Shown: one piece after another, positions 1 through 64,000 of the stretch
Layout: every line of letters starts with the position of its first letter
Position numbering within the stretch: the stretch's first letter is position 1
DNA from: Clostridia bacterium
GTDB lineage: Bacteria; Bacillota; Clostridia; Oscillospirales; CAG-272
NCBI GenBank assembly: GCA_017464565.1
Contig: JAFTZH010000029.1
Coordinates: forward strand, 1 to 64,000
Direction of reading: 5' to 3'
Length of the DNA: 64,000 bases
Made by a program: the position numbers and the translations under genes
The notes under the pieces: generated by a model
What the model saw: only the letters and a program-made list of their open reading frames with translations
What the model was told of the DNA's origin: nothing
Databases searched by the model: none

Positions 1-494
1 ATGAGGTATTCGTCGAATACCTTTGCTATCTCGTCAATGTGGAATATTTTAACCCCGCCTATTTTCCTGCCTATGAGGCTTTCGGACACGTCGAACATTG
101 CGACGACGTCCACTCCGCGCTTCTCAAACATAGGACTGCGGACGAGTGCCGTACCGAGATTTCCCGCGCCGATTATTGCCGCGCGGTATCCGCGTCCCAC
201 TCCGAGTATTTCGCATATTTTTGTATACAGGTAATTTACGTTATAGCCGTATCCCTGCTGACCGAAGCCGCCGAAGCAGTTGAGGTCTTGGCGTATTTGT
301 GAGGCGGTAACGTTCATCATTTTTGAAAGCTCCGCCGAGCTGACGCGCGTTTTGCCCATACGAATAAGCTCACGCAGATATCTGAAATATCTCGGAAGCC
401 TTTTTATCACCGCGTGCGAGACCTCCGGTTTTGAGGGGGCTTTGCCCTTTTTTGACGGTACCGAAGCTTCTTCGATATTGTTTTTGGAATCCAT
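1..494 (-). CDS. rex: Redox-sensing transcriptional repressor Rex (C-terminus cut by window edge)
   Basis: Reading leftward from ATG at 494 gives 164 codons of Rex, still open at base 1. Rex senses the NADH/NAD+ ratio and represses fermentation genes. An N-terminal winged helix (residues about 24-85) includes 'SSAELSKMMNVTASQIRQDL', followed by the Rex signature 'FGGFGQQGYGYNV' and a Rossmann fold with the dinucleotide loop 'GAGNLG' near residue 115. Rex proteins usually have about 210 residues, so roughly 50 C-terminal residues lie outside. It is the last visible gene of a minus-strand operon, 33 bases after tsaD. Identity is clear from the sequence. Confidence 0.93.
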   Translation of the reverse strand, partial: MDSKNNIEEASVPSKKGKAPSKPEVSHAVIKRLPRYFRYLRELIRMGKTRVSSAELSKMMNVTASQIRQDLNCFGGFGQQGYGYNVNYLYTKICEILGVGRGYRAAIIGAGNLGTALVRSPMFEKRGVDVVAMFDVSESLIGRKIGGVKIFHIDEIAKVFDEYL

Positions 495-527
495 AATTTC
501 GATCCTTTCAATTTTTTATAGACGTTA

Positions 528-1538
528 TCAAATGTTGTCGTTTGCCGAGGCGTTGAGGTCGGTGCCCGAAAGATTTCCCGCGAGATATTCAAAATATCCC
601 GACATAGCTACCATCGCGGCGTTATCCCCGCAAAGCTTTATGCTTGGAACGTATAGTTTTGCTCCTCTTTTTTGGCACATAAAATCAAGCTCTCTGCGAA
701 TATGCGAGTTAGCCGCGACTCCGCCCGCGAGCACGAGCTTGTCGGAGCCCGTTTTGTCGAGCGCCATAGACGCTTTTTTGACTATCGCTTTAACTATCGC
801 AAGGGTATACGATGCGGCGATATCCGAAACATTCGGCTCATCGCCCCGTTGCTTTACTCCGTTTATATGGTTCAGGGCGGCGGTTTTAAGTCCGCTGAAG
901 GAGAAGTCGAGAGTATCTCCCGAAAGGGCGGGAGAGGGCAGGGTAACGGAGAAGGGGTTTCCGCCGTAGGATATCTTGTCAAATTCCGCGCCGCCGGGGT
1001 ATGGCATACCGAGGACTCTGGCTACCTTGTCAAACGCTTCTCCCGCGGCGTCGTCTCTCGTGGAGCCTATCGTTTTAAAATCGGTATAGGAGCCGACCTC
1101 GTATATGGAGGTATGACCGCCCGATACCACGATAGCGGTAAAGGGAGGCTCAAGCTCCGGATATTCGAGATAAGCGGCGGATACGTGCGCCTTGACGTGA
1201 TTTACCGCAACGAGCGGTATCGAGTTCGCAAAGGCGAGCGATTTTGCAAAATTGACTCCTACTATAAGCGCGCCTATAAGTCCGGGGAACGCCGTAACCG
1301 CAACGGCGCCTATGTCCGCGAGAGTAACTCCCGCCGTTTCGAGCGCCTCGTAGGTTATGCGTGATATCGCTTCTATATGAGCGCGGCTCGCTATCTCGGG
1401 TACTACTCCGCCGTAAAGTCTGTGAACGTCTATCTGCGACGCCACTATATTTGAAAGTATTTCTCTTTTTCCGTTTTCCGCTTTTACGACCGAGGCAGAG
1501 GTCTCGTCGCAAGAGCTTTCAAGTCCCAATATAAGCAT
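528..1538 (-). CDS. tsaD: tRNA N6-threonylcarbamoyladenosine transferase subunit TsaD
   Basis: 336 residues, the usual family length. TsaD transfers the threonylcarbamoyl group to A37 of ANN-decoding tRNAs, working with TsaB and TsaE; neither partner is in the window. The protein opens with 'MLILGLESSCDETSAS', typical of the ASKHA fold. The metal-binding H-x3-H motif is visible in 'HVKAHVSAAYLE' and the nucleotide-binding glycine stretch in 'VVSGGHTS' and 'VLAGGVAANS'. It lies between rimI (43 bases upstream) and rex in one minus-strand operon. The rimI-tsaD adjacency is common in Bacillota and supports both calls. Confidence 0.96.
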   Translation of the reverse strand: MLILGLESSCDETSASVVKAENGKREILSNIVASQIDVHRLYGGVVPEIASRAHIEAISRITYEALETAGVTLADIGAVAVTAFPGLIGALIVGVNFAKSLAFANSIPLVAVNHVKAHVSAAYLEYPELEPPFTAIVVSGGHTSIYEVGSYTDFKTIGSTRDDAAGEAFDKVARVLGMPYPGGAEFDKISYGGNPFSVTLPSPALSGDTLDFSFSGLKTAALNHINGVKQRGDEPNVSDIAASYTLAIVKAIVKKASMALDKTGSDKLVLAGGVAANSHIRRELDFMCQKRGAKLYVPSIKLCGDNAAMVAMSGYFEYLAGNLSGTDLNASANDNI

Positions 1539-1581
1539 AATCGTTTCCGTTTCGTTGGTTCATATCAAAAGTTTTACGGTT

Positions 1582-2049
1582 TTAAAAGCTTTTCACCATT
1601 ATCGCCGCGTCCTCCGCGGGATAGCGGTAAAAGCCCTTTCTTATACCCGTTTTTTTATATCCGCAGCTCTCGTAAAGAGATATGGCGGCAATATTGGACG
1701 CCCTGACCTCAAGGGAGGAGGAAATTATCCCGTTTTCCTTCGCGTATCCGTCAACGGCGAGCATCAAGGCTCTGCCGTATCCCAATCGCCTTTTATCCGC
1801 TCTTACCGCCGCGTTCAGTATCTGAAGCTCGTCCAATACCCTCGCCGTTCCCACGTATCCGAAGACCTCTCCCGTCTCCGAGCAGATGATGAACGAGGGA
1901 TATTCGCCGGAGCAGAGCAGACGCAGGCTGTTTTCCGACCAAGGCTCCGAAAAATTGGCTTTTTCGATAGCGGCGACCTGTTCTATATGCTCTGCCGACA
2001 GACGTTTTATAAAGAGAGGAGTACCCTCTCTGCCGTTATACGAGTTCAT
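1582..2049 (-). CDS. rimI: Ribosomal-protein-alanine N-acetyltransferase RimI
   Basis: 155-residue GNAT-fold protein. RimI acetylates the N-terminal alanine of ribosomal protein S18. 'IKRLSAEHIEQVAAIEKANFSEPWSE' at the N-terminus and the acetyl-CoA loop region 'KRRLGYGRALM' followed by 'LEVRASNIAAISLYESCGYK' are the RimI pattern. The ATG at 2049 overlaps the end of the upstream lipoprotein gene by 14 bases, so translation is probably coupled; no good ribosome site is seen before it. Location directly upstream of tsaD supports RimI over a generic GNAT. Confidence 0.88.
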   Translation of the reverse strand: MNSYNGREGTPLFIKRLSAEHIEQVAAIEKANFSEPWSENSLRLLCSGEYPSFIICSETGEVFGYVGTARVLDELQILNAAVRADKRRLGYGRALMLAVDGYAKENGIISSSLEVRASNIAAISLYESCGYKKTGIRKGFYRYPAEDAAIMVKSF

Positions 2050-2704
2050 CTACGTATTTGACCAGCTCTGCGGGAGCGGGTACGAACTTGTCCTCAAATC
2101 TGTTGTAGAGAAAATCCTTGCCGTAATTCGTCTCGGAGGAATCTTCTCCGTAGACGGTATAATCGTCCGCGTATCTGATAAAAGTAAGAGAGTAATAAAT
2201 ACCGAGAGAGGTGTCGGCAAATCGTATCTTAAAGGTACTCTCGGGGGTTTTGCCGAGATAATATATTCCGTCTGCTTCGACGTATCCGTTTATTATGGCC
2301 TCAAGGTCGCCGCCGTCCACTATTTTCTGACGGGTTATGGTGGACGTGGTCTCTGCGCAGATATCGGCGTAAGAGATATCCATCTCGTCGATATAAGGAA
2401 GGGTTACGTCCTCGGCGTAGAATATGGTTCCGCTTTCCTCACATAGCCATTTGAGCGGGTCCTTTCCCGAAAGGGCGTAGAAGCTCGTCGTATCGGTCGA
2501 ACCGTATACCTCCTCCTCGGTTGAGATAGGCTCGTAGCAGGCGAGCGCGTAACGGTATACCACGTCGGTTTTTTTGTCCTTGAAAACCTCTCCCTGATAG
2601 AGAAATTTGTTTCCCTTTCCGCAGGAGCAGAGCAGAGCGCCGACGGTGCATACGAGAAGGAGCACGCTTACGGCTTTGAGGAGGATATTATTTTTTTCTT
2701 TCAT
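2036..2704 (-). CDS. Predicted lipoprotein of unknown function
   Basis: 222 residues from the ATG at 2704, chosen because GGAG lies 7 bases upstream; an in-frame ATG at 2716 is possible but has no such site. A signal peptide 'LLKAVSVLLLVCTVGALLCSC' ends in a lipobox, so the mature protein starts at Cys and is membrane-anchored outside the cell. The rest is acidic and Tyr-rich with no motif I recognise. It sits between the dCMP deaminase gene and rimI in a housekeeping operon, overlapping rimI by 14 bases. Function unknown. Confidence 0.75.
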   Translation of the reverse strand: MKEKNNILLKAVSVLLLVCTVGALLCSCGKGNKFLYQGEVFKDKKTDVVYRYALACYEPISTEEEVYGSTDTTSFYALSGKDPLKWLCEESGTIFYAEDVTLPYIDEMDISYADICAETTSTITRQKIVDGGDLEAIINGYVEADGIYYLGKTPESTFKIRFADTSLGIYYSLTFIRYADDYTVYGEDSSETNYGKDFLYNRFEDKFVPAPAELVKYVDELV

Positions 2705-2718
2705 ATATTTCTCCATTA

Positions 2719-3207
2719 TCAGTATCCGAAAATTCCGCTCAGAGAGTCGTCGTTTTCTATCCAATCCTCTACGTTTATCATTCTGAATTCGTCCTTCGTA
2801 TCTCTTACTATAACGGTGGATATTCCAGCGTTGATGACCTGACGCTTGCACATCATACAGCTTGTACAGCCGGGGACTATCGAGCGGTCGGACGGATCTA
2901 CGCAGACCATATAAAGCACGGCTCCCAGCATTCTTTCTCTTGCCGCCGCGATTATGGCGTTTGCCTCGGCGTGTACCGAACGGCAAAGCTCGTATCTTTC
3001 TCCTCTGGGAATACCTAATTTATCACGCATACAATATTTGATATCACAGCAGTTTTTGCGTCCTCTGGGCGCGCCGTTGTAGCCGGTGGAGACGATAACG
3101 TCATCCTTGACTATTATCGCGCCGTACATTTTTCTCATACAGGTGCTTCGTTCGGCAACCGTCTGCGCTATGTCGAGATAATAATTGTGCTTGGAAACTC
3201 TGTCCAT
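2719..3207 (-). CDS. Deoxycytidylate (dCMP) deaminase family protein
   Basis: 162 residues from the ATG at 3207, preceded by GGGGG at 8 bases. Members deaminate dCMP to dUMP for thymidylate synthesis. The zinc/catalytic motif 'HAEANAI' is present, and the second metal site is 'GCTSCMMC', a Cys-rich variant of the usual PCxxC seen in many Clostridia homologues. N-terminal 'YYLDIAQTVAERSTCMRKMYGAIIVKDD' is typical of dCMP/ComEB deaminases. It is the first gene of the minus operon, directly downstream of a good promoter, and ends 14 bases before the lipoprotein ATG. The substrate could be another cytosine nucleotide. Confidence 0.85.
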   Translation of the reverse strand: MDRVSKHNYYLDIAQTVAERSTCMRKMYGAIIVKDDVIVSTGYNGAPRGRKNCCDIKYCMRDKLGIPRGERYELCRSVHAEANAIIAAARERMLGAVLYMVCVDPSDRSIVPGCTSCMMCKRQVINAGISTVIVRDTKDEFRMINVEDWIENDDSLSGIFGY

Positions 3208-3248
3208 ACGTATATCCCCCGTCAAATAAAATAATCAATACATAATTT

Positions 3249-3277
3249 ATTATATTACTTTTTGCGTCATAAATCAA
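3249..3277 (-). promoter_or_regulatory. Sigma-A promoter of the dCMP deaminase-rimI-tsaD-rex operon
   Basis: On the minus strand, -35 TTGATT (3272-3277), 17-base spacer, -10 TATAAT (3249-3254). It lies about 42 bases before the deaminase ATG and points into the operon. Confidence 0.7.
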
Positions 3278-3339
3278 CCCCTTTATTAAAACATTTGTTT
3301 TAAAGAAGAGAAGTCGGGCGGATATTGAAAATAAAGGTA

Positions 3340-3368
3340 TTGCAAAAGCGGAGGTTTTATGATATAAT
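3340..3368 (+). promoter_or_regulatory. Sigma-A promoter of prfB
   Basis: -35 TTGCAA (3340-3345), 17-base spacer, -10 TATAAT (3363-3368). The transcript would carry a leader of about 57 bases containing a nine-codon ORF before the prfB GTG at 3432. Confidence 0.65.
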
Positions 3369-3405
3369 AACTTTGTATGTAAATATTTCAAAATTAAGTA
3401 AACGT

Positions 3406-3435
3406 ATGCAGGATTTCTGCGGGAGGTTTTTGTGA
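3406..3435 (+). other. Nine-codon leader ORF ending in UGA at the prfB start
   Basis: ATG at 3406 starts a nine-codon reading frame (MQDFCGRFL) whose TGA stop (3433-3435) overlaps the prfB GTG (3432-3434). The ribosome site GGGAGG for prfB lies inside it. It has no clear ribosome site of its own, so translation is unproven. It is listed because its stop codon is the one read by release factor 2, the product of the next gene. Confidence 0.3.
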
Positions 3436-4544
3436 TAGTTGCGCTTGAAGAGGCAAAATATAAGCTTATAGGACTCAGAGACGAGATAAAGGAGCTTGGC
3501 TCGGCACTGAGAATAGACGAGCTTCGGCAGACTGCCGAAGAGCTTGACCGTCAGACGCTCGACCCTGATTTCTGGAGCAATCAGGAGGTTTCGTCAAAGG
3601 TTCTGCAAAAGATAAAGCAGACCAAATATACGATAGAGGAATACGAAAAGCTGTGCGCGCGCCTTGAGGACGCGATAACTCTTGCCGAAATGGCAATCGA
3701 GGAGAACGACGAAAGCTGCGTTGACGAGGTGCAGAGCGAGCTTGAAGGCATTATGAAGCAGGAAGAGGAGAAGAGAATAGAGATACTTCTCTCGGGCGAG
3801 TACGACAGAAACAACGCCATAGTTTCTTTCCACCCCGGAGCGGGCGGAACCGAGGCGCAGGACTGGGCGCAGATGCTCTACCGAATGATAACGAGATGGG
3901 CGGAGCGCCACAATTTCAAATATAAGCTCGTGGATTGGCTTGACGGGGACGCGGCGGGAATAAAGAGCGCGACGATTATGGTAGAAGGAGTGAACGCCTA
4001 CGGATATCTCAAGAGCGAAAACGGAGTTCACAGGCTTGTCCGCGTGTCTCCTTTTGACGCGGCGGGAAGACGTCAGACCTCCTTCGCTTCAATCGAGGTA
4101 ATGCCCGAATTTGAAAATATAGATAAGGTAGAGATAAGGGACGAGGATATCGAGGTTACGGCTCACCGTTCGAGCGGCGCCGGCGGACAGCATATCAACA
4201 AGACCGACTCGGCTATAAGAATACTTCATAAGCCCACGGGTATCGTCGTAGGCTGTCAGACCGAGCGTTCACAGCTTCAGAATAAGGAAACGGCTATGAA
4301 AATGCTCAAGGCAAAGCTTATGGAGATAAAGCTCCGCGAGCGTCTTGACACAATCGAGGATATTCAAGGCAACAAGACCAATATAGAGTGGGGCGCGCAG
4401 ATACGCTCGTACGTCTTTATGCCGTATACTCTCGCGAAGGATACGAGAACGGGATACGAGGACGGAAACATAAGCGCGGTAATGGACGGAGAGATAGACG
4501 GCTTTATAAACGCGTATCTCAAAATGAACGCGAGTCAGCAATAA
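3432..4544 (+). CDS. prfB: Peptide chain release factor 2
   Basis: 370 residues. RF2 recognises UAA and UGA stop codons and triggers peptide release. The codon-recognition tripeptide SPF is in 'VSPFDAAGRRQTSFAS' and the catalytic GGQ in 'SSGAGGQHINKT'. The GTG start at 3432 follows GGGAGG. The usual N-terminal coiled region ('LEEAKYKLIGLRDEIKELG') is in one continuous frame, so the in-frame UGA and +1 programmed frameshift found in many prfB genes are absent. Monocistronic: promoter at 3340 and terminator at 4557. Confidence 0.97.
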   Translation: MIVALEEAKYKLIGLRDEIKELGSALRIDELRQTAEELDRQTLDPDFWSNQEVSSKVLQKIKQTKYTIEEYEKLCARLEDAITLAEMAIEENDESCVDEVQSELEGIMKQEEEKRIEILLSGEYDRNNAIVSFHPGAGGTEAQDWAQMLYRMITRWAERHNFKYKLVDWLDGDAAGIKSATIMVEGVNAYGYLKSENGVHRLVRVSPFDAAGRRQTSFASIEVMPEFENIDKVEIRDEDIEVTAHRSSGAGGQHINKTDSAIRILHKPTGIVVGCQTERSQLQNKETAMKMLKAKLMEIKLRERLDTIEDIQGNKTNIEWGAQIRSYVFMPYTLAKDTRTGYEDGNISAVMDGEIDGFINAYLKMNASQQ

Positions 4545-4556
4545 TATAGATAATAA

Positions 4557-4595
4557 AAAACCGACGGATTCAAACTGAATCCGTCGGTTTTCTTT
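4557..4595. terminator. Bidirectional intrinsic terminator between prfB and the esterase gene
   Basis: An 11-base stem (CCGACGGATTC / GAATCCGTCGG) with a 5-base loop, flanked by an A run on the left and a T run on the right. It can end prfB on the plus strand and the esterase operon on the minus strand. Confidence 0.85.
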
Positions 4596-4597
4596 AA

Positions 4598-5917
4598 TTA
4601 TTTGCTTTGAGAGAAGAGCCATTTATAAACAGACGCTTTCGACGTCGTATAATCCCATACGTTGTGTCCGTATCCGTTTATCTCCTCGTATTGTATCTTC
4701 GTTCCGCCCGCCGAGCGAATCGCGTTTACTATTGATTGAGTTCCGATTATCGGCATCGTCGGGTCGTCGAGACTGTGTACCGTATATATCGGAAAGTCCT
4801 TAAGTACGTCGGCGCTCGAGGCGTCTCCCGAGCCGCATATCGGAACCGCGGCGGTGAATTTTTCGGTGTGCCTCATAAGCATATCCCAGGTTGCCATACC
4901 GCCCATAGATATTCCCGTAACGTAAAATCTCTTGCTGTCAACCGAATATGTGCTCGTTACCGTATCAAATATTTCAAGCGCGCATTTTATCTCGTTTGAT
5001 TCGGGCGTTTCGCTTATGGTGTATTCTCCCCAGGCGGAAACGTCTACCCATTTTTGATTTTCAGGACATTGGGGCGCTATGATGATAGCGTCTTTGACGG
5101 GGGTATCCTCCAGATTGAAAAGATTGGTCAAGCCAAGCCGAAGCTGAGCTTTGTTGTCGCTGCCCCGCTCTCCCGCACCGTGCATAAAGAGCAATACGGG
5201 ATACGTCTTTTCCTCGGTATAGTCAAATGGAATATACAGACGGTATGGAAGCGTGGTTCCGTCCTTGCTCGTATGCTCAAGACCGTTAAAAATTTTCGTT
5301 ATATCGTTCGTCGTCAGTTTTCCGCCGTTTTGAGCCTTCAAATAATCGACGTAATCGGTGCCGCGAAGCTCTGAATTACTGTAAATCATATTATCCTCCG
5401 ATGTAATAGTAAGATTTCCGTTCTCGATTTTTGAGAACATTTGGTTTTCCAAATAATTGAACATATAGTTGTAGGAGACGTCGTTTGCGGCGCAAAGAAT
5501 CAGCTTTCCTTCTTCAATTTTTATCGCAAAATCGTTCTCGCCCCTCATGCTGCCGTAAACGTCGGCGGCTATATCCCTGACCTTGCCCACGACAATCTCG
5601 TATTTTGCCTCCGACTGTACCGAGCCGAGACTTATTTTCACCCCGTACTTGTTTCGCACCGAGATACAAAACTGCTTTGCGGCGTCGGCAACCGCGGTAT
5701 CTTCCGCGTCGTATACGATAACGTATTCGGTTTTTCCATCCTTTATAAGCTCCTCGCTGATAAACTTTTCCTCGGGAGCGGGGGATACGGTGGTCGTCTC
5801 GTCGGTCGGGGAGGCAGAGGTCTCCTCGCTTGACCTGTTTTCCTCGGTACCGCGGCAGGCGATAAACGACGTCATGATAAGAAGCGCGAGGAACAGACAA
5901 ATAACACGTTTAAGCAT
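4598..5917 (-). CDS. Secreted lipoprotein esterase/peptidase of the alpha/beta hydrolase fold
   Basis: 439 residues. The N-terminal signal ends in a lipobox ('MTSFIAC'), followed by a Thr/Ser/Glu-rich linker. Residues about 50-190 form an N-terminal domain I cannot name. The C-terminal half is an alpha/beta hydrolase: 'LLFMHGAGERGSDN' (oxyanion region), nucleophile Ser in 'GISMGG', acid in 'SLDDPTMP', His in 'GYGHNVW'. This matches the predicted-peptidase/feruloyl-esterase/PHB-depolymerase-like group (COG4099 type); substrate unknown, possibly an esterified plant or host glycan. GAGGAG precedes the ATG. It is the last gene of the luxS operon, 9 bases after the DUF2156 gene. Confidence 0.82.
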   Translation of the reverse strand: MLKRVICLFLALLIMTSFIACRGTEENRSSEETSASPTDETTTVSPAPEEKFISEELIKDGKTEYVIVYDAEDTAVADAAKQFCISVRNKYGVKISLGSVQSEAKYEIVVGKVRDIAADVYGSMRGENDFAIKIEEGKLILCAANDVSYNYMFNYLENQMFSKIENGNLTITSEDNMIYSNSELRGTDYVDYLKAQNGGKLTTNDITKIFNGLEHTSKDGTTLPYRLYIPFDYTEEKTYPVLLFMHGAGERGSDNKAQLRLGLTNLFNLEDTPVKDAIIIAPQCPENQKWVDVSAWGEYTISETPESNEIKCALEIFDTVTSTYSVDSKRFYVTGISMGGMATWDMLMRHTEKFTAAVPICGSGDASSADVLKDFPIYTVHSLDDPTMPIIGTQSIVNAIRSAGGTKIQYEEINGYGHNVWDYTTSKASVYKWLFSQSK

Positions 5918-5926
5918 AGTTTCTCC

Positions 5927-6802
5927 TCAAAGTTCTTTTATTTTAGCCACGAGGCTGTATTTTTCAAGTATTTCGACGGGGTGATAAGAGAGCTTCGAGG
6001 TTCGCAGTCCCTCCTCTCCGCAGTCCTCCTCGCGGTTGATATACGACACGCCCCCCGCGTATCTGCGGGCAAACTCCCTGACTATTACGGGGTAAACTCC
6101 GTCGTAGCGGATGTCCGCCTTTTCGGTATGGATTATAAGAGTATCGTGAACGATCTCGCCTATCGAAAAGCCTATTACTTTGCCTTCGCAGAGGAGCGCC
6201 AGTGTGTTCTGCCCGTACTTTTCGATATTGTCAAGCTGCTCAGAAAGATATCTCTCCTCGTATTCCGCCACGGCGGCGCGCTCGCGCCCGAGAGCGTGAA
6301 AATATTCGTGGCAGAAGCTCTTGACCTTTTCGGAGTTTTTTGCCGTGATTTTCTCAAAGACGGCGGACTCGTACAGCTTGTTGAATTTGTTTATGTGGTT
6401 TCTCTGCCCGCAGTATCTCTTGCCCTTAAGCTCGGAGATATCCTCGGCGTTATATATATAATCGTCCCAATTTCTCGAGTGGTGAATGTCGGAGCAGAGA
6501 TAGTTTTGGCTGAAATATTCGGTTTCGTCCTTGGTAAGACAGGTGAAACGCGCGCAGCCGCCCTCAAGGGCGATAATTTTTTCGATAAGAGAGTTATTGG
6601 TTCCGCACCAATAGCAGACTTTACCCTCCATATTCCCGAATTTTACCGCGAAGCCGTCGGTATACGAATAAAATTCGGTTTCGTACAGGTCGCGCCAGAA
6701 TACGAGATTTCCCGCCGAGTAATCGCATACGCGTCCGGAATAGCCTTCAAGCTTCTTTTTTAACAGAGGAATATCGTCGATACTTAATTTTTTAAACTTC
6801 AT
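5927..6802 (-). CDS. DUF2156 / phosphatidylglycerol-lysyltransferase-like GNAT protein
   Basis: 291 residues from ATG 6802 (AAGG site upstream; the longer frame would need a TTG). The layout of two consecutive acetyltransferase-like halves ('DYSAGNLVFWRDLYETEFYS', then 'HINKFNKLYESAVFEKIT' and 'EGKVIGFSIGEIVHDTLIIH') is that of the cytosolic DUF2156 family, related to the catalytic part of MprF and to Fem aminoacyl transferases. No membrane segments are seen, so it is not full-length MprF. It begins 4 bases after mtnN and is followed by the esterase gene. Function uncertain: an aminoacyl or acetyl transfer is inferred from fold only. Confidence 0.75.
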   Translation of the reverse strand: MKFKKLSIDDIPLLKKKLEGYSGRVCDYSAGNLVFWRDLYETEFYSYTDGFAVKFGNMEGKVCYWCGTNNSLIEKIIALEGGCARFTCLTKDETEYFSQNYLCSDIHHSRNWDDYIYNAEDISELKGKRYCGQRNHINKFNKLYESAVFEKITAKNSEKVKSFCHEYFHALGRERAAVAEYEERYLSEQLDNIEKYGQNTLALLCEGKVIGFSIGEIVHDTLIIHTEKADIRYDGVYPVIVREFARRYAGGVSYINREEDCGEEGLRTSKLSYHPVEILEKYSLVAKIKEL

Positions 6803-6806
6803 TTTA

Positions 6807-7490
6807 TCAGCCTTCAAGCAACAGTCTCACTACTTGCGCCGAGTGAGCGGCGGCGATTTTTGAAAATTCTCCGTAGTCCATATCCGCGTCTCCGTCGGCG
6901 CTGTCGGATATCGCTCTTATAACGACGTAGGGAACTTCGTTTACAAAGCACACCTGCGCTATCGCGGCGCCCTCCATTTCACAGGCTATCGCTCCGAAGG
7001 TATCGGATATATATTTTTTCTTTTCGGCAGAGCTTACGAAGCAGTCTCCCGACGCAATAACGCCGGCCTCGGCTTTAAGCCCCAGCCTCGTTGCCGCGCC
7101 GCACACGCACCCGCAGAGTTTTTCGTCGGCGGGGATATTCACTATATTTATTCCCGATATCAGACCCACCTCGTCTCCGAGCGCCGAGGTGTCCATATCG
7201 TGCTGAACGCAGGCGGAGGATACCGCTATGTCGTTGATGGAGAGCTTTGCCGTGAGCGTTCCCGCGACTCCCGTATTTATTACGGTATCGACGCCGTAAC
7301 GCAGAATCATCGTCTGGGCGCACACGGCGGCGAAAACCTTGCCGATACCGCTCTGTGCCACGACCGCGTCCCTGCCGTAAAGCTTTCCCGATACGAACTC
7401 TATTCCACTGACGGTCTCGGTATTTTTTTCGGTCATTGCTTTTTTGAGAGTGTCAACCTCTATCTTCATCGCGCCTATTATTCCTACCAC
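6807..7490 (-). CDS. mtnN: 5'-methylthioadenosine/S-adenosylhomocysteine nucleosidase
   Basis: 227 residues from GTG 7490, with GGGAG upstream inside the end of luxS. MtnN removes adenine from S-adenosylhomocysteine and methylthioadenosine. N-terminal 'GIIGAMKIEVDTL' carries the catalytic Glu, 'NTGVAG' the phosphorylase-fold loop, 'EMEGAAIAQVC' the substrate-binding segment and 'RAISDSAD' the catalytic Asp. The start is one base after the luxS stop. The two enzymes catalyse consecutive steps of the activated methyl cycle, so the operon makes biochemical sense. Confidence 0.96.
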   Translation of the reverse strand: MVGIIGAMKIEVDTLKKAMTEKNTETVSGIEFVSGKLYGRDAVVAQSGIGKVFAAVCAQTMILRYGVDTVINTGVAGTLTAKLSINDIAVSSACVQHDMDTSALGDEVGLISGINIVNIPADEKLCGCVCGAATRLGLKAEAGVIASGDCFVSSAEKKKYISDTFGAIACEMEGAAIAQVCFVNEVPYVVIRAISDSADGDADMDYGEFSKIAAAHSAQVVRLLLEG

Positions 7491-7491
7491 G

Positions 7492-7959
7492 TCAGTTTTT
7501 CTCCCCTCTCGGATACGTGAAGTCGTTTACTCTGCCGTCGAGCGCGCGCAGATATCTTTGCGCTTCGGTCTTGGCGGCGTCAAGGCTCAGCTCCTTATAA
7601 TTTCCGCATTCTTTTCTCGTCGCGCCGAACATTCCGCCCTCGTGTTCGATTATTTTCTTCAGCGCAGCGCGCGCCTGCGCGAGTACAGTTTCGGGAACGG
7701 CGTTGCGGACGAGAAGATAAAATCCCGTTCTGCAGCCCATAGGTCCGAAATATATAACGTCCGCGCCTATATCCGAATTTCTTATATAGGTAGCAAACAT
7801 ATGCTCAAGCGAGTGCATAGTGAGGTTGTCCATATAGTCGCCGCGGTTGGGTTTTCTCGTGCGCATATCAAAGGTGGTAACGTCTCCGTCTATGCGCGAG
7901 ACGTAAATGCCTTCCTCTATATAGTCGTGGTCAACGCAAAAGCTCGTTATCCTTTCCAT
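7492..7959 (-). CDS. luxS: S-ribosylhomocysteine lyase LuxS
   Basis: 155 residues, full length. LuxS cleaves S-ribosylhomocysteine to homocysteine and DPD, the precursor of autoinducer-2. The zinc motif H49-x2-E52-H53 is in 'HSLEH', the catalytic Cys is in 'GPMGCRTGFYLL' (C76), and the third zinc ligand is C118 in 'KECGNY'. First gene of a four-gene minus operon (luxS, mtnN, DUF2156, esterase) with a near-perfect promoter about 30 bases upstream, leaving no room for a SAM or SAH riboswitch. Confidence 0.97.
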   Translation of the reverse strand: MERITSFCVDHDYIEEGIYVSRIDGDVTTFDMRTRKPNRGDYMDNLTMHSLEHMFATYIRNSDIGADVIYFGPMGCRTGFYLLVRNAVPETVLAQARAALKKIIEHEGGMFGATRKECGNYKELSLDAAKTEAQRYLRALDGRVNDFTYPRGEKN

Positions 7960-7989
7960 TTTATACCTCTTGAAAAATAATTACAATAC

Positions 7990-8018
7990 ATTATACAGCG
8001 AAGGGCTTTTTTTGTCAA
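7990..8018 (-). promoter_or_regulatory. Sigma-A promoter of luxS operon
   Basis: Perfect consensus on the minus strand: TTGACA (8013-8018), 17-base spacer, TATAAT (7990-7995). The leader to the luxS ATG is only about 25 bases. Confidence 0.85.
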
Positions 8019-8078
8019 GAACGATAGCTTCTCTTGATGAATTTTTTAAAGAAAAAGAATGAAAAAGTATTGCAAAGC

Positions 8079-8107
8079 TTGACTTTAGGCTGTCGGTATG
8101 TTATCAT
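8079..8107 (+). promoter_or_regulatory. Sigma-A promoter of the SGNH hydrolase gene
   Basis: TTGACT (8079-8084), 17-base spacer, TATCAT (8102-8107). The same TTGACT/TATCAT pair recurs at 13122-13150. Confidence 0.65.
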
Positions 8108-8144
8108 TTCCATAAATAAAAGCTTTGGGAGGTTATATTCAGAA

Positions 8145-9233
8145 ATGTCAAATAATATCGTGGATAAAAATTTTGAAATAAAAACGGCGATAAATCTGCC
8201 CGACGTAAAGTTTTACGACGTAAGATCGGAGCCGTTTGAGATATACGGTCTTTACCGTGCCAAGACCGAACCGCAGTTCAAGCGTATGCCCGACGAGATA
8301 GCGGGGAAGATGAACGCTAATATTCAGCGTCTTTATCTCAACACCGCGGGAGGACGCGTCAGATTTTGTACCGATTCCGCCTACGTGGCGATACACGCCG
8401 AGTTTACCGAGGTGGGACGTCATTCTCATATGACTCTCGCGAACGACGCGGGCTTTGATTTGTACGAGGATTCTCCCACCGACGGCTCAAGCCGTTACGT
8501 AAAGGCTTTTCTTCCCCCGTACAATATCACCGATTCTTACGAGTCGAAAATAGATCTTAACGGACGAAAGCTCAGATATTTTACTATAAATTTCCCGCCT
8601 TACAGCAGTGTTAAAAATCTTTATATAGGCTTGCAGGCTGACGCGTTTGCGGGAGAGGGAGCGAAGTACAGGAACAAGCGTCCCGTGCTGTATTACGGCT
8701 CGTCTATAACGCAGGGCGCGTGTGCCTCAAGACCGGGTAATATATACGAGAATATGATATCGCGTTCGCTCGGTATAGATTATATAAATCTCGGCTTTTC
8801 GGGCAACGGACGCGCGGAGGACGTTATCGTGGATTATATGAACACGATAGATATGTCGGTATTCGTTGCCGATTACGACCACAACGCTCCGAACGCCGAG
8901 TATCTTGAAAAGACGGCGCTGAATATGTATAAAAAAATACGCGCGGGGCACCCCGACGTTCCGTATATTATGCTTTCCCGTCCCGATTTTGACGCCGATT
9001 ACGACCAAAGCGTTCTCCGCAGAAACGCCGTAATAAACGTGTACCGCTATGCGAGAGAGCAGGGCGACGATAACGTTTATTATATCGACGGAGAGGGAAT
9101 TTTCAGGGGTGATTTTGAGGATAGCTGTACGGTAGACAAGGTTCATCCCAACGACCTCGGCTTTGCGTATATGTCAAAGGCTATCGAGTGTGAAATTAAA
9201 CGCGCAATGGTAAAGAAAAGTATTTTGGATTGA
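8145..9233 (+). CDS. SGNH/GDSL-family hydrolase (probable carbohydrate esterase)
   Basis: 362 residues from ATG 8145, preceded by GGGAGG at 12 bases; the open frame extends to 8034, but that part overlaps the promoter. Residues about 1-165 form a beta-rich N-terminal domain; the SGNH catalytic domain follows, with nucleophile Ser in 'YYGSSITQGACAS', Gly in 'INLGFSGNGRAE', and the Asp-His pair in 'VDKVHPNDLGF'. This arrangement is that of SGNH_hydro_N-type esterases that deacetylate polysaccharides. No signal peptide is visible, so it probably acts in the cytoplasm on imported oligosaccharides. Monocistronic; repeat element A follows. Confidence 0.85.
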   Translation: MSNNIVDKNFEIKTAINLPDVKFYDVRSEPFEIYGLYRAKTEPQFKRMPDEIAGKMNANIQRLYLNTAGGRVRFCTDSAYVAIHAEFTEVGRHSHMTLANDAGFDLYEDSPTDGSSRYVKAFLPPYNITDSYESKIDLNGRKLRYFTINFPPYSSVKNLYIGLQADAFAGEGAKYRNKRPVLYYGSSITQGACASRPGNIYENMISRSLGIDYINLGFSGNGRAEDVIVDYMNTIDMSVFVADYDHNAPNAEYLEKTALNMYKKIRAGHPDVPYIMLSRPDFDADYDQSVLRRNAVINVYRYAREQGDDNVYYIDGEGIFRGDFEDSCTVDKVHPNDLGFAYMSKAIECEIKRAMVKKSILD

Positions 9234-9257
9234 GTTTTTGTTTTGTGTTTGTTTTAT

Positions 9258-9480
9258 GGGGGAGGAGCTTTTTGCAAAAAGCTCCTCCCCCAAACCCCCT
9301 CCGCAAAAATCTTAAATGTTTTGGGTTTAATCTTGGATTTTTGCTTTACTTCCTACTGAGTATGCCGCAATCCGAAGTAAGCTCTATGTAGAAAGCAAGG
9401 TGAAATTCTAAAATCATACCCAACGTTTAAACGTTTTTGAAGAGGGGTTAGGGGAGAAACTTTTGTAAAAGTTTCTCCCC
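9258..9480. repeat. Composite inverted-repeat element, copy A (full)
   Basis: Fills the convergent junction between the SGNH gene and the surface-protein gene. Left hairpin 9258-9291 (GGGGGAGGAGC / GCTCCTCCCCC around TTTTTGCAAAAA), then an arm with ACCCCCTCCGCAAAAAT and TGGGTTTAAT, a centre around 9345-9395, a complementary arm with ATACCCAACGTTTAAA and TTTTTGAAGAGGGGT, and right hairpin 9451-9480 (GGGGAGAAAC / GTTTCTCCCC). The whole element can fold into one long stem. The terminal hairpins are followed by A/C-rich sequence rather than a T run, so they are not standard terminators. Confidence 0.8.
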
Positions 9481-9498
9481 ACTATTTAATAATATTAT

Positions 9499-12400
9499 TT
9501 ATTTTTTAATTTTCTTTCTTTTTCTGATGAAAACGACTATAAAGAATACCGATGCGCCCACGACCAGGACGAAAGAAATTATCAAAGGTACGGCGGTCTG
9601 CCATATAAATGCCGACGAAGCGTTATAGGAATCGTTGCTTTTATAATTTTCGTTTACCGAAAAGCAGTTATATTTAGCGGTATACGTAGCGTTTCCCGTA
9701 ACCGACGAGACGGTAGGCGACCAGCCAGCGAAGGTATAAAGATATCCGTCCTTCTCGTATTCGGCGGTGATTTCGGGAAGCGTTGGCATTTCGCCTATCT
9801 CGTATTTTTCACTGCTCACCACCTCGCCGTTCACTACGAACTCCACGGTATAGCGTATTTTTTCAAATATAGCGGTGATAACGACGTCGGACGCAGGCAG
9901 CTTAAAGGTCTTTAGGTCAGAAACCTTGAACAGCTCGCCGGTATCTTTGCAATATATCTCTATCTCCGAAAGAGAGTAACCTATTTCGGGATAGAATATC
10001 GCTGAAACGGTACCGCCCGCTTCAAGCGCCGAGGTGTCGGAGAGTACGCCTCCGTTTTTAGCTTCGGCAAAGGTTATTTTATACAGCTGTTGAAGTATAA
10101 AATCGGAATTGCTCGCGGCGGAAAAGGTAAGGTATCCGTCGGAAAGCTTATACTGCGTCTCGCGCTTCACGCTGTCCTCTATCATACGGTAAACGACGAA
10201 ATTTTCCGATTTTACGCGGGACGTAGGTATTTTGATTCTTACGTCTCCGTCCGAGCTTACGGGGGAGCCGTTCGCGTCTGTGATTTCAATAGCGCACACG
10301 CCCGTGGCGTCGTCGGATACGTCAAGCGTGAGCGAAACGACCTCCGCGTCTCCCGAGGCGAGAGAGGAGACCGCCGCTTGGTCGATAGAAACTATCGTTC
10401 CGTTCATATCAAGCTCGATTTTTTTGGACTCGGATGCGGCGAGAGCCAGCAGTCCTCCGATATTTACCGAGGTATCGGAGACTTTTACCGTATAAGCCGT
10501 TCCCGACGACGCAAGAGATGCGTTTTCTGCTCCGCTTACGAGAACTGTTTCGGCGTATATTGCGGTGTATTCCGCGTTTTTATTTACGGACTCTATCGTT
10601 TTGTCCCATTTTTCAAATTCAAAAAGAGACAAGCCTTCAACGAAAGCGGAAGAGAGGTCGGGGGCTGACGGCATATCGCCGAAGGAATAGCGTTCGGTAT
10701 AGCTTTTCTGCTTGGTTTTCCATATTACCTCGTATTTTCTCTCCGATTCGGTATACTGCGCCGTGTATACGATATCCTCGGTTACGATGTCGGGATATGG
10801 GAACCAGCCGTCAAAGGTATATACCGTGGTTTCGGTGGATTCTCTTTCGGTGCTTCCGTCAAACGAAGGAATCTCGCCGTAAGAGCAGTAAGCGTCGATG
10901 ACACCGTCCGCCGTTATCCAGCTTACCGTATAGTAACGTTCTTCGGAGGAATATACGGCGTAAATGCAAATATCTTTAGTCAGGTCAACGTTGCTCTCGC
11001 TTGGGATTATCAGCTCGTTCGGAGAGAGCGACCAGCCGAGGAAGGTATATACCCGCGTTCTGTCGGCGTCTCTCACCGGAGCTTGGGTCGGAAGGGAAAT
11101 ATCCTCAAAGGAAGATACCTCGGAATACGATATAACGGACGACGCGCCGTAATCGTAAACCGTCAGCACGGGCTTGTTTTCAAAGGATACGGCTTTCGTT
11201 ACCGTTCGGGACAAGGTTATAGAGGCGTCGCTTTCAAATTCCTCTCTCTCGGTAAGCGTACCGTTCTCAAGCTCGGATACGATATCGGCGGCTCTTACGA
11301 GTTCGATAAGCTTTACGGGTGCTTCTCCCGGAGCTTCTGCTTCATCGGGCTTTACGGGCTTTTGACATACCGCGGGCGCGGCGGGCATTTTAACTTCGTC
11401 GGGTTTTAGCGGGTTTGCTGCCTTTTGAGGCTCTACGGGGACGGGGGGAAGTGTAAAGGTCGGTACGTTCGTCGGCCACGAAAGTCCCGCGGGGGACGCC
11501 GCGTTGCTGTCGGAGATAATCACGTTAGGGGATAGAAGGTCCGAAAAATAGTAGGTGCGGGGATTGCCCTCGTAATCGTAAAACTCCCACGAGCCCGACG
11601 CCGATTCGGTGTCGTCAAGGCATTTGCATACCAGATATATCTGCGAAAGGACGTTGGTTATACGCCATTGCTTGTATTTTGCCATTTCGGGATCGTCCTT
11701 GTAGTCTATCATCTCTATCTTCGTGCAGATATGGTGGAAAATCGTGGCGGTCATTATCTCGCTCATAGAGTCGTAGAGATAATTGAATTTATAGCATATC
11801 TCCTCGTAATTCGCGCTGTAAAATGCGAACGCCGCCTGCTCGGATTCCGAGCGCGCGGTGTCGTAAGCGAGCAGAAGGCCGTTAAGCTCGTCCGATATTT
11901 TCGAGAGGTTGTCTATCGTGTTCGGGTCTATACGGTATATCGACGTAAGCTCTCCCTTGTATTTCTCGAACATTGATACGAGCTCCTTGTTCTGAAGCGC
12001 GCGGAAAAGGGAATTGTAGCCCGAGGACGGAGTGGTGTAAATGTTCTCTATCGCGTACATCGACGAGCGTATCCTGTTCAGCTGCTCGTAATAGCTTATG
12101 TAATCCTGCATAGAGCCGCTGTTTTCGGCGTATATTCTTTCGTATTCGGCTTTGTCGGCAAGATACTGCTTGTAGTCCTCGGTATATTTGTTGTACGCCG
12201 CGAGATCGGCTTCATATTCCTCAAGCTCGTTGAGATATTTCTGGTATGCGGCGTATTCATCGTCGTATTCCTTTTTGAGAACGAGATAGTTTTCATACGC
12301 TTCAAGCTCGTTTTCGTAAATTTCAAGCTGTTCCAGATATTCCTCGTACGTGCGGTAGCTCTCAAGATAAGAGCCAAGCTCGTCAGCGTAGCTTTCCTCA

Positions 12401-12969
12401 AGCTCTTGCGCTTCCGCCGCCTTGCCGTAAGCGTAATTCAGGATATAATTGGCATCGGACGCGGGGATTGAGAGAGAACAGGAATATTCTACCGAGACGA
12501 AAGCGTTATCGGATACCGCAACGCCAGAAAGCTCTCCCGAATATACTCCGTCCGAGTTTTTCGAAAGATCCGTTCCGTTCTCTCCGAGCGAGGCGCGGCG
12601 AGGTATCCAGCGGACCTCGGTGCCGTTTTCGGCGGAATACGAGTATTCCGCAGCCGAAACGCTCAGCGTACCGTTTTCAAAGGAAATACTTACCGAGTCG
12701 TTTGAAAAGCAGTCGTTTATAAGAAAAAAGCAGTTGCTGTAAGTGTCAAGATATTTGGCTTCGGCTTCCGAGACTTCTGCGTCGGGAGAGAGCAGGGCGA
12801 GAAGCTCGGAGGGGCGAAGCTCGGTGTGCTCAAGAGAGTCCGCGTCCGAATAATCGAAGCTCGGAGTGCCGTCGGAGGGGATATCCGAGACCTCGGCGAA
12901 AACGCCGAATATTCCGGCGAACGTGAGAAGGGCAAGCAGAAGCGCGGTTATGGGTACGTATTTTTTCAT
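9499..12969 (-). CDS. Large surface protein with Tyr-rich coiled coil and InlB-type repeats
   Basis: 1156 residues from ATG 12969 (the longer frame would need TTG 13014). A signal peptide covers residues 1-26. Residues about 194-280 form a long helix very rich in Tyr, Glu and Leu, with Tyr recurring at seven-residue steps. A Pro/Lys-rich stretch lies near 500-560. The C-terminal half contains several InlB/Listeria-Bacteroides-type repeats ('YTFLGWSLSP', 'YTFDGWFPYPDIV', 'YTFAGWSPTVSSVTGNATYTAKY' split over motifs). The end is a single membrane helix followed by 'IRKRKKIKK', with no LPxTG. Probably a membrane-anchored adhesin or envelope scaffold. Monocistronic with its own promoter. Confidence 0.82.
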   Translation of the reverse strand: MKKYVPITALLLALLTFAGIFGVFAEVSDIPSDGTPSFDYSDADSLEHTELRPSELLALLSPDAEVSEAEAKYLDTYSNCFFLINDCFSNDSVSISFENGTLSVSAAEYSYSAENGTEVRWIPRRASLGENGTDLSKNSDGVYSGELSGVAVSDNAFVSVEYSCSLSIPASDANYILNYAYGKAAEAQELEESYADELGSYLESYRTYEEYLEQLEIYENELEAYENYLVLKKEYDDEYAAYQKYLNELEEYEADLAAYNKYTEDYKQYLADKAEYERIYAENSGSMQDYISYYEQLNRIRSSMYAIENIYTTPSSGYNSLFRALQNKELVSMFEKYKGELTSIYRIDPNTIDNLSKISDELNGLLLAYDTARSESEQAAFAFYSANYEEICYKFNYLYDSMSEIMTATIFHHICTKIEMIDYKDDPEMAKYKQWRITNVLSQIYLVCKCLDDTESASGSWEFYDYEGNPRTYYFSDLLSPNVIISDSNAASPAGLSWPTNVPTFTLPPVPVEPQKAANPLKPDEVKMPAAPAVCQKPVKPDEAEAPGEAPVKLIELVRAADIVSELENGTLTEREEFESDASITLSRTVTKAVSFENKPVLTVYDYGASSVISYSEVSSFEDISLPTQAPVRDADRTRVYTFLGWSLSPNELIIPSESNVDLTKDICIYAVYSSEERYYTVSWITADGVIDAYCSYGEIPSFDGSTERESTETTVYTFDGWFPYPDIVTEDIVYTAQYTESERKYEVIWKTKQKSYTERYSFGDMPSAPDLSSAFVEGLSLFEFEKWDKTIESVNKNAEYTAIYAETVLVSGAENASLASSGTAYTVKVSDTSVNIGGLLALAASESKKIELDMNGTIVSIDQAAVSSLASGDAEVVSLTLDVSDDATGVCAIEITDANGSPVSSDGDVRIKIPTSRVKSENFVVYRMIEDSVKRETQYKLSDGYLTFSAASNSDFILQQLYKITFAEAKNGGVLSDTSALEAGGTVSAIFYPEIGYSLSEIEIYCKDTGELFKVSDLKTFKLPASDVVITAIFEKIRYTVEFVVNGEVVSSEKYEIGEMPTLPEITAEYEKDGYLYTFAGWSPTVSSVTGNATYTAKYNCFSVNENYKSNDSYNASSAFIWQTAVPLIISFVLVVGASVFFIVVFIRKRKKIKK

Positions 12970-13043
12970 TATATAAGGAATACCTTTCGTACAAAGCTTT
13001 TTAATCGGAAACAATTCAATTCGAGTGAATAGGTCTTGATATT

Positions 13044-13072
13044 ATTGTAAAATAATATCGTGGATATGTCAA
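13044..13072 (-). promoter_or_regulatory. Sigma-A promoter of the large surface-protein gene
   Basis: Minus strand TTGACA (13067-13072), 17-base spacer, TACAAT (13044-13049), about 75 bases before the ATG at 12969. Confidence 0.7.
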
Positions 13073-13121
13073 TATTTTTTGCCCGAAAAGAACGTCCGCA
13101 AAAGTAAATTCTTTTTTTCTG

Positions 13122-13150
13122 TTGACTTTTTATTTACTTTATGTTATCAT
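13122..13150 (+). promoter_or_regulatory. Sigma-A promoter of the sugar-biosynthesis cassette
   Basis: TTGACT (13122-13127), 17-base spacer, TATCAT (13145-13150). It leaves an A/C-rich leader of about 105 bases before ATG 13262, in which I see no known riboswitch. Divergent from the promoter at 13044-13072. Confidence 0.65.
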
Positions 13151-13261
13151 ATACGCATTAGTAGAATTTTGTCGCAAAGACGATTCCGCTATACCAAAAC
13201 CACACAAAGCGTATCAAAATCATATAAAAACGTTTAGTAAAGTGTACGAAAGGAAAACATA

Positions 13262-14599
13262 ATGATAAACGGATTCAATGAACGCGAAGCCAGAGAGAAT
13301 ATTCTCAAGGAAGTAAGGGAGTATTGTGAGAAGTTTCACAAAAAGCCCGAGTATAAAGAGGGCGACAGAATACCTTACGCTTCACGCGTATACGACAGCG
13401 AAGAAATGTGCAACCTTGTGGACAGCGCGCTTGAATTTTGGCTTACGTCGGGAAGATATACCGATGAATTCGAGTCTAACTTTGCGGAGTATCTCGGAGT
13501 AAAGCACTGCAGTCTTGTCAACTCCGGCTCGTCAGCTAACCTTCTTGCGTTTATGACGCTTACCTCGCCTCTTCTCGGCGAAAGAGCGATAAGGCCCGGC
13601 GACGAGATAATTACGGTGGCGGCAGGCTTTCCCACCACGGTAACTCCGGCTATTCAGTACGGGGCGGTTCCCGTATTCGTCGATATAACTATCCCTCAGT
13701 ATAATATAGACGTTACCAAACTTGAGGCGGCTTTGAGCGATAAGACCAAGGCGGTAATGATAGCTCATACCCTCGGCAATCCGTTTGACCTTTCCGCCGT
13801 TAAAAAGTTCTGCGACGCGCACGGACTTTGGCTGGTAGAGGACAACTGCGACGCTCTCGGCTCCGAATACGTTATGGATTCGGTTACTCACAAGACGGGA
13901 ACGGTCGGAGACATTGGAACGAGCAGCTTCTATCCCCCTCATCATATGACTATGGGAGAGGGCGGTGCCGTCTATACCAACAATCCCTTGCTCGCGAAGA
14001 TAATTCGTTCTATGAGAGACTGGGGAAGAGACTGCGTATGTCCGTCGGGCTGTGATAACCTTTGCAATCACCGCTTTGACAGACAGTACGGCGAGCTTCC
14101 GCTCGGATACGACCATAAATACGTTTACTCACATTTCGGATATAACCTTAAGGCTACCGATATGCAGGCGGCTATCGGCTGCGCTCAGCTTAAAAAATTC
14201 CCCTCGTTCGTCGCGCGCCGCAGAGAGAATTTCAAGCGCCTGCGCGCCGCTCTCGAGTGCGTTTCGGATAAGCTGATTCTGCCCGAGGCTTGCCCGAATT
14301 CCAATCCCTCCTGGTTCGGATTCCTTATAACCTGCCGTGAGGGAGTAGACAGAGAGAAGGTCGTTCCCTATATAGAGGCTAACGGCGTTCAGACGAGAAT
14401 GCTTTTCGCGGGAAATCTTACCAAGCACCCCTGCTTTGACCGAATGAGAGCGGAAGGAAAGGGCTACAGAATAGTCGGAGACCTCTCGGTTACCGACCAA
14501 GTAATGAATTCGACCTTCTGGGTTGGAGTATATCCCGGAATGACCGACGAAATGATAGATTATATGGCTAAGGTCATTATCGCCTCCGTCAAGGACTGA
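13262..14599 (+). CDS. RfbH-type PLP/[2Fe-2S] sugar 3-dehydrase (DegT/DnrJ/EryC1 fold)
   Basis: 445 residues, the length of RfbH/DdhC/AscC rather than of ordinary sugar aminotransferases. This subgroup (E1) removes the C3 hydroxyl of CDP-4-keto-6-deoxyglucose to make 3,6-dideoxyhexoses. The Schiff-base Lys of aminotransferases is replaced by His227 in 'SFYPPHHMTMGEGG', the hallmark of the dehydrase. Iron-sulfur Cys are C196, C258, C260 and C268, spaced C-x61-C-x1-C-x7-C; I recall C-x57-C-x1-C-x7-C for the Yersinia enzyme. E1 needs a reductase partner (E3), which is not in the window. First gene of a four-gene cassette. Exact nucleotide sugar unknown. Confidence 0.87.
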   Translation: MINGFNEREARENILKEVREYCEKFHKKPEYKEGDRIPYASRVYDSEEMCNLVDSALEFWLTSGRYTDEFESNFAEYLGVKHCSLVNSGSSANLLAFMTLTSPLLGERAIRPGDEIITVAAGFPTTVTPAIQYGAVPVFVDITIPQYNIDVTKLEAALSDKTKAVMIAHTLGNPFDLSAVKKFCDAHGLWLVEDNCDALGSEYVMDSVTHKTGTVGDIGTSSFYPPHHMTMGEGGAVYTNNPLLAKIIRSMRDWGRDCVCPSGCDNLCNHRFDRQYGELPLGYDHKYVYSHFGYNLKATDMQAAIGCAQLKKFPSFVARRRENFKRLRAALECVSDKLILPEACPNSNPSWFGFLITCREGVDREKVVPYIEANGVQTRMLFAGNLTKHPCFDRMRAEGKGYRIVGDLSVTDQVMNSTFWVGVYPGMTDEMIDYMAKVIIASVKD

Positions 14600-14670
14600 A
14601 ATCTTTTCCGATAAAGCTTTTGAGCGGACCGACGGAGTCATTTGAGCCGCGTACGCGGCAAGGAGATTTT

Positions 14671-16272
14671 ATGGGACAGATAAAATTGTTGGATTGTACG
14701 CTTCGAGACGGCGGATATATAAACGACTGGAATTTCGGACACGATAATCTCGTAAGCGTATTCGAACGCCTGGTTGACGCGGGCGTGGATATAATAGAAA
14801 TAGGCTTTCTCGACGAGCGCCGTCCGTTTGATATGGACAGGAGCATAATGCCGAATACCGATTGCGTCGAAAAGGTTTTCGGCGGACTTGACAGAAAGCA
14901 GGCTATGGTCGTCGGAATGATAGATTACGGCACCTGCGGACTTAAAAATATAGCGCCCTGCGGCGAGAGCTTTCTTGACGGTATAAGAGTTATTTTCAAA
15001 AAGCATCTTCGCGAGGAGGCTATGGCGTTTTGCGGAGAGCTTAAGAAGCTCGGCTACAAGGTGTTCGCGCAACTCGTGTCGGTTACGAGCTACGACGACG
15101 GCGAAATGCTGGATCTCGTGCGCCTCGCAAATCATTATAAGCCGTACGCGGTGTCTATGGTTGATACCTACGGTCTTATGCACAGCAACAATCTTATGCA
15201 TTATTTCAAGCTTCTCAACGATAATCTTGATACCGATATAGGACTTGGATATCACGCGCACAATAATTTCCAGATGGGATACGCGAACTGCATTTCTATG
15301 CTTGCCAACAAGACCGATCGTCTTATGGTGGTTGACGGAACTATCTACGGAATGGGAAAGAGTGCGGGCAACGCGCCGATAGAGCTTATAGCGATGCATA
15401 TGAATCAGACGCTCGGTACGGGTTATAATATAAGCCAGATACTTGAAGCGATAGATTCGAATATAATACAATTCTGTCAGCAGCCTACGTGGGGCTACAG
15501 TATGTTTTATTATCTCGCGGCGTCGAACGACTGCCACCCTAATTACGTTACTTATCTTATGGATAAGAGAACGCTGTCGATAAGCGCCATAAACGAGATA
15601 CTCGGCAAGCTGGAGGGAGAGAAAAAGCTCCTTTACGATAAGAATTATATCGAGACTCTTTACGTCGATTATCAGAATAACGAGATAAACGACGAGGAGG
15701 ACAGAAAGTGCCTTTCCGAGACGCTTGAAAAGCGAAACGTCCTTATCGTAGGACCCGGCGTTACCCTCAAATCCGATAAAAACAATATAATCGGACATAT
15801 TGAGGAGAAAAAGCCGATAGTTATTTCGGTGAACTTCATTCCCGACGGAATAGAGCCGGATCTGCTTTTTTTGAGCAACGCCAAGAGATATCTTCAGCTC
15901 GCGACCAAGCTCAATAACGAAAAGCGAAGAATAATAGCTACCTCAAACGTGTCCGAGACGACTACGGGTTCGTTTGAATACAAGATAAATTACAGCACGC
16001 TTATTGATACCGAGGCGGAGTTTATCGACCATTCTATGATAATGCTTATAAAGCTTCTTATGGACTGCGGTATAAACAAGATAAGTCTTGCGGGCTTTGA
16101 CGGATACTCGGCTAAAAACACCAACTATTATAAGCGGGCAATGGAATACGATTTCGTCAAGAAAAAAGCCGATTATCTTAATACCTACACCAAGAATTTC
16201 CTGAACGGTATAAAGAATAAGGCGGAGATAGAGTTCGTTACGAAATCGCGTTATGAGGATGAGACTGTATGA
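14671..16272 (+). CDS. DRE-TIM aldolase domain fused to a Rossmann-like domain
   Basis: 533 residues from ATG 14671 (AAGGAG upstream). Residues 1 to about 280 are an HMG-CoA-lyase-like/4-hydroxy-2-oxovalerate-aldolase-like metallolyase: 'LLDCTLRDGGYINDWNF' supplies the catalytic Arg and metal Asp, and 'GYHAHNNFQMGYAN' the metal His-x-His. From about residue 350 a second domain begins with 'NVLIVGPGVTLK' and continues with 'VISVNFIPDGIEPDLLFLSN', resembling the DUF115/sialyltransferase-like Rossmann group; this assignment is weak. The stop overlaps the next ATG (ATGA). The reaction is unknown; it probably forms or cleaves a C-C bond of an unusual sugar or its C2/C3 donor. Confidence 0.75.
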   Translation: MGQIKLLDCTLRDGGYINDWNFGHDNLVSVFERLVDAGVDIIEIGFLDERRPFDMDRSIMPNTDCVEKVFGGLDRKQAMVVGMIDYGTCGLKNIAPCGESFLDGIRVIFKKHLREEAMAFCGELKKLGYKVFAQLVSVTSYDDGEMLDLVRLANHYKPYAVSMVDTYGLMHSNNLMHYFKLLNDNLDTDIGLGYHAHNNFQMGYANCISMLANKTDRLMVVDGTIYGMGKSAGNAPIELIAMHMNQTLGTGYNISQILEAIDSNIIQFCQQPTWGYSMFYYLAASNDCHPNYVTYLMDKRTLSISAINEILGKLEGEKKLLYDKNYIETLYVDYQNNEINDEEDRKCLSETLEKRNVLIVGPGVTLKSDKNNIIGHIEEKKPIVISVNFIPDGIEPDLLFLSNAKRYLQLATKLNNEKRRIIATSNVSETTTGSFEYKINYSTLIDTEAEFIDHSMIMLIKLLMDCGINKISLAGFDGYSAKNTNYYKRAMEYDFVKKKADYLNTYTKNFLNGIKNKAEIEFVTKSRYEDETV

Positions 16273-16919
16273 GCCGATACGATATAGCGATTTTTGATCT
16301 CGACGGAACGCTTCTCGATACCACAGAGGGAATACTTGCGGCGCAGAAGCATACTATTCGGGAAATGGGCTTTGATATGCCGAACGATGAGGAGCTGAAA
16401 AGCTTTATAGGTCCTCCCGTTCAGGACGCGTTCGCCAAGGCGTATGGGCTTGAAGGTCCGATACTTCAGGAGATAGCCACCGTATTCAGAAACTTTTACA
16501 GTACCGAGACTCTGCTTTTGGCTAAAGCCTACGACGGAATCTTCGAGCTGCTTGCGGAGCTTCGGAGAAGGGGAGTAACGCCCGCGGTAGCTACCTATAA
16601 AAGAGAGGATTACGCGCTGAGGCTGCTTAAGCATTTCGGATTTGACGAATATACCGACGTTATGTTCGGCGGAGACCACGAAAATAAGCTTAAGAAAAAG
16701 GATATAATAGAAAAGTGTATCGCTGCCGCGGGAATAAAAGACCTCGGCAGAGCGGTTATGATAGGCGATACCGAGCTTGACGCCAACGGAGCGGAGGCGA
16801 TAGGAATCGACTTTATCGGAGTTACCTACGGCTTTGGCTTCAAAACCTTGGACGACGTAAAAAAGGTGAAGTCTGTCGGCGGAGCCGACAGTGCGCCGGA
16901 ACTTTTGAATTATTTTTAA
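16269..16919 (+). CDS. HAD-superfamily phosphatase (phosphoglycolate-phosphatase-like)
   Basis: 216 residues. HAD motif I 'FDLDGTLLDT' carries the nucleophile Asp, motif II/III 'ATYKRE' and the Lys in 'KLKKKDIIEKC', motif IV 'MIGDTELDANGA'. A helical cap lies at about 15-80, as in Gph/PpaX. The ATG overlaps the aldolase stop by four bases, so the two are translationally coupled and the phosphatase probably removes phosphate from the cassette's intermediate. Alternatively it is a house-cleaning enzyme for a by-product. Confidence 0.82.
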   Translation: MSRYDIAIFDLDGTLLDTTEGILAAQKHTIREMGFDMPNDEELKSFIGPPVQDAFAKAYGLEGPILQEIATVFRNFYSTETLLLAKAYDGIFELLAELRRRGVTPAVATYKREDYALRLLKHFGFDEYTDVMFGGDHENKLKKKDIIEKCIAAAGIKDLGRAVMIGDTELDANGAEAIGIDFIGVTYGFGFKTLDDVKKVKSVGGADSAPELLNYF

Positions 16920-16923
16920 AATT

Positions 16924-16961
16924 ACCGGAAAGGCATACCTTCGGCGCTTTTCCGGTATGCC
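16924..16961 (+). other. Overlapping alternative hairpins between HAD and ThDP genes
   Basis: ACCGGAAA (16924-16931) can pair with TTTCCGGT (16949-16956), and GGCATACC (16932-16939) with GGTATGCC (16954-16961). The two pairings share three bases, so they are mutually exclusive unless trimmed into a pseudoknot. No T run follows. Possibly a regulatory or mRNA-processing structure inside the cassette. Confidence 0.45.
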
Positions 16962-17016
16962 TGTAAAATGTTGAATTTAAATCACGGAAAAATTCTGAAA
17001 TAAGGAGAAAATACAT

Positions 17017-18822
17017 ATGAAGGTTAAGCTTTCACAGTATATAGCGGATTTTTTGGTGGAGCGCGGAATTACCGATTGCTTTATGGTAACGGGGGGAGGC
17101 GCTATGCACCTCGACGACGCTCTCGGACACAAGGAAGGGCTCAAATGTATTTTTAATCATCACGAGCAGGCTTGCTCTATCGCCGCGGAGGCGTATACGA
17201 GAATGACGGGAAAGCTTGCTGCTGTCTGCGTTACGAGCGGTCCCGGCGGAACGAACGCCATTACGGGAGTTATGGGCGGCTGGCTCGACTCGATACCTAT
17301 GTTCGTGCTTTCGGGTCAGGTCAAAAGAGAGACTACCACGCAGTCTTGTCCCGAGCTTGGACTCCGTCAGCTCGGAGACCAGGAGTTCGATATAATAAAT
17401 TCGGTATCCAATATGACGAAGTACGCGGCGATGATAATGGATCCCAAGGATATCGCTTATCATCTTGAAAAGGCGTATTATCTCGCGCTTGAGGGAAGGG
17501 GCGGCCCCGTGTGGCTCGATATCCCGCTTGACGTTCAGGGTGCGCAGATAGAAACAGACGAGCTTAAGCACTTTTCTCCGGAGCAGGAATGTCCGTGGAA
17601 GCTTCCCGAGCTAAAAAAGGATACCGTCAAAGATATACTTGATAAGATAAGCAGCGCAAAAGCGCCTCTTCTTCTCGTCGGAACGGGAGTAAGACTTTCG
17701 GGCGCGGGAGAAAAACTTCTTGAGCTTATCGACAAGCTGAAGATACCGGTAGTTACCGCTTGGAACGCGAACGACGCTGTTGCGGCTGACAATCCCTATT
17801 TTGCGGGAATGCCCGGAACCGTCGGAACGCGCCCCGGAAACTTCGCGGTGCAGAAATGCGACCTGCTTCTGAGCATAGGCTGCCGTCTTAATATCCGTAT
17901 GATAGGATATACCCATTACGACTTCGCCAAAAACGCGTATAAAATAATAGTGGATATCGACCCCCGCGAGCTTATAAAGCCTACGGTCCGTGCCGATATG
18001 CCCGTCAACGCCGACGCGGCAGAGCTTATTGACGCTATGCTTGCGGAGGAGTATACGCCCAATCCGAAGCACGAGAGCTTCGTTGCGTGGTGCAGAGACC
18101 TCGTGAAGAGATATCCCGCCGCCTGCGAGAGCTATCGAAACGCGGAGGGACTTATAAATCCGTATATTTTCATAGACACTCTCTTTGACTGCCTTGACAG
18201 CAGCGACAGAATAATTACGGGTAACGGAAGTGCCTGCGTTATAACCTTCCAGGTAGCGAAGATAAAGCAGGGACAGCGTATGTTTACCAATTCGGGCTGC
18301 GCGGCAATGGGTTACGGTCTTCCCGCGGCTCTCGGCGTAGCGGTTTCCGATAACAGCCGCCGTACCGTATGTATCGACGGCGACGGAAGCGTTATGATGA
18401 ATCTTCAGGAGCTTGCCACGATAGCTTACAACAGACTTAACGTCAAGCTTATCATTCTAAATAATAACGGATATCTCTCTATCCGTCAGACGCAGACCAA
18501 TCTTTTCAAGCCTCCGTTTATCGGAATAGACGGCGAGAGCGGTATCTGCTTCCCTGATTTCGGAAAGCTTGCGGATGCGTTCGGGCTTCCTTATTATAAG
18601 ACCGACAGCGAGGCCACCGCATCCTATATACTCGACGAATTTCTCAATTCCGACGGACCCGCGATATGCGAGGTGGTCGTAGATCCCAAGCAGAATTTCG
18701 CTCCGAAATCGTCCTCGAAGGTGCTTCCCGACGGAAGAATAGTTTCGCCCTCTATCAACGATATGGCACCCTTCCTTGACAGAGACGAGTTTGAAAAGAT
18801 AGTAGACGCGCCCCTTGATTAA
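17017..18822 (+). CDS. Thiamine-diphosphate enzyme, acetolactate-synthase-like
   Basis: 601 residues. All three domains of the ALS/pyruvate-oxidase family are present: the N-terminal PYR domain with catalytic Glu50 in 'FNHHEQACS', a central domain, and the C-terminal PP domain with the ThDP/Mg motif opening 'GDGSVMMNLQELATIA' and ending 'IILNN'. It is too divergent from IlvB context (no ilvN or ilvC nearby) to call acetolactate synthase. YerE, which adds a pyruvate-derived C2 unit to C4 of CDP-3,6-dideoxy-4-ketohexose, belongs to this family, and the RfbH-type gene three genes upstream makes a similar branched-sugar role attractive; that is inference. A terminator follows. Confidence 0.82.
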   Translation: MKVKLSQYIADFLVERGITDCFMVTGGGAMHLDDALGHKEGLKCIFNHHEQACSIAAEAYTRMTGKLAAVCVTSGPGGTNAITGVMGGWLDSIPMFVLSGQVKRETTTQSCPELGLRQLGDQEFDIINSVSNMTKYAAMIMDPKDIAYHLEKAYYLALEGRGGPVWLDIPLDVQGAQIETDELKHFSPEQECPWKLPELKKDTVKDILDKISSAKAPLLLVGTGVRLSGAGEKLLELIDKLKIPVVTAWNANDAVAADNPYFAGMPGTVGTRPGNFAVQKCDLLLSIGCRLNIRMIGYTHYDFAKNAYKIIVDIDPRELIKPTVRADMPVNADAAELIDAMLAEEYTPNPKHESFVAWCRDLVKRYPAACESYRNAEGLINPYIFIDTLFDCLDSSDRIITGNGSACVITFQVAKIKQGQRMFTNSGCAAMGYGLPAALGVAVSDNSRRTVCIDGDGSVMMNLQELATIAYNRLNVKLIILNNNGYLSIRQTQTNLFKPPFIGIDGESGICFPDFGKLADAFGLPYYKTDSEATASYILDEFLNSDGPAICEVVVDPKQNFAPKSSSKVLPDGRIVSPSINDMAPFLDRDEFEKIVDAPLD

Positions 18823-18832
18823 AAATAAAAAG

Positions 18833-18876
18833 TCCGAAGCGAACGGGGTTGATACCGTTCGCTTCGGCTTTCTTTT
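18833..18876 (+). terminator. Intrinsic terminator of the sugar cassette
   Basis: Stem CCGAAGCGAACGG / CCGTTCGCTTCGG with an 8-base loop, followed by CTTTCTTTTT. It closes the transcript starting at 13150. Confidence 0.85.
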
Positions 18877-18971
18877 TCCTCAAACGGAATTTATTTTTTA
18901 CAGCATAGCGAGAAAATATTGGTATAATAAAATTATTTTTCCGATTTAAGAAAAATATTTTCAAAAATCTA

Positions 18972-19000
18972 TTGACAAAGCGAGAACTGCGTTGTATAAT
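18972..19000 (+). promoter_or_regulatory. Sigma-A promoter of recA-recX
   Basis: Perfect consensus TTGACA (18972-18977), 17-base spacer, TATAAT (18995-19000), 33 bases before the recA ATG. No convincing GAAC-N4-GTTC LexA box overlaps it. Confidence 0.85.
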
Positions 19001-19033
19001 GAGACCATATCAAGAAATTTACGGAGAAGGATT

Positions 19034-20149
19034 ATGGCAACTGCAAAGAAAAAAATCGAAATGATTCCGAGAGACAGCGACAAGGAAGCGAAGAAAAAAG
19101 CGCTCAATACCGCGATAGCTCAGCTTGAGCGGGATTTCGGAGCAGGCTCTATAATGAAGCTCGGAGAACACTCCAGACTTGAGGTACAGGCTGTAAGTAC
19201 GGGGTCTATCTCACTCGATCTCGCGCTTGGAATAGGCGGTGTTCCGAGAGGAAGAATAATCGAAATATTCGGTCCCGAATCGTCGGGTAAGACAACCGTT
19301 GCTTTACATATTATTGCCGAGGTGCAGAAGTCGGGCGGAGAGGCGGCGTTTATCGACGCCGAGCACGCGCTCGATCCCGTCTACGCGAAGGCGCTCGGTG
19401 TGGATATCAATAATCTTCTCGTTTCACAGCCCGACTGCGGAGAGGACGCGCTCGATATAACCGAGGCGCTCGTCCGGTCGGGTGCCATCGACGTCGTCGT
19501 TATCGACTCGGTCGCGGCTCTCGTTCCCAGACAGGAAATAGACGGGGATATGGGACAGTCGCAGGTCGGAGTTCAGGCGAGACTTATGTCACAGGCTATG
19601 AGAAAGCTTTCTTCGGTTATCGCAAAGAGCAACAGCGTCGTCATATTTATAAATCAGCTTCGTGAGAAGGTAGGCGTGATGTACGGAAATCCCGAAACCA
19701 CGCCCGGAGGCCGCGCGCTGAAATTCTACGCTTCGGTAAGAATAGACGTAAGAAAAGCGGATCAGCTTAAAAACGGAAGCGAGATATACGGAAATCACGT
19801 AAGATGCAAGATAGTTAAAAACAAGGTTGCTCCTCCGTTTAAAGTAGCTGAATTCGATATACTTTACGGAAAGGGAATATCACGCTCGGGCGAGATAATA
19901 GATTATTGTATCGCGCTTGATATTATAAAGAAAAGCGGTTCGTGGTTCTCGTACAACGGCGAGAGAATAGGTCAGGGCAAGGAAAACGTGCGCAAGCTCA
20001 TCGAATCCAATCCCGCGCTCCTTGCCGAGCTTGACGCGAAGATACGCAGTATGAAGGACAACATACCTTCGCCCGAGGAGAGCTTTGAGCTTGACGAGGA
20101 TACCGACGATTTTGATATCAAGACCTTGAAATCGGATATCGAGGAATAA
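19034..20149 (+). CDS. recA: Recombinase A
   Basis: 371 residues from ATG 19034 with GGAGAAGG upstream. RecA forms filaments on single-stranded DNA, drives strand exchange and triggers LexA cleavage. Walker A '[14 protein letters not shown]', Walker B '[11 protein letters not shown]', and loop regions '[17 protein letters not shown]' and '[22 protein letters not shown]' are intact. The acidic tail ends '[18 protein letters not shown]'. The stop overlaps the recX ATG by one base (TAATG). Confidence 0.98.
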
Positions 20150-20778
20150 TGATAATCGAGATTACTTCCGTTTCCGCTCGCAGCGGAGGGGCAGAGGTGG
20201 AGCTGGGCGTTCGTATATGCAACGGCGAGAACTTTGAAACAAAAAGGATCGTACTGCTTTCGCGCCGCTATGCCGAGCTTTCCGTTACGAGCGGGAGCGT
20301 AAGCCAAGAGTGCTTTGAGGAATTGGAGCTTGAGGCGGAAATTTGCCGCGCGGTAAAGCGGGGAATGTATATTCTCGGCTACGGCGCGTCCTCAAAAAAG
20401 AATATGGTACTCAAGCTTCGCTCAAAAGGATTTTCAAGGGAGATATCCGAAACCGCGTCGGAATACCTATGTGAGCTGGGATATATAAACGAGGAAAAAG
20501 ACGCCGTTTGCGAGGCGGAGCGGTGTTTAAAAAAATATTGGGGGCGCCGCCGTATCTCCGCGTCTCTTTACGAAAAAGGATATTCGGACGAGGCAGTACG
20601 CGCCGCTTTGGAGTCGCTTCGCGGAGTTGATTTTTCGGAGAGATGCGCCGAGCTTATAAGAAAAAGATTTAGGGTTGTTCCCGACGAGCCGCGGGAGCTT
20701 CAAAAGCTTATTGCTTCTATGGTTAGATACGGTTATTCCTCGTCTGAGATTAAAGAAGCGTTGAGTATGATAAATTGA
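20149..20778 (+). CDS. recX: Regulatory protein RecX
   Basis: 209 residues of tandem three-helix modules, e.g. 'KNMVLKLRSKGFSREISETASEYLCELGYINEEKDA' region, 'RRRISASLYEKGYSDEAVRAAL' and the final 'MVRYGYSSSEIKEAL'. RecX binds and modulates RecA filaments. The one-base overlap with recA confirms the pairing. An N-terminal extension of about 60 residues precedes the modules, as in other Bacillota RecX. Followed by repeat element B. Confidence 0.9.
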   Translation: MIIEITSVSARSGGAEVELGVRICNGENFETKRIVLLSRRYAELSVTSGSVSQECFEELELEAEICRAVKRGMYILGYGASSKKNMVLKLRSKGFSREISETASEYLCELGYINEEKDAVCEAERCLKKYWGRRRISASLYEKGYSDEAVRAALESLRGVDFSERCAELIRKRFRVVPDEPRELQKLIASMVRYGYSSSEIKEALSMIN

Positions 20779-20803
20779 ATTACGAATATATTATATTTAT
20801 ATT

Positions 20804-20897
20804 AAGGGGAGAAACTTTTTTTAAAAAGTTTCTCCCCTTAAACCCCTCTTCAAAACTTTTAAAATTTGGGTATGGCATTAAAATTTTGTTTTGCTAG
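20804..20897. repeat. Composite inverted-repeat element, copy B (left half)
   Basis: Hairpin 20804-20839 (AAGGGGAGAAACTTT / AAAGTTTCTCCCCTT) followed by the family's left arm (AAACCCCTCTTCAAAA, then TTTGGGTATGG and TTTTGTTTTGCT). The right half is missing; the wecB remnant begins 75 bases later. Lies downstream of recX. Confidence 0.7.
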
Positions 20898-20971
20898 CCG
20901 CGAATACTCATAATCTTTTTTCATAAAAAATAACTTTGAATATTTTGCCACGCTTGGAGAAAAGTGAGATT

Positions 20972-21207
20972 ATGAGAAAAAAGATTATGCTGATATTCGG
21001 AACGCATCCGAGAGGATAGCGGCGGGGGCGCTGTGCTTCGTCGGAACTGCGGAAGAAGGAATTTACAATAGTTTTCCCGAGCTATTGAATAATAAATTGG
21101 TTTATGATATAATGAATAATACGCCGAATCCTTACGGAGACGGAAGTGTGTGTTCCCGAATTGCTGACGTTATAGAGTACGTCAGAATAAAGGCGGAGCA
21201 TATATAG
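20972..21207 (+). pseudogene. Internally deleted remnant of UDP-GlcNAc 2-epimerase (wecB/mnaA)
   Basis: Frame 2 from ATG 20972 reads MRKKIMLIFGTHPRG then stops at 21017; this is the N-terminus of WecB-type epimerases (consensus MK-V-FGTRPE). Frame 1 from about 21010 reads 'ERIAAGALCFVGTAEEGIY' and continues to 'NPYGDGSVCSRIADVIEY', the C-terminal signature of the same family (LVGT...NPYGDG-AS-RI), ending at TAG 21207. About 300 central residues of the usual 370 are gone and the two ends are out of frame. Both ends are in place and in order, so one internal deletion explains it. Confidence 0.85.
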
Positions 21208-21301
21208 TCCATTTTTAATCCGAGCTTTGACAGACCTGACTCGGATAAGGCTTTGGTTTATTTTAATTACTCGTGAAAAAGGAGTTTGTGCATTCAGGCT
21301 T

Positions 21302-22711
21302 ATGATAAGGTTTGGAACAGGCGGCTGGAGAGCCGAGATAGGCGTTGATTTTATTAAATCGAATATTGAAAAGGTTACGCAGGGTATCTGCGAGCTGATG
21401 AGGGAAGAAGGAAAAACGGACAAGCCCGTAGTGCTGGGACACGACAGAAGATTTCTTTCGGACAGCGCGGCTATGTGGATAGCCGAGGTGCTCGGAGGAA
21501 ACGGTATATCGGTACTTTATATAAGCCGAAGCGCCCCGACACCGCTCGTTATGTTTGACGTGAAGGATATGGGACTTCACTACGGAATAGAGGTAACGGC
21601 AAGCCACAATCCGGCGTCCTATAACGGAATGAAGCTGATAGTTGAGGAGGGAAGGGACGCCTCTGTTGAGACGACCTCAAAGCTTGAGACTATAATCGAC
21701 AACGTAACCGACGTCAAGCGTATGCCGTTTGCCGAGGCAATAGAGAAGGGCTTGATACTCGACGTAAAAAATCCCTTTAACGATTTTATAGATTCGATAC
21801 TCTCACAGCTTGACATTGATCTGATAAGAAAAGCGGGTCCGAGAATACTTTTCGACCCTATGCACGGCTCCGGAACTTATCCGCTGACCGTAATTTTGAA
21901 TACCACGCGCTGTACGCTTGACACCATACATTACAACAAGGACGCTTATTTCGGAGGCGATATGCCTGCGCCGAACAAGAACGTATTGTGGGACCTTTCC
22001 CGTCGTGTATCGAACGGGGGATACGATCTTGGAATTGCGTTTGACGGGGACGGAGACCGGCTTGGAATAATCGATCCGTGCGGGGAGTACATAGACGCTA
22101 ACAGAATATTAGTTATGCTGTATTACTATCTGCACGAGTACCGCGGCTGGAAGGGGCCCGTGGTGCGTAATTGCGCTACCACGCATATGCTTGATCTCGT
22201 TGCCGAATCCTTCGGAGAGAGGTGCTACGAGGTTCCCGTCGGGTTTAAGTATATTTCGGCAAAGATAGACGAGGCGGACGCCGTTCTCGGCGGCGAATCC
22301 TCGGGAGGGCTTACCGTAAGAGGACATATACACGGAAAGGACTCGGTATATGCGGCTGTGCTTTTCATTGAGATGATATGTGCTATCGGAAAAACTCCGA
22401 GTGAATTTTGGTGTGAGCTTACCGAAAAATACGGAGTGCACGAAATGGCGGAGGACAATATGCGCTTTACACTGGAAGAAAAGGAGCGCATTGAGCATAT
22501 ATTGTTTAAGGAAAAGAAGATTCCCGATTTTAGCAGAGGGATAAAAGCTATCAGTTATGAGGACGGCTGCGTGATAACCTTTGAGGACGGAGCTTTCATT
22601 ATCTGCCGTTTTTCGGGAACCGAACCCTTGCTTCGTATTTTTGCCGAAGATACCAACGCGGATAAAGCAAGAAAAATAATATCCCAAATGAAAGAATTTT
22701 TGTCGCTTTAA
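21302..22711 (+). CDS. Phosphoglucomutase/phosphomannomutase (alpha-D-phosphohexomutase)
   Basis: 469 residues from ATG 21302; the longer frame from 21227 lacks homology, and 'MIRFGTGGWRAEIG' is the family's usual start, though the nearest AAGGAG is 17 bases upstream. The enzyme interconverts hexose 1- and 6-phosphates. The phospho-Ser is S101 in 'VTASHNPASYNG', metal loop 'FDGDGDRLGIID', sugar loop 'GGESSGG', phosphate loop 'FSGTEPLLRIF'. Substrate (glucose, mannose or hexosamine) cannot be read from sequence. It follows the wecB remnant and is convergent with a nucleoside hydrolase gene. Confidence 0.9.
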   Translation: MIRFGTGGWRAEIGVDFIKSNIEKVTQGICELMREEGKTDKPVVLGHDRRFLSDSAAMWIAEVLGGNGISVLYISRSAPTPLVMFDVKDMGLHYGIEVTASHNPASYNGMKLIVEEGRDASVETTSKLETIIDNVTDVKRMPFAEAIEKGLILDVKNPFNDFIDSILSQLDIDLIRKAGPRILFDPMHGSGTYPLTVILNTTRCTLDTIHYNKDAYFGGDMPAPNKNVLWDLSRRVSNGGYDLGIAFDGDGDRLGIIDPCGEYIDANRILVMLYYYLHEYRGWKGPVVRNCATTHMLDLVAESFGERCYEVPVGFKYISAKIDEADAVLGGESSGGLTVRGHIHGKDSVYAAVLFIEMICAIGKTPSEFWCELTEKYGVHEMAEDNMRFTLEEKERIEHILFKEKKIPDFSRGIKAISYEDGCVITFEDGAFIICRFSGTEPLLRIFAEDTNADKARKIISQMKEFLSL

Positions 22712-22736
22712 GTTAGGGGAGTTTTTATGTATGGAT

Positions 22737-22778
22737 TTTTAAGGGGAGAAACTTTTGCAAAAGTTTCTCCCCTTAAAA
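22737..22778. repeat. Composite inverted-repeat element, copy C (terminal hairpin only)
   Basis: A perfect 20-base-per-arm palindrome, TTTTAAGGGGAG...CTCCCCTTAAAA around CTTTTGCAAAAG, at the convergent junction of the phosphohexomutase and nucleoside hydrolase genes. It matches the right terminal hairpin of copies A, E and G but has no arms. Here flanking A/T tracts could let it act as a bidirectional terminator. Confidence 0.75.
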
Positions 22779-22797
22779 AACCTATCCACAAACCAAA

Positions 22798-23751
22798 TTA
22801 TTTACTATTTATTTCCTTTGCCTGAAGCAATATTATCTCCTCGAGACAATCGGCGTATTCCTGCTCCGAATATTTTTTTACGACGTAAAGGTGATTTCCG
22901 TCGGACGTTTCCTCAAACGAATTACAGCCTGTTTCGGCGTCAAGAGACGCTCTGCCTCTGACCACTGAATAGCCCGAAAGCTCCTCGTCTCCGACACACG
23001 CCATATAAGCGGTAAGCGGGTCCCACGACGGTCTGCCGTTCGGAACGTTATAATCGCAAAGAACCGCGTAAAGCTTATCGTCGGGATACGTATCCTTAAG
23101 TATTCCGCCGCTTATCACGTTATATCCAACTTCCCAGCCAAGCAAGGTTATCGGTACGGGACAAAGCTCAAGAACCTTGCTCGCCGTGCGGCTCGCCTTG
23201 GTGGTTTTGGAGAAATTGAATTCCCGACCGTTCGGAATATCCCAACGGCCGCCCATTATCCATAGCTTTCTCACCTTTTGTCTGACCAGATCCATTCCGT
23301 CAAGCGGCGAAAATTCGTCTGCTTCCGACATCAGAAGGTCGGCAAGAACCTGAGAAAATCCGACCTCTATTATATCTGCCTTTTCGTCGGAGGCAGCAAG
23401 CAGACGGCGGTAAAGCCGCAGCGCGCTCTCGCAGGTATCGTTCTCACGCTTCGCATCTCTGCCCTCGGCAAGTCTCGCGTGATATTTTCCCTCTCCGCCG
23501 TAATCGTAAGCTTCGTGGTCAAGACCTATCGCCACCTCTGGTATCCCCTCGTATTCGGCGAACGCGCGAAGCGAGGATACCGAATACTCCATAGCCGAGT
23601 CAATAGCCATTCCGAGAAGCTTTATTATCTTGTTTTTATGAGCCCACGCAAGAATTCTGATTGCTACCGCGTCGTCGCAGTCGGTATGCCAATCGGTTCC
23701 GAGAATCACGGGTCTCTCTAAAGGCTTTGCCTTAAGTAACGTATTTTCCAT
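22798..23751 (-). CDS. Inosine-uridine nucleoside N-ribohydrolase family protein
   Basis: 317 residues. Family members hydrolyse the N-glycosidic bond of nucleosides. The calcium-binding N-terminal motif reads 'GTDWHTDCDDAVAI', an insertion variant of DTDxxxDDxxA, and 'KLWIMGGRWDIPNGREFNF' matches the family's second metal/substrate loop. The variant motif and 'SWDPLTAYMACVG' near the C-terminus suggest a subfamily whose substrate may not be a standard nucleoside. AAGGAG precedes the ATG. Single gene with its own promoter; a second member of the family is at 27301. Confidence 0.82.
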   Translation of the reverse strand: MENTLLKAKPLERPVILGTDWHTDCDDAVAIRILAWAHKNKIIKLLGMAIDSAMEYSVSSLRAFAEYEGIPEVAIGLDHEAYDYGGEGKYHARLAEGRDAKRENDTCESALRLYRRLLAASDEKADIIEVGFSQVLADLLMSEADEFSPLDGMDLVRQKVRKLWIMGGRWDIPNGREFNFSKTTKASRTASKVLELCPVPITLLGWEVGYNVISGGILKDTYPDDKLYAVLCDYNVPNGRPSWDPLTAYMACVGDEELSGYSVVRGRASLDAETGCNSFEETSDGNHLYVVKKYSEQEYADCLEEIILLQAKEINSK

Positions 23752-23780
23752 ACAAGGGACTCCTTTTCAGCGTTTTTCTA

Positions 23781-23809
23781 ATTTTAACATATTTGCGCTA
23801 ATATTTCAA
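23781..23809 (-). promoter_or_regulatory. Sigma-A promoter of the first nucleoside hydrolase gene
   Basis: Minus strand TTGAAA (23804-23809), 17-base spacer, TAAAAT (23781-23786), about 30 bases before the ATG at 23751. Confidence 0.55.
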
Positions 23810-23916
23810 CCGTAACTCCCTTTTTATTTAAAAATTTTTGAAAAAGATAAAAAATAAATAAAACTTTAACATTTATATGATATAATAAAAAAAATAGTTC
23901 AGGGAGGGATCATCGG

Positions 23917-24588
23917 GTGTTTAAAATTTTAGTACTTGAAGACGACGCTATGCTCAACCGCACTATGTGTATATTTCTCAACCAAAACGGATATGACACG
24001 ACCGGCTGTCTCAACGCCGAAGAGGCTTACGACGCTATGTATAAAAGCACTTACGACCTCATAATATCGGACATAATGATGCCGAAAATCGACGGCTTTG
24101 AATTTGCCGAGACCGTTCGCTCGCTGAGTGAGGATATACCGATACTCTTCGTCAGTGCGAGAGACGATATAGCCTCAAAGCAAAAGGGCTTCCGCATAGG
24201 AATCGACGATTATATGGTAAAGCCCATTGACCTTGACGAGCTTCTCCTGCGCATCGGCGCCCTTCTGCGCCGCGCGAATATCGCAAGCGCGAAAAAGCTC
24301 ACGATAGGCAGCTTCACTATGGACACAGACGAGCACACCGCGTATCTTGACGGGGAGGAGATTCCTCTGACTATGAGAGAATTCGACCTGCTATTCAAGC
24401 TTTTGTCGTACCCCAAAAAGACTTTTACCAGAACTCAGCTTATGAACGAGTTTTGGGACGCCGATACCGAATCGGGCACTCGCACCGTTGACGTATATAT
24501 GACCAAGCTCCGCCAAAAGCTCTCCGCCTGCGATTCTTTTGAGATAGTAACTGTTCACGGTCTTGGCTATAAGGCGGTGCTCAAATGA
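23917..24588 (+). CDS. OmpR/PhoB-family response regulator
   Basis: 223 residues from GTG 23917 with GGGAGG 10 bases upstream. Receiver domain: acidic pair 'LEDD', phospho-acceptor Asp in 'IISDIMMPKIDGF', switch 'FVSARDD', conserved Lys in 'YMVKPIDLDEL'. C-terminal winged helix: 'LTMREFDLLFKLLSYPKKTFTRTQL' and 'RTVDVYMTKLRQKL'. It overlaps the histidine kinase gene by four bases, so the two are a cognate pair. The putative output is the two membrane-protein genes that follow in the same operon. Confidence 0.95.
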   Translation: MFKILVLEDDAMLNRTMCIFLNQNGYDTTGCLNAEEAYDAMYKSTYDLIISDIMMPKIDGFEFAETVRSLSEDIPILFVSARDDIASKQKGFRIGIDDYMVKPIDLDELLLRIGALLRRANIASAKKLTIGSFTMDTDEHTAYLDGEEIPLTMREFDLLFKLLSYPKKTFTRTQLMNEFWDADTESGTRTVDVYMTKLRQKLSACDSFEIVTVHGLGYKAVLK

Positions 24589-25655
24589 AAAACGAGCGTC
24601 AGTTCAGAAAGATACTTCTCGCCCTCAACCATTTTCTGACCTTCTTTATTCTCGTGGCGTTCGTCATATCCTGCTGTATGATGCTGTTTCTCTCAACCTT
24701 CGCTGACTCGTTGGATCTGGAGCTTACGAACGAAAATCTTAATTCAGCGGCAAAAATAACCTTTTTGAACGTAATTTTGTTGAGCCTGCTGTTTACGATA
24801 ATAGACGCGGTGCGCCGCAAGCTTACGGTGAAACGCCCCGTAAAACGTATTACCGAGGCATCTCAAAAAATCGTTCAAGGAGATTTTTCGATAAGACTTC
24901 AGCTTCAGTCTACTGTCTGGAGCGACGACAGCTTCAACGAGATAATCGAGTGCTTCAACAAAATGGCGGAGGAGCTTTCGAGCGTGGAAACTCTCCGCAC
25001 CGACTTTATAGCCAACGTATCTCACGAGATGAAAACTCCGCTTGCCGTCATTCAGAACTACGGAACGCTGCTTCAGGCTCCCGACCTGTCGGAAGAAAAA
25101 CGCATAGAATACGCCAAGGCAATAACCGACAGCTCACGCAGACTCGTCGATATGATGACCAATATACTGAAGCTGAACCGCTTGGAAAATCAACAGATAT
25201 ATCTGAATACCGAAGAATACGATCTCGGAGAACAGCTCTGTGAATGTCTTTTGCAATACGAAAACGTATGGGAAGACAAAAATATCGGAATAGAAACCGA
25301 TATTGAGGACGGATTAACCGTAAAGGCTGACGCCGAGCTTCTGTCTCTCGTATGGAACAACCTTTTCTCCAACGCCTTCAAATTTACCGAGTCCGGAGGA
25401 ACGGTATCCCTGTCTCTTGCGTCAGAAGATGAGTTTGCCGTGGTCAAGGTCAGAGACACGGGCTGCGGAATCTCGTCGGATATAGGCGCTCATATATTTG
25501 AGAAATTTTATCAGGGAGACACCTCTCACGCCACCCAGGGAAATGGTCTGGGGCTTGCGCTCGTCAAGCGGGTAGTCGATATTATGCAAGGTGAGATAGG
25601 CGTAGAGAGTACTCTCGGAGAAGGAACTAATTTTACCGTTAAGATAAGGAGGTAA
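24585..25655 (+). CDS. Sensor histidine kinase
   Basis: 356 residues. Two membrane helices (about 10-38 and 55-76) flank a very short extracytoplasmic loop of about 20 residues, so it is an intramembrane-sensing type. A HAMP segment is at about 80-135. The H box is 'FIANVSHEMKTPLAVIQNYG'; the ATPase has N box 'NNLFSNAFKFT', G1 'VRDTGCGI', F box 'IFEKFYQGD' and G2 'GNGLGLALVKR'. The small sensor loop resembles kinases that respond to envelope or peptide-antibiotic stress, often paired with membrane partners such as those encoded next. Confidence 0.94.
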   Translation: MKNERQFRKILLALNHFLTFFILVAFVISCCMMLFLSTFADSLDLELTNENLNSAAKITFLNVILLSLLFTIIDAVRRKLTVKRPVKRITEASQKIVQGDFSIRLQLQSTVWSDDSFNEIIECFNKMAEELSSVETLRTDFIANVSHEMKTPLAVIQNYGTLLQAPDLSEEKRIEYAKAITDSSRRLVDMMTNILKLNRLENQQIYLNTEEYDLGEQLCECLLQYENVWEDKNIGIETDIEDGLTVKADAELLSLVWNNLFSNAFKFTESGGTVSLSLASEDEFAVVKVRDTGCGISSDIGAHIFEKFYQGDTSHATQGNGLGLALVKRVVDIMQGEIGVESTLGEGTNFTVKIRR

Positions 25656-25661
25656 GTCGTA

Positions 25662-26603
25662 ATGGACTTTTGGAAAAAGCTTGGAAAAGCGTTGCTTTTC
25701 CCCCATATAGCGATTATGATAATCCTCGTTCCGATTTCGATTGCGCTTCTCATCTGCTCTATGGTGTTCGTCGGAACGGACACGGTGATTTCTTATATAT
25801 CATACGTTTTAGCGGCGTATACCTTGACGGTCTGGTGCTTCAAAATCCCTTATTTGATTAAATTCTTTAAAAACTTTAAGAACGAAAATAAATACGTTCA
25901 AATTTTACAAAACGACGCGCGGCTTCGCGTCAAAATTTCTCTTTACGGCTCACTGTTATGGAATACAGCTTACGCCATATTTCAATTAGGGCTTGGATTT
26001 CTTCACTCGACTTTCTGGTACTATTCAATGGCGGGCTATTATATCTGCCTCGCTGTAATGCGATTTTTCCTCTTGCGGTATACGAGAGTATATAGCCCGG
26101 GAGAAAAAATGGAAACCGAACTGAAAAAATACCGCTTGTGCGGCTGGAGTTTCCTGATTATGAACCTTGCCCTGACGGCTATCATTTTCTTTATGGTATA
26201 TTGGAACAGAACCTTCGAGCATCATGAGATAACTACTATCACCATGGCGGCGTACACCTTCACCGCGTTTACCGTGGCAATAGTCAATATAGTAAAATAC
26301 TCAAAATACAACAGTCCCGTTTTCTCCGCGTCAAAAGCGATAAATCTCGCCGCCGCCTGCGTATCTATGCTGACCTTGGAAACCACTATGCTCACTACGT
26401 TCGGTGCTGACGGAGACACGAATATGAACCGATGGATGTTAGGCGTTACCGGTATCGTTATATCCGCATTTATAGTATGTATGGCTATATATATGATAAT
26501 CAAGGGAAACAAGGAACTTAAAAAGCTGAAGGAAAGTAAAGCAAGGAATAATACCTTTACGGTAAAAGAACTCAGGGAGAGACTCAATGGAAAACAACAA
26601 TGA
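25662..26603 (+). CDS. Polytopic membrane protein of unknown function
   Basis: 313 residues with about eight predicted hydrophobic segments ('IAIMIILVPISIALLICSMVF', 'YISYVLAAYTLTVWCF' and later ones), then a charged C-terminal tail 'KELKKLKESKARNN'. No family motif I can name. Begins 6 bases after the kinase gene with AAGGAGG upstream and overlaps the next small gene by 17 bases, so all four genes form one operon. Possibly an accessory partner or target of the two-component system. Confidence 0.8.
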   Translation: MDFWKKLGKALLFPHIAIMIILVPISIALLICSMVFVGTDTVISYISYVLAAYTLTVWCFKIPYLIKFFKNFKNENKYVQILQNDARLRVKISLYGSLLWNTAYAIFQLGLGFLHSTFWYYSMAGYYICLAVMRFFLLRYTRVYSPGEKMETELKKYRLCGWSFLIMNLALTAIIFFMVYWNRTFEHHEITTITMAAYTFTAFTVAIVNIVKYSKYNSPVFSASKAINLAAACVSMLTLETTMLTTFGADGDTNMNRWMLGVTGIVISAFIVCMAIYMIIKGNKELKKLKESKARNNTFTVKELRERLNGKQQ

Positions 26604-27000
26604 TGACAAAAGCTTCACTTACACGTACTCCGCAAAAGAGCAGGAGGAGCTGAAGCGAATCCGAAATAAATACGCTTACACCGCGGATACCGAGGAAGAT
26701 AAAATGGAGCAGCTTCGCAGACTTGATCGAAGCGTAACCAAAAAAGGAACGATAGCGGCGTGCATAATAGGAGTTATAGGCGCTCTGATTCTCGGTATCG
26801 GAATGTGTCTCGTTATGACGAGCTTTTCGGATATTCTCGGAAGCTACGAGTATCTCGCTATGCCGATTGGAACAGCCGTCGGTCTTTTGGGAATAATTCT
26901 CGTCATTCTCGCCTATCCGCTCTATTCGCATATAACGAAAAAAGAACGGGAAAAAGCAGCGCCCGAAATATTGCGCCTTACTGACGAGTTGTTGAAATAA
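26587..27000 (+). CDS. Small two-helix membrane protein of unknown function
   Basis: 137 residues. A charged N-terminal segment of about 55 residues ('YSAKEQEELKRIRNKYAYT') is followed by two membrane helices ('AACIIGVIGALILGIGMCLVM' region and 'IGTAVGLLGIILVILAYPLY') and a basic tail. I have seen similar small proteins in Clostridia without an established role. The ATG lies inside the preceding gene. Last gene of the operon, ending 17 bases before repeat element D. Confidence 0.75.
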   Translation: MENNNDDKSFTYTYSAKEQEELKRIRNKYAYTADTEEDKMEQLRRLDRSVTKKGTIAACIIGVIGALILGIGMCLVMTSFSDILGSYEYLAMPIGTAVGLLGIILVILAYPLYSHITKKEREKAAPEILRLTDELLK

Positions 27001-27016
27001 ATATTTTATATTATAA

Positions 27017-27291
27017 GGGGGAGGAGCTTTTTGCAAAAAGCTCCTCCCCCCAACCCCCTTCGCAAAAATCTTAAATGTTTTGGGTATAGTTTTAAATTTT
27101 TGCTTTACTTCCTGCGGAGAGCTTATTTTAGGTATTTACCATACACGGTAGGGGAGGGGCTTGTGTATGATAAAAAACCGAATTAATCTTTTTGTAGAAA
27201 GCAAAACAAAAAGCTAAATCCATACCAACCGTTTAAAGTTTTTTGAAGAGGGGGGTTGGGGGAGGGACTTTTTTCAAAAAGTCCCTCCCCC
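27017..27291. repeat. Composite inverted-repeat element, copy D (full)
   Basis: Left hairpin 27017-27050 (GGGGGAGGAGC / GCTCCTCCCCC), inner arms (CAACCCCCTTCGCAAAAAT...TTTTGCTTTACTTCCTGC and GTAGAAAGCAAAACAAAAAGC...CCGTTTAAAGTTTTTTGAAG), a centre containing CCATACACGGTAGGGGAGG, and right hairpin 27258-27291 (GGGGGAGGGAC / GTCCCTCCCCC). The left hairpin and its first arm bases match copy A, the centre matches copy F, so the copies mix shared modules. Occupies a convergent junction. Confidence 0.8.
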
Positions 27292-27300
27292 TTAAAAATC

Positions 27301-28200
27301 TCAAAAATTTAAACTCGTAAGCTTTCTAAACAGGTCGGCGTACATAGAATCGCGCCGCAGGCGTCTTACGTATATATAATGCGGTCTTGCCATATCGAAG
27401 GCGTACTTCATATCCGAGGTAATAAACGGGCGGGGCATAGCGACAAGTTCAAAAGCCTTTGGTCTTATAAAAAGTCCGATAGCGGTTACGTCCCAGATGA
27501 CCTTTGACCAAGCGTAAGGATTTTTGGTATAATTCCGCGTAAGCTCGATAAGATAATCGCACAGCGCGTTCTTTCCGCTCATATAATATTCTATTTCGGG
27601 TATTGAGGTAAGAAATTCACTGCACACTCCGCCGCAGGGTATTTGCAGAAGCGGAATACCGCTGTCGAATACTGCCTGTGCGGCGATGACGTCGCCCGCA
27701 AGATTAAAATCTCCCGCGTTCGGGAAATGCTGGGCGTGTCCGCCGAGCCATATAACCGCGGCTTTTTTGACTATCTCGGGATACTTGACGATTGCCGACG
27801 CCACGTTCGTAATAGCCCCTATCGCGACTATATATACTCTTTCGCCGCTGTTCATAACTATTTCGGCAATTTTGTCTGCCGCCTCTGATTCAACGGGTAC
27901 GTCCTTTGAGGTCATCACTCTGTCGGAACCCTTGTATATCGGAATAGCGCAGTTTTCGTCAACGAGCTTGGTTATTTTGAATATTTCGTTGTAGCTCTGT
28001 AACATTCCGTCGCCTGCCGACGAGGAGCGCTCGTTGTAAAAGGGAGCCGCACAAAGCGCTAGAAGCTTGATTTTTTCGGGAGACAGCATAGCGTACGCAA
28101 TGGCGTATTGATCGTCAACCTCGTTGTACGCGTCCGTATCGAGTATAATGTTTTTTATCTTGTCTGAATTGAGATCGTTTAAAATATCCTGTATATTCAT
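27301..28200 (-). CDS. Inosine-uridine preferring nucleoside hydrolase
   Basis: 299 residues from ATG 28200; the frame extends to 28281, but that part is not family-like, and neither start has a strong ribosome site. The N-terminal metal motif is canonical, 'IILDTDAYNEVDDQYAIAYAM', and the second conserved region is 'VIWLGGHAQHFPNAGDFNLAGD' (Asn-Asp near the substrate), with 'WSKVIWDVTAIGLF' near the end. Likely a ribonucleoside hydrolase in nucleoside salvage. Promoter at 28339-28367; convergent with the membrane-protein operon across element D. Confidence 0.85.
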   Translation of the reverse strand: MNIQDILNDLNSDKIKNIILDTDAYNEVDDQYAIAYAMLSPEKIKLLALCAAPFYNERSSSAGDGMLQSYNEIFKITKLVDENCAIPIYKGSDRVMTSKDVPVESEAADKIAEIVMNSGERVYIVAIGAITNVASAIVKYPEIVKKAAVIWLGGHAQHFPNAGDFNLAGDVIAAQAVFDSGIPLLQIPCGGVCSEFLTSIPEIEYYMSGKNALCDYLIELTRNYTKNPYAWSKVIWDVTAIGLFIRPKAFELVAMPRPFITSDMKYAFDMARPHYIYVRRLRRDSMYADLFRKLTSLNF

Positions 28201-28275
28201 AATAAAATGCGGGTTGCATAGTATGGCGGAGCCGCCGCAACCAAAGACGGAGCCGCTCTGCGCGGTATTCGCGTT

Positions 28276-28310
28276 CCGCAAGACAGTATCCGCGCGTCAC
28301 TGTCTTGCGG
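28276..28310 (-). promoter_or_regulatory. Perfect 12-bp inverted repeat in the nucleoside hydrolase leader
   Basis: CCGCAAGACAGT (28276-28287) and ACTGTCTTGCGG (28299-28310) are perfect complements with an 11-base loop, 30 bases downstream of the -10 element in the 5' leader of the minus-strand gene. It could be an RNA hairpin or an operator; no T run follows. Confidence 0.5.
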
Positions 28311-28338
28311 ATTATTATAAGCTATACACGGTTTTTTG

Positions 28339-28367
28339 ATTATACAGTATTATTCCGTCTTTGTCAA
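28339..28367 (-). promoter_or_regulatory. Sigma-A promoter of the second nucleoside hydrolase gene
   Basis: Perfect consensus on the minus strand: TTGACA (28362-28367), 17-base spacer, TATAAT (28339-28344). The leader is about 135 bases to ATG 28200. Confidence 0.8.
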
Positions 28368-28476
28368 GTACAAGAGCAAAAATATTTTTTGTTAAAGCTT
28401 TTCGTGTTATTGTCGATTATGAGCTGCGCAAAAAATATGTTTTTTGTAAAATTATCCCAAAAAATCGTTTAAAAAC

Positions 28477-28507
28477 AAGGGTTCTCAGCGTTTGAGAACC
28501 CTTTTTG
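28477..28507 (+). terminator. Orphan intrinsic terminator upstream of the solute-binding protein gene
   Basis: AAGGGTTCTCA / TGAGAACCCTT (11-base stem, 5-base loop) followed by TTTT. No gene ends before it: the preceding plus-strand gene stops at 27000. It lies 160 bases before the ATG at 28664, so it may end a short untranslated RNA or attenuate the downstream operon. The rest of the 28368-28663 gap holds two imperfect palindromes centred on AAACG (28516-28527 and 28620-28633) that weakly resemble LacI-family operators. Confidence 0.6.
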
Positions 28508-28663
28508 CATAGCTCGGAAACGTTTGATATTTGTGATATTGTTTGTAAAATAAGTGATTATGAGAGTGCTTTTGCGCTGTTAAAATTGTACAATTAACTT
28601 AAGCTTACACGGTACGTATGCGAAACGCTTTGAAAAACGAATAAAAAGGAGAAGCATATTTTG

Positions 28664-30112
28664 ATGAAAAAACTGATTTTACTGGTGTTGGTTTTGTCGA
28701 TGACGCTGACCTTTCTTCCGTCCTGCGCCGAAGAGCAAGAGGAAGAGGCGGCTGAAACCACGGCGTCTACCGTCGAGGCGGCAACCGATATTCCCGTTAA
28801 GGATATGCAGGAAAGAACGATAACCTTTCTTACCTATAACAGAGGCGGAGGATATACGACGACTCCCGAAATTCTCAAGACAGAGGAGCAAGCTGACGTT
28901 ATTAACGACGCCATAGTTTCGAGGAATCTCACGATTGAGGAAAACTACAACGTCAAGATAGAATGCTACGAGGACGAGAATATCGTCGAGGAGCTTAACA
29001 GACTGACGCTTGCCGGAAGCGACGGCTCGGAGGTGGATTTCGTTATTCCGTCGCAGTCGTACGCTATCGCGATGATGGTAGCGGGACATCTAGTACCTCT
29101 CAACGATTTGCCGTACTTGAATTTCGGCGCGGAATATTGGGATTCCAATATGATAGCCGACACGGCTATCGGCGGAAAAAACTATATGATGCAGTGCGAT
29201 ATGAACTGGGTCGCGTGGGATACCACCTATCTCGTTTTCTTCAATAAGAGAATAGCTACCGAGGAAAATATCGAGGATATGTACGCATTGGTTGACGAGG
29301 GAAAATGGACGTTTGAGACCTACGCCGAGATAAGTCAGCGCGTTTACCGCGACGACGGCGACACCGTGGTGGATAAGGACGATACCTTCGGAACGAGCGC
29401 GTGCAACGTATGCGTGGACGCTTTTATGATAGGCGCGGGTATAACTTATATTCAGAAGGACGCGAACGGATATCTGGTGCTGCCGTCCTCGACTACCGAG
29501 CAGATGGATAATATCTTCAACGAGATAGTTGATTTCTGCAACGCATCCGAAACGCTGTATACCGACCATCCCGCGTACAAGGCACAGAGAGTGCAGATAG
29601 CTCACGATACCTTTACCGAGGGAAGAGCGCTCTTTTTCGTGGACTGCCTTGCTACCTATACCGACCTTAAATATATGGAGGACGAGTTCGGTATGCTTCC
29701 GCTTCCCAAATACGACGAGGAGCAAAAGGAATACTACACCTTTTCACATTTCCAGAACGGAAGCTGTCTTGCCATTCCGCAGATGGCGAAGGACGTAGAC
29801 GACCTCGCGCTTATCGCCGAGGCGATAGCTTATTACTCGCACGACACCGTCCGTCCCGCGTACATAAACAATATCCTTGAGGGAAGAATAGCGCAGGCGG
29901 AGAATGATTACCGTATGATAGACAAAATAACGAGCAACTATCTTTACGATTTCGGTCTTATCCTTTACGATTACGGGGTGCCTGTAAACACGACGGTGAG
30001 AATGTTGGTTACGAACAATCTCAAGGCGCTTTCCTCACAAATGAAGAGCGTACAGAAGATGTACAGCGCAAAGGTCGAGGCTATTAACGCGAAGGTGTCG
30101 GAAATCGATTGA
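28664..30112 (+). CDS. Extracellular solute-binding lipoprotein (ABC sugar-type)
   Basis: 482 residues from ATG 28664, 11 bases after AAGGAG; the frame also allows TTG 28661. Signal peptide with lipobox 'LTFLPSC', then an acidic Thr-rich linker containing 'AETTAS'. The rest has the look of a family-1 solute-binding protein: 'ERTITFLTYNRGGG', 'VDFVIPSQSYAIAMMVAGHLVPLNDL', 'YLVFFNKRI' and 'FTEGRALFFVDCL', where the protein reads its ligand site. No permease or ATPase gene is in the window. First gene of an operon with a sialidase-like protein 11 bases downstream; ligand unknown. Confidence 0.82.
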   Translation: MKKLILLVLVLSMTLTFLPSCAEEQEEEAAETTASTVEAATDIPVKDMQERTITFLTYNRGGGYTTTPEILKTEEQADVINDAIVSRNLTIEENYNVKIECYEDENIVEELNRLTLAGSDGSEVDFVIPSQSYAIAMMVAGHLVPLNDLPYLNFGAEYWDSNMIADTAIGGKNYMMQCDMNWVAWDTTYLVFFNKRIATEENIEDMYALVDEGKWTFETYAEISQRVYRDDGDTVVDKDDTFGTSACNVCVDAFMIGAGITYIQKDANGYLVLPSSTTEQMDNIFNEIVDFCNASETLYTDHPAYKAQRVQIAHDTFTEGRALFFVDCLATYTDLKYMEDEFGMLPLPKYDEEQKEYYTFSHFQNGSCLAIPQMAKDVDDLALIAEAIAYYSHDTVRPAYINNILEGRIAQAENDYRMIDKITSNYLYDFGLILYDYGVPVNTTVRMLVTNNLKALSSQMKSVQKMYSAKVEAINAKVSEID

Positions 30113-30123
30113 GGAGGAGCGCT

Positions 30124-31269
30124 ATGAGATATACTACACCCGATACTTACACTAAGGACAGAAACTGTATTTACAAGCCTTCGGATATCTACGTCGGCAA
30201 GGACGCCGAAAGAGAGGAGTTCAGCCGCAAGACGCGGGGCTGGCAGGCTATACCCACTATCGAGAGGGTGCCGGGCGGAAGGCTTTTCTGCGCGTGCTAT
30301 GCGGGAGGCTTTGACGAGGGACCGAACAATTATATTCCGATAGCGGTGAGCGACGACGGAGGTGAGAATTGGAGCAGGGACGTAGCGGTGATAGACCACC
30401 CCGATTCGGTAAGACTTCACGAGCCTGTCTTTTGGCTCTCTCCGCAGAACGAGCTTTGGCTGTTCTTCAATCAATCTTACGTGTGGCGGGATCCCGTGGG
30501 CGGAGTTTGGGCGACTAAGTGCGTGGATTACGGAGCGGAGATACCCAAGTGGAGCGAACCGAAGCGTATATGCGACGGAGTTATGACCTGTAAGCCGCTC
30601 ACGACTACCGACGGAAAGGTGTTCCTTCCCGTGTCGCATTGGAAGGAATACGTACCGATAGATTATTCAAACAGGCATCAGTTCAAAAATATGCCGACAG
30701 TCGAGACCTACCGCCTATATCTTATGGATAACGGCGGCTCGGTAACGAAATACGGCGCGGTCGATATACCCGACGCGATATTCGACGAGAGTATGGCGGT
30801 GCAGACGAGCGATAATCCCGATGATATCAGTATACTCGCGAGAGTTACCACGGGCATCGTCAGATCCGATTCGCACGACGGGGGACGGAGCTTCGGAGAG
30901 GCTTACGGGTTTTCTCTCCCCAGCCCCTCGGCAAGATTTTTCGTAAAGCGTCTGCGTTCGGGAAGATTACTTATGCTTACGCATTACGAGTTTACCGAGA
31001 GAAACAATATGACCGCTCTTTTGTCGGAGGATGGCGGGGTAAGCTGGCCGTATCACCTGCTTCTTGACGAAAGAAAGAATATTTCCTATCCCGATGCCTG
31101 CGAGGACGAGGACGGAAGAATATTCGCCATATACGATTTCGAGCGGTATCGGGACAAGGAGCTGTACGTTGCCTCCTTTACCGAAAGCGAGATAATGCGC
31201 GGAACGCTGCTCAGCGGAAAATCTTATTTGAAAAATATGGCTGTAAAAGCCTTTGGAAAAAAACAATAA
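30124..31269 (+). CDS. Sialidase-superfamily (BNR/Asp-box) protein without signal peptide
   Basis: 381 residues from ATG 30124, right after AGGAGGAG. Three Asp-box-like motifs, 'SDDGGENW', 'SHDGGRSF' and 'SEDGGVSW', mark a six-bladed beta-propeller of the sialidase/neuraminidase superfamily. An early Arg ('RGWQAIPTIERVPGGRLF') could be part of the carboxylate-binding triad, but I cannot place all three Arg with certainty. There is no signal peptide, so it would act in the cytoplasm on imported glycans. Could be an exo-sialidase or a relative with another activity. Confidence 0.72.
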   Translation: MRYTTPDTYTKDRNCIYKPSDIYVGKDAEREEFSRKTRGWQAIPTIERVPGGRLFCACYAGGFDEGPNNYIPIAVSDDGGENWSRDVAVIDHPDSVRLHEPVFWLSPQNELWLFFNQSYVWRDPVGGVWATKCVDYGAEIPKWSEPKRICDGVMTCKPLTTTDGKVFLPVSHWKEYVPIDYSNRHQFKNMPTVETYRLYLMDNGGSVTKYGAVDIPDAIFDESMAVQTSDNPDDISILARVTTGIVRSDSHDGGRSFGEAYGFSLPSPSARFFVKRLRSGRLLMLTHYEFTERNNMTALLSEDGGVSWPYHLLLDERKNISYPDACEDEDGRIFAIYDFERYRDKELYVASFTESEIMRGTLLSGKSYLKNMAVKAFGKKQ

Positions 31270-31292
31270 ATATTTAAACGGAGGAAAAGCAA

Positions 31293-32600
31293 ATGAAAAA
31301 ATTTTTATCTGTTATTTTGGTTGCGGTACTCGCGTTCAGCGCGGTATTCGCGATCACAGCGGCAAACGAGACCAAGTTTGAGACCTACGAGTTCGGAACA
31401 GAAAAACCCGCTCTTTCGGGAACGGTTATAAGTCTTGAGGCAGAGACCGCAACCTCTTTTGACGACGCGGGCGGAACCAAGACCATCGAGACCAACGAGG
31501 TCTCTACCTTTTCGGGAGGAAAGGCTATCACGCTTCAGGTAGGAACAAGCGCTTCCTACAATTTCACCGTAGCCGCTGAGGGAACCTATTCGTTCGTAGT
31601 TACCTACAACGCGAAGAACAACAGCACCAACAGACAGGCGGGATATAAGATAGACAACAGTGAGATTCTGTATATCAAGCACGATCCTACCGCTTCCGAC
31701 TTTTCGGGCGTCGGATATCTGATACTTAAGGACGTATATCTGAGTGCGGGAGAGCATACCCTCACGGCTTACTCCTGCGATGGAGTGACTTCCACTATGT
31801 CCCTGCGTCTCGACTGCTTCGACATAGCTCTTCAGAACGAGATGAGCGTGGCAACCACGACGACACCCGCGACCACCGCGGATATCAACGCGGACTTCCC
31901 CTATACCATCGAATTTCCCGCGACCGACATTACCATCCCCGAGCACGCGACTCTTTTTGAGGCGGAATTCGGAGATATGTATAAGGATAACGAGACCCTT
32001 ACCATAGAGAACAACGCCGAGGCCTGCTATTCGGGACTTATGGCTGTGACCTTCCAGAAGGGAACGGGGGCTACTTACGAATTTGAGATAGAGACCGCGG
32101 GCAAATATAATCTTGTGCTTCTCTATAACGCGAAGGACAACAATAACAATCGTCAGCAGGGCTTTGCTATCGACGGCGCGGAGCCTTCCTATGTAAGACT
32201 TGAGCATACGGGAAGCGACTTCCTTGCTCTCGGTCAGCTTATAATCAAGGATATCGAGCTTTCGGCCGGAGAGCATACTCTCAAAATATGCGCTCCCGGA
32301 CTTGACGTGTCTAACGTTGCGTCGATAAGAGTAGACTGCTTCTATATCTATAACGACACGGCTTCGGCAAAAGAGGTTGAGGATGATACCTTCGTAACCA
32401 CTGCCGCTACCACTACCGCCTCTGCTACGACGGCGGCAAGTACGACTACTGCCGGAACAATGGCGGCTGCAACGACTACCGAGGCTTCCGCACAGGAAGA
32501 GGGCGGATGCGGCTCGTCGATAGGCTTTGCCTCGGCAGCGGCGTGCTCGGCAGTACTCGGAGCGTCGGTTATAGTTTGCCGTAAAAAAAGAAAATATTGA
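31293..32600 (+). CDS. Secreted protein with two CBM-like domains and a GGC C-terminal anchor
   Basis: 435 residues. Signal peptide 1-24. Two homologous beta-sandwich-like domains of about 135 residues follow (residues about 45-180 and 215-355); each contains 'TYNAKNNSTNRQAGYKID'/'LYNAKDNNNNRQQGFAID', and 'LSAGEHTL' near its end, the pattern of CBM6/35-type carbohydrate-binding modules. A Thr/Ala-rich linker leads to a 32-residue tail: GGC, a hydrophobic helix, and 'RKKRKY'. The same tail architecture occurs in the protein at 45777. GGAGG precedes the ATG, 23 bases after the sialidase-like gene. Confidence 0.82.
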   Translation: MKKFLSVILVAVLAFSAVFAITAANETKFETYEFGTEKPALSGTVISLEAETATSFDDAGGTKTIETNEVSTFSGGKAITLQVGTSASYNFTVAAEGTYSFVVTYNAKNNSTNRQAGYKIDNSEILYIKHDPTASDFSGVGYLILKDVYLSAGEHTLTAYSCDGVTSTMSLRLDCFDIALQNEMSVATTTTPATTADINADFPYTIEFPATDITIPEHATLFEAEFGDMYKDNETLTIENNAEACYSGLMAVTFQKGTGATYEFEIETAGKYNLVLLYNAKDNNNNRQQGFAIDGAEPSYVRLEHTGSDFLALGQLIIKDIELSAGEHTLKICAPGLDVSNVASIRVDCFYIYNDTASAKEVEDDTFVTTAATTTASATTAASTTTAGTMAAATTTEASAQEEGGCGSSIGFASAAACSAVLGASVIVCRKKRKY

Positions 32601-32636
32601 TAAAACGGCGCGAAGAATAGTTTGATAAAGATAAAA

Positions 32637-34202
32637 ATGAAGAAAAAATTTTTGGTCTGTATATTATTGTCGGCGTTGCTTTTCGTCGGCTGTAATCGGA
32701 ACGAAGCTGAGGGAGCGCCTTCGGGCACTCCCATAGCTTCTTCGTGGACTTCTTCGGCTGAACCCGAAACCGAGGCGTTTAATCTGACCGATTATGCGGA
32801 ATACGTGGGCGAGGATAACGACTGGACGTACGCCTTGCAAAAAGCGGTAACGAATTACGACGTTATATATATCCCCGCGGGAACCTATAAGCTTTCTTCG
32901 GTTGAAATCGGCGCGTCGGGCAAAACGATTTACGGCGACGGAGATAACACCGTGCTGATACCTAACGGAAAAAATCTGTTTAACGTCAGCGGCGGACTTG
33001 GCAGGGAGATAAAAATATCCGAGCCGATAGAGGATTTTTCAAATCAGATAAAGGTAACCAACGGGAAATATTTTGCGGAGGGAGATCTCGTATTTCTCTA
33101 CGGGCAGAGAAATTGTCAGATAATTGAGGACTGCGGCGAGGAATGGATACTCGGTCAGTCCCTGGCGGAGGGATATACGATATATTTCGGGGAATATCTC
33201 CGCGTCGAGAGCGTTGAAGGAAATACGCTTACGACAGAGACCGATACCATATTCCCGTCATATCTTGACAACAACGCGTCTGAGAGCTTTCAGAAGCTTA
33301 CCGCAAGCAATCCGAAATACGACGATTATCTGACGAAACGGGAATCCACCACCGTTCAGAAGGTGAACGCTGTCGAGAACGTGGTATTACGGGATTTCAA
33401 GGTTAAGGGTAACGCGGAGAACTGTATTCTCTTTGCGTACGCCGATAATTGCCGCGTGGAAAACGTATCTATGGAGGTTCCCGAGGACGCCGATTGGGCA
33501 CTCGGAAACGACAGATTTTTCTTTATAAAATTCAGATACAGCGTAGACTGCGTAATCGAGGGCTGTTCCTTCAACGCCCTGTGCGAGCTTCCCGAGGATA
33601 CGCTTAAGATGCAGAGCGGGGAGTATCTCGGAAATTACAATATCTTTATGCTTGACAACTGCCAGAGGTGCGGATTTAAGAGCTGTAAGGGAAACCTCGG
33701 AACGCAGATATTCGCGGTGGGAAGAACCATAACCCCGTCGATAGACTGCTACGTTGAGGGGTGTGAAGCGTCGGGCGCGATATGGGCGGGAATAAATCTC
33801 GCCAATACGAATTACCGCTGTTCTGCCACAGGCAACAGAGTTTCGCTCAGCGGACACGGCATAAAGGTCGGGTGCAGAGAGTCCACGGTCAAGGGAAATA
33901 CGATAGACCTCAGCCTCCCCCTTACGAGCAATTATATCTTCGTGCGTCCCGCCGAGGGCGGCAGAGGAGGTATAGTTATCAACGAGGGATGCAGCGTTGA
34001 CAGCGTTATCGAGGATAATACCGTTTTCAACTGTTATACGGGAATACTCGTTACCGACGGTTACGAGTCAACGAATATCTTTTATTTCGGAAGCGTAACC
34101 GTAAAGAACAATACGATTATGGGCTGTAAGCAGGATACGTTCCTTTGGAAAAACACGTATAATACCGCCGTCAGCCGTTTTTCCGTAGACGGAGATTTTT
34201 AG
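32637..34202 (+). CDS. Right-handed beta-helix lipoprotein (pectate-lyase-like fold)
   Basis: 521 residues from ATG 32637; no strong ribosome site. Signal with lipobox 'LLFVGC', then a Ser/Thr/Glu-rich linker. The opening 'YALQKAVTNYDVIYIPAGTYKL' is the typical first turn of pectate-lyase-3-like beta-helices, and the rest is a run of Cys/Asn/Val-rich coils ('CRVENVSMEV', 'CVIEGCSFNA', 'STVKGNTIDL', 'VTVKNNTIMGC'). A surface polysaccharide lyase or hydrolase is likely, but catalytic residues cannot be assigned. Follows the CBM-like protein gene in the same direction. Confidence 0.8.
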   Translation: MKKKFLVCILLSALLFVGCNRNEAEGAPSGTPIASSWTSSAEPETEAFNLTDYAEYVGEDNDWTYALQKAVTNYDVIYIPAGTYKLSSVEIGASGKTIYGDGDNTVLIPNGKNLFNVSGGLGREIKISEPIEDFSNQIKVTNGKYFAEGDLVFLYGQRNCQIIEDCGEEWILGQSLAEGYTIYFGEYLRVESVEGNTLTTETDTIFPSYLDNNASESFQKLTASNPKYDDYLTKRESTTVQKVNAVENVVLRDFKVKGNAENCILFAYADNCRVENVSMEVPEDADWALGNDRFFFIKFRYSVDCVIEGCSFNALCELPEDTLKMQSGEYLGNYNIFMLDNCQRCGFKSCKGNLGTQIFAVGRTITPSIDCYVEGCEASGAIWAGINLANTNYRCSATGNRVSLSGHGIKVGCRESTVKGNTIDLSLPLTSNYIFVRPAEGGRGGIVINEGCSVDSVIEDNTVFNCYTGILVTDGYESTNIFYFGSVTVKNNTIMGCKQDTFLWKNTYNTAVSRFSVDGDF

Positions 34203-34280
34203 CATATATCGAATCGTCTGTACTTTGAGACTGATTTGAGATATAATATCCATATATGAGTTTTTTATATGGAGGTAAAA

Positions 34281-35135
34281 ATGATAAAGGTTTCTTACGT
34301 GGAGGAAATTGACAGGTCCTGGCAGGTGTCCCTGCATCATTCGCACATTTACGACGAGATAAATTTTATCGTGTCGGGACGCGGAAAATATATCGTTAAG
34401 GACAAGGAATACGAGGTAAACGCGGGAGACGTCTTTCTGTTTTTACAGAACACGGTACACCGTCTCGTGTGGGTAGACAGCGCGGAGAAGATGAAAATAA
34501 TAAAGGTTCACTTCGTTTCGAGCGACCTTATAAATTCAAGGGATATGGACTTGTATCTGCTGCTTGTGGAGCCGTTTTACCAAAGCGGCGCCGACGTAAA
34601 AATACCCGCGCATACCCCAGAGGCAGACGTGCTGCTTGATCTTGCCAAAAGTATGCTTCGCATAAAGGCGCAGTACGGGAACGACAATACGGCGGTCGCG
34701 TATTTGCTTTCCTCCTGCTTGGCGGAGCTTCGGAATTTTTACGACGTAAAAAGAAACTGCGGTCTTAATTTGATAGACCTGAAAAATTACGACTCTATTT
34801 TTTCGGCGGTTTGTTATATAAACGAGCATTATCTTGAGGATATAAGCCTTGATTTGCTTGCCGATATAGCGAATATGTCGAAGAACAGCTTTATATATCA
34901 TTTTAAGCAGTATTTCGGAGTTACGCCGTATAATTACGTTTTGGTCAAGCGTATAGGCAAGGCGGTAAGCCTTCTCAGAGAGAGCAAGGATTCGATAACG
35001 AAAATAGCCTTCAGCTGCGGTTTTAATTCTACGGCGGCGTTCAACAGGCAGTTTTTGAAGATTACAGGCTTTTCTCCCTCGCAAATGATAAAAAATTACA
35101 GAGTTATAAATACCGCGGAGGACGTAACGACTTAA
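34281..35135 (+). CDS. AraC-family transcriptional regulator
   Basis: 284 residues from ATG 34281; the ATG 12 bases upstream contains the GGAGG ribosome site of the real start. The N-terminal cupin ('HHSHIYDEINFIVSGRGKYIV', 'GDVFLFLQNTVHRL') would bind a sugar; the C-terminal double helix-turn-helix has 'ISLDLLADIANMSKNSFIYHFKQYFG' and 'ITKIAFSCGFNSTAAFNRQFLKITGFSPSQ' elements. It precedes the two aldolase-type genes and probably controls them or the upstream lipoprotein operon. Confidence 0.9.
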   Translation: MIKVSYVEEIDRSWQVSLHHSHIYDEINFIVSGRGKYIVKDKEYEVNAGDVFLFLQNTVHRLVWVDSAEKMKIIKVHFVSSDLINSRDMDLYLLLVEPFYQSGADVKIPAHTPEADVLLDLAKSMLRIKAQYGNDNTAVAYLLSSCLAELRNFYDVKRNCGLNLIDLKNYDSIFSAVCYINEHYLEDISLDLLADIANMSKNSFIYHFKQYFGVTPYNYVLVKRIGKAVSLLRESKDSITKIAFSCGFNSTAAFNRQFLKITGFSPSQMIKNYRVINTAEDVTT

Positions 35136-35175
35136 AAATTACGTTCGGTTATCGCACACAATCGAGGTTGATTAT

Positions 35176-35952
35176 ATGTTGGAGCTTGGAAAATTATTAA
35201 AAGGAAAATTACACGAAAATTTGGTTGGCACGCATATCTCTATGACTGATTCCATATCGTCCGAGATACTGGGTCAGCTTGGGTACGATTTTATATGGAT
35301 AGACAGCGAACATTCCGAAAACGGATATACCTCTATCCGCAATCATCTTACGGCGGTGAACGCGGGAGGGACGCCCGCCGTCGTCAGAATATCGAGAAAC
35401 GATTACAATCACGTAAAGCGTATTCTGGAGATGGGACCGCAGGGCGTTGTGTTCCCTATGGTCAATACCGCGGAGGAAGCGGAGGCTGTGGTAAGGTACG
35501 TGTCATATCCGCCGCGAGGCATAAGGGGCTTTGGACCCTTGCGCGCGGTGAGATACGGGCTTGACGACCTTGGCGACTATATAGCCGAGATTGACGGAGC
35601 GCTTTCCTGTTTTATTCAGATAGAAAGCCTTGAGGCTGTGGAAAATCTTGAGGAGATAGTGAAAATAGACCGCATCGACGGATATATTTTCGGTCCCTGC
35701 GACCTGTCGGGAACGGTCGGGGAGCTGAATATGGTGTTCAATGAAACGACGCAGTCACATATAAGGCGTGCGATAGATATTTTGAAGAGGAATAACAAGC
35801 CTATCGGAATATCCCTCGGAACCACCGATATAAAAATACAGCGCTTTTGGCACGACCTCGGAATAAACATACTGTCGGTCGGAACCGACTACGATTATAT
35901 TCTTCGGGGAGCAAAGAAAAATCTCGAACAGGTCAGAAGCTTTATGAGGTAA
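35176..35952 (+). CDS. HpcH/HpaI-family aldolase (2-keto-3-deoxy-sugar-acid aldolase type)
   Basis: 258 residues. Class II aldolases of this family cleave 2-keto-3-deoxy acids such as 2-keto-3-deoxy-L-rhamnonate to pyruvate and an aldehyde. 'FIWIDSEHSENGY' carries the catalytic His region, 'VVFPMVNTAEEAEAVVRYVSYPP' is followed by 'RGIRGFGP', and metal ligands Glu and Asp are in 'IQIESLEA' and 'GPCDLSGT'. It lies 3 bases before araD, so the two are co-transcribed and probably act in one deoxy-sugar or pentose route. Exact substrate uncertain. Confidence 0.85.
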   Translation: MLELGKLLKGKLHENLVGTHISMTDSISSEILGQLGYDFIWIDSEHSENGYTSIRNHLTAVNAGGTPAVVRISRNDYNHVKRILEMGPQGVVFPMVNTAEEAEAVVRYVSYPPRGIRGFGPLRAVRYGLDDLGDYIAEIDGALSCFIQIESLEAVENLEEIVKIDRIDGYIFGPCDLSGTVGELNMVFNETTQSHIRRAIDILKRNNKPIGISLGTTDIKIQRFWHDLGINILSVGTDYDYILRGAKKNLEQVRSFMR

Positions 35953-35955
35953 GAT

Positions 35956-36648
35956 ATGTTGGAGGAGCTTAAAGAGAGAGTCTTTTTGGAAAATCTCAAG
36001 CTTGTGAAAAACGGGCTCGTCGTGCTGACGTGGGGGAACGTCTCCGCAATTGACAGGGCACGCGGTCTTGTCGTAATCAAGCCGAGCGGAGTGGATTATT
36101 CGGTTATGAAGGCAGAGGATATGGTGGTCGTCGATATGAACGGCAATACGGTTGAGGGAGATCTCAGACCGTCTACCGACCTTCCGACTCATCTGTATCT
36201 TTATCGGGCGTTTCCCGAAATAGGAGGCGTGGTACATACTCATTCGGTGAACGCGTCGGTTTGGGCGCAGGCGGGGCGTGATATTCCCGCTTACGGAACT
36301 ACGCACGCAGACGTCTTTTACGGAACTATACCTTGTACGAGACCGCTTACCGAGGAAGAAGTTGAGAATGCCTACGAGTATAATACGGGCAAGGTTATAG
36401 CGGGGTGCTTTTCGGAGAGGGATTATCTTGCAACGCCTGCGGCGATAGTGAAAAACCACGGTCCGTTTGTATGGGGAGTTACTCCCGAGAAGGCGGTGGA
36501 GAACGCGGTTACGCTCGAGAGCGTTGCCGAAATGGCTCTCAAAACCGAATTTATCGGCGGAGCAGAAAATGTTGTACCGCAATATTTGCTTGACAAGCAT
36601 TATTTCAGAAAGCACGGAAAACACGCATATTACGGGCAGGAAAAATGA
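35956..36648 (+). CDS. araD: L-ribulose-5-phosphate 4-epimerase
   Basis: 230 residues, full length. Converts L-ribulose 5-phosphate to D-xylulose 5-phosphate. 'TWGNVSAID', 'IKPSGVDY', the zinc His pair in 'VVHTHSVNASVWAQ', 'GTTHADVFYGTIPCTRPLTEEE' split motif, and C-terminal 'DKHYFRKHGKHAYYGQ' are the AraD pattern and separate it from fuculose/rhamnulose aldolases. araA and araB are not in the window. Last gene of the AraC-aldolase-araD group; the repeat region E follows. Confidence 0.92.
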   Translation: MLEELKERVFLENLKLVKNGLVVLTWGNVSAIDRARGLVVIKPSGVDYSVMKAEDMVVVDMNGNTVEGDLRPSTDLPTHLYLYRAFPEIGGVVHTHSVNASVWAQAGRDIPAYGTTHADVFYGTIPCTRPLTEEEVENAYEYNTGKVIAGCFSERDYLATPAAIVKNHGPFVWGVTPEKAVENAVTLESVAEMALKTEFIGGAENVVPQYLLDKHYFRKHGKHAYYGQEK

Positions 36649-36677
36649 AGACCATTCGTGTTCTTCACTCCGTAGAA

Positions 36678-36855
36678 GTTAGTTTGTTTTTTATGTTTTT
36701 ATGTTCATTTTTTGCTGCACGGCAAAAAACGAACCAAAAAAGCGTGCCAAGGGCACTCCCTTGACACGCTTCTTCGCATTTAGGTCGCAGACCTAAATAG
36801 CACTTCATTGTTGTGTAACAAGAAGTGAACATAAAAACATAAAAAACAAACTAAC
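36678..36855. repeat. 178-bp cruciform element with perfect 30-bp terminal inverted repeats
   Basis: Bases 36678-36707 and 36826-36855 are perfect reverse complements over 30 bases. Between them sit four more stems: 36708-36715/36722-36729 (8 bp), 36740-36753/36758-36771 (13 of 14 pairs), 36778-36786/36790-36798 (9 bp perfect), and 36801-36806/36822-36827 with an inner 5-bp helix; the last shares two bases with the outer stem. The unit folds into a multibranched, cloverleaf-like shape, but is not a tRNA. It abuts copy E of the dispersed repeat family. No ORF of note inside. Confidence 0.8.
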
Positions 36856-37030
36856 TAATCTTTTTGTAGGAAGTAAAACGAACACTTAATGCAAAACCCA
36901 AGCTTTAAAGTTTTTGAAGAGGGGTTAGGGGAGAAACTTTTGCAAAAGTTTCTCCCCTGAAAATCCATACATAAACTAACTTTACTGTGGGGGTTAGTGG
37001 GAGGGACTTTTTGAAAAAAGTCCCTCCCAC
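36856..37030. repeat. Composite inverted-repeat element, copy E (right arm, two terminal hairpins)
   Basis: Starts with TAATCTTTTTGTAGGAAGTAAAAC, as in the right arm of copy D, then CCCAAGCTTTAAAGTTTTTGAAGAGGGGT and hairpin 36927-36958 (AGGGGAGAAAC / GTTTCTCCCCT). A second arm fragment and hairpin follow at 36997-37030 (GTGGGAGGGAC / GTCCCTCCCAC). The left arm is missing or replaced by the cruciform at 36678-36855. Lies at the convergent junction of araD and the glycosidase-like gene. Confidence 0.7.
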
Positions 37031-37051
37031 ATAAAACAAATACAAAAATAA

Positions 37052-38974
37052 CTAACTTTGAAAATATCCTTTGTCAGACAAATAATCAAGATAATAGACC
37101 AAAGCCCAATCCTGATCGTTTGCCCACGGGTCTCGGTAAGAGGCGGGATTTCCATTGACCTTAAGAGGGAACAACGTGGCGCAGGTCGCTCTTCCGTCGG
37201 GCGTGAACTGACAGAGCTGACCGCGCAGAGCATCCTCCGCCATATCAAAATACTCACCTTTACCCGACGCTTTGGCGTAATCGTAAAAGGCGTTTGCGCT
37301 GAGTACACTCCAATAGTGAGGGAAGGTGTCGCCGTAAAGTCGGCGCTTTCCGAACCAAAAGCCGTCCCAGTGCCTTATAGCGCACATATACAGATGGTAA
37401 TTCGGCTGTATACCGCTGAAAAGAGACGCGGTGGCAAGCTGTTTTTCGGCTTCCGCAAGATACCGTTCCTCTTTCGTCAGAAAATACATCTGCAAAAGGA
37501 ACTCGGCGGCGGGAGCGACGATGCTCTGCTCGTAGCTTACCTCGTGCGCGGGGTAGTCGGAGGCGTTAGCGATAATTATTTCGGCGTGCTCTCTGAAATA
37601 CGATATCATCTCTTGCTTTCGGTCCTCATATCCCGCCTTGCCGAGCAGAGATATCATTTTAACTATCGGTATCGTAAACGCGTAGAAATTTTTGCCGCCG
37701 AGACGGTAATATTCTCTCAATATATTGTAAGCGTCAAAGAGATATTTTTTATCTCCCTCAAGCTCGTAAAGCTCAAGGAAAAATCTCGTGGGCCACGGAT
37801 AATTGTAAAGGCGGACCTTCGAGTTTTCATAGCCGACGTCGTTACTTACCGTGCCCGTGCTCTCGTCGTATATCTCTCGCTTGAAAAAGGTTACGAACTT
37901 CATCAGCTTCTCGTGAAGATAACCGTATTTTTCTTTTGACAGCTTTTTGCCGTAATGCTTTAGATAAAGCAGAATCAGCAGAGGCATAGCTATTCTTTCG
38001 CGTGAGGAATTTATATCGCGTCTGCGGAAGTCGTAAACGGGCGTGTTTTCCTCGTTGTCATACGAAAGAAAGGCTCCGTCGAGCGAGCTGCCCTCGCAGT
38101 TGAACTGCTGACGCTCCGCCAAAAAAACGCATCTTGCCCGAACTATCTCGTCAAAGCCCTCGGATACGTAATATACGCAGGACGCCGTTTTTCCGTTTGC
38201 CTTGAAAATCAAGTTATGCTCTCCGAGCACGTCCGAACGGGGATTTACCGTGATGACGCTTCCGTTTTGCTCAAACGGAACAGATATGCCGTCAAGTATT
38301 GCCGAGACCGAATACAGCTCGCTTGCGGCGACCGAGGCGCTGACGCGTATATCTTCTCCCTTGAAATAGGTAAAGTGCGAAGAGGTAACGGTTATAAAAT
38401 TCTTTTCTTTCGCAATTATACCGAGGAAATCTTCCTTGCCCTCGTGCCAGAAAAATTTCATTCTTACGGTATAGCTTTGCTTTGGCATAAGGTGAACGAA
38501 GGGCGGGTGAAGAATAAAATCTCCGCGGTCGTTGCTCTTGTTCTCGCGCTCTATGCTGTACGCCGCAAGCTCTCCCTCACAAAGAAGCATTCCGAGATGA
38601 GGGGCGTCTCCCCCCATACGAAGTCCCATAATATACGACGAGCTTCCGCACGTGTTCAGATGTGCGTGGCAGCGCTGCGTCATACATATCGACGCCTTGC
38701 CATAGCTGTCGTTAAAGGGAACGTATATTCCAAGAGCGCCTTTTTGGAGCAGAAGATCGTAATCGTTTTCGTTTGAAAAAGTAACGCAAAGCTCAAGATA
38801 TTCGTTGCCGAGAGTTACCGAGCGGCGTATCTTTACGTCTCCGGGGGCTATCGTGTCTCCGAGCTTGTGCGTACTTTCTATCCAATTCATTCCGTGCTTA
38901 TCGTCGGGATGAACGATACTGCTCAGCTTATTTTCTCTTTCTTCGAGCAGAAAGGATTTTGATTGCATAGTCAT
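37052..38974 (-). CDS. Large cytosolic protein, putative six-hairpin glycosidase
   Basis: 640 residues, no signal peptide; AGGAAAC precedes the ATG. Residues about 1-270 are beta-rich ('VKIRRSVTLGNEYLELCVTFSNEN'), residues about 300-640 are helical with recurring hairpin ends ('YPWPTRFFLELYELEGDKKYLFDAYNIL', 'HWDGFWFGKRRLYGDTFPHYWSVLSANAFY' split by region), the layout of (alpha/alpha)6-barrel glycosidases and lyases. I cannot assign a GH or PL family or catalytic residues. It is 22 bases downstream of a solute-binding protein gene, so it may degrade the imported oligosaccharide. Confidence 0.62.
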   Translation of the reverse strand: MTMQSKSFLLEERENKLSSIVHPDDKHGMNWIESTHKLGDTIAPGDVKIRRSVTLGNEYLELCVTFSNENDYDLLLQKGALGIYVPFNDSYGKASICMTQRCHAHLNTCGSSSYIMGLRMGGDAPHLGMLLCEGELAAYSIERENKSNDRGDFILHPPFVHLMPKQSYTVRMKFFWHEGKEDFLGIIAKEKNFITVTSSHFTYFKGEDIRVSASVAASELYSVSAILDGISVPFEQNGSVITVNPRSDVLGEHNLIFKANGKTASCVYYVSEGFDEIVRARCVFLAERQQFNCEGSSLDGAFLSYDNEENTPVYDFRRRDINSSRERIAMPLLILLYLKHYGKKLSKEKYGYLHEKLMKFVTFFKREIYDESTGTVSNDVGYENSKVRLYNYPWPTRFFLELYELEGDKKYLFDAYNILREYYRLGGKNFYAFTIPIVKMISLLGKAGYEDRKQEMISYFREHAEIIIANASDYPAHEVSYEQSIVAPAAEFLLQMYFLTKEERYLAEAEKQLATASLFSGIQPNYHLYMCAIRHWDGFWFGKRRLYGDTFPHYWSVLSANAFYDYAKASGKGEYFDMAEDALRGQLCQFTPDGRATCATLFPLKVNGNPASYRDPWANDQDWALVYYLDYLSDKGYFQS

Positions 38975-38996
38975 TTTTGTTTCCTCGTAAAACGGT

Positions 38997-40463
38997 TTAG
39001 TCCATTTCCAGATATTTGTCTATCAGATTTGCGAGAAGGTCGGTGGCGTTCTTTTCTTTCGTTTTCCAGCTTGATGAGAAATTATAGTTTCCGAATCTTA
39101 TGTTGTCTATCATAGAACCGATATCTTTTATGACACTGCTGTAAACGAAGCCAAAGTTAAAGCTTATTTTTTCTCTCGCGAGCTTTATCATTTCGAGCGA
39201 GTCGTTATCCTGAGAATTCTGCATCTGAAGGACTATCGAGAAATATTCAGGAGTTACGTAGTCATAGCTTGCCGCGCCGAGCGCTTCAAGAATCAAGCCC
39301 GATTCCTCCGCGCTTGCCGCGTTCGCGGGAATGGTGAAGACGGTCAGAGTCTCGTAAATGTGAGTATAGTAGTCCTCCTGCGCGCTGTCGTACATAGGAT
39401 AAGGAACGACACCGTAGTTGACAGAATAGGAATTGCGGAGCTTTATGATATCCGAAAGAGTAACGAACTGCATAAGCGCTCTGCCCTCGCCAAAGGTGGT
39501 CATAGGATCGAATGTGTCGTCGTCATTCTCTGTGGAGCCGTTTTTGAAGTAAGCGGTGTTCTGATCGGTCATAAACGCCTGGAACTGATCGAATATGTCA
39601 ATCGTTCTGGCGCTGTTGTAGGTTATTTCGGGATATCCCATACTGTCCTTTGATACGAGCTTCATATCAAACGAGGTGTTCAGACCGCGGAGCATAGCGC
39701 CTCCTCCGACGAGACCGAAGGTATCTCCGCCGTCAACGAGGTCATCGTTGTGAGTATCCTGATAGGGGAATTTTTCAAGCATCGTGTCCATAGCCTCAAG
39801 CGTCCAGCTCTTGTTCCTTACTGCGTCGTAGGGAAGCTCTATGTTGTTTTGCGCGCAGAGCTCCTTGTTGAATATAACGACGTTCATATTTTCAAGCAGG
39901 GTAGGACCCGCGTCTCCGACGGTGAAGTAGAGGCGGTCGTTTATGGTCATATTGTCAACGAAGCCGTCGAACCACCAAGCGTTCTCGAAGTTCAGATTTT
40001 TGTTGGCGTTGAGGTCAAGAAAATATCCCTCGGTTACGTATTGGCATATCTGGTTCTGCGCTCCGCAGATGATATCGTATTCACAGGTGTCTCCGCCCAT
40101 TACCGAGTTGTATATCTTGTCCTTGTAATTTGCGCGCTCCGACCAGATACCCTTGCTCGTAACGGTATTGAGAGTAACGTTGTAGCGGTTTTTAATGGCA
40201 ACGTTTCTGTCAAAGACGAATTGGCTGATGGGGGACGAGGTGTCGCCCTCGTTATCCAGCTCGTATTTGAATTCCTCTCTTGTAAGAATAGTTATCGTTC
40301 TTCCCGCGAAGTCGTAGTCGGGCAGGGAGTCAAGACTTACTTTTTCGTCAGCGGCTTTTGTGGAAGCGGTAGTCGAGCCTTCTTCCTCTTCGTTCTTTTT
40401 ACAGGAAACCAAAGCGGAAAAAAGCAAAAGAAGCGCGAGAGTCAAAGCGATTATTTTTTTCAT
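38997..40463 (-). CDS. Extracellular solute-binding lipoprotein
   Basis: 488 residues from ATG 40463, 8 bases after AGGAG; the ATG at 40469 is too close to it. Lipobox 'FSALVSC' and an acidic linker with 'STTASTKAADE'. Body of a family-1 sugar-binding protein: 'GRTITILTREEF', 'YDIICGAQNQICQYVTEGYFLDLNAN', 'VVIFNKELC', 'FGEGRALMQFVTLSD', 'NYGVVPYPMYDSAQEDYYTHI'. It resembles the protein at 28664 in layout, not closely in sequence. No transporter genes adjoin it. Downstream of an AraC gene and upstream of the glycosidase-like gene, all on the minus strand. Confidence 0.84.
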   Translation of the reverse strand: MKKIIALTLALLLLFSALVSCKKNEEEEGSTTASTKAADEKVSLDSLPDYDFAGRTITILTREEFKYELDNEGDTSSPISQFVFDRNVAIKNRYNVTLNTVTSKGIWSERANYKDKIYNSVMGGDTCEYDIICGAQNQICQYVTEGYFLDLNANKNLNFENAWWFDGFVDNMTINDRLYFTVGDAGPTLLENMNVVIFNKELCAQNNIELPYDAVRNKSWTLEAMDTMLEKFPYQDTHNDDLVDGGDTFGLVGGGAMLRGLNTSFDMKLVSKDSMGYPEITYNSARTIDIFDQFQAFMTDQNTAYFKNGSTENDDDTFDPMTTFGEGRALMQFVTLSDIIKLRNSYSVNYGVVPYPMYDSAQEDYYTHIYETLTVFTIPANAASAEESGLILEALGAASYDYVTPEYFSIVLQMQNSQDNDSLEMIKLAREKISFNFGFVYSSVIKDIGSMIDNIRFGNYNFSSSWKTKEKNATDLLANLIDKYLEMD

Positions 40464-40539
40464 AATCATATCTCCTTTACTTTAATTTATTTTATTGTAA
40501 CACCTTTTATCGGCGTTTTCTTCTTAAATAAAAACGGGA

Positions 40540-41457
40540 TTATTCCACTTTTTTGCTATATGAGGCGCGTTCTTTTCTGAATGCGCCGGGAGATATTCCG
40601 TTTTTTTGCTTGAAAAAAGCGTTGAAATAATATTCGTTTTCAAAGCCTACGGCGGAGCTTACGTCCGCGAGCGAGAGGTCGGTCGAGAGCAGAAGCTCCT
40701 TCGCCCTCTCGTTTTTTTGATTGTGAATATATTTCAGGACGGTCGTGTTCATATACTCCGCAAACAGGCGATTAAGCTGTTTATAGCTTATATGGACGTG
40801 ATTCGATACATCAAGAGCGGTTATAGGAACGTCGAGATTGTCGTTTATAAATCTTATCGAGCTTCGTACCCTCTGGTCGATATTTTGCTGCGGAAGCTCG
40901 CATTTCTCAAGAGATTTATATACCGGCTTTTGCTGACGACAGAGACGGTATATTATATTGAAGAGAAAATTGCGGATTATTATCGGCGTGAGCTGTGAAG
41001 GAAAATCAAGCTCGGCTACGATATTCATAAAGACGTCCTTGATATCGGGAGGAATAAGACTTATAAAGGGCTCGTCCGCGCGGAGAAAGGCGTTGAGCGA
41101 TTCGTCAGCGCTCTCGTTTTTTTGCGGAAGCTCGTAAGCCAAGGAAAATCGCAGAGTATTCTCGTCGCTTACCGTTTTTTTGTGAGGAGTGTTCGGCGGG
41201 AAGAAAATGAAATGATTTTTATCTATAATAAAAATGTCTTTTTCCTTAAGAACGTATTCCGCTCTGCCTTCAAAGTAAAAATGCATCTCGTAAAAATTGT
41301 GATGATGCTCCCTTGCTTCGCAGTCGTTTGATTTCAGAAGCGGGTGGCTTGATTTAAACCATAATATCTTGAACGGAAACGGCTCGGAGATATCGGGAAA
41401 GAGCATTTTGCCAAGCGCTTTTGACTGCTTGGCGGATATTTGAAGAAAGGATTCCAT
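40540..41457 (-). CDS. AraC-family transcriptional regulator
   Basis: 305 residues. N-terminal cupin with 'EHHHNFYEMHFYFEGRAEYVL' and 'NHFIFFPPNTPHKK'; C-terminal DNA-binding domain with 'ITALDVSNHVHISYKQLNRLFAEYM' and 'LSLADVSSAVGFENEYYFNAFFKQ' split motifs, ending 'GISPGAFRK'. Own promoter at 41482-41510. Likely activates the solute-binding protein and glycosidase-like genes 76 bases downstream, whose own promoter looks weak, as expected for an activated unit. Confidence 0.9.
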   Translation of the reverse strand: MESFLQISAKQSKALGKMLFPDISEPFPFKILWFKSSHPLLKSNDCEAREHHHNFYEMHFYFEGRAEYVLKEKDIFIIDKNHFIFFPPNTPHKKTVSDENTLRFSLAYELPQKNESADESLNAFLRADEPFISLIPPDIKDVFMNIVAELDFPSQLTPIIIRNFLFNIIYRLCRQQKPVYKSLEKCELPQQNIDQRVRSSIRFINDNLDVPITALDVSNHVHISYKQLNRLFAEYMNTTVLKYIHNQKNERAKELLLSTDLSLADVSSAVGFENEYYFNAFFKQKNGISPGAFRKERASYSKKVE

Positions 41458-41481
41458 GTTATACCTCCTCTTGATATGTCA

Positions 41482-41510
41482 ATTATATACTATAACCAAT
41501 ATTTTTTCAA
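41482..41510 (-). promoter_or_regulatory. Sigma-A promoter of the AraC gene at 40540
   Basis: Minus strand TTGAAA (41505-41510), 17-base spacer, TATAAT (41482-41487), followed by GAGGAGG before the ATG. Confidence 0.65.
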
Positions 41511-41623
41511 CATAAAGAAAATTTTATGTCCAAAATTTATAAATATGTCCTACAAACACATTGAAAGAGATACAGTAAGATTTTATAATATGTATGTAAA
41601 CTATCTATAAGGAAGGGCAGACG

Positions 41624-43258
41624 TTATTGGTCGAATTTTTCTTCGTTTATCTCGTCTATTATTTTGCCCGTACCGATGTTTCCCGACATATGAGGCATCT
41701 CGCATTTTTTACCGACGTAAATATCCCGCTTTTCGCCCTGAATTATATTCGATTCAAATATAATATTCCGTCCTCCGTTATGGAAGGCGACGGCGGCGGA
41801 GCAATGAGGCGTAGTCTTTATTATATTGGAACGCATTATGACCGCACCGTACTCGGCGTCCTTCTCCCAGGTTGTGAAATATATCTCGGGATAGCACTCG
41901 TATCTGCCCGAGTTGGGGGTAAGACGGCCTACTGTGGGAGAGGGGGTACACTTGTTGGTGTTTTCCGAGAAGATATTGTCGGAAATTATAATGTTATAGG
42001 GTTGATTTATCCAAGTTCCGCGTCCGCCTCCCATAAAGGTGTTGCCGACTATGGTGATATCCTCGGTGGATTTCTCGACGCTCATAACGCGCGAGCCGTT
42101 CGTTCCGAGGACGGTGTTGCAGCTTACCGTAACGTTTTTGCAGAATTGGGCTATAAAGAACGCGCCCATTCTTGAGCCGGTTATCTGATTTGAGCAGAAG
42201 ACCACGTTGTGAGAACGGTGTATATGCATAGAGTCGCCCGACGCGTTCATTCGGCAGTCGGATACCTTGACGGCGTCGCAGACCGATATATCAAGCGGAC
42301 CCTTACCCGTTCCCGCTCCTTGAGGAGCGTAAAGATTGTGGTGAACGGTAAAGAGATTTCTGAAAAGCTTACATTCGCCGCGGACTGCGGAGAAATGAGA
42401 TATCGGCGTACCGTTCGGGTGCTGTGATATCGTTACGTAGGATAGCTCTCCGCGCTTGACACAGCTCGTTATATAGTAGCAGCAGCCGCGCAGAATTTCG
42501 GGAGGAACGTCTCCGAAGAAGGAGACGGTGTTTGATTCGTTCTCAATAGGAGCGGGCATATTCTCGACGCATATTTCGGCTGACGACGCGGAGAAGCGCA
42601 CGCTTCCCGATATAAGCTCGTCTGGCATATATCTGTATGCGTTTGAGATTTCCTCGGCGGAATGGTGTTCGGGGAAAACTATCCTCTGCCAGAGATATCC
42701 GTAATCCCACATAAATTTACCCGAATTTTCAAAAGAACAGCCCTTTACGTCAACGCTGCGTATAGGATAGCGGGTATCGGTCGCCTCGTCGTAAGCGCCG
42801 TATATACTTATTGCCGCGCCCGCGACGTCAAGGCTGCGTACGTTTTCAAAACGGATATTTTTCGATTCTCCGTCGGGCGTTCTCAAAAGCTCTATTCCCT
42901 TGGTGCAGACGTGCGGCTCCCATATGCTGCTTTTATCGAGGGGATTGTAGACGTAACCGCGGAAGGTGCCGCCGAACCAATAGAAGTCGGACACGTCGGT
43001 TCCGCGGAACATAGAGCGGTGGAGCGTGCTTCCGAGCGAGCGGGGGAATATAAATTCGGCGTTTTGCGCGAATACCGAGCTTCCCGAGGAAAGCGGTATC
43101 GGCTCGGCGTTGTCAATGAGATAGCTTCCCGCCTCGATTATTATTATATTTTCGTCCCCGTCTGCCGATTCAAAGCACCTGCGGAGAGCGTCGTAATCGT
43201 TGCTCTTTCCGTCGGCGGCGGGATTGAAATCCGATAAACGAATAGTTTTTTTAGACAT
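41624..43258 (-). CDS. Right-handed beta-helix protein, cytosolic (GH28/pectate-lyase-like fold)
   Basis: 544 residues, no signal peptide; AAAGGAAA precedes the ATG. 'IRLSDFNPAADGKSNDYDALRRCFESA' is the usual first motif of GH28/pectate-lyase-3 beta-helices (phage tailspike-like as well). Later coils include 'VKVSDCRMNASGDSMHIHRSHNVVF' region and 'ITIVGNTFMGGGRG', with 'GDSMHIH' placed where polygalacturonases have their catalytic Asp-His segment. Probably an intracellular glycosidase acting on imported uronic-acid or similar oligosaccharides; assignment by fold only. Single gene between two AraC genes. Confidence 0.75.
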   Translation of the reverse strand: MSKKTIRLSDFNPAADGKSNDYDALRRCFESADGDENIIIIEAGSYLIDNAEPIPLSSGSSVFAQNAEFIFPRSLGSTLHRSMFRGTDVSDFYWFGGTFRGYVYNPLDKSSIWEPHVCTKGIELLRTPDGESKNIRFENVRSLDVAGAAISIYGAYDEATDTRYPIRSVDVKGCSFENSGKFMWDYGYLWQRIVFPEHHSAEEISNAYRYMPDELISGSVRFSASSAEICVENMPAPIENESNTVSFFGDVPPEILRGCCYYITSCVKRGELSYVTISQHPNGTPISHFSAVRGECKLFRNLFTVHHNLYAPQGAGTGKGPLDISVCDAVKVSDCRMNASGDSMHIHRSHNVVFCSNQITGSRMGAFFIAQFCKNVTVSCNTVLGTNGSRVMSVEKSTEDITIVGNTFMGGGRGTWINQPYNIIISDNIFSENTNKCTPSPTVGRLTPNSGRYECYPEIYFTTWEKDAEYGAVIMRSNIIKTTPHCSAAVAFHNGGRNIIFESNIIQGEKRDIYVGKKCEMPHMSGNIGTGKIIDEINEEKFDQ

Positions 43259-43390
43259 AGCTGTTTCCTTTCAAATGACCTAATGATAGCTTATTCGAGT
43301 TTATTCTAACACAAGGAAAAAATTATTTCTTCCATTATACATATAGTAATTTCCAAATTATTGCTAATCTGCCGCGAAGGAGGAGAGGAT

Positions 43391-44296
43391 ATGTCCGCGC
43401 CCATAGATATTTATAAAATAACCGATAATAAGCTCAATACCTTTTATTTCAGGCGTCAGGAGTATTTTTCAGGTACCGATTTCGACTTCCGCACCTACGA
43501 CGAATATCTCAAGATATTCCGAGTGGTGTCGGGTTCTGCCGTGTGGAAGATAGAAAAGCGGGAGTACAAGCTTGAGCGGGACGACGTATTCATTCTCAAC
43601 AATACCGAAAGACGAGGCTTTATAATAGAGGACGGAGCGGAGAAGCTGGTTATCGAGTACATACAATTTCTGCCGATTATGATGTATCCCAATCAGCAGT
43701 GCGTGATGCCCTTCTTTCTGCGCTACGCGGGCTTTTCAAACAAGCTCTCACGCAGCAGTCCGTACCGCGGGGAGATACTCGGGCTTTTCGACGCGATGAG
43801 GGACGAGTGCGAGCGGAACGACAAATTCAAGAACGAGTGTATATATTCTATCCTGCTGAAAATGCTTATCAGCGTGGGGCGCGAGACGCACGCCGAGAAT
43901 ATCGACGAAAATTCGAGACAGTATTGCAGTGTAAAGAATTACGAGATAATTTCCGAGGCGGTGAGATATATCACGCAGTACCCTTACGAGGATCTTTCAG
44001 AGGACGTTCTGGCGAGAAAATTCTATATAAGCAAATATTATTTCTCGCACCTTTTTAAGTTTTACAACGGAATGAATCTGCTGACCTACGTAAAGACCTG
44101 CAGGGTGAATTACGCGCTCGACCTGATACGGAACAAGAATATGGATATCGCAGACGCGGCGTTCAGCAGCGGTTTCGGAAGTATGTCGGGATTTTACAAA
44201 GCGGTCAAGGACGTTACGGGTATGTCTCCCGGCAAATTCGCAAAGCAAAAGCGCTCCGACGAGGGAACGGGGAATGATTCTTCCACGAGAGAGTAA
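43391..44296 (+). CDS. AraC-family transcriptional regulator
   Basis: 301 residues from ATG 43391, directly after AAGGAGGAGAGG; the upstream ATG at 43361 is rejected for lack of a site. Cupin-like N-terminus ('RVVSGSAVWKIEKREYKLERDD', 'NTERRGFIIEDGA' as separate strands), then 'LSEDVLARKFYISKYYFSHLFKFYNG' and 'MDIADAAFSSGFGSMSGFYKAVKDVTGMSPGKF' in the DNA-binding domain. Divergent from the beta-helix gene at 41624 and upstream of the secreted-protein group, so it could control either. Confidence 0.88.
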   Translation: MSAPIDIYKITDNKLNTFYFRRQEYFSGTDFDFRTYDEYLKIFRVVSGSAVWKIEKREYKLERDDVFILNNTERRGFIIEDGAEKLVIEYIQFLPIMMYPNQQCVMPFFLRYAGFSNKLSRSSPYRGEILGLFDAMRDECERNDKFKNECIYSILLKMLISVGRETHAENIDENSRQYCSVKNYEIISEAVRYITQYPYEDLSEDVLARKFYISKYYFSHLFKFYNGMNLLTYVKTCRVNYALDLIRNKNMDIADAAFSSGFGSMSGFYKAVKDVTGMSPGKFAKQKRSDEGTGNDSSTRE

Positions 44297-44333
44297 CATT
44301 TTTCCAACCTTTTGCAATCTTCTTTTGGATATC

Positions 44334-44362
44334 TTGCTTTTGAAGCGAGTTCAATGTAGAAT
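44334..44362 (+). promoter_or_regulatory. Probable sigma-A promoter of the secreted-protein group
   Basis: TTGCTT (44334-44339), 17-base spacer, TAGAAT (44357-44362). The leader holds a GCCC-GAAA-GGGC tetraloop hairpin at 44390-44401, just before the ribosome site of the gene at 44427. Confidence 0.5.
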
Positions 44363-44426
44363 AGCTTTACGGCAATATCAATAAAAATGCCCGAAAGGGC
44401 GAAATATTAAGAAAGGAATGAAATTT

Positions 44427-45608
44427 ATGAAAAGAAAAATTTCAGCCGTGCTCGTTGCCGTAATGCTCTTTACGGCATTGTTCAGCATCGGAGCAACGGC
44501 AGCGACCCCTGTTACGACCGAGCAGAGCTACACGCATAATTTTAACGTCAACACAGACGTTATCAAGTGTGAGCAGGGCGGAGCAAACGTATCGCTTCAA
44601 GGCGGTGACGATACGTGGTTGCCTCCTGTTGACGAAAGCGAAGAGACAAACAGCAAGGGGCTTCAGATCAAAGCAACTACCGGAGATGCAGCTTATTCAA
44701 GAAATACCATTTTGTTTTCCGCGCAGAACGCAGATGTGATACCCGTTGGAACGTATACGGTATCCATTTGGGTAAGACATAATGATGCAAATTCCGCTGA
44801 CTGGGCTTCCAGATTTACAGAAAAAAAGGCTGACGGTGCTACAAATGCGACCCAGTCGGGAGCAGTGCTTAGCAATATAGCTCTCGCTTTCTATGGCAAA
44901 GGAATGACCGACAGCACGGCTACACTTGAAAACGGACAGCTTGTAAGACTTTTCTGTGATGATGCTGGAACAAATAATTTTGTTCCAACAAGCTATGTCT
45001 CCGATGACATTAGAACGTCTACCGCAAACAGCAAGGTATGGGTAAAATGGACTGCTACCGTTACCTTCACACAGCCCGTTGAGTCTATGGCTTTCTGGGT
45101 ATGGAAGGACACGGAGGGAGCAGAGGGAAAGCAGTGGGCTACGTATATCGAGGACCTCACCATTGAGGGAACTCCCGCCGAGCAGGCAGAGGGCATAACC
45201 TTCAGAGGAGTTCAGGAGACCGCTCCCGCCGGAACCTTCAATTCAAGACTCGTATCGACGGTTGACGCTCTTGACGGTAAGTATAAGGCTATCGGATACG
45301 ACGTTTCGATAGAGGAAAACGGCGTTGAGACCAAGTCTAAAAAGTCGGTCGTCTGCGAATACGCTTACGACAAGATAACCGGAAGCACCGACACGGGAGT
45401 TGCGATTGAATACTCGGCGCTTGATTACAACGCTACGCATATCGCGGCTCTCACGCTCACGGGGCTTCCCGCTGACGTCGCGGCTCTTGACATAATCGTA
45501 ACTCCTTTCGTCGTTGACAAGGACGGAAACAGAGATACGGCGAACGAGACGACTTATAAGATAACATATGCTAACGGTGTTTTCCAAAGCATAACGAAGG
45601 AGGCTTAA
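44427..45608 (+). CDS. Secreted protein of unknown function with a Clostridia-type C-terminal domain
   Basis: 393 residues from ATG 44427 (AAAGGA 9 bases upstream; ATG 44418 overlaps that site). Signal peptide ends 'SIGATAA'. Residues about 25-255 form a beta-rich domain with 'PVGTYTVSIWVRHNDAN' and 'VESMAFWVWKDTEG', similar in layout to the protein at 45777. Residues about 260-390 begin 'ITFRGVQETAPAGTFNSRLVSTVD', a domain I have seen appended to many secreted Clostridia proteins with no known function. No anchor is visible. Translation of the 42-residue peptide gene starts 4 bases after its stop. Confidence 0.75.
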   Translation: MKRKISAVLVAVMLFTALFSIGATAATPVTTEQSYTHNFNVNTDVIKCEQGGANVSLQGGDDTWLPPVDESEETNSKGLQIKATTGDAAYSRNTILFSAQNADVIPVGTYTVSIWVRHNDANSADWASRFTEKKADGATNATQSGAVLSNIALAFYGKGMTDSTATLENGQLVRLFCDDAGTNNFVPTSYVSDDIRTSTANSKVWVKWTATVTFTQPVESMAFWVWKDTEGAEGKQWATYIEDLTIEGTPAEQAEGITFRGVQETAPAGTFNSRLVSTVDALDGKYKAIGYDVSIEENGVETKSKKSVVCEYAYDKITGSTDTGVAIEYSALDYNATHIAALTLTGLPADVAALDIIVTPFVVDKDGNRDTANETTYKITYANGVFQSITKEA

Positions 45609-45612
45609 TTTT

Positions 45613-45741
45613 ATGAAAAAGAAATATCAGGCTCCCGAAGCTATGGAACAAAAGTTTAATTCGTCCGACGTTATTACCGTTTCGATAACCGTATATTCGG
45701 AATCGGGCAACGGAGATATGCTCGGATATGACGAGTGGTAA
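45613..45741 (+). CDS. 42-residue peptide gene between secreted proteins
   Basis: ATG 45613 to TAA 45739-45741, preceded by AAGGAGG at 45597-45603 inside the end of the upstream gene. The product begins MKKKYQAPEAMEQKFNSSDV, continues ITVSITVYSESGNGDML and ends GYDEW. No signal peptide and no Cys. The N-terminal pattern K-K-Y-x-x-P-E ... D-V-I-T-x-S is one I recall from many short Clostridia ORFs with no known role. The ideal ribosome site and tight spacing on both sides argue for a real gene; a modified peptide precursor is possible, but no maturation enzyme is nearby. Confidence 0.65.
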   Translation: MKKKYQAPEAMEQKFNSSDVITVSITVYSESGNGDMLGYDEW

Positions 45742-45776
45742 TCCTTAAATCGCTTTATTAATAAGGGAGAGTTATT

Positions 45777-46712
45777 ATGAATAAAAGATTTTTGTCTTTA
45801 CTTATAAGCGCGGTGCTGATAATATCGGCAATAGCCGCCGTCGGTACGTCAGCCGCGGATCCGATAACTGCAAAGCACAGTCTTGACGCGCTTGAGGCTA
45901 TGGTAGGCTCGCTTACCAAGAGCGACACGGGAACGGTAGCTATGAGCGGAAAGAGTCTTAAGATACAGACGCAGAACGCGGATTACGGTCTTAACGGCGA
46001 TCCGAGCAATATCGAGCAATATAAAGCCACGTACAATTATTCTAGAAGAACCAAGCTTACCTCTTTTGAGGACGGAATAGTTCTTCCAGCAGGTACCTAC
46101 ACCGTTTCTCTCTACGTTTACGAGAACGGCTCGCATCTCGGAACACAGCTTTCACACAAGTGCGAGATAGCGGTTTCACTGCATACCGCGGAGGAGACCG
46201 ACGACACGCTGGGCTACAATCACGCAAGCGCTAACCTCATAGAGCTGTTTAACGCCACCGAGGGCTCTCGCGCGGGAACTCCGGCCAACGCGTTTACAAA
46301 AACGGAGGTTACCGAGAAGGTCGGAACGAGAACCTGGGCGCAGTACACCGCTGAAATTACCGTGAACGAGCCCGTAAGTCAGTTTACCTTCTGGCTTATC
46401 GGAGACGCGAGCGACGATGGCGGAGAGGGAGCTACCTATCAGACTTGGATAGATAATTTCTCGGTATATAACGAGGAGGCAACTCCCGCTACCACGACCA
46501 CGGCAGAGACCACCACCGCCGCGACCACCACTGCCGCCGCTACGACTACGGCAGTTTACGCGACCTCGACCACCACCGCGGAGACGAGCGCGACGGAGGA
46601 AGAGAGTGAGGAAGGCGGCTGCAAATCCAGCGTACTTACTGCTTTCTCTGCGGTAACGGTATGCGGAGCCGCGGCGACTGCGGTGCTCTTTAAGAGGAAA
46701 AAAGAAGACTAA
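45777..46712 (+). CDS. Secreted protein with GGC C-terminal anchor
   Basis: 311 residues; AAGGGAGAG before the ATG. Signal peptide 'LISAVLIISAIAAVGTSAA'. One beta-rich domain (about 25-235) with 'LPAGTYTVSLYVYENGS' and 'PVSQFTFWLIGDASDD', alignable by eye with the first domain of the protein at 44427. A Thr/Ala-rich linker (about 240-270) leads to 'EEGGCKSS', a hydrophobic helix and 'FKRKKED'. From GGC to the end is 32 residues, exactly as in the protein at 31293. Probably held at the cell envelope. Confidence 0.8.
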   Translation: MNKRFLSLLISAVLIISAIAAVGTSAADPITAKHSLDALEAMVGSLTKSDTGTVAMSGKSLKIQTQNADYGLNGDPSNIEQYKATYNYSRRTKLTSFEDGIVLPAGTYTVSLYVYENGSHLGTQLSHKCEIAVSLHTAEETDDTLGYNHASANLIELFNATEGSRAGTPANAFTKTEVTEKVGTRTWAQYTAEITVNEPVSQFTFWLIGDASDDGGEGATYQTWIDNFSVYNEEATPATTTTAETTTAATTTAAATTTAVYATSTTTAETSATEEESEEGGCKSSVLTAFSAVTVCGAAATAVLFKRKKED

Positions 46713-46726
46713 ACGATAAATACCTT

Positions 46727-46754
46727 TTCGGCGGCGGTGAGATCTGCCGCCGAA
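46727..46754 (+). other. GC-rich hairpin downstream of the GGC-protein gene
   Basis: TTCGGCGGC (46727-46735) pairs with GCCGCCGAA (46746-46754) across a 10-base loop. No T run follows, so it is at best a partial terminator or an mRNA-stabilising 3' hairpin before the beta-helix gene at 46779. Confidence 0.5.
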
Positions 46755-46778
46755 GCGTTAATATAAAGAGGAAAAAAT

Positions 46779-48488
46779 ATGCAGACAGAGCAGAATATAA
46801 CCAACACGAACGTAGTAGTCCCCAAAAGGCTTTCGGGAGAGACTAACGACAGCCCCGCGATAAGACGCGCGCTTGACAGCATAAAGGATACGGGCGGTAC
46901 GCTCTACCTTTGCGAGACGACCTATACTATATCCGAGCCTATAATTATTTACAGAGACGTCTCGTATATCGGGCGAGGCGTCGGACAGACCACGATATAC
47001 GTAGAGAAGGGAGCTGACTGCGACGCCTTCAAGAGCTTTGAGTTTGAGAGGTTCGTCGATCAGAAGATGTACTCGGAGTCTGTGGACGATAATTTCGGAC
47101 CGAAGAGCCGTATGCCCCAGAACTTTATGATAAAGGGAATGACTATCGACTGCGGAGCCGATTTCGAGGAGACCGAGACCGAGCATATATTTAGATGTAC
47201 GGGAAACAAAAAGGGCTACGGAATGAAGATATTCGGCAAAAGATATATCATCGGGGAAGTTCAGATACAGAACGTTCCCGAGGTAGGCTTTTACACCGAA
47301 TTCAACTCGGGCGAGGTCGTTACCGTCGCCAACAGCTTCCGCTACTTTATCGGAAGCCGTATATCCGTAAGAGTTATATCGAGCGGAGAGGAGGGCGTTA
47401 TTTACAGAGGTCCTTCCGACCAGAGAATAGACGACCTTTGGGTATGCTCGTCCTGTCTTACGGGAAAGACTACCGTTTTTGCCGACAGAGAGGATTGGGA
47501 GCTTGCGGCGGTGGTATTTGACGACAGAGATCCCGCGTATAACAACGTTCCTTACTGCGCCAGCCCCGAGCTTGGCTTTGGACATATATGGCGCGGATTT
47601 AACTGCTGGGGACTCGTCGTTTGCGGACACGCGCGCTTTAAAGCCGACCACCTTATAATCGAGAGCACGAACGGCGGATTCAAAAACAGCCGTTTCAGCT
47701 ATTCACAGATAAATATGCTCGACGTTCACGACTGCCGTTTCGGAAACAGCGAAAGACCTTATATGTGGCTGAGGAGCAAGTCTCATACGAAAATATCCAA
47801 CCTTGAGATACGCTTCTCGAGAGAGACCTCGCACAAGGATATGATACGGCTTGACGGCGACAACGTTCTGATATCAAAATGTTTGCTTCGCGGAAACCAC
47901 GATATAGTCGGAATGGAGAACGCGGGAGGACACGGACTTATTATCAACGGTAACTTCAATCAGATACTCGGACTCCACGGAATGTATATCGGAGGAAAGG
48001 GAAGCGACGGAAGAGACGCGACTGCCTGCACCATAAACGGATGCAGAAATATCGTCCGAGGTATCGCCAACGACTGTACCTGCGGCGTTGAGGTGAACAA
48101 TCCCGACAACACGGTGGAGCTTACAGTGAGCCGCGACTCGGAGAAGGGACAGAAATCAATATCGTGCAACGCCCGTCCCGCCTCGCTCGCCCTCAACGAT
48201 TTTGACAGAGCGGATAAAACCTATACGAGATATCCTTACAGAACTTTGCTTGAGGGTATATTCAAGGGAGATACCGACGAGCTTCAGACGGTGAAACTTC
48301 CTCACGGGCTTCCGTTCGCGCCCTCGCTCTGCGATATAGTTCCCGTTCTTACGTCAAACGGAGAGACTTTGGACGTAGCGCAGCTTTCGGTAAGCGGAGC
48401 CGACGAGGAAAACGTAACGCTTTCGTTCAGACTGCGCGCTCCCGCCGAAGCGGAGACGGTAAGCGTGGCTCTTCATATAGGCGTATAA
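46779..48488 (+). CDS. Beta-helix protein without signal peptide (paralogue 1)
   Basis: 569 residues, AGAGG before the ATG. 'ETNDSPAIRRALDSIKDTGG' and 'TYTISEPIIIYRDVSYIGRG' form the start of a right-handed beta-helix; later turns include 'MKIFGKRYII', 'YRGPSDQ', 'YCASPELGF' and 'HTKISNLEIRF'. Nearly every block recurs in the lipoprotein encoded 24 bases downstream, so the two are tandem duplicates. This copy lacks any signal or linker and should stay in the cytoplasm. A short beta-rich C-terminal domain of about 80 residues follows the helix. Enzymatic role unknown; lyase/hydrolase or binding are possible. Confidence 0.78.
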   Translation: MQTEQNITNTNVVVPKRLSGETNDSPAIRRALDSIKDTGGTLYLCETTYTISEPIIIYRDVSYIGRGVGQTTIYVEKGADCDAFKSFEFERFVDQKMYSESVDDNFGPKSRMPQNFMIKGMTIDCGADFEETETEHIFRCTGNKKGYGMKIFGKRYIIGEVQIQNVPEVGFYTEFNSGEVVTVANSFRYFIGSRISVRVISSGEEGVIYRGPSDQRIDDLWVCSSCLTGKTTVFADREDWELAAVVFDDRDPAYNNVPYCASPELGFGHIWRGFNCWGLVVCGHARFKADHLIIESTNGGFKNSRFSYSQINMLDVHDCRFGNSERPYMWLRSKSHTKISNLEIRFSRETSHKDMIRLDGDNVLISKCLLRGNHDIVGMENAGGHGLIINGNFNQILGLHGMYIGGKGSDGRDATACTINGCRNIVRGIANDCTCGVEVNNPDNTVELTVSRDSEKGQKSISCNARPASLALNDFDRADKTYTRYPYRTLLEGIFKGDTDELQTVKLPHGLPFAPSLCDIVPVLTSNGETLDVAQLSVSGADEENVTLSFRLRAPAEAETVSVALHIGV

Positions 48489-48512
48489 AAATTAATAAAG
48501 AGAGATAGTTAT

Positions 48513-50396
48513 ATGATGAAAAGAATAATTTCGATACTTTGCTGTATCACTTTGCTTTTCGGTGCTTTATCGCTGATGTCCTGCCAAAAGGAGAACGGAG
48601 AAGGCGACGCCGAAACGACGGCATCGGGCTTTAACGCCGACGATTGGACGGGAGACGTTGAGCTTCCCGAAGCCGAGGCGACGGAGGTTCCCGATAATTA
48701 CGTAGTGCCCGTCCGCAAGGAAGGGGAGACCGACGACAGCCCCGCTATCAAGCGCGCGCTTGACAGCATAAAGGAAAGCGGCGGAACGATATATTTCTGC
48801 GAGAACGATTATACGATATCCGAGCCGATAATCATTTATAAAAATATCAGCTACGTCGGACGCGGTATAGGACAGACGACTATAACGGTTAAGGCGGGCG
48901 CAAACTGCGACGCGTTCGTTACAAATCTTTTCGATTCCTACCGTGACCAGCAGAATTACGATAAGCTTGTAAGCGCTTATTTCGGACCTAACAGCGACCT
49001 TCCGCAGAACTTTGAGATAAAGGGGCTTACCATTGACGGAAACGCTGATTTTACGATTGACAACGCCGTCAATATGACCTATAAGGCGACGAAAAACACC
49101 AAGGGAAGCGGTATCAAGATATTCGGCAAGCGTTATATAATAGAGAACGTTCAGGTGCAGAATTTTGCCGAGATAGGCTTTTATACCGAGTTCAACGCGC
49201 CCGAGGTTACCGACGTTGACAGCAGCTACGATTATTTTATCTGCACGAAGATAGACGGACTGCGCGTTATAAGCACGGGTGAGGAGGGACTTATATACAG
49301 AGGACCTTCCGATCAGGAGGTGGACGGACTTTGGGTGTGCGCAAGCTGCCTTACGGGCGAGTCTACCGTATACGCCGACAGAGACGGCTGGGAGCTTGCC
49401 TCGGTGGTCTTTGAGGATAAGGAGGCGTCCAACAACAATACGTCGTATTGCGCAAGCCCCGAGCTTGGCTTCGCTCATATCTGGAGAGGATATAATTGCT
49501 GGGGAATGGTGCTTGTCGGGCAGCTTCGTTTCAAGGCGGATCACCTTATCATCGAGAGTACCTTCGGCGGACTTAAGACCAGCAAGGACTGTTATTCGCA
49601 GATAAGCATACTCGATATACATAACTGTATGTTCGGGGATAATTCAAGACCTTACTTTGAGATAAACAGTACGGCACATACGAAGATATCAAATCTTGAG
49701 ATACGTTACGGAAAAGACTCTACGCAGAAGGATATGCTCCATATAAACGGAAACAACGTTACTATCGGAGAATGTCAGCTCAGAGGCAACAGCGACCAGA
49801 TAGGAGTTTCAAAGGCAGGCGGTCACGGGGTTGTGATAAAGGGCAGATGGAATCAGATATCCTCTCTTAACGCAATGCGCTTTGCGGGACTCGGAAGCGA
49901 CGGAAAGACCGCATCGGCAATAGTTATCGGAAGTGACGCAACTCTCAACAGAATATCGGGTGTCGTAAGTTTTTCGGCTATTGCGGCTACCGTAAACAAT
50001 GGAAATAACACCCTTGACCTTTCTACGAGAAGAGACGTGGGACAGGTGGCTGTATCAGCAGGGGAAAGCGTTATGGAGATACTTGATCTTACCCTTGTGG
50101 ATTATATCTCGGGCGGAGGCTGGACGAGATACCCCCATCAGGTTCAGGACGTTGACGTCTTCGACGCCACGACCACAGAGGTACAGACGGTTACGATAGC
50201 TCACGGCTGTACGATAACTCCTTTCCCTGCCAACGTTCAGCTAACGCTGCTCAACGAGGACGGGCTTACCGATTTTGCCGTAGCGTATATGAGCGTCGCT
50301 GCGGTGGATTCGACAAACGTTACCGTAAGCTTTAAGCTGTCAGAGGCGAGTGATGCAGCTAACGCGAAGCTCGGACTGCTCGTGAGTGTAAATTGA
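48513..50396 (+). CDS. Beta-helix lipoprotein (paralogue 2)
   Basis: 627 residues. Lipobox 'LSLMSC' and a linker with 'DAETTASG', then from residue about 70 the same fold as the preceding protein: 'ETDDSPAIKRALDSIKESGG', 'DYTISEPIIIYKNISYVGRG', 'IKIFGKRYII', 'YRGPSDQ', 'YCASPELGF', 'HTKISNLEIRYG'. The C-terminal 80 residues also align. The pair thus provides an outside and an inside version of one fold. It is followed by a strong terminator, which ends the group begun at 44362. Confidence 0.8.
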   Translation: MMKRIISILCCITLLFGALSLMSCQKENGEGDAETTASGFNADDWTGDVELPEAEATEVPDNYVVPVRKEGETDDSPAIKRALDSIKESGGTIYFCENDYTISEPIIIYKNISYVGRGIGQTTITVKAGANCDAFVTNLFDSYRDQQNYDKLVSAYFGPNSDLPQNFEIKGLTIDGNADFTIDNAVNMTYKATKNTKGSGIKIFGKRYIIENVQVQNFAEIGFYTEFNAPEVTDVDSSYDYFICTKIDGLRVISTGEEGLIYRGPSDQEVDGLWVCASCLTGESTVYADRDGWELASVVFEDKEASNNNTSYCASPELGFAHIWRGYNCWGMVLVGQLRFKADHLIIESTFGGLKTSKDCYSQISILDIHNCMFGDNSRPYFEINSTAHTKISNLEIRYGKDSTQKDMLHINGNNVTIGECQLRGNSDQIGVSKAGGHGVVIKGRWNQISSLNAMRFAGLGSDGKTASAIVIGSDATLNRISGVVSFSAIAATVNNGNNTLDLSTRRDVGQVAVSAGESVMEILDLTLVDYISGGGWTRYPHQVQDVDVFDATTTEVQTVTIAHGCTITPFPANVQLTLLNEDGLTDFAVAYMSVAAVDSTNVTVSFKLSEASDAANAKLGLLVSVN

Positions 50397-50399
50397 TAA

Positions 50400-50444
50400 T
50401 TCGGACTATGCTCGGACTGTGTCCGAGCATAGTCCGTACTTTTA
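50400..50444 (+). terminator. Intrinsic terminator after the beta-helix lipoprotein gene
   Basis: A perfect 16-bp stem (CGGACTATGCTCGGAC / GTCCGAGCATAGTCCG, 50402-50417 and 50421-50436) with a 3-base loop, followed by TACTTTTA. Confidence 0.85.
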
Positions 50445-50459
50445 AATCGAAATTTTTAC

Positions 50460-50488
50460 TTGAATATATCTTGTACGTATGATATTAT
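50460..50488 (+). promoter_or_regulatory. Sigma-A promoter of the beta-galactosidase gene
   Basis: TTGAAT (50460-50465), 17-base spacer, TATTAT (50483-50488), 52 bases before ATG 50541. Confidence 0.55.
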
Positions 50489-50504
50489 TAAAGTATAACT
50501 ATAA

Positions 50505-53573
<3,069 letters not shown>

Positions 53574-53588
53574 GTTTCGGCTAAATAA

Positions 53589-53627
53589 AAAACCGAAAAC
53601 GCTTTTTACGGAGCGTTTTCGGTTTTT
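53589..53627 (+). terminator. Intrinsic terminator of the beta-galactosidase gene
   Basis: AAACCGAAAACGCT / AGCGTTTTCGGTTT with an 8-base loop, flanked by A and T runs. Confidence 0.85.
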
Positions 53628-53632
53628 AGATC

Positions 53633-53661
53633 TTGACAATTTTTTGATTATGTGATACAAT
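53633..53661 (+). promoter_or_regulatory. Sigma-A promoter of the NahK-like kinase gene
   Basis: TTGACA (53633-53638), 17-base spacer, TACAAT (53656-53661). The 67-base leader ends in AGGAG before ATG 53729. Confidence 0.75.
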
Positions 53662-53728
53662 CTTAATTGTCGGGCGTATTTGACGCCTGTTTTTATAGAT
53701 TGAATAATTTTTATTAGGAGATAATAAT

Positions 53729-54832
53729 ATGGTTTTCGCCGATTTGGAAAACGTTTCGAAAGCTTTTGGGCACGAAGGAAGCTTCAAGTCTCTTGAAGAA
53801 ATAAGAGCGGGACACATAAACTGCACGTATAAGCTGACTTTTACGCGGCAGAGCGGAGAAGAGATAGCGTACATAGTTCAAAAGATAAATACCGTGGCTT
53901 TCCGCGATCCCGACGGACTTATGAACAATATAGGTCTCGTAACGGAGCATCTCGCAAATAAATTTGACAGAAACGACCCCGAATATAACAGAAGATTTCT
54001 TCATTTTCTAAAGACGGAAGAGGGTTCGTATATATACCGCGACGGTAACGGGGGCTGTTGGCGCTCGTATATCTACGTCGATAACGCTACCGCGCACAAT
54101 TTTATCAGTGATCCCCGTCTTTTCTATGAATCGGGCAAGGGATTCGGCGCGTTTCAAAAACAGCTTTCCGATTTTCCCGCCGAACAGCTTATAGAGACCA
54201 TTCCCAATTTCCATAACACCAAAAAGCGCTTCGTCGATTTCGTTGCCGCGGTCGCCGAGGACAAGGCGGGCAGGGCGAAGGAGGTCGAGCAGGAGATAGA
54301 TTTCTTCTTTGAACGCAGAAAAATGATGGGTGAGATAATCGACAAGATGAACGCGGGAATACTTCCTATGCGCGTTACGCACAACGATACCAAGCTCAAC
54401 AACGTTCTTATAGACGACACAACGAAAGAGGCTATCTGCGTAATAGACCTTGATACCGTAATGCCCGGTTCGGCGCTTTACGATTACGGAGACTCTATCC
54501 GCTTCGGCGCTTGTACCGCTACCGAGGACGAGAGCGATCTCTCAAAGGTAGACGTAGACCTTGAGCTGTTTAAGCTTTATACCAAGGGATATCTTGAGGA
54601 GTCGGGAGACGCACTCACCAAGGACGAGATACATTATTTCCCGCTCGGCGCTAAAATTATGACCTGTGAGGTCGCTATGCGCTTCCTTACCGATTATCTC
54701 AACGGAGACGTCTATTTCAAAATAAGATATCCCGAGCATAACCTCGTAAGAGCAAGAGTGCAGATGAAGCTGCTCACGGCTATCGAGGCTAAATTCGACG
54801 AAATGACGGCTTACGTCGATTCGCTTATATAA
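53729..54832 (+). CDS. N-acetylhexosamine 1-kinase-like phosphotransferase
   Basis: 367 residues of the aminoglycoside-phosphotransferase/choline-kinase fold. The catalytic loop is 'RVTHNDTKLNNVLID' and the metal motif 'VIDLDTVMPGSALYDYGDSI', followed by 'RFGACTATEDE'; this combination is what I know from NahK/LnpB of the lacto-N-biose/galacto-N-biose pathway, which phosphorylates GlcNAc or GalNAc at C1. LNB phosphorylase (GH112) and the nucleotidyl transferases are not in the window. Next to lacZ, though with a separate promoter, which fits host-glycan use. Confidence 0.82.
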   Translation: MVFADLENVSKAFGHEGSFKSLEEIRAGHINCTYKLTFTRQSGEEIAYIVQKINTVAFRDPDGLMNNIGLVTEHLANKFDRNDPEYNRRFLHFLKTEEGSYIYRDGNGGCWRSYIYVDNATAHNFISDPRLFYESGKGFGAFQKQLSDFPAEQLIETIPNFHNTKKRFVDFVAAVAEDKAGRAKEVEQEIDFFFERRKMMGEIIDKMNAGILPMRVTHNDTKLNNVLIDDTTKEAICVIDLDTVMPGSALYDYGDSIRFGACTATEDESDLSKVDVDLELFKLYTKGYLEESGDALTKDEIHYFPLGAKIMTCEVAMRFLTDYLNGDVYFKIRYPEHNLVRARVQMKLLTAIEAKFDEMTAYVDSLI

Positions 54833-54854
54833 GATATATATTAATGAGTTATAA

Positions 54855-55135
54855 GGGGGGAGTGCCTTTTTGCAAAAAGGCACTCCCCCCCAAACCCCCC
54901 TCTTAAAAAAACTTTAAACGTTGGGTTTAATTTTAAATTTTTATCTTGCTTTCTACGGAGAGTTTATTTTGGATTCAACCATACTCGGTAGGGGAGGGAC
55001 TTGCTCTTCCCGTTTCGTTCATATAAAATATACTTCGTGAGGACGACTAAGGCAAAAATTAAATTCATACCCGACTTTTAAAAATTTTTGGGGTGGGGTT
55101 TGGGGGAGGGACTTTTTATAAAAAGTCCCTCCCCC
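54855..55135. repeat. Composite inverted-repeat element, copy F (full)
   Basis: Left hairpin 54855-54890 (GGGGGGAGTGCC / GGCACTCCCCCC), arms (CCCCCCTCTTAAAAAAACTTT...TTTCTACGG and GGCAAAAATTAAATTCATACCC), centre with CCATACTCGGTAGGGGAGGG as in copy D, right hairpin 55102-55135 (GGGGGAGGGAC / GTCCCTCCCCC). The left hairpin core (AGTGCC/GGCACT) matches copy G. Fills the convergent junction of the kinase gene and rplA. Confidence 0.8.
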
Positions 55136-55153
55136 ATTATAATAATCCCTGCG

Positions 55154-55187
55154 AAAAAAGGAAGCGAGATATCTCGCTTCCTTTTTT
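55154..55187 (-). terminator. Intrinsic terminator of the rpmG-rplA operon
   Basis: AAAAAAGGAAGCGAG / CTCGCTTCCTTTTTT with a four-base ATAT loop centre. Read on the minus strand it has a T run directly after the stem, 16 bases beyond the rplA stop. Confidence 0.85.
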
Positions 55188-55202
55188 ATTATTCATTTGA
55201 GA

Positions 55203-55889
55203 TTAACCAAGCTTTGCCTGATTTATCTTGATGCCGGGGCCCATAGTGCTTGCGATAACGCAGCTCTTTATATACTGACCATTTGCAGCGGCGGGCTTTG
55301 CCTTTATAACGGCACCAACGAGGGTGTTGAAGTTTTCGGAGAGCTTTTCAACTCCGAAGGAAGCCTTACCGATAGGGCAGTGAATGATATTGGTCTTAAC
55401 AAGACGGTATTCAATCTTACCTGCTTTAGCCTCGGTTACTGCGCGCGCAACGTCGGGAGTAACGGTTCCTGCTTTAGGAGAAGGCATAAGTCCCTTAGGA
55501 CCGAGAACCTTACCGAGCTTACCGATAACGCCCATCATATCGGGGCTTGCGATAACTACGTCAAAGTCAAACCAGTTTTCAGTCTGAATTTTTTCCGCGT
55601 ATTCAGCTCCGCCTGCGTAATCAGCGCCTGCGTCGAGAGCCTTCTGAACGTTGTCGCCCTTGGCGAAAACGAGAACCTTAAGGGTCTTACCCGTTCCGTT
55701 GGGGAGAACAACCGCGCCTCTGACCTGCTGGTCTGCGTGGCGGGAGTCAACGCCGAGACGAATGTGAATTTCTATGGTCTCGTCAAATTTTGCTTTTGAC
55801 GTCTGGCAAACGAGCTCAAGCGCTTCAGCCGGCTCGTAGGTTTTGCTCTTATCAAAAAGTTTTACGCTGTCTGTATATTTCTTTCCCAT
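55203..55889 (-). CDS. rplA: Ribosomal protein L1
   Basis: 228 residues. L1 forms the stalk near the ribosomal E site and can repress its own operon. '[34 protein letters not shown]' region, '[19 protein letters not shown]' and '[14 protein letters not shown]' are family signatures. GAGGAGG before the ATG, 13 bases after rplK. The operon ends here: rplJ and rplL, which usually follow, are absent. Confidence 0.98.
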
Positions 55890-55902
55890 TGTTCAATCCT
55901 CC

Positions 55903-56328
55903 TCAGTCCTCTACGACTACGCCCATACTGCGCGCGGTTCCGGCTATCATACTCATAGCGGTCTCGATATTCGCAGCGTTAAGGTCGGGCATTTTAGTCT
56001 CGGCAATTTTGCGAACCTGCTCTTTGGTTATCTTCGCAACCTTGGTCTTGTTAGGCTTATCGGAGCCTGACTCGATTCCGCAAGCTTTCTTTATAAGAAC
56101 GGGAGCGGGAGGAGTCTTGGTGATGAACGTGAAGGAACGGTCTGCGTAAACGGTAATAACTACGGGAATTATCAGACCGATATCATTTTTTGTTCTTTCG
56201 TTGAATTCCTTCGTGAATACGGGAATTGCAACACCGTACTGACCGAGTGCGGGTCCTACGGGGGGCTGGGGAGTTGCCTTACCTGCGGGCAACTGAAGCT
56301 TAATGTAACCTAATACTTTCTTTGCCAT
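55903..56328 (-). CDS. rplK: Ribosomal protein L11
   Basis: 141 residues, full length. Binds 23S rRNA at the GTPase-associated centre. Begins '[20 protein letters not shown]' with 'PPVGPALGQ' following, and '[12 protein letters not shown]' at the C-terminus. GGAGG precedes the ATG. The 81-base gap from nusG holds a TGCGGC-GAAAA-GCCGCA hairpin (56390-56405 region). Confidence 0.98.
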
Positions 56329-56409
56329 AATTAAATTTTACCTCCATACGTGGTTTTTTACGGGAGACTCAAAATTTTCTCCCTCCCACTGCGGCGAAAA
56401 GCCGCAATT

Positions 56410-56946
56410 TCAAGCGAGCTTAATTACCTTCGTATCAAGCTCAACGGGCATATCGCGGTTTCCTCTCTTAACGAGTACCGTTGCCGTTTTCATATCGTCG
56501 GAAATCGATTGAACGGTTCCTTTGTATCCCTCAAACAAGCCCTCTGTGATAGCGACCTCGTCGCCCGTCTTGAAGGAAAGCTCAACTCTCTTGTGGTCTA
56601 TATTGAGCGCCTCGACCTCTGCCTCGCTCAGCGGGGTGGGACGGGAGCCGGGACCGACGAAGCCCGTAACGCCCGTAATGCTTCTTACGGCGTGCCAGCT
56701 TTCATCGTTCATAACCATTTTTATGAGGACGTAACTTGGGAAAACCTTTACCTCAACTTCCTTTTCCACGTCGCCGTTCTTTTCTATAACGGTTTCAACG
56801 GGAATCTTGATGTCGAAAATGAGATCTCCGAGACCTCTGTTTTCAACGATTTTTTCAAGGTTTGCTTTTACCTTGTTTTCGTAACCTGAGTAGGTATGCG
56901 CCACGTACCATCTCGGTCCAACGTTCATTTCATTTATATCACTCAT
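56410..56946 (-). CDS. nusG: Transcription termination/antitermination protein NusG
   Basis: 178 residues. N-terminal NGN domain 'WYVAHTYSGYENKVKANL', 'KVFPSYVLIKMVMNDESWHAVRS' segment, then C-terminal KOW domain 'FKTGDEVAITEGLFEGYKGTV'. Couples RNA polymerase to ribosomes or Rho. Fifteen bases after secE; GGAG before the ATG. Confidence 0.98.
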   Translation of the reverse strand: MSDINEMNVGPRWYVAHTYSGYENKVKANLEKIVENRGLGDLIFDIKIPVETVIEKNGDVEKEVEVKVFPSYVLIKMVMNDESWHAVRSITGVTGFVGPGSRPTPLSEAEVEALNIDHKRVELSFKTGDEVAITEGLFEGYKGTVQSISDDMKTATVLVKRGNRDMPVELDTKVIKLA

Positions 56947-56961
56947 ACCTATTCTCCGTAA

Positions 56962-57222
56962 TTAACCGAAGAGCTTGGTGAGCGCAGCCACACCCGTTCC
57001 GAACGCATAGTCCAGAGCACCGATTATGACCGCACAGATGAGAACGACACAAAGAACGACGCCGGTATTTTTGAGAACCTGCTTCCACGATGGCCAGACG
57101 ACTTTTTTGACTTCGCTTCTGAATCCACGCCAAGCCTCTTTCAATCTGCCCTTTTTCTTTTCTTTAACAGGTTTCTTCGGCTTACTTTCGACTTCTGCGA
57201 CCTTTTTTTCCTTATCTGCCAT
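56962..57222 (-). CDS. secE: Preprotein translocase subunit SecE
   Basis: 86 residues from ATG 57222; a longer frame would need TTG. Lys-rich N-terminus of about 30 residues, the amphipathic signature 'WRGFRSEVKKVVWPSWKQVLKNT' in part, and one membrane helix 'VVLCVVLICAVIIGALDYAF'. Single-helix SecE is typical of Gram-positive bacteria. Lies between rpmG and nusG. Confidence 0.96.
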   Translation of the reverse strand: MADKEKKVAEVESKPKKPVKEKKKGRLKEAWRGFRSEVKKVVWPSWKQVLKNTGVVLCVVLICAVIIGALDYAFGTGVAALTKLFG

Positions 57223-57241
57223 ATCTTTTCTCTCTTTCAAA

Positions 57242-57403
57242 TTATTTTGACTCTTTGTGAAGAGTGTGCTTGCGGCAGAACCTGCAGTGCTTTTTCATTT
57301 CAAGTCTGTCAGGATCGTTCTTCTTGTTCTTGGTTGTGTCATAGTTTCTCTGCTTGCACTCAGTGCATACCAAAGTGATTTTGACTCTTGAATCATTAGC
57401 CAT
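57242..57403 (-). CDS. rpmG: Ribosomal protein L33
   Basis: 53 residues, ATG at 57403, TAA at 57242-57244. Reads [20 protein letters not shown] and continues [33 protein letters not shown]. The four zinc-ribbon Cys (C13, C16, C40, C43) are present, so it is the zinc-binding C+ form. GGAGG precedes the ATG. First gene of the rpmG-secE-nusG-rplK-rplA operon. Confidence 0.96.
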
Positions 57404-57541
57404 TTTGCGGCACCTCCGTTTTTAATTTATTAGACACGAGACGTGTCCGTGTACCTCCCTCATTGAGCGGTGTGCGTTTTGTACTGAAAGTACGGCGCAA
57501 AAAACTGCACAATAAAAAAGCCCACTCGCAGAGGTATAGCC
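57404..57541 (-). promoter_or_regulatory. Leader of the rpmG-secE-nusG operon
   Basis: About 138 untranslated bases between the promoter and rpmG. It contains a palindrome GACACGAGACGTGTC (57434-57448) and, upstream on the same RNA, GTACTTTCAGTAC (57480-57492). No known riboswitch or ribosomal-protein leader is recognisable to me. Confidence 0.4.
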
Positions 57542-57570
57542 ATTATACCACGCAATCAAGGGCTTGTCAA
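57542..57570 (-). promoter_or_regulatory. Sigma-A promoter of the rpmG-rplA operon
   Basis: Perfect consensus on the minus strand: TTGACA (57565-57570), 17-base spacer, TATAAT (57542-57547). Confidence 0.85.
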
Positions 57571-57603
57571 TAGTTTTTTCTTATTTTTTGGGGAGTTTTA
57601 TGT

Positions 57604-57827
57604 GGGGGGAGTGCCTTTTTGCAAAAAGGGCCGCCCCCCCCACCCCCTCTTCAAAAAACTTTAAACGTATTGGATTTAATTTTAATTTTAATTTTTTGTC
57701 TCGTTTCCTACGGAAACCGAATTAAGCTCCCCGTAGGAAGCAAGACAAAAAGCCAAGATTAAACCCAATACGTTTAAAGTTTTTGAAGAGGGGTTAGGGG
57801 AGAAACTTTTGCAAAAGTTTCTCCCCT
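57604..57827. repeat. Composite inverted-repeat element, copy G (full)
   Basis: Left hairpin from 57604 is imperfect (GGGGGGAGTGCC against GGGCCGCCCCCC). The inner arms are the best preserved of all copies: CCCCTCTTCAAAAAACTTT with AAACGTATTGG, down to TCGTTTCCTACGG, are answered by CCGTAGGAAGCAAGAC up to CCAATACGTTTAAAG and TTTTTGAAGAGGGG. Right hairpin 57796-57827 (AGGGGAGAAAC / GTTTCTCCCCT). Lies between the ROK kinase stop and the rpmG promoter, both on the minus strand. Confidence 0.82.
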
Positions 57828-57848
57828 ATATATTACTACATTCGTTCT

Positions 57849-58793
57849 TTACAGCGCCGCGGCGCCGATAATACCCGCGTCGTTTCCAAGCTCGGCGATT
57901 CTTATTTCGGTAAGTTCGTCGAGAAAACCGTGTCCGTACTGCTCGCTTCTTATGAGAGGCATAAGAGCGTCTATGAGAGACTGACCCTCGTTCGATACTC
58001 CTCCGCCGAGGGAAATTACCTCGGGCTGAAATATATTGACTATATTCGTGAGTCCGGCGGCGAGATAGGAGACGTATCTGTCGTATACTTCTTTACCAGC
58101 CTCGTCCCCCGTACGCATAGCGTCGCAGGCGGTGCGTCCGTTTATCTTAGGAGCGTCCAGCATAACGGTGCTGAGACCTTTTTGGCGGTATTCCTCTATC
58201 TTTTCCTTAGTCATACGGATAAGAGCGGTAGCGGAGGAATACGCCTCCCAACAGCCTCGTCTTCCGCAGGAGCAGGGAACTCCTCCGTGCTCTATTACGA
58301 TATGTCCAAGCTCGGCGCCCGCGCAGTTAAAACCGGAATATATTTTTCCGTCTATTATGATTCCGCCGCCGACACCCGTGCCAAGAGTTATCATAACGCT
58401 GTTGAGCGTACCCTTTGCCGCACCCGCGACCGCTTCTCCGAGCGCCGCCGCGTTTGCGTCGTTTTCTACCTTTATATTATTAACTCCCGTTTTCTCTTTG
58501 AGCGATGATGCAATATCAAAATTTTTGAAGGGGAGATTGCAGGAATACTGCACTATTCCCGTATTGTGATTTGCGATACCCGGTGAGGCAATGCCTATCG
58601 TCTCAACGTCGGATAAGCTTATGCCCTTGTCGGCGCAAACCTCAAAGCATAGCTTCGCGATATCGGCAACTATGGCTTCCGCTTCTCTCTGCGCCATAGT
58701 GGGAAGGCTTTTTTTGACGGCTATTCTGTGTTCGCCGTCTACCAAACCTACCGCGATATTTGTTCCGCCCAGGTCAACTCCTATTTTATACAT
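57849..58793 (-). CDS. ROK-family sugar kinase (glucokinase type)
   Basis: 314 residues. N-terminal ATP loop 'GVDLGGTNIAVGLVD', catalytic Asp in 'VENDANAAALGEA', 'TLGTGVGGGIIIDGKIYSG', and the ROK zinc site 'GHIVIEH' with 'CSCGRRGCWEAYSS'. Kinase, not a regulator, since no helix-turn-helix precedes the domain. Glucokinase is the most likely role; N-acetylmannosamine or other hexose kinase is possible. Own promoter; downstream is element G. Confidence 0.9.
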   Translation of the reverse strand: MYKIGVDLGGTNIAVGLVDGEHRIAVKKSLPTMAQREAEAIVADIAKLCFEVCADKGISLSDVETIGIASPGIANHNTGIVQYSCNLPFKNFDIASSLKEKTGVNNIKVENDANAAALGEAVAGAAKGTLNSVMITLGTGVGGGIIIDGKIYSGFNCAGAELGHIVIEHGGVPCSCGRRGCWEAYSSATALIRMTKEKIEEYRQKGLSTVMLDAPKINGRTACDAMRTGDEAGKEVYDRYVSYLAAGLTNIVNIFQPEVISLGGGVSNEGQSLIDALMPLIRSEQYGHGFLDELTEIRIAELGNDAGIIGAAAL

Positions 58794-58833
58794 TCAAATC
58801 TACTCCTTGTTAAAAGACTTTAAAACTATACAT

Positions 58834-58862
58834 ATTATAAATATCCGACCGCGTAAAGTCAA
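58834..58862 (-). promoter_or_regulatory. Sigma-A promoter of the ROK kinase gene
   Basis: Minus strand TTGACT (58857-58862), 17-base spacer, TATAAT (58834-58839), about 40 bases before the ATG, with AAGGAG in between. Confidence 0.75.
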
Positions 58863-58892
58863 GTATATTATACGGAATATTTTCGGTTTTTA

Positions 58893-59642
58893 TTATTCGT
58901 TTTCAAAAAGAGCAGACGGAGTATAATTTATCCCCGCTCTCTCGGCTTGACGCAGCTGCATATTTCTGGGAATAGAGTATATACGCCCGTCTTTCTTGAA
59001 ATTCGCGCCCGTCTGTCTGAAGCGGAAGCTTACGCCGTAGCGGACGCACTGATCCCTCGTCCATAATATCCAATCAAAATCACACAGCCGCGCGCCCGCT
59101 CCCGATTCTCCGCCGCAGCTTACGCTCTCTATTTCTTTTCCGTATACTGAAAGATAGCGCTCGATATTGATACCTTCAAGCATAGGCTCGTGGATTATGG
59201 ATTTGTGCTTTATCGGAAGCTCGAGATATACGGGAAGTCTCTCGTCCGCCGTTTTCTGATTCTCGCAGGTACAGCAGATATATACGTTGCCGCAGCCGTC
59301 CCCCCAATCGTCGGGCAGGGATTCGTAAAAGCGTTCGGGACGCTTGGTTACTATGAAGAAATTCAAATCCTTCCGCTCTCTTATCATTCGCCACGCGTCA
59401 GTCCGCCACGCGTCGGCGGCGGGGTGGAAAAAATCCGAGGTGAAGCAGGTATATACGAAATCTCCGTCGTCCTGCAGAAGATAGCTTCCGTCCCGCTTGC
59501 GTCGGAGGGGAAGGTCAAATGACGAGGTTTTTTCGAGCAGGGACGAGTCTTTTCCAAACTCCGAGTCCCGCCGATATACGTAGCAATTCTGACAGCCCGC
59601 GCTTATTTTGGTGCAGCCGTGCCACAGATTCCAGCTTGCCAT
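58893..59642 (-). CDS. DUF5131 (phage Gp37/Gp68-like) protein
   Basis: 249 residues from ATG 59642, right after AGGAGGGG; the longer frame is not needed. 'WNLWHGCTKISAGCQNCYVYRRD' carries the conserved Cys of the family, 'FVYTCFTSDFFHPAADAWR', 'FFIVTKRPERF', 'HEPMLEGINIERYL' and 'CGGESGAGARLCDFDW' are its later motifs. The domain is related to radical-SAM-like folds, function unknown. It is the last gene of a housekeeping-type minus operon, so it is not evidence of a prophage. Confidence 0.82.
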   Translation of the reverse strand: MASWNLWHGCTKISAGCQNCYVYRRDSEFGKDSSLLEKTSSFDLPLRRKRDGSYLLQDDGDFVYTCFTSDFFHPAADAWRTDAWRMIRERKDLNFFIVTKRPERFYESLPDDWGDGCGNVYICCTCENQKTADERLPVYLELPIKHKSIIHEPMLEGINIERYLSVYGKEIESVSCGGESGAGARLCDFDWILWTRDQCVRYGVSFRFRQTGANFKKDGRIYSIPRNMQLRQAERAGINYTPSALFENE

Positions 59643-59679
59643 AGCTTCCCCTCCTTTCTCGGCTATGCTGATAATATTA

Positions 59680-60120
59680 TCACGGGGCGTCAAGCTCCAT
59701 AGCGACGTGAAGCACACCCTCCTCTAAAAAATCGTCCGATACCGGCTTGAAGCCGAAGAGAGCGTAAAAGCTCTCGGCGTGCTTTTGGGCGTGTACCGAT
59801 ATTTTTTGACAACCCAGCCTGTTTTTTATTTCGGGAATAGCTAATCTCATAAGCTTCGTGCCGTGTCCCTCTCCGTGCGTTACCGACAGCACTCTGCCTA
59901 TCTTTACCGTCCCCGTTTTTTCGTCCTCGACGAAGGCGCGCAGATAGGCAATTATATTTCCGCCGTCCTCCAAAAAGCAATGAAGGCTTTGGTAATCCAT
60001 ACCGTCGGGGTCAACGCAAATGATTTTCTGCTCTACCGTGAAAATAAGGCATCTCGCCTTGAGAATTTCGTAAAGCTCACGCGTCGTAAGCTCGTCAAAG
60101 GTTTTTGCTTCAAATTCCAA
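59680..60120 (-). CDS. ElaA-like GNAT acetyltransferase
   Basis: 146 residues from TTG 60120, chosen because GAGGAG lies 7 bases upstream and the resulting start 'MEFEAKTFDELTTRELYEILKARC' matches the ElaA family. 'EQKIICVDPDGMDYQSLHCFL', 'IGRVLSVTHGEGHGTKLMRLAI' and 'FYALFGFKPVSDDFLEEGVLHVAME' follow the GNAT order, with the acetyl-CoA loop at GEGHGTKL. Substrate unknown. Twenty-two bases after the hydrolase gene. Confidence 0.85.
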   Translation of the reverse strand: MEFEAKTFDELTTRELYEILKARCLIFTVEQKIICVDPDGMDYQSLHCFLEDGGNIIAYLRAFVEDEKTGTVKIGRVLSVTHGEGHGTKLMRLAIPEIKNRLGCQKISVHAQKHAESFYALFGFKPVSDDFLEEGVLHVAMELDAP

Positions 60121-60142
60121 AATTTTTCTCCTCGTTGTTTTT

Positions 60143-60856
60143 TTAGTCAAGTGCGTCAAGTATAGCCCTGCGGAACTGAACGCTCGCTTCTGCCGAGAGG
60201 TTGCAATGGCTGCGGAAGGGCACCTTTATGAGCTTGATATCGTGCGAGTCCTTCATAGCCTCGACGAACGCCTCCGAGTGCATATGTATATTTACCGCTT
60301 TGTCGCCCTCGCAGTGGAATATAGTGTAGGGAATGTCAGGCATTTTATCGACGAGATGCAGGGGAGAGTGAGCCGCGAGCGCCTCTTCCATAGTGCCGTC
60401 AAAATTTGCGTAAGCGCTGTAAAGCGTGCGGGGAAGATCGGGTCGCTCGTGAAAATGTTTTACGTTGTCGCATACGGGGCAGTTGGCAACGCACGCGGCG
60501 GGCGTTCTCTTTGAGTATACGCAGTATACGAGAGAGGAAAGACCGCCCATACTGTTACCCGTAGATACTATTTTGACCGAGTCCCCGAGAGAATATTTCT
60601 CGCAGAGAACGTCTATTATCTCGTCGGTATAGCTTACCGCCTGCTCGTTCATCCAGCACCAAGGGTTGTTATAAGGTATAACGTAGAGTACGTTTTTGTC
60701 GGCGTATTCAAATGCGTCGTTGGGGTCGTCGTTATTTATCGTCAGGCGGTTAAGACCCGTGAACTCGATAACGATACCGCGAATCTCTCCTTTTATCAAT
60801 TTGTCGTTTGAGTAAGTAAAACTGCGCAGGTTTTCGTAGTTGATGATTTTTTCCAT
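60143..60856 (-). CDS. Alpha/beta hydrolase, cytosolic
   Basis: 237 residues. Nucleophile Ser in 'STGNSMGGLSSL', acid Asp in 'FHCEGDKAVNIHMH', His in 'FRSHCNLS'. 'YVIPYNNPWCWMNEQAV' near residue 60-75 may form the lid or acyl pocket. No signal peptide. AAAGGAG before the ATG. Part of the seven-gene operon between the small membrane-protein gene and the GNAT gene. Substrate unknown. Confidence 0.8.
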   Translation of the reverse strand: MEKIINYENLRSFTYSNDKLIKGEIRGIVIEFTGLNRLTINNDDPNDAFEYADKNVLYVIPYNNPWCWMNEQAVSYTDEIIDVLCEKYSLGDSVKIVSTGNSMGGLSSLVYCVYSKRTPAACVANCPVCDNVKHFHERPDLPRTLYSAYANFDGTMEEALAAHSPLHLVDKMPDIPYTIFHCEGDKAVNIHMHSEAFVEAMKDSHDIKLIKVPFRSHCNLSAEASVQFRRAILDALD

Positions 60857-60881
60857 TTGATTTCTCCTTTAAGTTTTATAC

Positions 60882-61316
60882 TTATATTTTTTCGCAGTGC
60901 ATACGGTCTGCCATAAAACGATGAAGGCACTCTTCGGCGACGGCTTTTTCTTTTCTTACGCGAAAGGGGAAACTGAAAAAGGCGTATACGTAGGAGCAGA
61001 TGAACAGTGGTGCGAGAGAGAGATACATGAGAGGCATGAATATAATCATTTTAAAAGGAAGTTTTTCTTTATATTTATACTTTCTTTTGACGAGCTCTCC
61101 AAATATGACCGAGCCGCCGAGGCTGTTCTTCGTTACCGTTGCCGAATAGAAGAAGTTTCCTCTTGTTTTGGCGGAGGCTACGAACACCTCAAAGCCATTT
61201 TCAGTCGTCGTAAGCTTTTTGTTCAGGGATGCGGATTCGCGTATGACTTTTGCGATAAAATCGTCGGGAGCGAGGCCGCTGACGAAAGTAAAGCTCTCAT
61301 TTTTAATTTTGCTCAT
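60882..61316 (-). CDS. Small membrane protein of unknown function
   Basis: 144 residues. A cytosolic N-terminal half of about 85 residues ('FTFVSGLAPDDFIAKVIRESA', 'FFYSATVTKNSLGGSVIFGEL') precedes one or two hydrophobic segments ('MIIFMPLMYLSLAPLFICSYVYAFF') and a basic tail. Its ATG overlaps the rlmD stop by four bases. No family recognised. Confidence 0.72.
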   Translation of the reverse strand: MSKIKNESFTFVSGLAPDDFIAKVIRESASLNKKLTTTENGFEVFVASAKTRGNFFYSATVTKNSLGGSVIFGELVKRKYKYKEKLPFKMIIFMPLMYLSLAPLFICSYVYAFFSFPFRVRKEKAVAEECLHRFMADRMHCEKI

Positions 61317-62743
61317 TGCGGTTTTCTTTCTTTGGAAGGTATATTTTTAAAATTCAGTTTCATTTGAATTTGAGTTTTGAGTAGGAGACAAACGACAGAC
61401 TCGACGTGCCCTGTCCTCGGAAACATATCCACGGGCTGAACGGCGCCTATGGCGTAACCAAGCTCTTTGAAGCAGACGCAGTCGCGGGCGAGGGTGTCGG
61501 GGTCGCAGGAAACGTATACTATCTTCGGAACGCCAAGCTCCGCGAGACATTCGGCAAGCTCACGCGTGCTTCCTTTGCGCGGAGGGTCGATAACCACGAC
61601 GTCGGGACGCTCTCCGCCCGCGGCGAAAAGAATCTCGTCCCTGCTTCCCGCGTCGGCACAGAAAAATTCGGCGTTGGTAATTCCATTGCTTTTCGCGTTC
61701 TCACGCGCGCATTCGACGGCAGAGCTTACTATCTCAATACCGCACAGCTTTCTGACCTTTTTTGCCATCGACAGACCGATAGTTCCCGTTCCGCAGTAAA
61801 GGTCCATAAGTATTTCGTCTCCCTCAAGCTTTGCCGCGTCGGCGGCGAGCGAGTAGAGAAGCTCCGCTCCGTCCCGATTCACCTGATAAAAGGCATCGGG
61901 AGCTATCTTAAAGCGCATTCCGCAGAGTACGTCCTCGATATAATTTTTTCCATAGAGCAAAACGAAGGTGTCTCCGAGAACTACGTTGGTATTTTTCTCG
62001 TTTACGGAAAGACAGATTCCCGTTACGGCGGGGAAGCGCCGCCTTATCTCTTTTACGAATTTATCGGAGCGGGGAACGGTCTCGCCGTTTACGACGAGAC
62101 ATAGCATTATTTCTCCCGTCGCGTCTCCCGCGCGAAGATATATATGGCGCAAAAGCCCGTTTCCTTTTTCCTCGTCGTAAACGGTCCAGCCGTTATCGTC
62201 GGCAAAGCCGCATACGAAGCTTACGATATCCGCAAAAGCGGGGTTTTGAATGGCACAGCTGTCAGCGGGTATTACGTTGTGTGATTTCGCGGCGAAAAAA
62301 CCCGCTTTTACGCCGTTTTTAGTCATAGCAACGGGGAAAACTCCCTTGTTTCGATAGCCGCGTATCTTGCCCGCCGAGCGCACGTCAAGCACGCGCACCT
62401 CGGGAAGACCAACCTTGACGAATGCGTTTTTTACGTAATCGCGCTTTATATCCAGCTCGTGTTCGTAGGTTATATGGCGGTATATACATCCGCCGCAGGC
62501 AAGAGGAGCGTCGCAAAAGCTTTCGGCGCTTCTGTGGGGTGAAGGGGATATTATTTTGCAGAGCCTTGCCGCGAGGAAGCTTTTGTTTACCTTTATTATT
62601 TCCGCCTCAACCGAATCTCCGCTCACTGCCCCCTTGACGAAAACCACTCGTCCGTCAGGCGCTCTTCCGACGCCGCAGCCGAGATTGTTGAGGTCGGTGA
62701 TATCGAGCGTCAGACGGTCTCCTTTGTTAAGCCGATTTTCCAT
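61313..62743 (-). CDS. 23S rRNA (uracil-5-)-methyltransferase, RlmD/RumA family
   Basis: 476 residues. N-terminal TRAM domain ('GDRLTLDITDLNNLGCGVGR'), [4Fe-4S] Cys in 'CDAPLACGGCIYRH', and a C-terminal SAM-dependent domain: 'MDLYCGTGTIGLSMA', 'VVVIDPPRKG' and catalytic Cys in 'VYVSCDPDTLARD'. Methylates C5 of a 23S rRNA uridine (1939 in the E. coli scheme for RlmD; RlmCD paralogues in Bacillota can modify 747 as well). Start overlaps the phosphoesterase stop by one base. Confidence 0.93.
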   Translation of the reverse strand: MENRLNKGDRLTLDITDLNNLGCGVGRAPDGRVVFVKGAVSGDSVEAEIIKVNKSFLAARLCKIISPSPHRSAESFCDAPLACGGCIYRHITYEHELDIKRDYVKNAFVKVGLPEVRVLDVRSAGKIRGYRNKGVFPVAMTKNGVKAGFFAAKSHNVIPADSCAIQNPAFADIVSFVCGFADDNGWTVYDEEKGNGLLRHIYLRAGDATGEIMLCLVVNGETVPRSDKFVKEIRRRFPAVTGICLSVNEKNTNVVLGDTFVLLYGKNYIEDVLCGMRFKIAPDAFYQVNRDGAELLYSLAADAAKLEGDEILMDLYCGTGTIGLSMAKKVRKLCGIEIVSSAVECARENAKSNGITNAEFFCADAGSRDEILFAAGGERPDVVVIDPPRKGSTRELAECLAELGVPKIVYVSCDPDTLARDCVCFKELGYAIGAVQPVDMFPRTGHVESVVCLLLKTQIQMKLNFKNIPSKERKPQ

Positions 62744-63423
62744 CAGACGTAAAACTCCTCGCCGTCCTCAAGGCGCAGACAGCCGAGAGAGCTTCCGTAA
62801 GCCGCCCCGCAGTCTATATGGATAGAATACTCCCCGTACACGATACGTCCGTTTCCTCCAAGCTCGGAGGTTGGAACGTGTCCCGCGATGACCGTTACTC
62901 CGTCAAAATATTTCTCGTCGGTGCCTATGGGAGAGGATATAAAATCCTCGGGCATATATTCGTCGAGCGATACGGCAGGGTCGAAATCGGCTATGCCCGC
63001 GTGTACGAGCAGATAGCGTTTGCCCGCAACCTCAAGCTCCTCGTAAAGTGCCATATCCGAGAGATAATCGAGCACTCCCTCCCTCATATCGGCGTCAAGT
63101 GCCTTAAAACCTTCAATAGTGTTTTTTCCGCCGTCGTTCATCCATTCCGCCATACGCGCGAGATTTGCGCCGTCGGGCGATTCGCCGGCGAGTATTTTGT
63201 CAAGCTCGGTGAGCATTTCAAGCGCCGCGTAATCGCGTTCTCCGAGAATGGGGAGAACGTTATATCTCATACTCAAATCACAGATAAGACCTATGGGGTC
63301 CTCTCCGTAATCGACGATATCACCGAGAACGTACATAACGTCGTTGTCGGTGAAATTTATTTTTTGGGTAAGCTCCTTGAATTTTTCGTAATTTCCGTGT
63401 ATATCGGATATAACGTAAGTCAT
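62743..63423 (-). CDS. Calcineurin-like metallophosphoesterase
   Basis: 226 residues. Metal motifs 'ISDIHGNYEKF' and 'VLGDIVDYGEDP' are intact; the third, normally GNHD/E, reads GERD (residues 61-64), replacing the metal-ligand Asn and the acid His. Later 'LLVHAGI' and 'VIAGHVPTSEL' are present and the end 'IHIDCGAAYGSSLGCLRLEDG' is typical of PrpE-like serine/threonine phosphatases and ApaH relatives. Substrate unknown; activity may be altered by the GERD change. Confidence 0.85.
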   Translation of the reverse strand: MTYVISDIHGNYEKFKELTQKINFTDNDVMYVLGDIVDYGEDPIGLICDLSMRYNVLPILGERDYAALEMLTELDKILAGESPDGANLARMAEWMNDGGKNTIEGFKALDADMREGVLDYLSDMALYEELEVAGKRYLLVHAGIADFDPAVSLDEYMPEDFISSPIGTDEKYFDGVTVIAGHVPTSELGGNGRIVYGEYSIHIDCGAAYGSSLGCLRLEDGEEFYV

Positions 63424-63441
63424 ATTTATTTTCCTCCGAAA

Positions 63442-64000
63442 TTATATCAATTTTATGCGGTTGCTGAAAAAGGGAACGCACTCTATATTGCGGTCTGCGC
63501 GCTTTACGAGCGATGCGAGAAAATCGCATACGGGAAATTCGGTGTAGAAATGTCCCGCTTCGATAAGGTTTATTTTGTTTTCGGGGGCATCGGTCATAGC
63601 GTGATATCCGAGCCTTCCGCTCACGTAGGTGTCGGCTCCCGCCGCTCTCGCGGCGTCAATATCGTCTCCGCCCTCGCCTCCGAGAAGAGCCACGGTGTAA
63701 ACGTCCCGTCCCGCGTCCGCGAGAAGGACCGCGGGCGCTCCGAGAGCTTTTTTGACAAGCTCGGCAAAGACCTCAGGCTTCATAGGAAGCTCAAGCGTTC
63801 CCACTCTTCCGATAGCTTCGCCGCCGACCCCGAAGGGAACGGTGTTGTGAAGTCCGAGCTTTGAGGCGAGAACGTCGTTCACTCCTCCCGCAAGCGCGTC
63901 AAGACGGGTGTGGAAGGACATTGCGGCAATACCGCTTCGTATCAGCTCTATCGCTTTCGCGGGCACGCACTCGGACGGCGTTATGGATTTTATGCCTTTA
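63442..64000 (-). CDS. NIF3-like GTP cyclohydrolase-I-type protein (N-terminus cut by window edge)
   Basis: The frame is open to base 64000 and about 186 residues are visible. 'KGIKSITPSECVPAKAIELIRSGIAAMSFHTRLDALAGGVND' (spread over several strands) is the NIF3/YqfO metal-binding region, with the conserved His-Thr and Asp; 'LLGGEGGDDIDAARAAGADTYVSGRLGYHAM' and 'EAGHFYTEF' complete the fold near the C-terminus. Di-metal protein of uncertain function; the label GTP cyclohydrolase is a family name. First visible gene of the minus operon, 18 bases before the phosphoesterase gene. Confidence 0.87.
   Translation of the reverse strand, partial: KGIKSITPSECVPAKAIELIRSGIAAMSFHTRLDALAGGVNDVLASKLGLHNTVPFGVGGEAIGRVGTLELPMKPEVFAELVKKALGAPAVLLADAGRDVYTVALLGGEGGDDIDAARAAGADTYVSGRLGYHAMTDAPENKINLIEAGHFYTEFPVCDFLASLVKRADRNIECVPFFSNRIKLI

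Follow-up and report, generated by a model that had tools for sequence, protein, structure and literature searches.

On balance, we regard the 178-bp palindromic unit at positions 36678-36855 of the window (the whole stretch of DNA analyzed, 64,000 nucleotides) as probably the short form of a non-coding, dispersed mobile element, similar to MITEs and BIMEs, whose folded ends are recognized. Its most telling feature is the pseudoknotted ends, which are conserved across the order and invisible in a single copy. These ends constitute the main new finding; a literature search of open-licence PMC papers yielded no account of repeats with pseudoknotted ends from these bacteria, and with this scope the novelty is provisional.

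The window copy and its parent element

The structured nature ascribed to the unit by the initial annotation is borne out by folding. The predicted single-stranded RNA fold has an energy of -88.6 kcal/mol compared to -32.5 ± 3.5 kcal/mol for 200 dinucleotide shuffles (z = -16). The inverted repeat it had named (36678-36707 and 36826-36855) consists of perfect reverse complements over 30 bp, and the stems it had drawn inside are all present, namely those of 8 bp (36708-36715/36722-36729), 13/14 (36742-36753/36758-36769; GCGTGcCAAGGG/CCCTTGaCACGC), 9 bp (36778-36786/36790-36798) and 6+5 bp (36801-36806/36822-36827 plus 36808-36812/36817-36821). In the minimum-energy fold some of these stems are connected otherwise, with one long outer helix, so that the drawing with four separate stems represents one of two competing folds. 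No convincing gene was found inside the 178 bp, as had been stated. Two points of the initial annotation have to be revised: the unit is not complete and discrete but a shortened form of an element of approximately 550-640 bp, and the structure extends outward beyond the 30-bp inverted repeat. The 178 bp form the inner portion of a bigger nested palindrome, to which positions 36645-36674 on the left (module T) also belong; the right-hand counterpart is absent. The features of the window copy are as follows.

36645..36674, + strand: module T, hairpin TGAAGACCATTCGTGTTCTTCA...CTCCGTA, flanking the element on its outer left; 100% identical to the module that most copies have outside their A end
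36678..36855, + strand: element, short form, 178 bp
36678..36707, + strand: left end A, 30-bp terminal inverted repeat; perfect reverse complement of 36826-36855
36704..36763, + strand: left arm (hairpin B, A-rich linker, hairpin C); covariance model R1, 60.8 bits, E 2e-12 in the search of the window
36717..36721, + strand: loop GCACG of hairpin B, left pseudoknot strand 1, predicted to pair with 36743-36747; covarying position
36743..36747, + strand: linker CGTGC, left pseudoknot strand 2, predicted to pair with 36717-36721; covarying position
36742..36769, + strand: central hairpin C, left C strand plus right C strand; halves as in loci L006 and L002, joined at CCAAGGG
36778..36798, - strand: hairpin P (ATTTAGGTC-GCA-GACCTAAAT), an insert in the right-arm linker that some copies have and others lack
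36764..36827, - strand: right arm with hairpin B' (36801-36827); architecture as in other arms
36813-36816 (GTGT) and 36764-36767 (ACAC), - strand: right pseudoknot strands
36826..36855, - strand: right end A', 30-bp terminal inverted repeat
36853..37058, + strand: rest of the enclosing repeat, called copy E in the initial annotation, with modules Y and Z, hairpins V and W and an A-like end; from the module map

The element is located between convergent genes. The upstream gene has its stop codon within module T (window 36645-36648; likewise at loci L004 and L019), as if insertion had reset the gene end. To the right of the unit, TAATCTTTTTGTAG matches the repeat at about 27181 (family D7), which is the similarity to copy D that had been noticed before, and the element is indeed of a second type that differs from the first repeat and is joined to one copy of it. 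It may either have taken the place of copy E's left half or have been inserted with loss of the right outer segment.

Searched against the 1.67-Mb assembly of the window's own genome, that of a gut-type bacterium, the 178-bp sequence gave 43 matches and the whole copy C44:6358-6998 gave 83; these are not copy numbers, as many matches are partial or represent both strands of one palindrome. Many further copies, on whose existence the initial annotation had made its proposal hinge, are nevertheless present. The parent element measures approximately 550-640 bp in this genome, with one whole copy lying within a contig (C44). Most copies are cut by contig ends, more than 20 of which lie inside the element, as arises when short-read assembly meets a repeat. 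Such contig ends might be taken as the mark of an assembly artefact, which, like a chance palindrome, we give practically no weight: the z-value of the fold speaks against it, and the presence of whole copies within contigs, both here and in independent assemblies, effectively refutes it.

Comparing the copies side by side gives a module order, from outside to inside, of hairpins V/W/U, modules Z, Y and X, hairpin T, an optional module M of approximately 100 bp, end A, hairpin B, the optional hairpin P and hairpin C. Past hairpin C follow a centre of approximately 330 bp with more hairpins and then the modules in reverse order. The window copy retains T (left only), A, B, C, P, B' and A', and then adjoins Y directly. 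In this copy the left half follows L006 as far as GTGCCAAGGG, and from CACTCCCTTG onward the right half follows L002. The centre has thus dropped out at the common CCAAGGG, and hairpin C marks the site where approximately 330 bp of the parent element are gone. A further short copy (C36:122152-122287) is without even hairpin C. A small peptide of the centre (MIKKIKIKKYY...) was rejected as a gene, since six copies have a stop at codon 3 of its frame and a seventh has the frame shifted. At loci L004, L005, L017, L020, L021 and L057 of the own genome a module of approximately 100 bp starting with TGTCATTCTGAGCGAAGCG lies between T and A, on the left or the right side, and a congener (L067) has a similar sequence.

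What the initial annotation had listed as copies A-F is the enclosing repeat V-Z-Y-X plus its mirror image, which occurs in the own genome both with and without the T-A-core insert; the element is often nested in such older palindromic repeats. Copies without core lie at 9258-9480, 27017-27291, 54855-55135 and 57604-57826 of the window; they carry outer terminator-like hairpins (GGGGAGAAACTTTTGCAAAAGTTTCTCCCC and variants), with Z, Y and X mirrored about the centre. The larger enclosing repeats resemble the smaller ones with extra palindromes placed in the centre. In the congeners the matches to the whole copy fall almost all in the X piece (17 of 29 congeners), and the outermost A-type end, found at 21 places in the own genome, occurs in none of the 29. 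With 57-68% protein identity among the twelve closest matches, the congeners are too diverged for an empty-site comparison.

Pseudoknotted arms

On either side an element ends in an inward-facing arm, which consists of hairpin B, an A-rich linker and hairpin C. The B loop is complementary to the last part of this linker, just ahead of hairpin C, and each end of the element is predicted to fold into a conserved pseudoknot hairpin. Among 106 distinct combinations from three genomes the longest exact match between loop and linker had a mean of 4.23 nt, compared to 2.83 ± 0.09 nt if the linkers were dealt out anew among the loops (z = 14.9; none of 2000 permutations as high). All five pseudoknot pairs were altered on both sides in an alignment of 30 arms, and the covariation score of the whole structure was 0.541, compared to 0.197 for shuffled and at most 0.151 for slid partners; these 30 sequences had been selected for being arms, a choice that biases the result towards the stem and hairpin C. 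The pseudoknot itself is tested more cleanly by the order-wide set, as its covariance model contained the B stem and hairpin C only and ignored the pairing of loop and linker. Here, with the linkers read in a fixed window, the match was 4.0 nt versus 3.03 nt after permutation (z = 7.2; none of 5000 permutations as high). As related copies are not independent, the z-values describe these sets and are not probabilities.

The arms bear on the question whether the sequence acts in the form of a transcript. If it were a multi-copy structured RNA, its pseudoknots and hairpins would serve protein binding or the processing or stability of the transcript, with the DNA copies as genes or leaders of this RNA; we consider this explanation doubtful. 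The covarying pseudoknot, whose first loop of 1-2 nt and A-rich third loop are well known from pseudoknots in RNA, argues for it, as does the long centre conserved in one family. That same arm kinds stand inverted at both ends is something one transcript would not need, and the orientation relative to genes is not consistent. No Rfam family scored above its gathering score, and none matched anywhere in the window; matches of the miRNA type were below threshold and were discarded as chance hits to a long hairpin. The stems are also almost purely Watson-Crick (828 Watson-Crick pairs to 3 G.U and 18 A.C, counts that are not independent), which weakly favours DNA as the acting form. Taken for themselves, folding energies and the counts of G.U and A.C are indecisive between RNA and DNA: the energies are biased by the A-rich linker, and related copies are non-independent.

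The family with the long conserved centre (genus g7; loci L214, L216, L217 and L192) is another one of the order, in which the element measures approximately 465 bp and the identity of its centre is about 90%, among copies as well as among species. To judge by these sequences, this centre appears more conserved than would be expected of a decaying passenger.

For the mobile element, the interchangeability of the inverted ends suggests that one factor recognizes both of them, and this factor probably reads the folded strand, since it is the pairing and not the sequence that is kept. As a more tentative extension, it is possible that we are dealing with an undescribed, order-wide class of dispersed palindromic elements of Clostridia with interchangeable arms, whose ends are defined by a covarying pseudoknot instead of by sequence and are read as a folded strand (single-stranded DNA or RNA).

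Distribution, sites and transposases

With the covariance model, arms were found in 28 of 295 genomes and in 19 of 149 genera of the order. A draw of 300 genomes from the phylum yielded two matches, the window's own genome and another one of the same order; within the genomes sampled the element is confined to the order. A degenerate pattern of the B-C pair hit five loci in three MAGs, SIG644 and SIG718 (both "Oscillospiraceae bacterium") and RGIG5545 ("Clostridia bacterium", sheep colon), and a SIG644 copy used as query gave more than 100 matches each in SIG644 and RGIG5545. Counted at E <= 0.01, the own genome contains 29 arms, SIG644 at least 150, RGIG5545 146 and SIG718 4. On contigs chosen for having hits, inward-facing arm pairs occur every few kilobases and are mostly 240-620 bp apart; inverted pairs at 220-480 bp recur in distant genomes of the order, and across several families the distance is 220-620 bp. 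An exact pattern of the centre had no match in GTDB contigs, and no match to the element was found in phages, plasmids or viral contigs.

In two ruminant-type MAGs, 54 elements were located. They are intergenic, and the orientations of their neighbour genes (16/14/12/12) are close to background, with divergent, tandem and convergent gaps occupied in proportion to their number. SIG644 and RGIG5545 share most sites in the compared stretches, with flanks that are 73-95% identical. At the same site, arms and centres are often of differing types beside nearly identical parts, and at one shared site RGIG5545 has the outer hairpins and no core. Taken together, this indicates that sites are mostly inherited, that modules are exchanged and that the core can be gained or lost; recent movement is rare in these two genomes, as most sites are common to both. 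Two sites without element were found in the comparison, one of which also differs by a gene while the other keeps the outer hairpins. In the region L171:5200-6950 SIG644 has an extra gene and an element, and RGIG5545 has neither (L184:14560-15000). No target-site duplication was demonstrated at these sites, where the boundaries are nested in other repeats and the informative empty site retains outer hairpins.

Sites common to two related genomes, strong intergenic hairpins and the position of the window copy between convergent genes could also be expected of a gene-boundary element (a bidirectional terminator, a stabilizer of mRNA 3' ends or a nucleoid site) that is useful to the host and kept by selection without being mobile. 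This is quite improbable given that all three kinds of gaps are used in proportion to their number, that the A end is absent from the congeners, and that differing arm types substitute for one another at the same site.

The genome-wide transposase search covered the Y1 family. PF01797 had no match in the own genome or in RGIG5545, which carries approximately 150 arms, and RAYT-like genes are present in SIG644 and SIG718 with no arms flanking them; no transposase flanked by arms was seen within the stretches read. The RAYT-like Y1 genes at L186, L187 and L188 (SIG718, SIG644) contain a palindromic repeat GTAGGGGCG...CGCCCCTAC in their reading frames. These results make it unlikely that the element is a member of the REP/BIME group, mobilized by a relative's RAYT (Y1) transposase and with the pseudoknotted arm as an elaborated REP, even though the RAYT-like genes of the two relatives, the inverted pairs of palindromic units in intergenic DNA and a GGTAG beside the hairpin of enclosing module X, reminiscent of GTAG-tagged REPs (PMC3733652), are in agreement with it. 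The GTAG or CGTC tag is not consistent: in the window GTAG stands two bases before the foot, while GTAA or GTAT adjoins the A end in many other copies.

We infer the mobile-element reading from distribution and architecture; the initial annotation had suggested a non-autonomous mobile element, and the element behaves like one. It would spread as a passenger in the manner of a MITE or BIME, its folded single-stranded ends being recognized by an enzyme supplied in trans. Copies would later swap arms and lose their middles through recombination at short repeats, and the window copy probably lost its centre at CCAAGGG in this way, either within a copy of the enclosing repeat or next to one.

Relation to known systems

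With terminal inverted repeats (perfect over 30 bp here, inverted arms elsewhere), no coding capacity and many dispersed copies, the element shares three of the features of MITEs. Bacterial MITEs, e.g. RUP, NEMIS/Correia and Bcr1 (PMC3733652, PMC3049150), likewise have inverted ends, no gene, intergenic dispersal, strong folding and internally shortened copies. They measure 70-300 bp compared to 450-640 bp for the parent of our element, whose ends differ in being a covarying pseudoknot that is exchangeable in sequence, and for which no partner IS was found in a search comprising the Y1 family and the stretches read. REP/BIME sequences with RAYT (PMC3733652) share the palindromic units in inverted pairs, the intergenic location and the mosaic build; the element exceeds them greatly in size, has a long centre as well as pseudoknotted arms, and no RAYT is linked to these. 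The nearest analogues in design, compared by architecture only, are the BOX elements of Streptococcus pneumoniae (PMC3049150), which are also modular multi-copy composite repeats with extensive structure, ends and optional internal modules. BOX elements belong to another host group and contain tandem boxB modules, whereas the element has nested palindromes and inward-facing pseudoknotted arms.

Among ribozymes, the loop-linker pairing of the arm has a parallel. In the Pistol ribozyme the loop of a hairpin pairs with the stretch that leads to the following hairpin, which the arm resembles; the arm has a longer first stem and no recognizable cleavage core, and Rfam gave no match.

Dispersed repeats of bacteria are usually recognized by a conserved sequence. 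Here a pairing rule is kept while the sequence varies, in at least 19 genera, and some genomes hold about 150 or more arms. The repeats explain breaks in the assemblies of such genomes and deserve annotation in genomes from gut and rumen. They also raise a testable question, namely whether a protein recognizes the folded strand, and which protein this would be.
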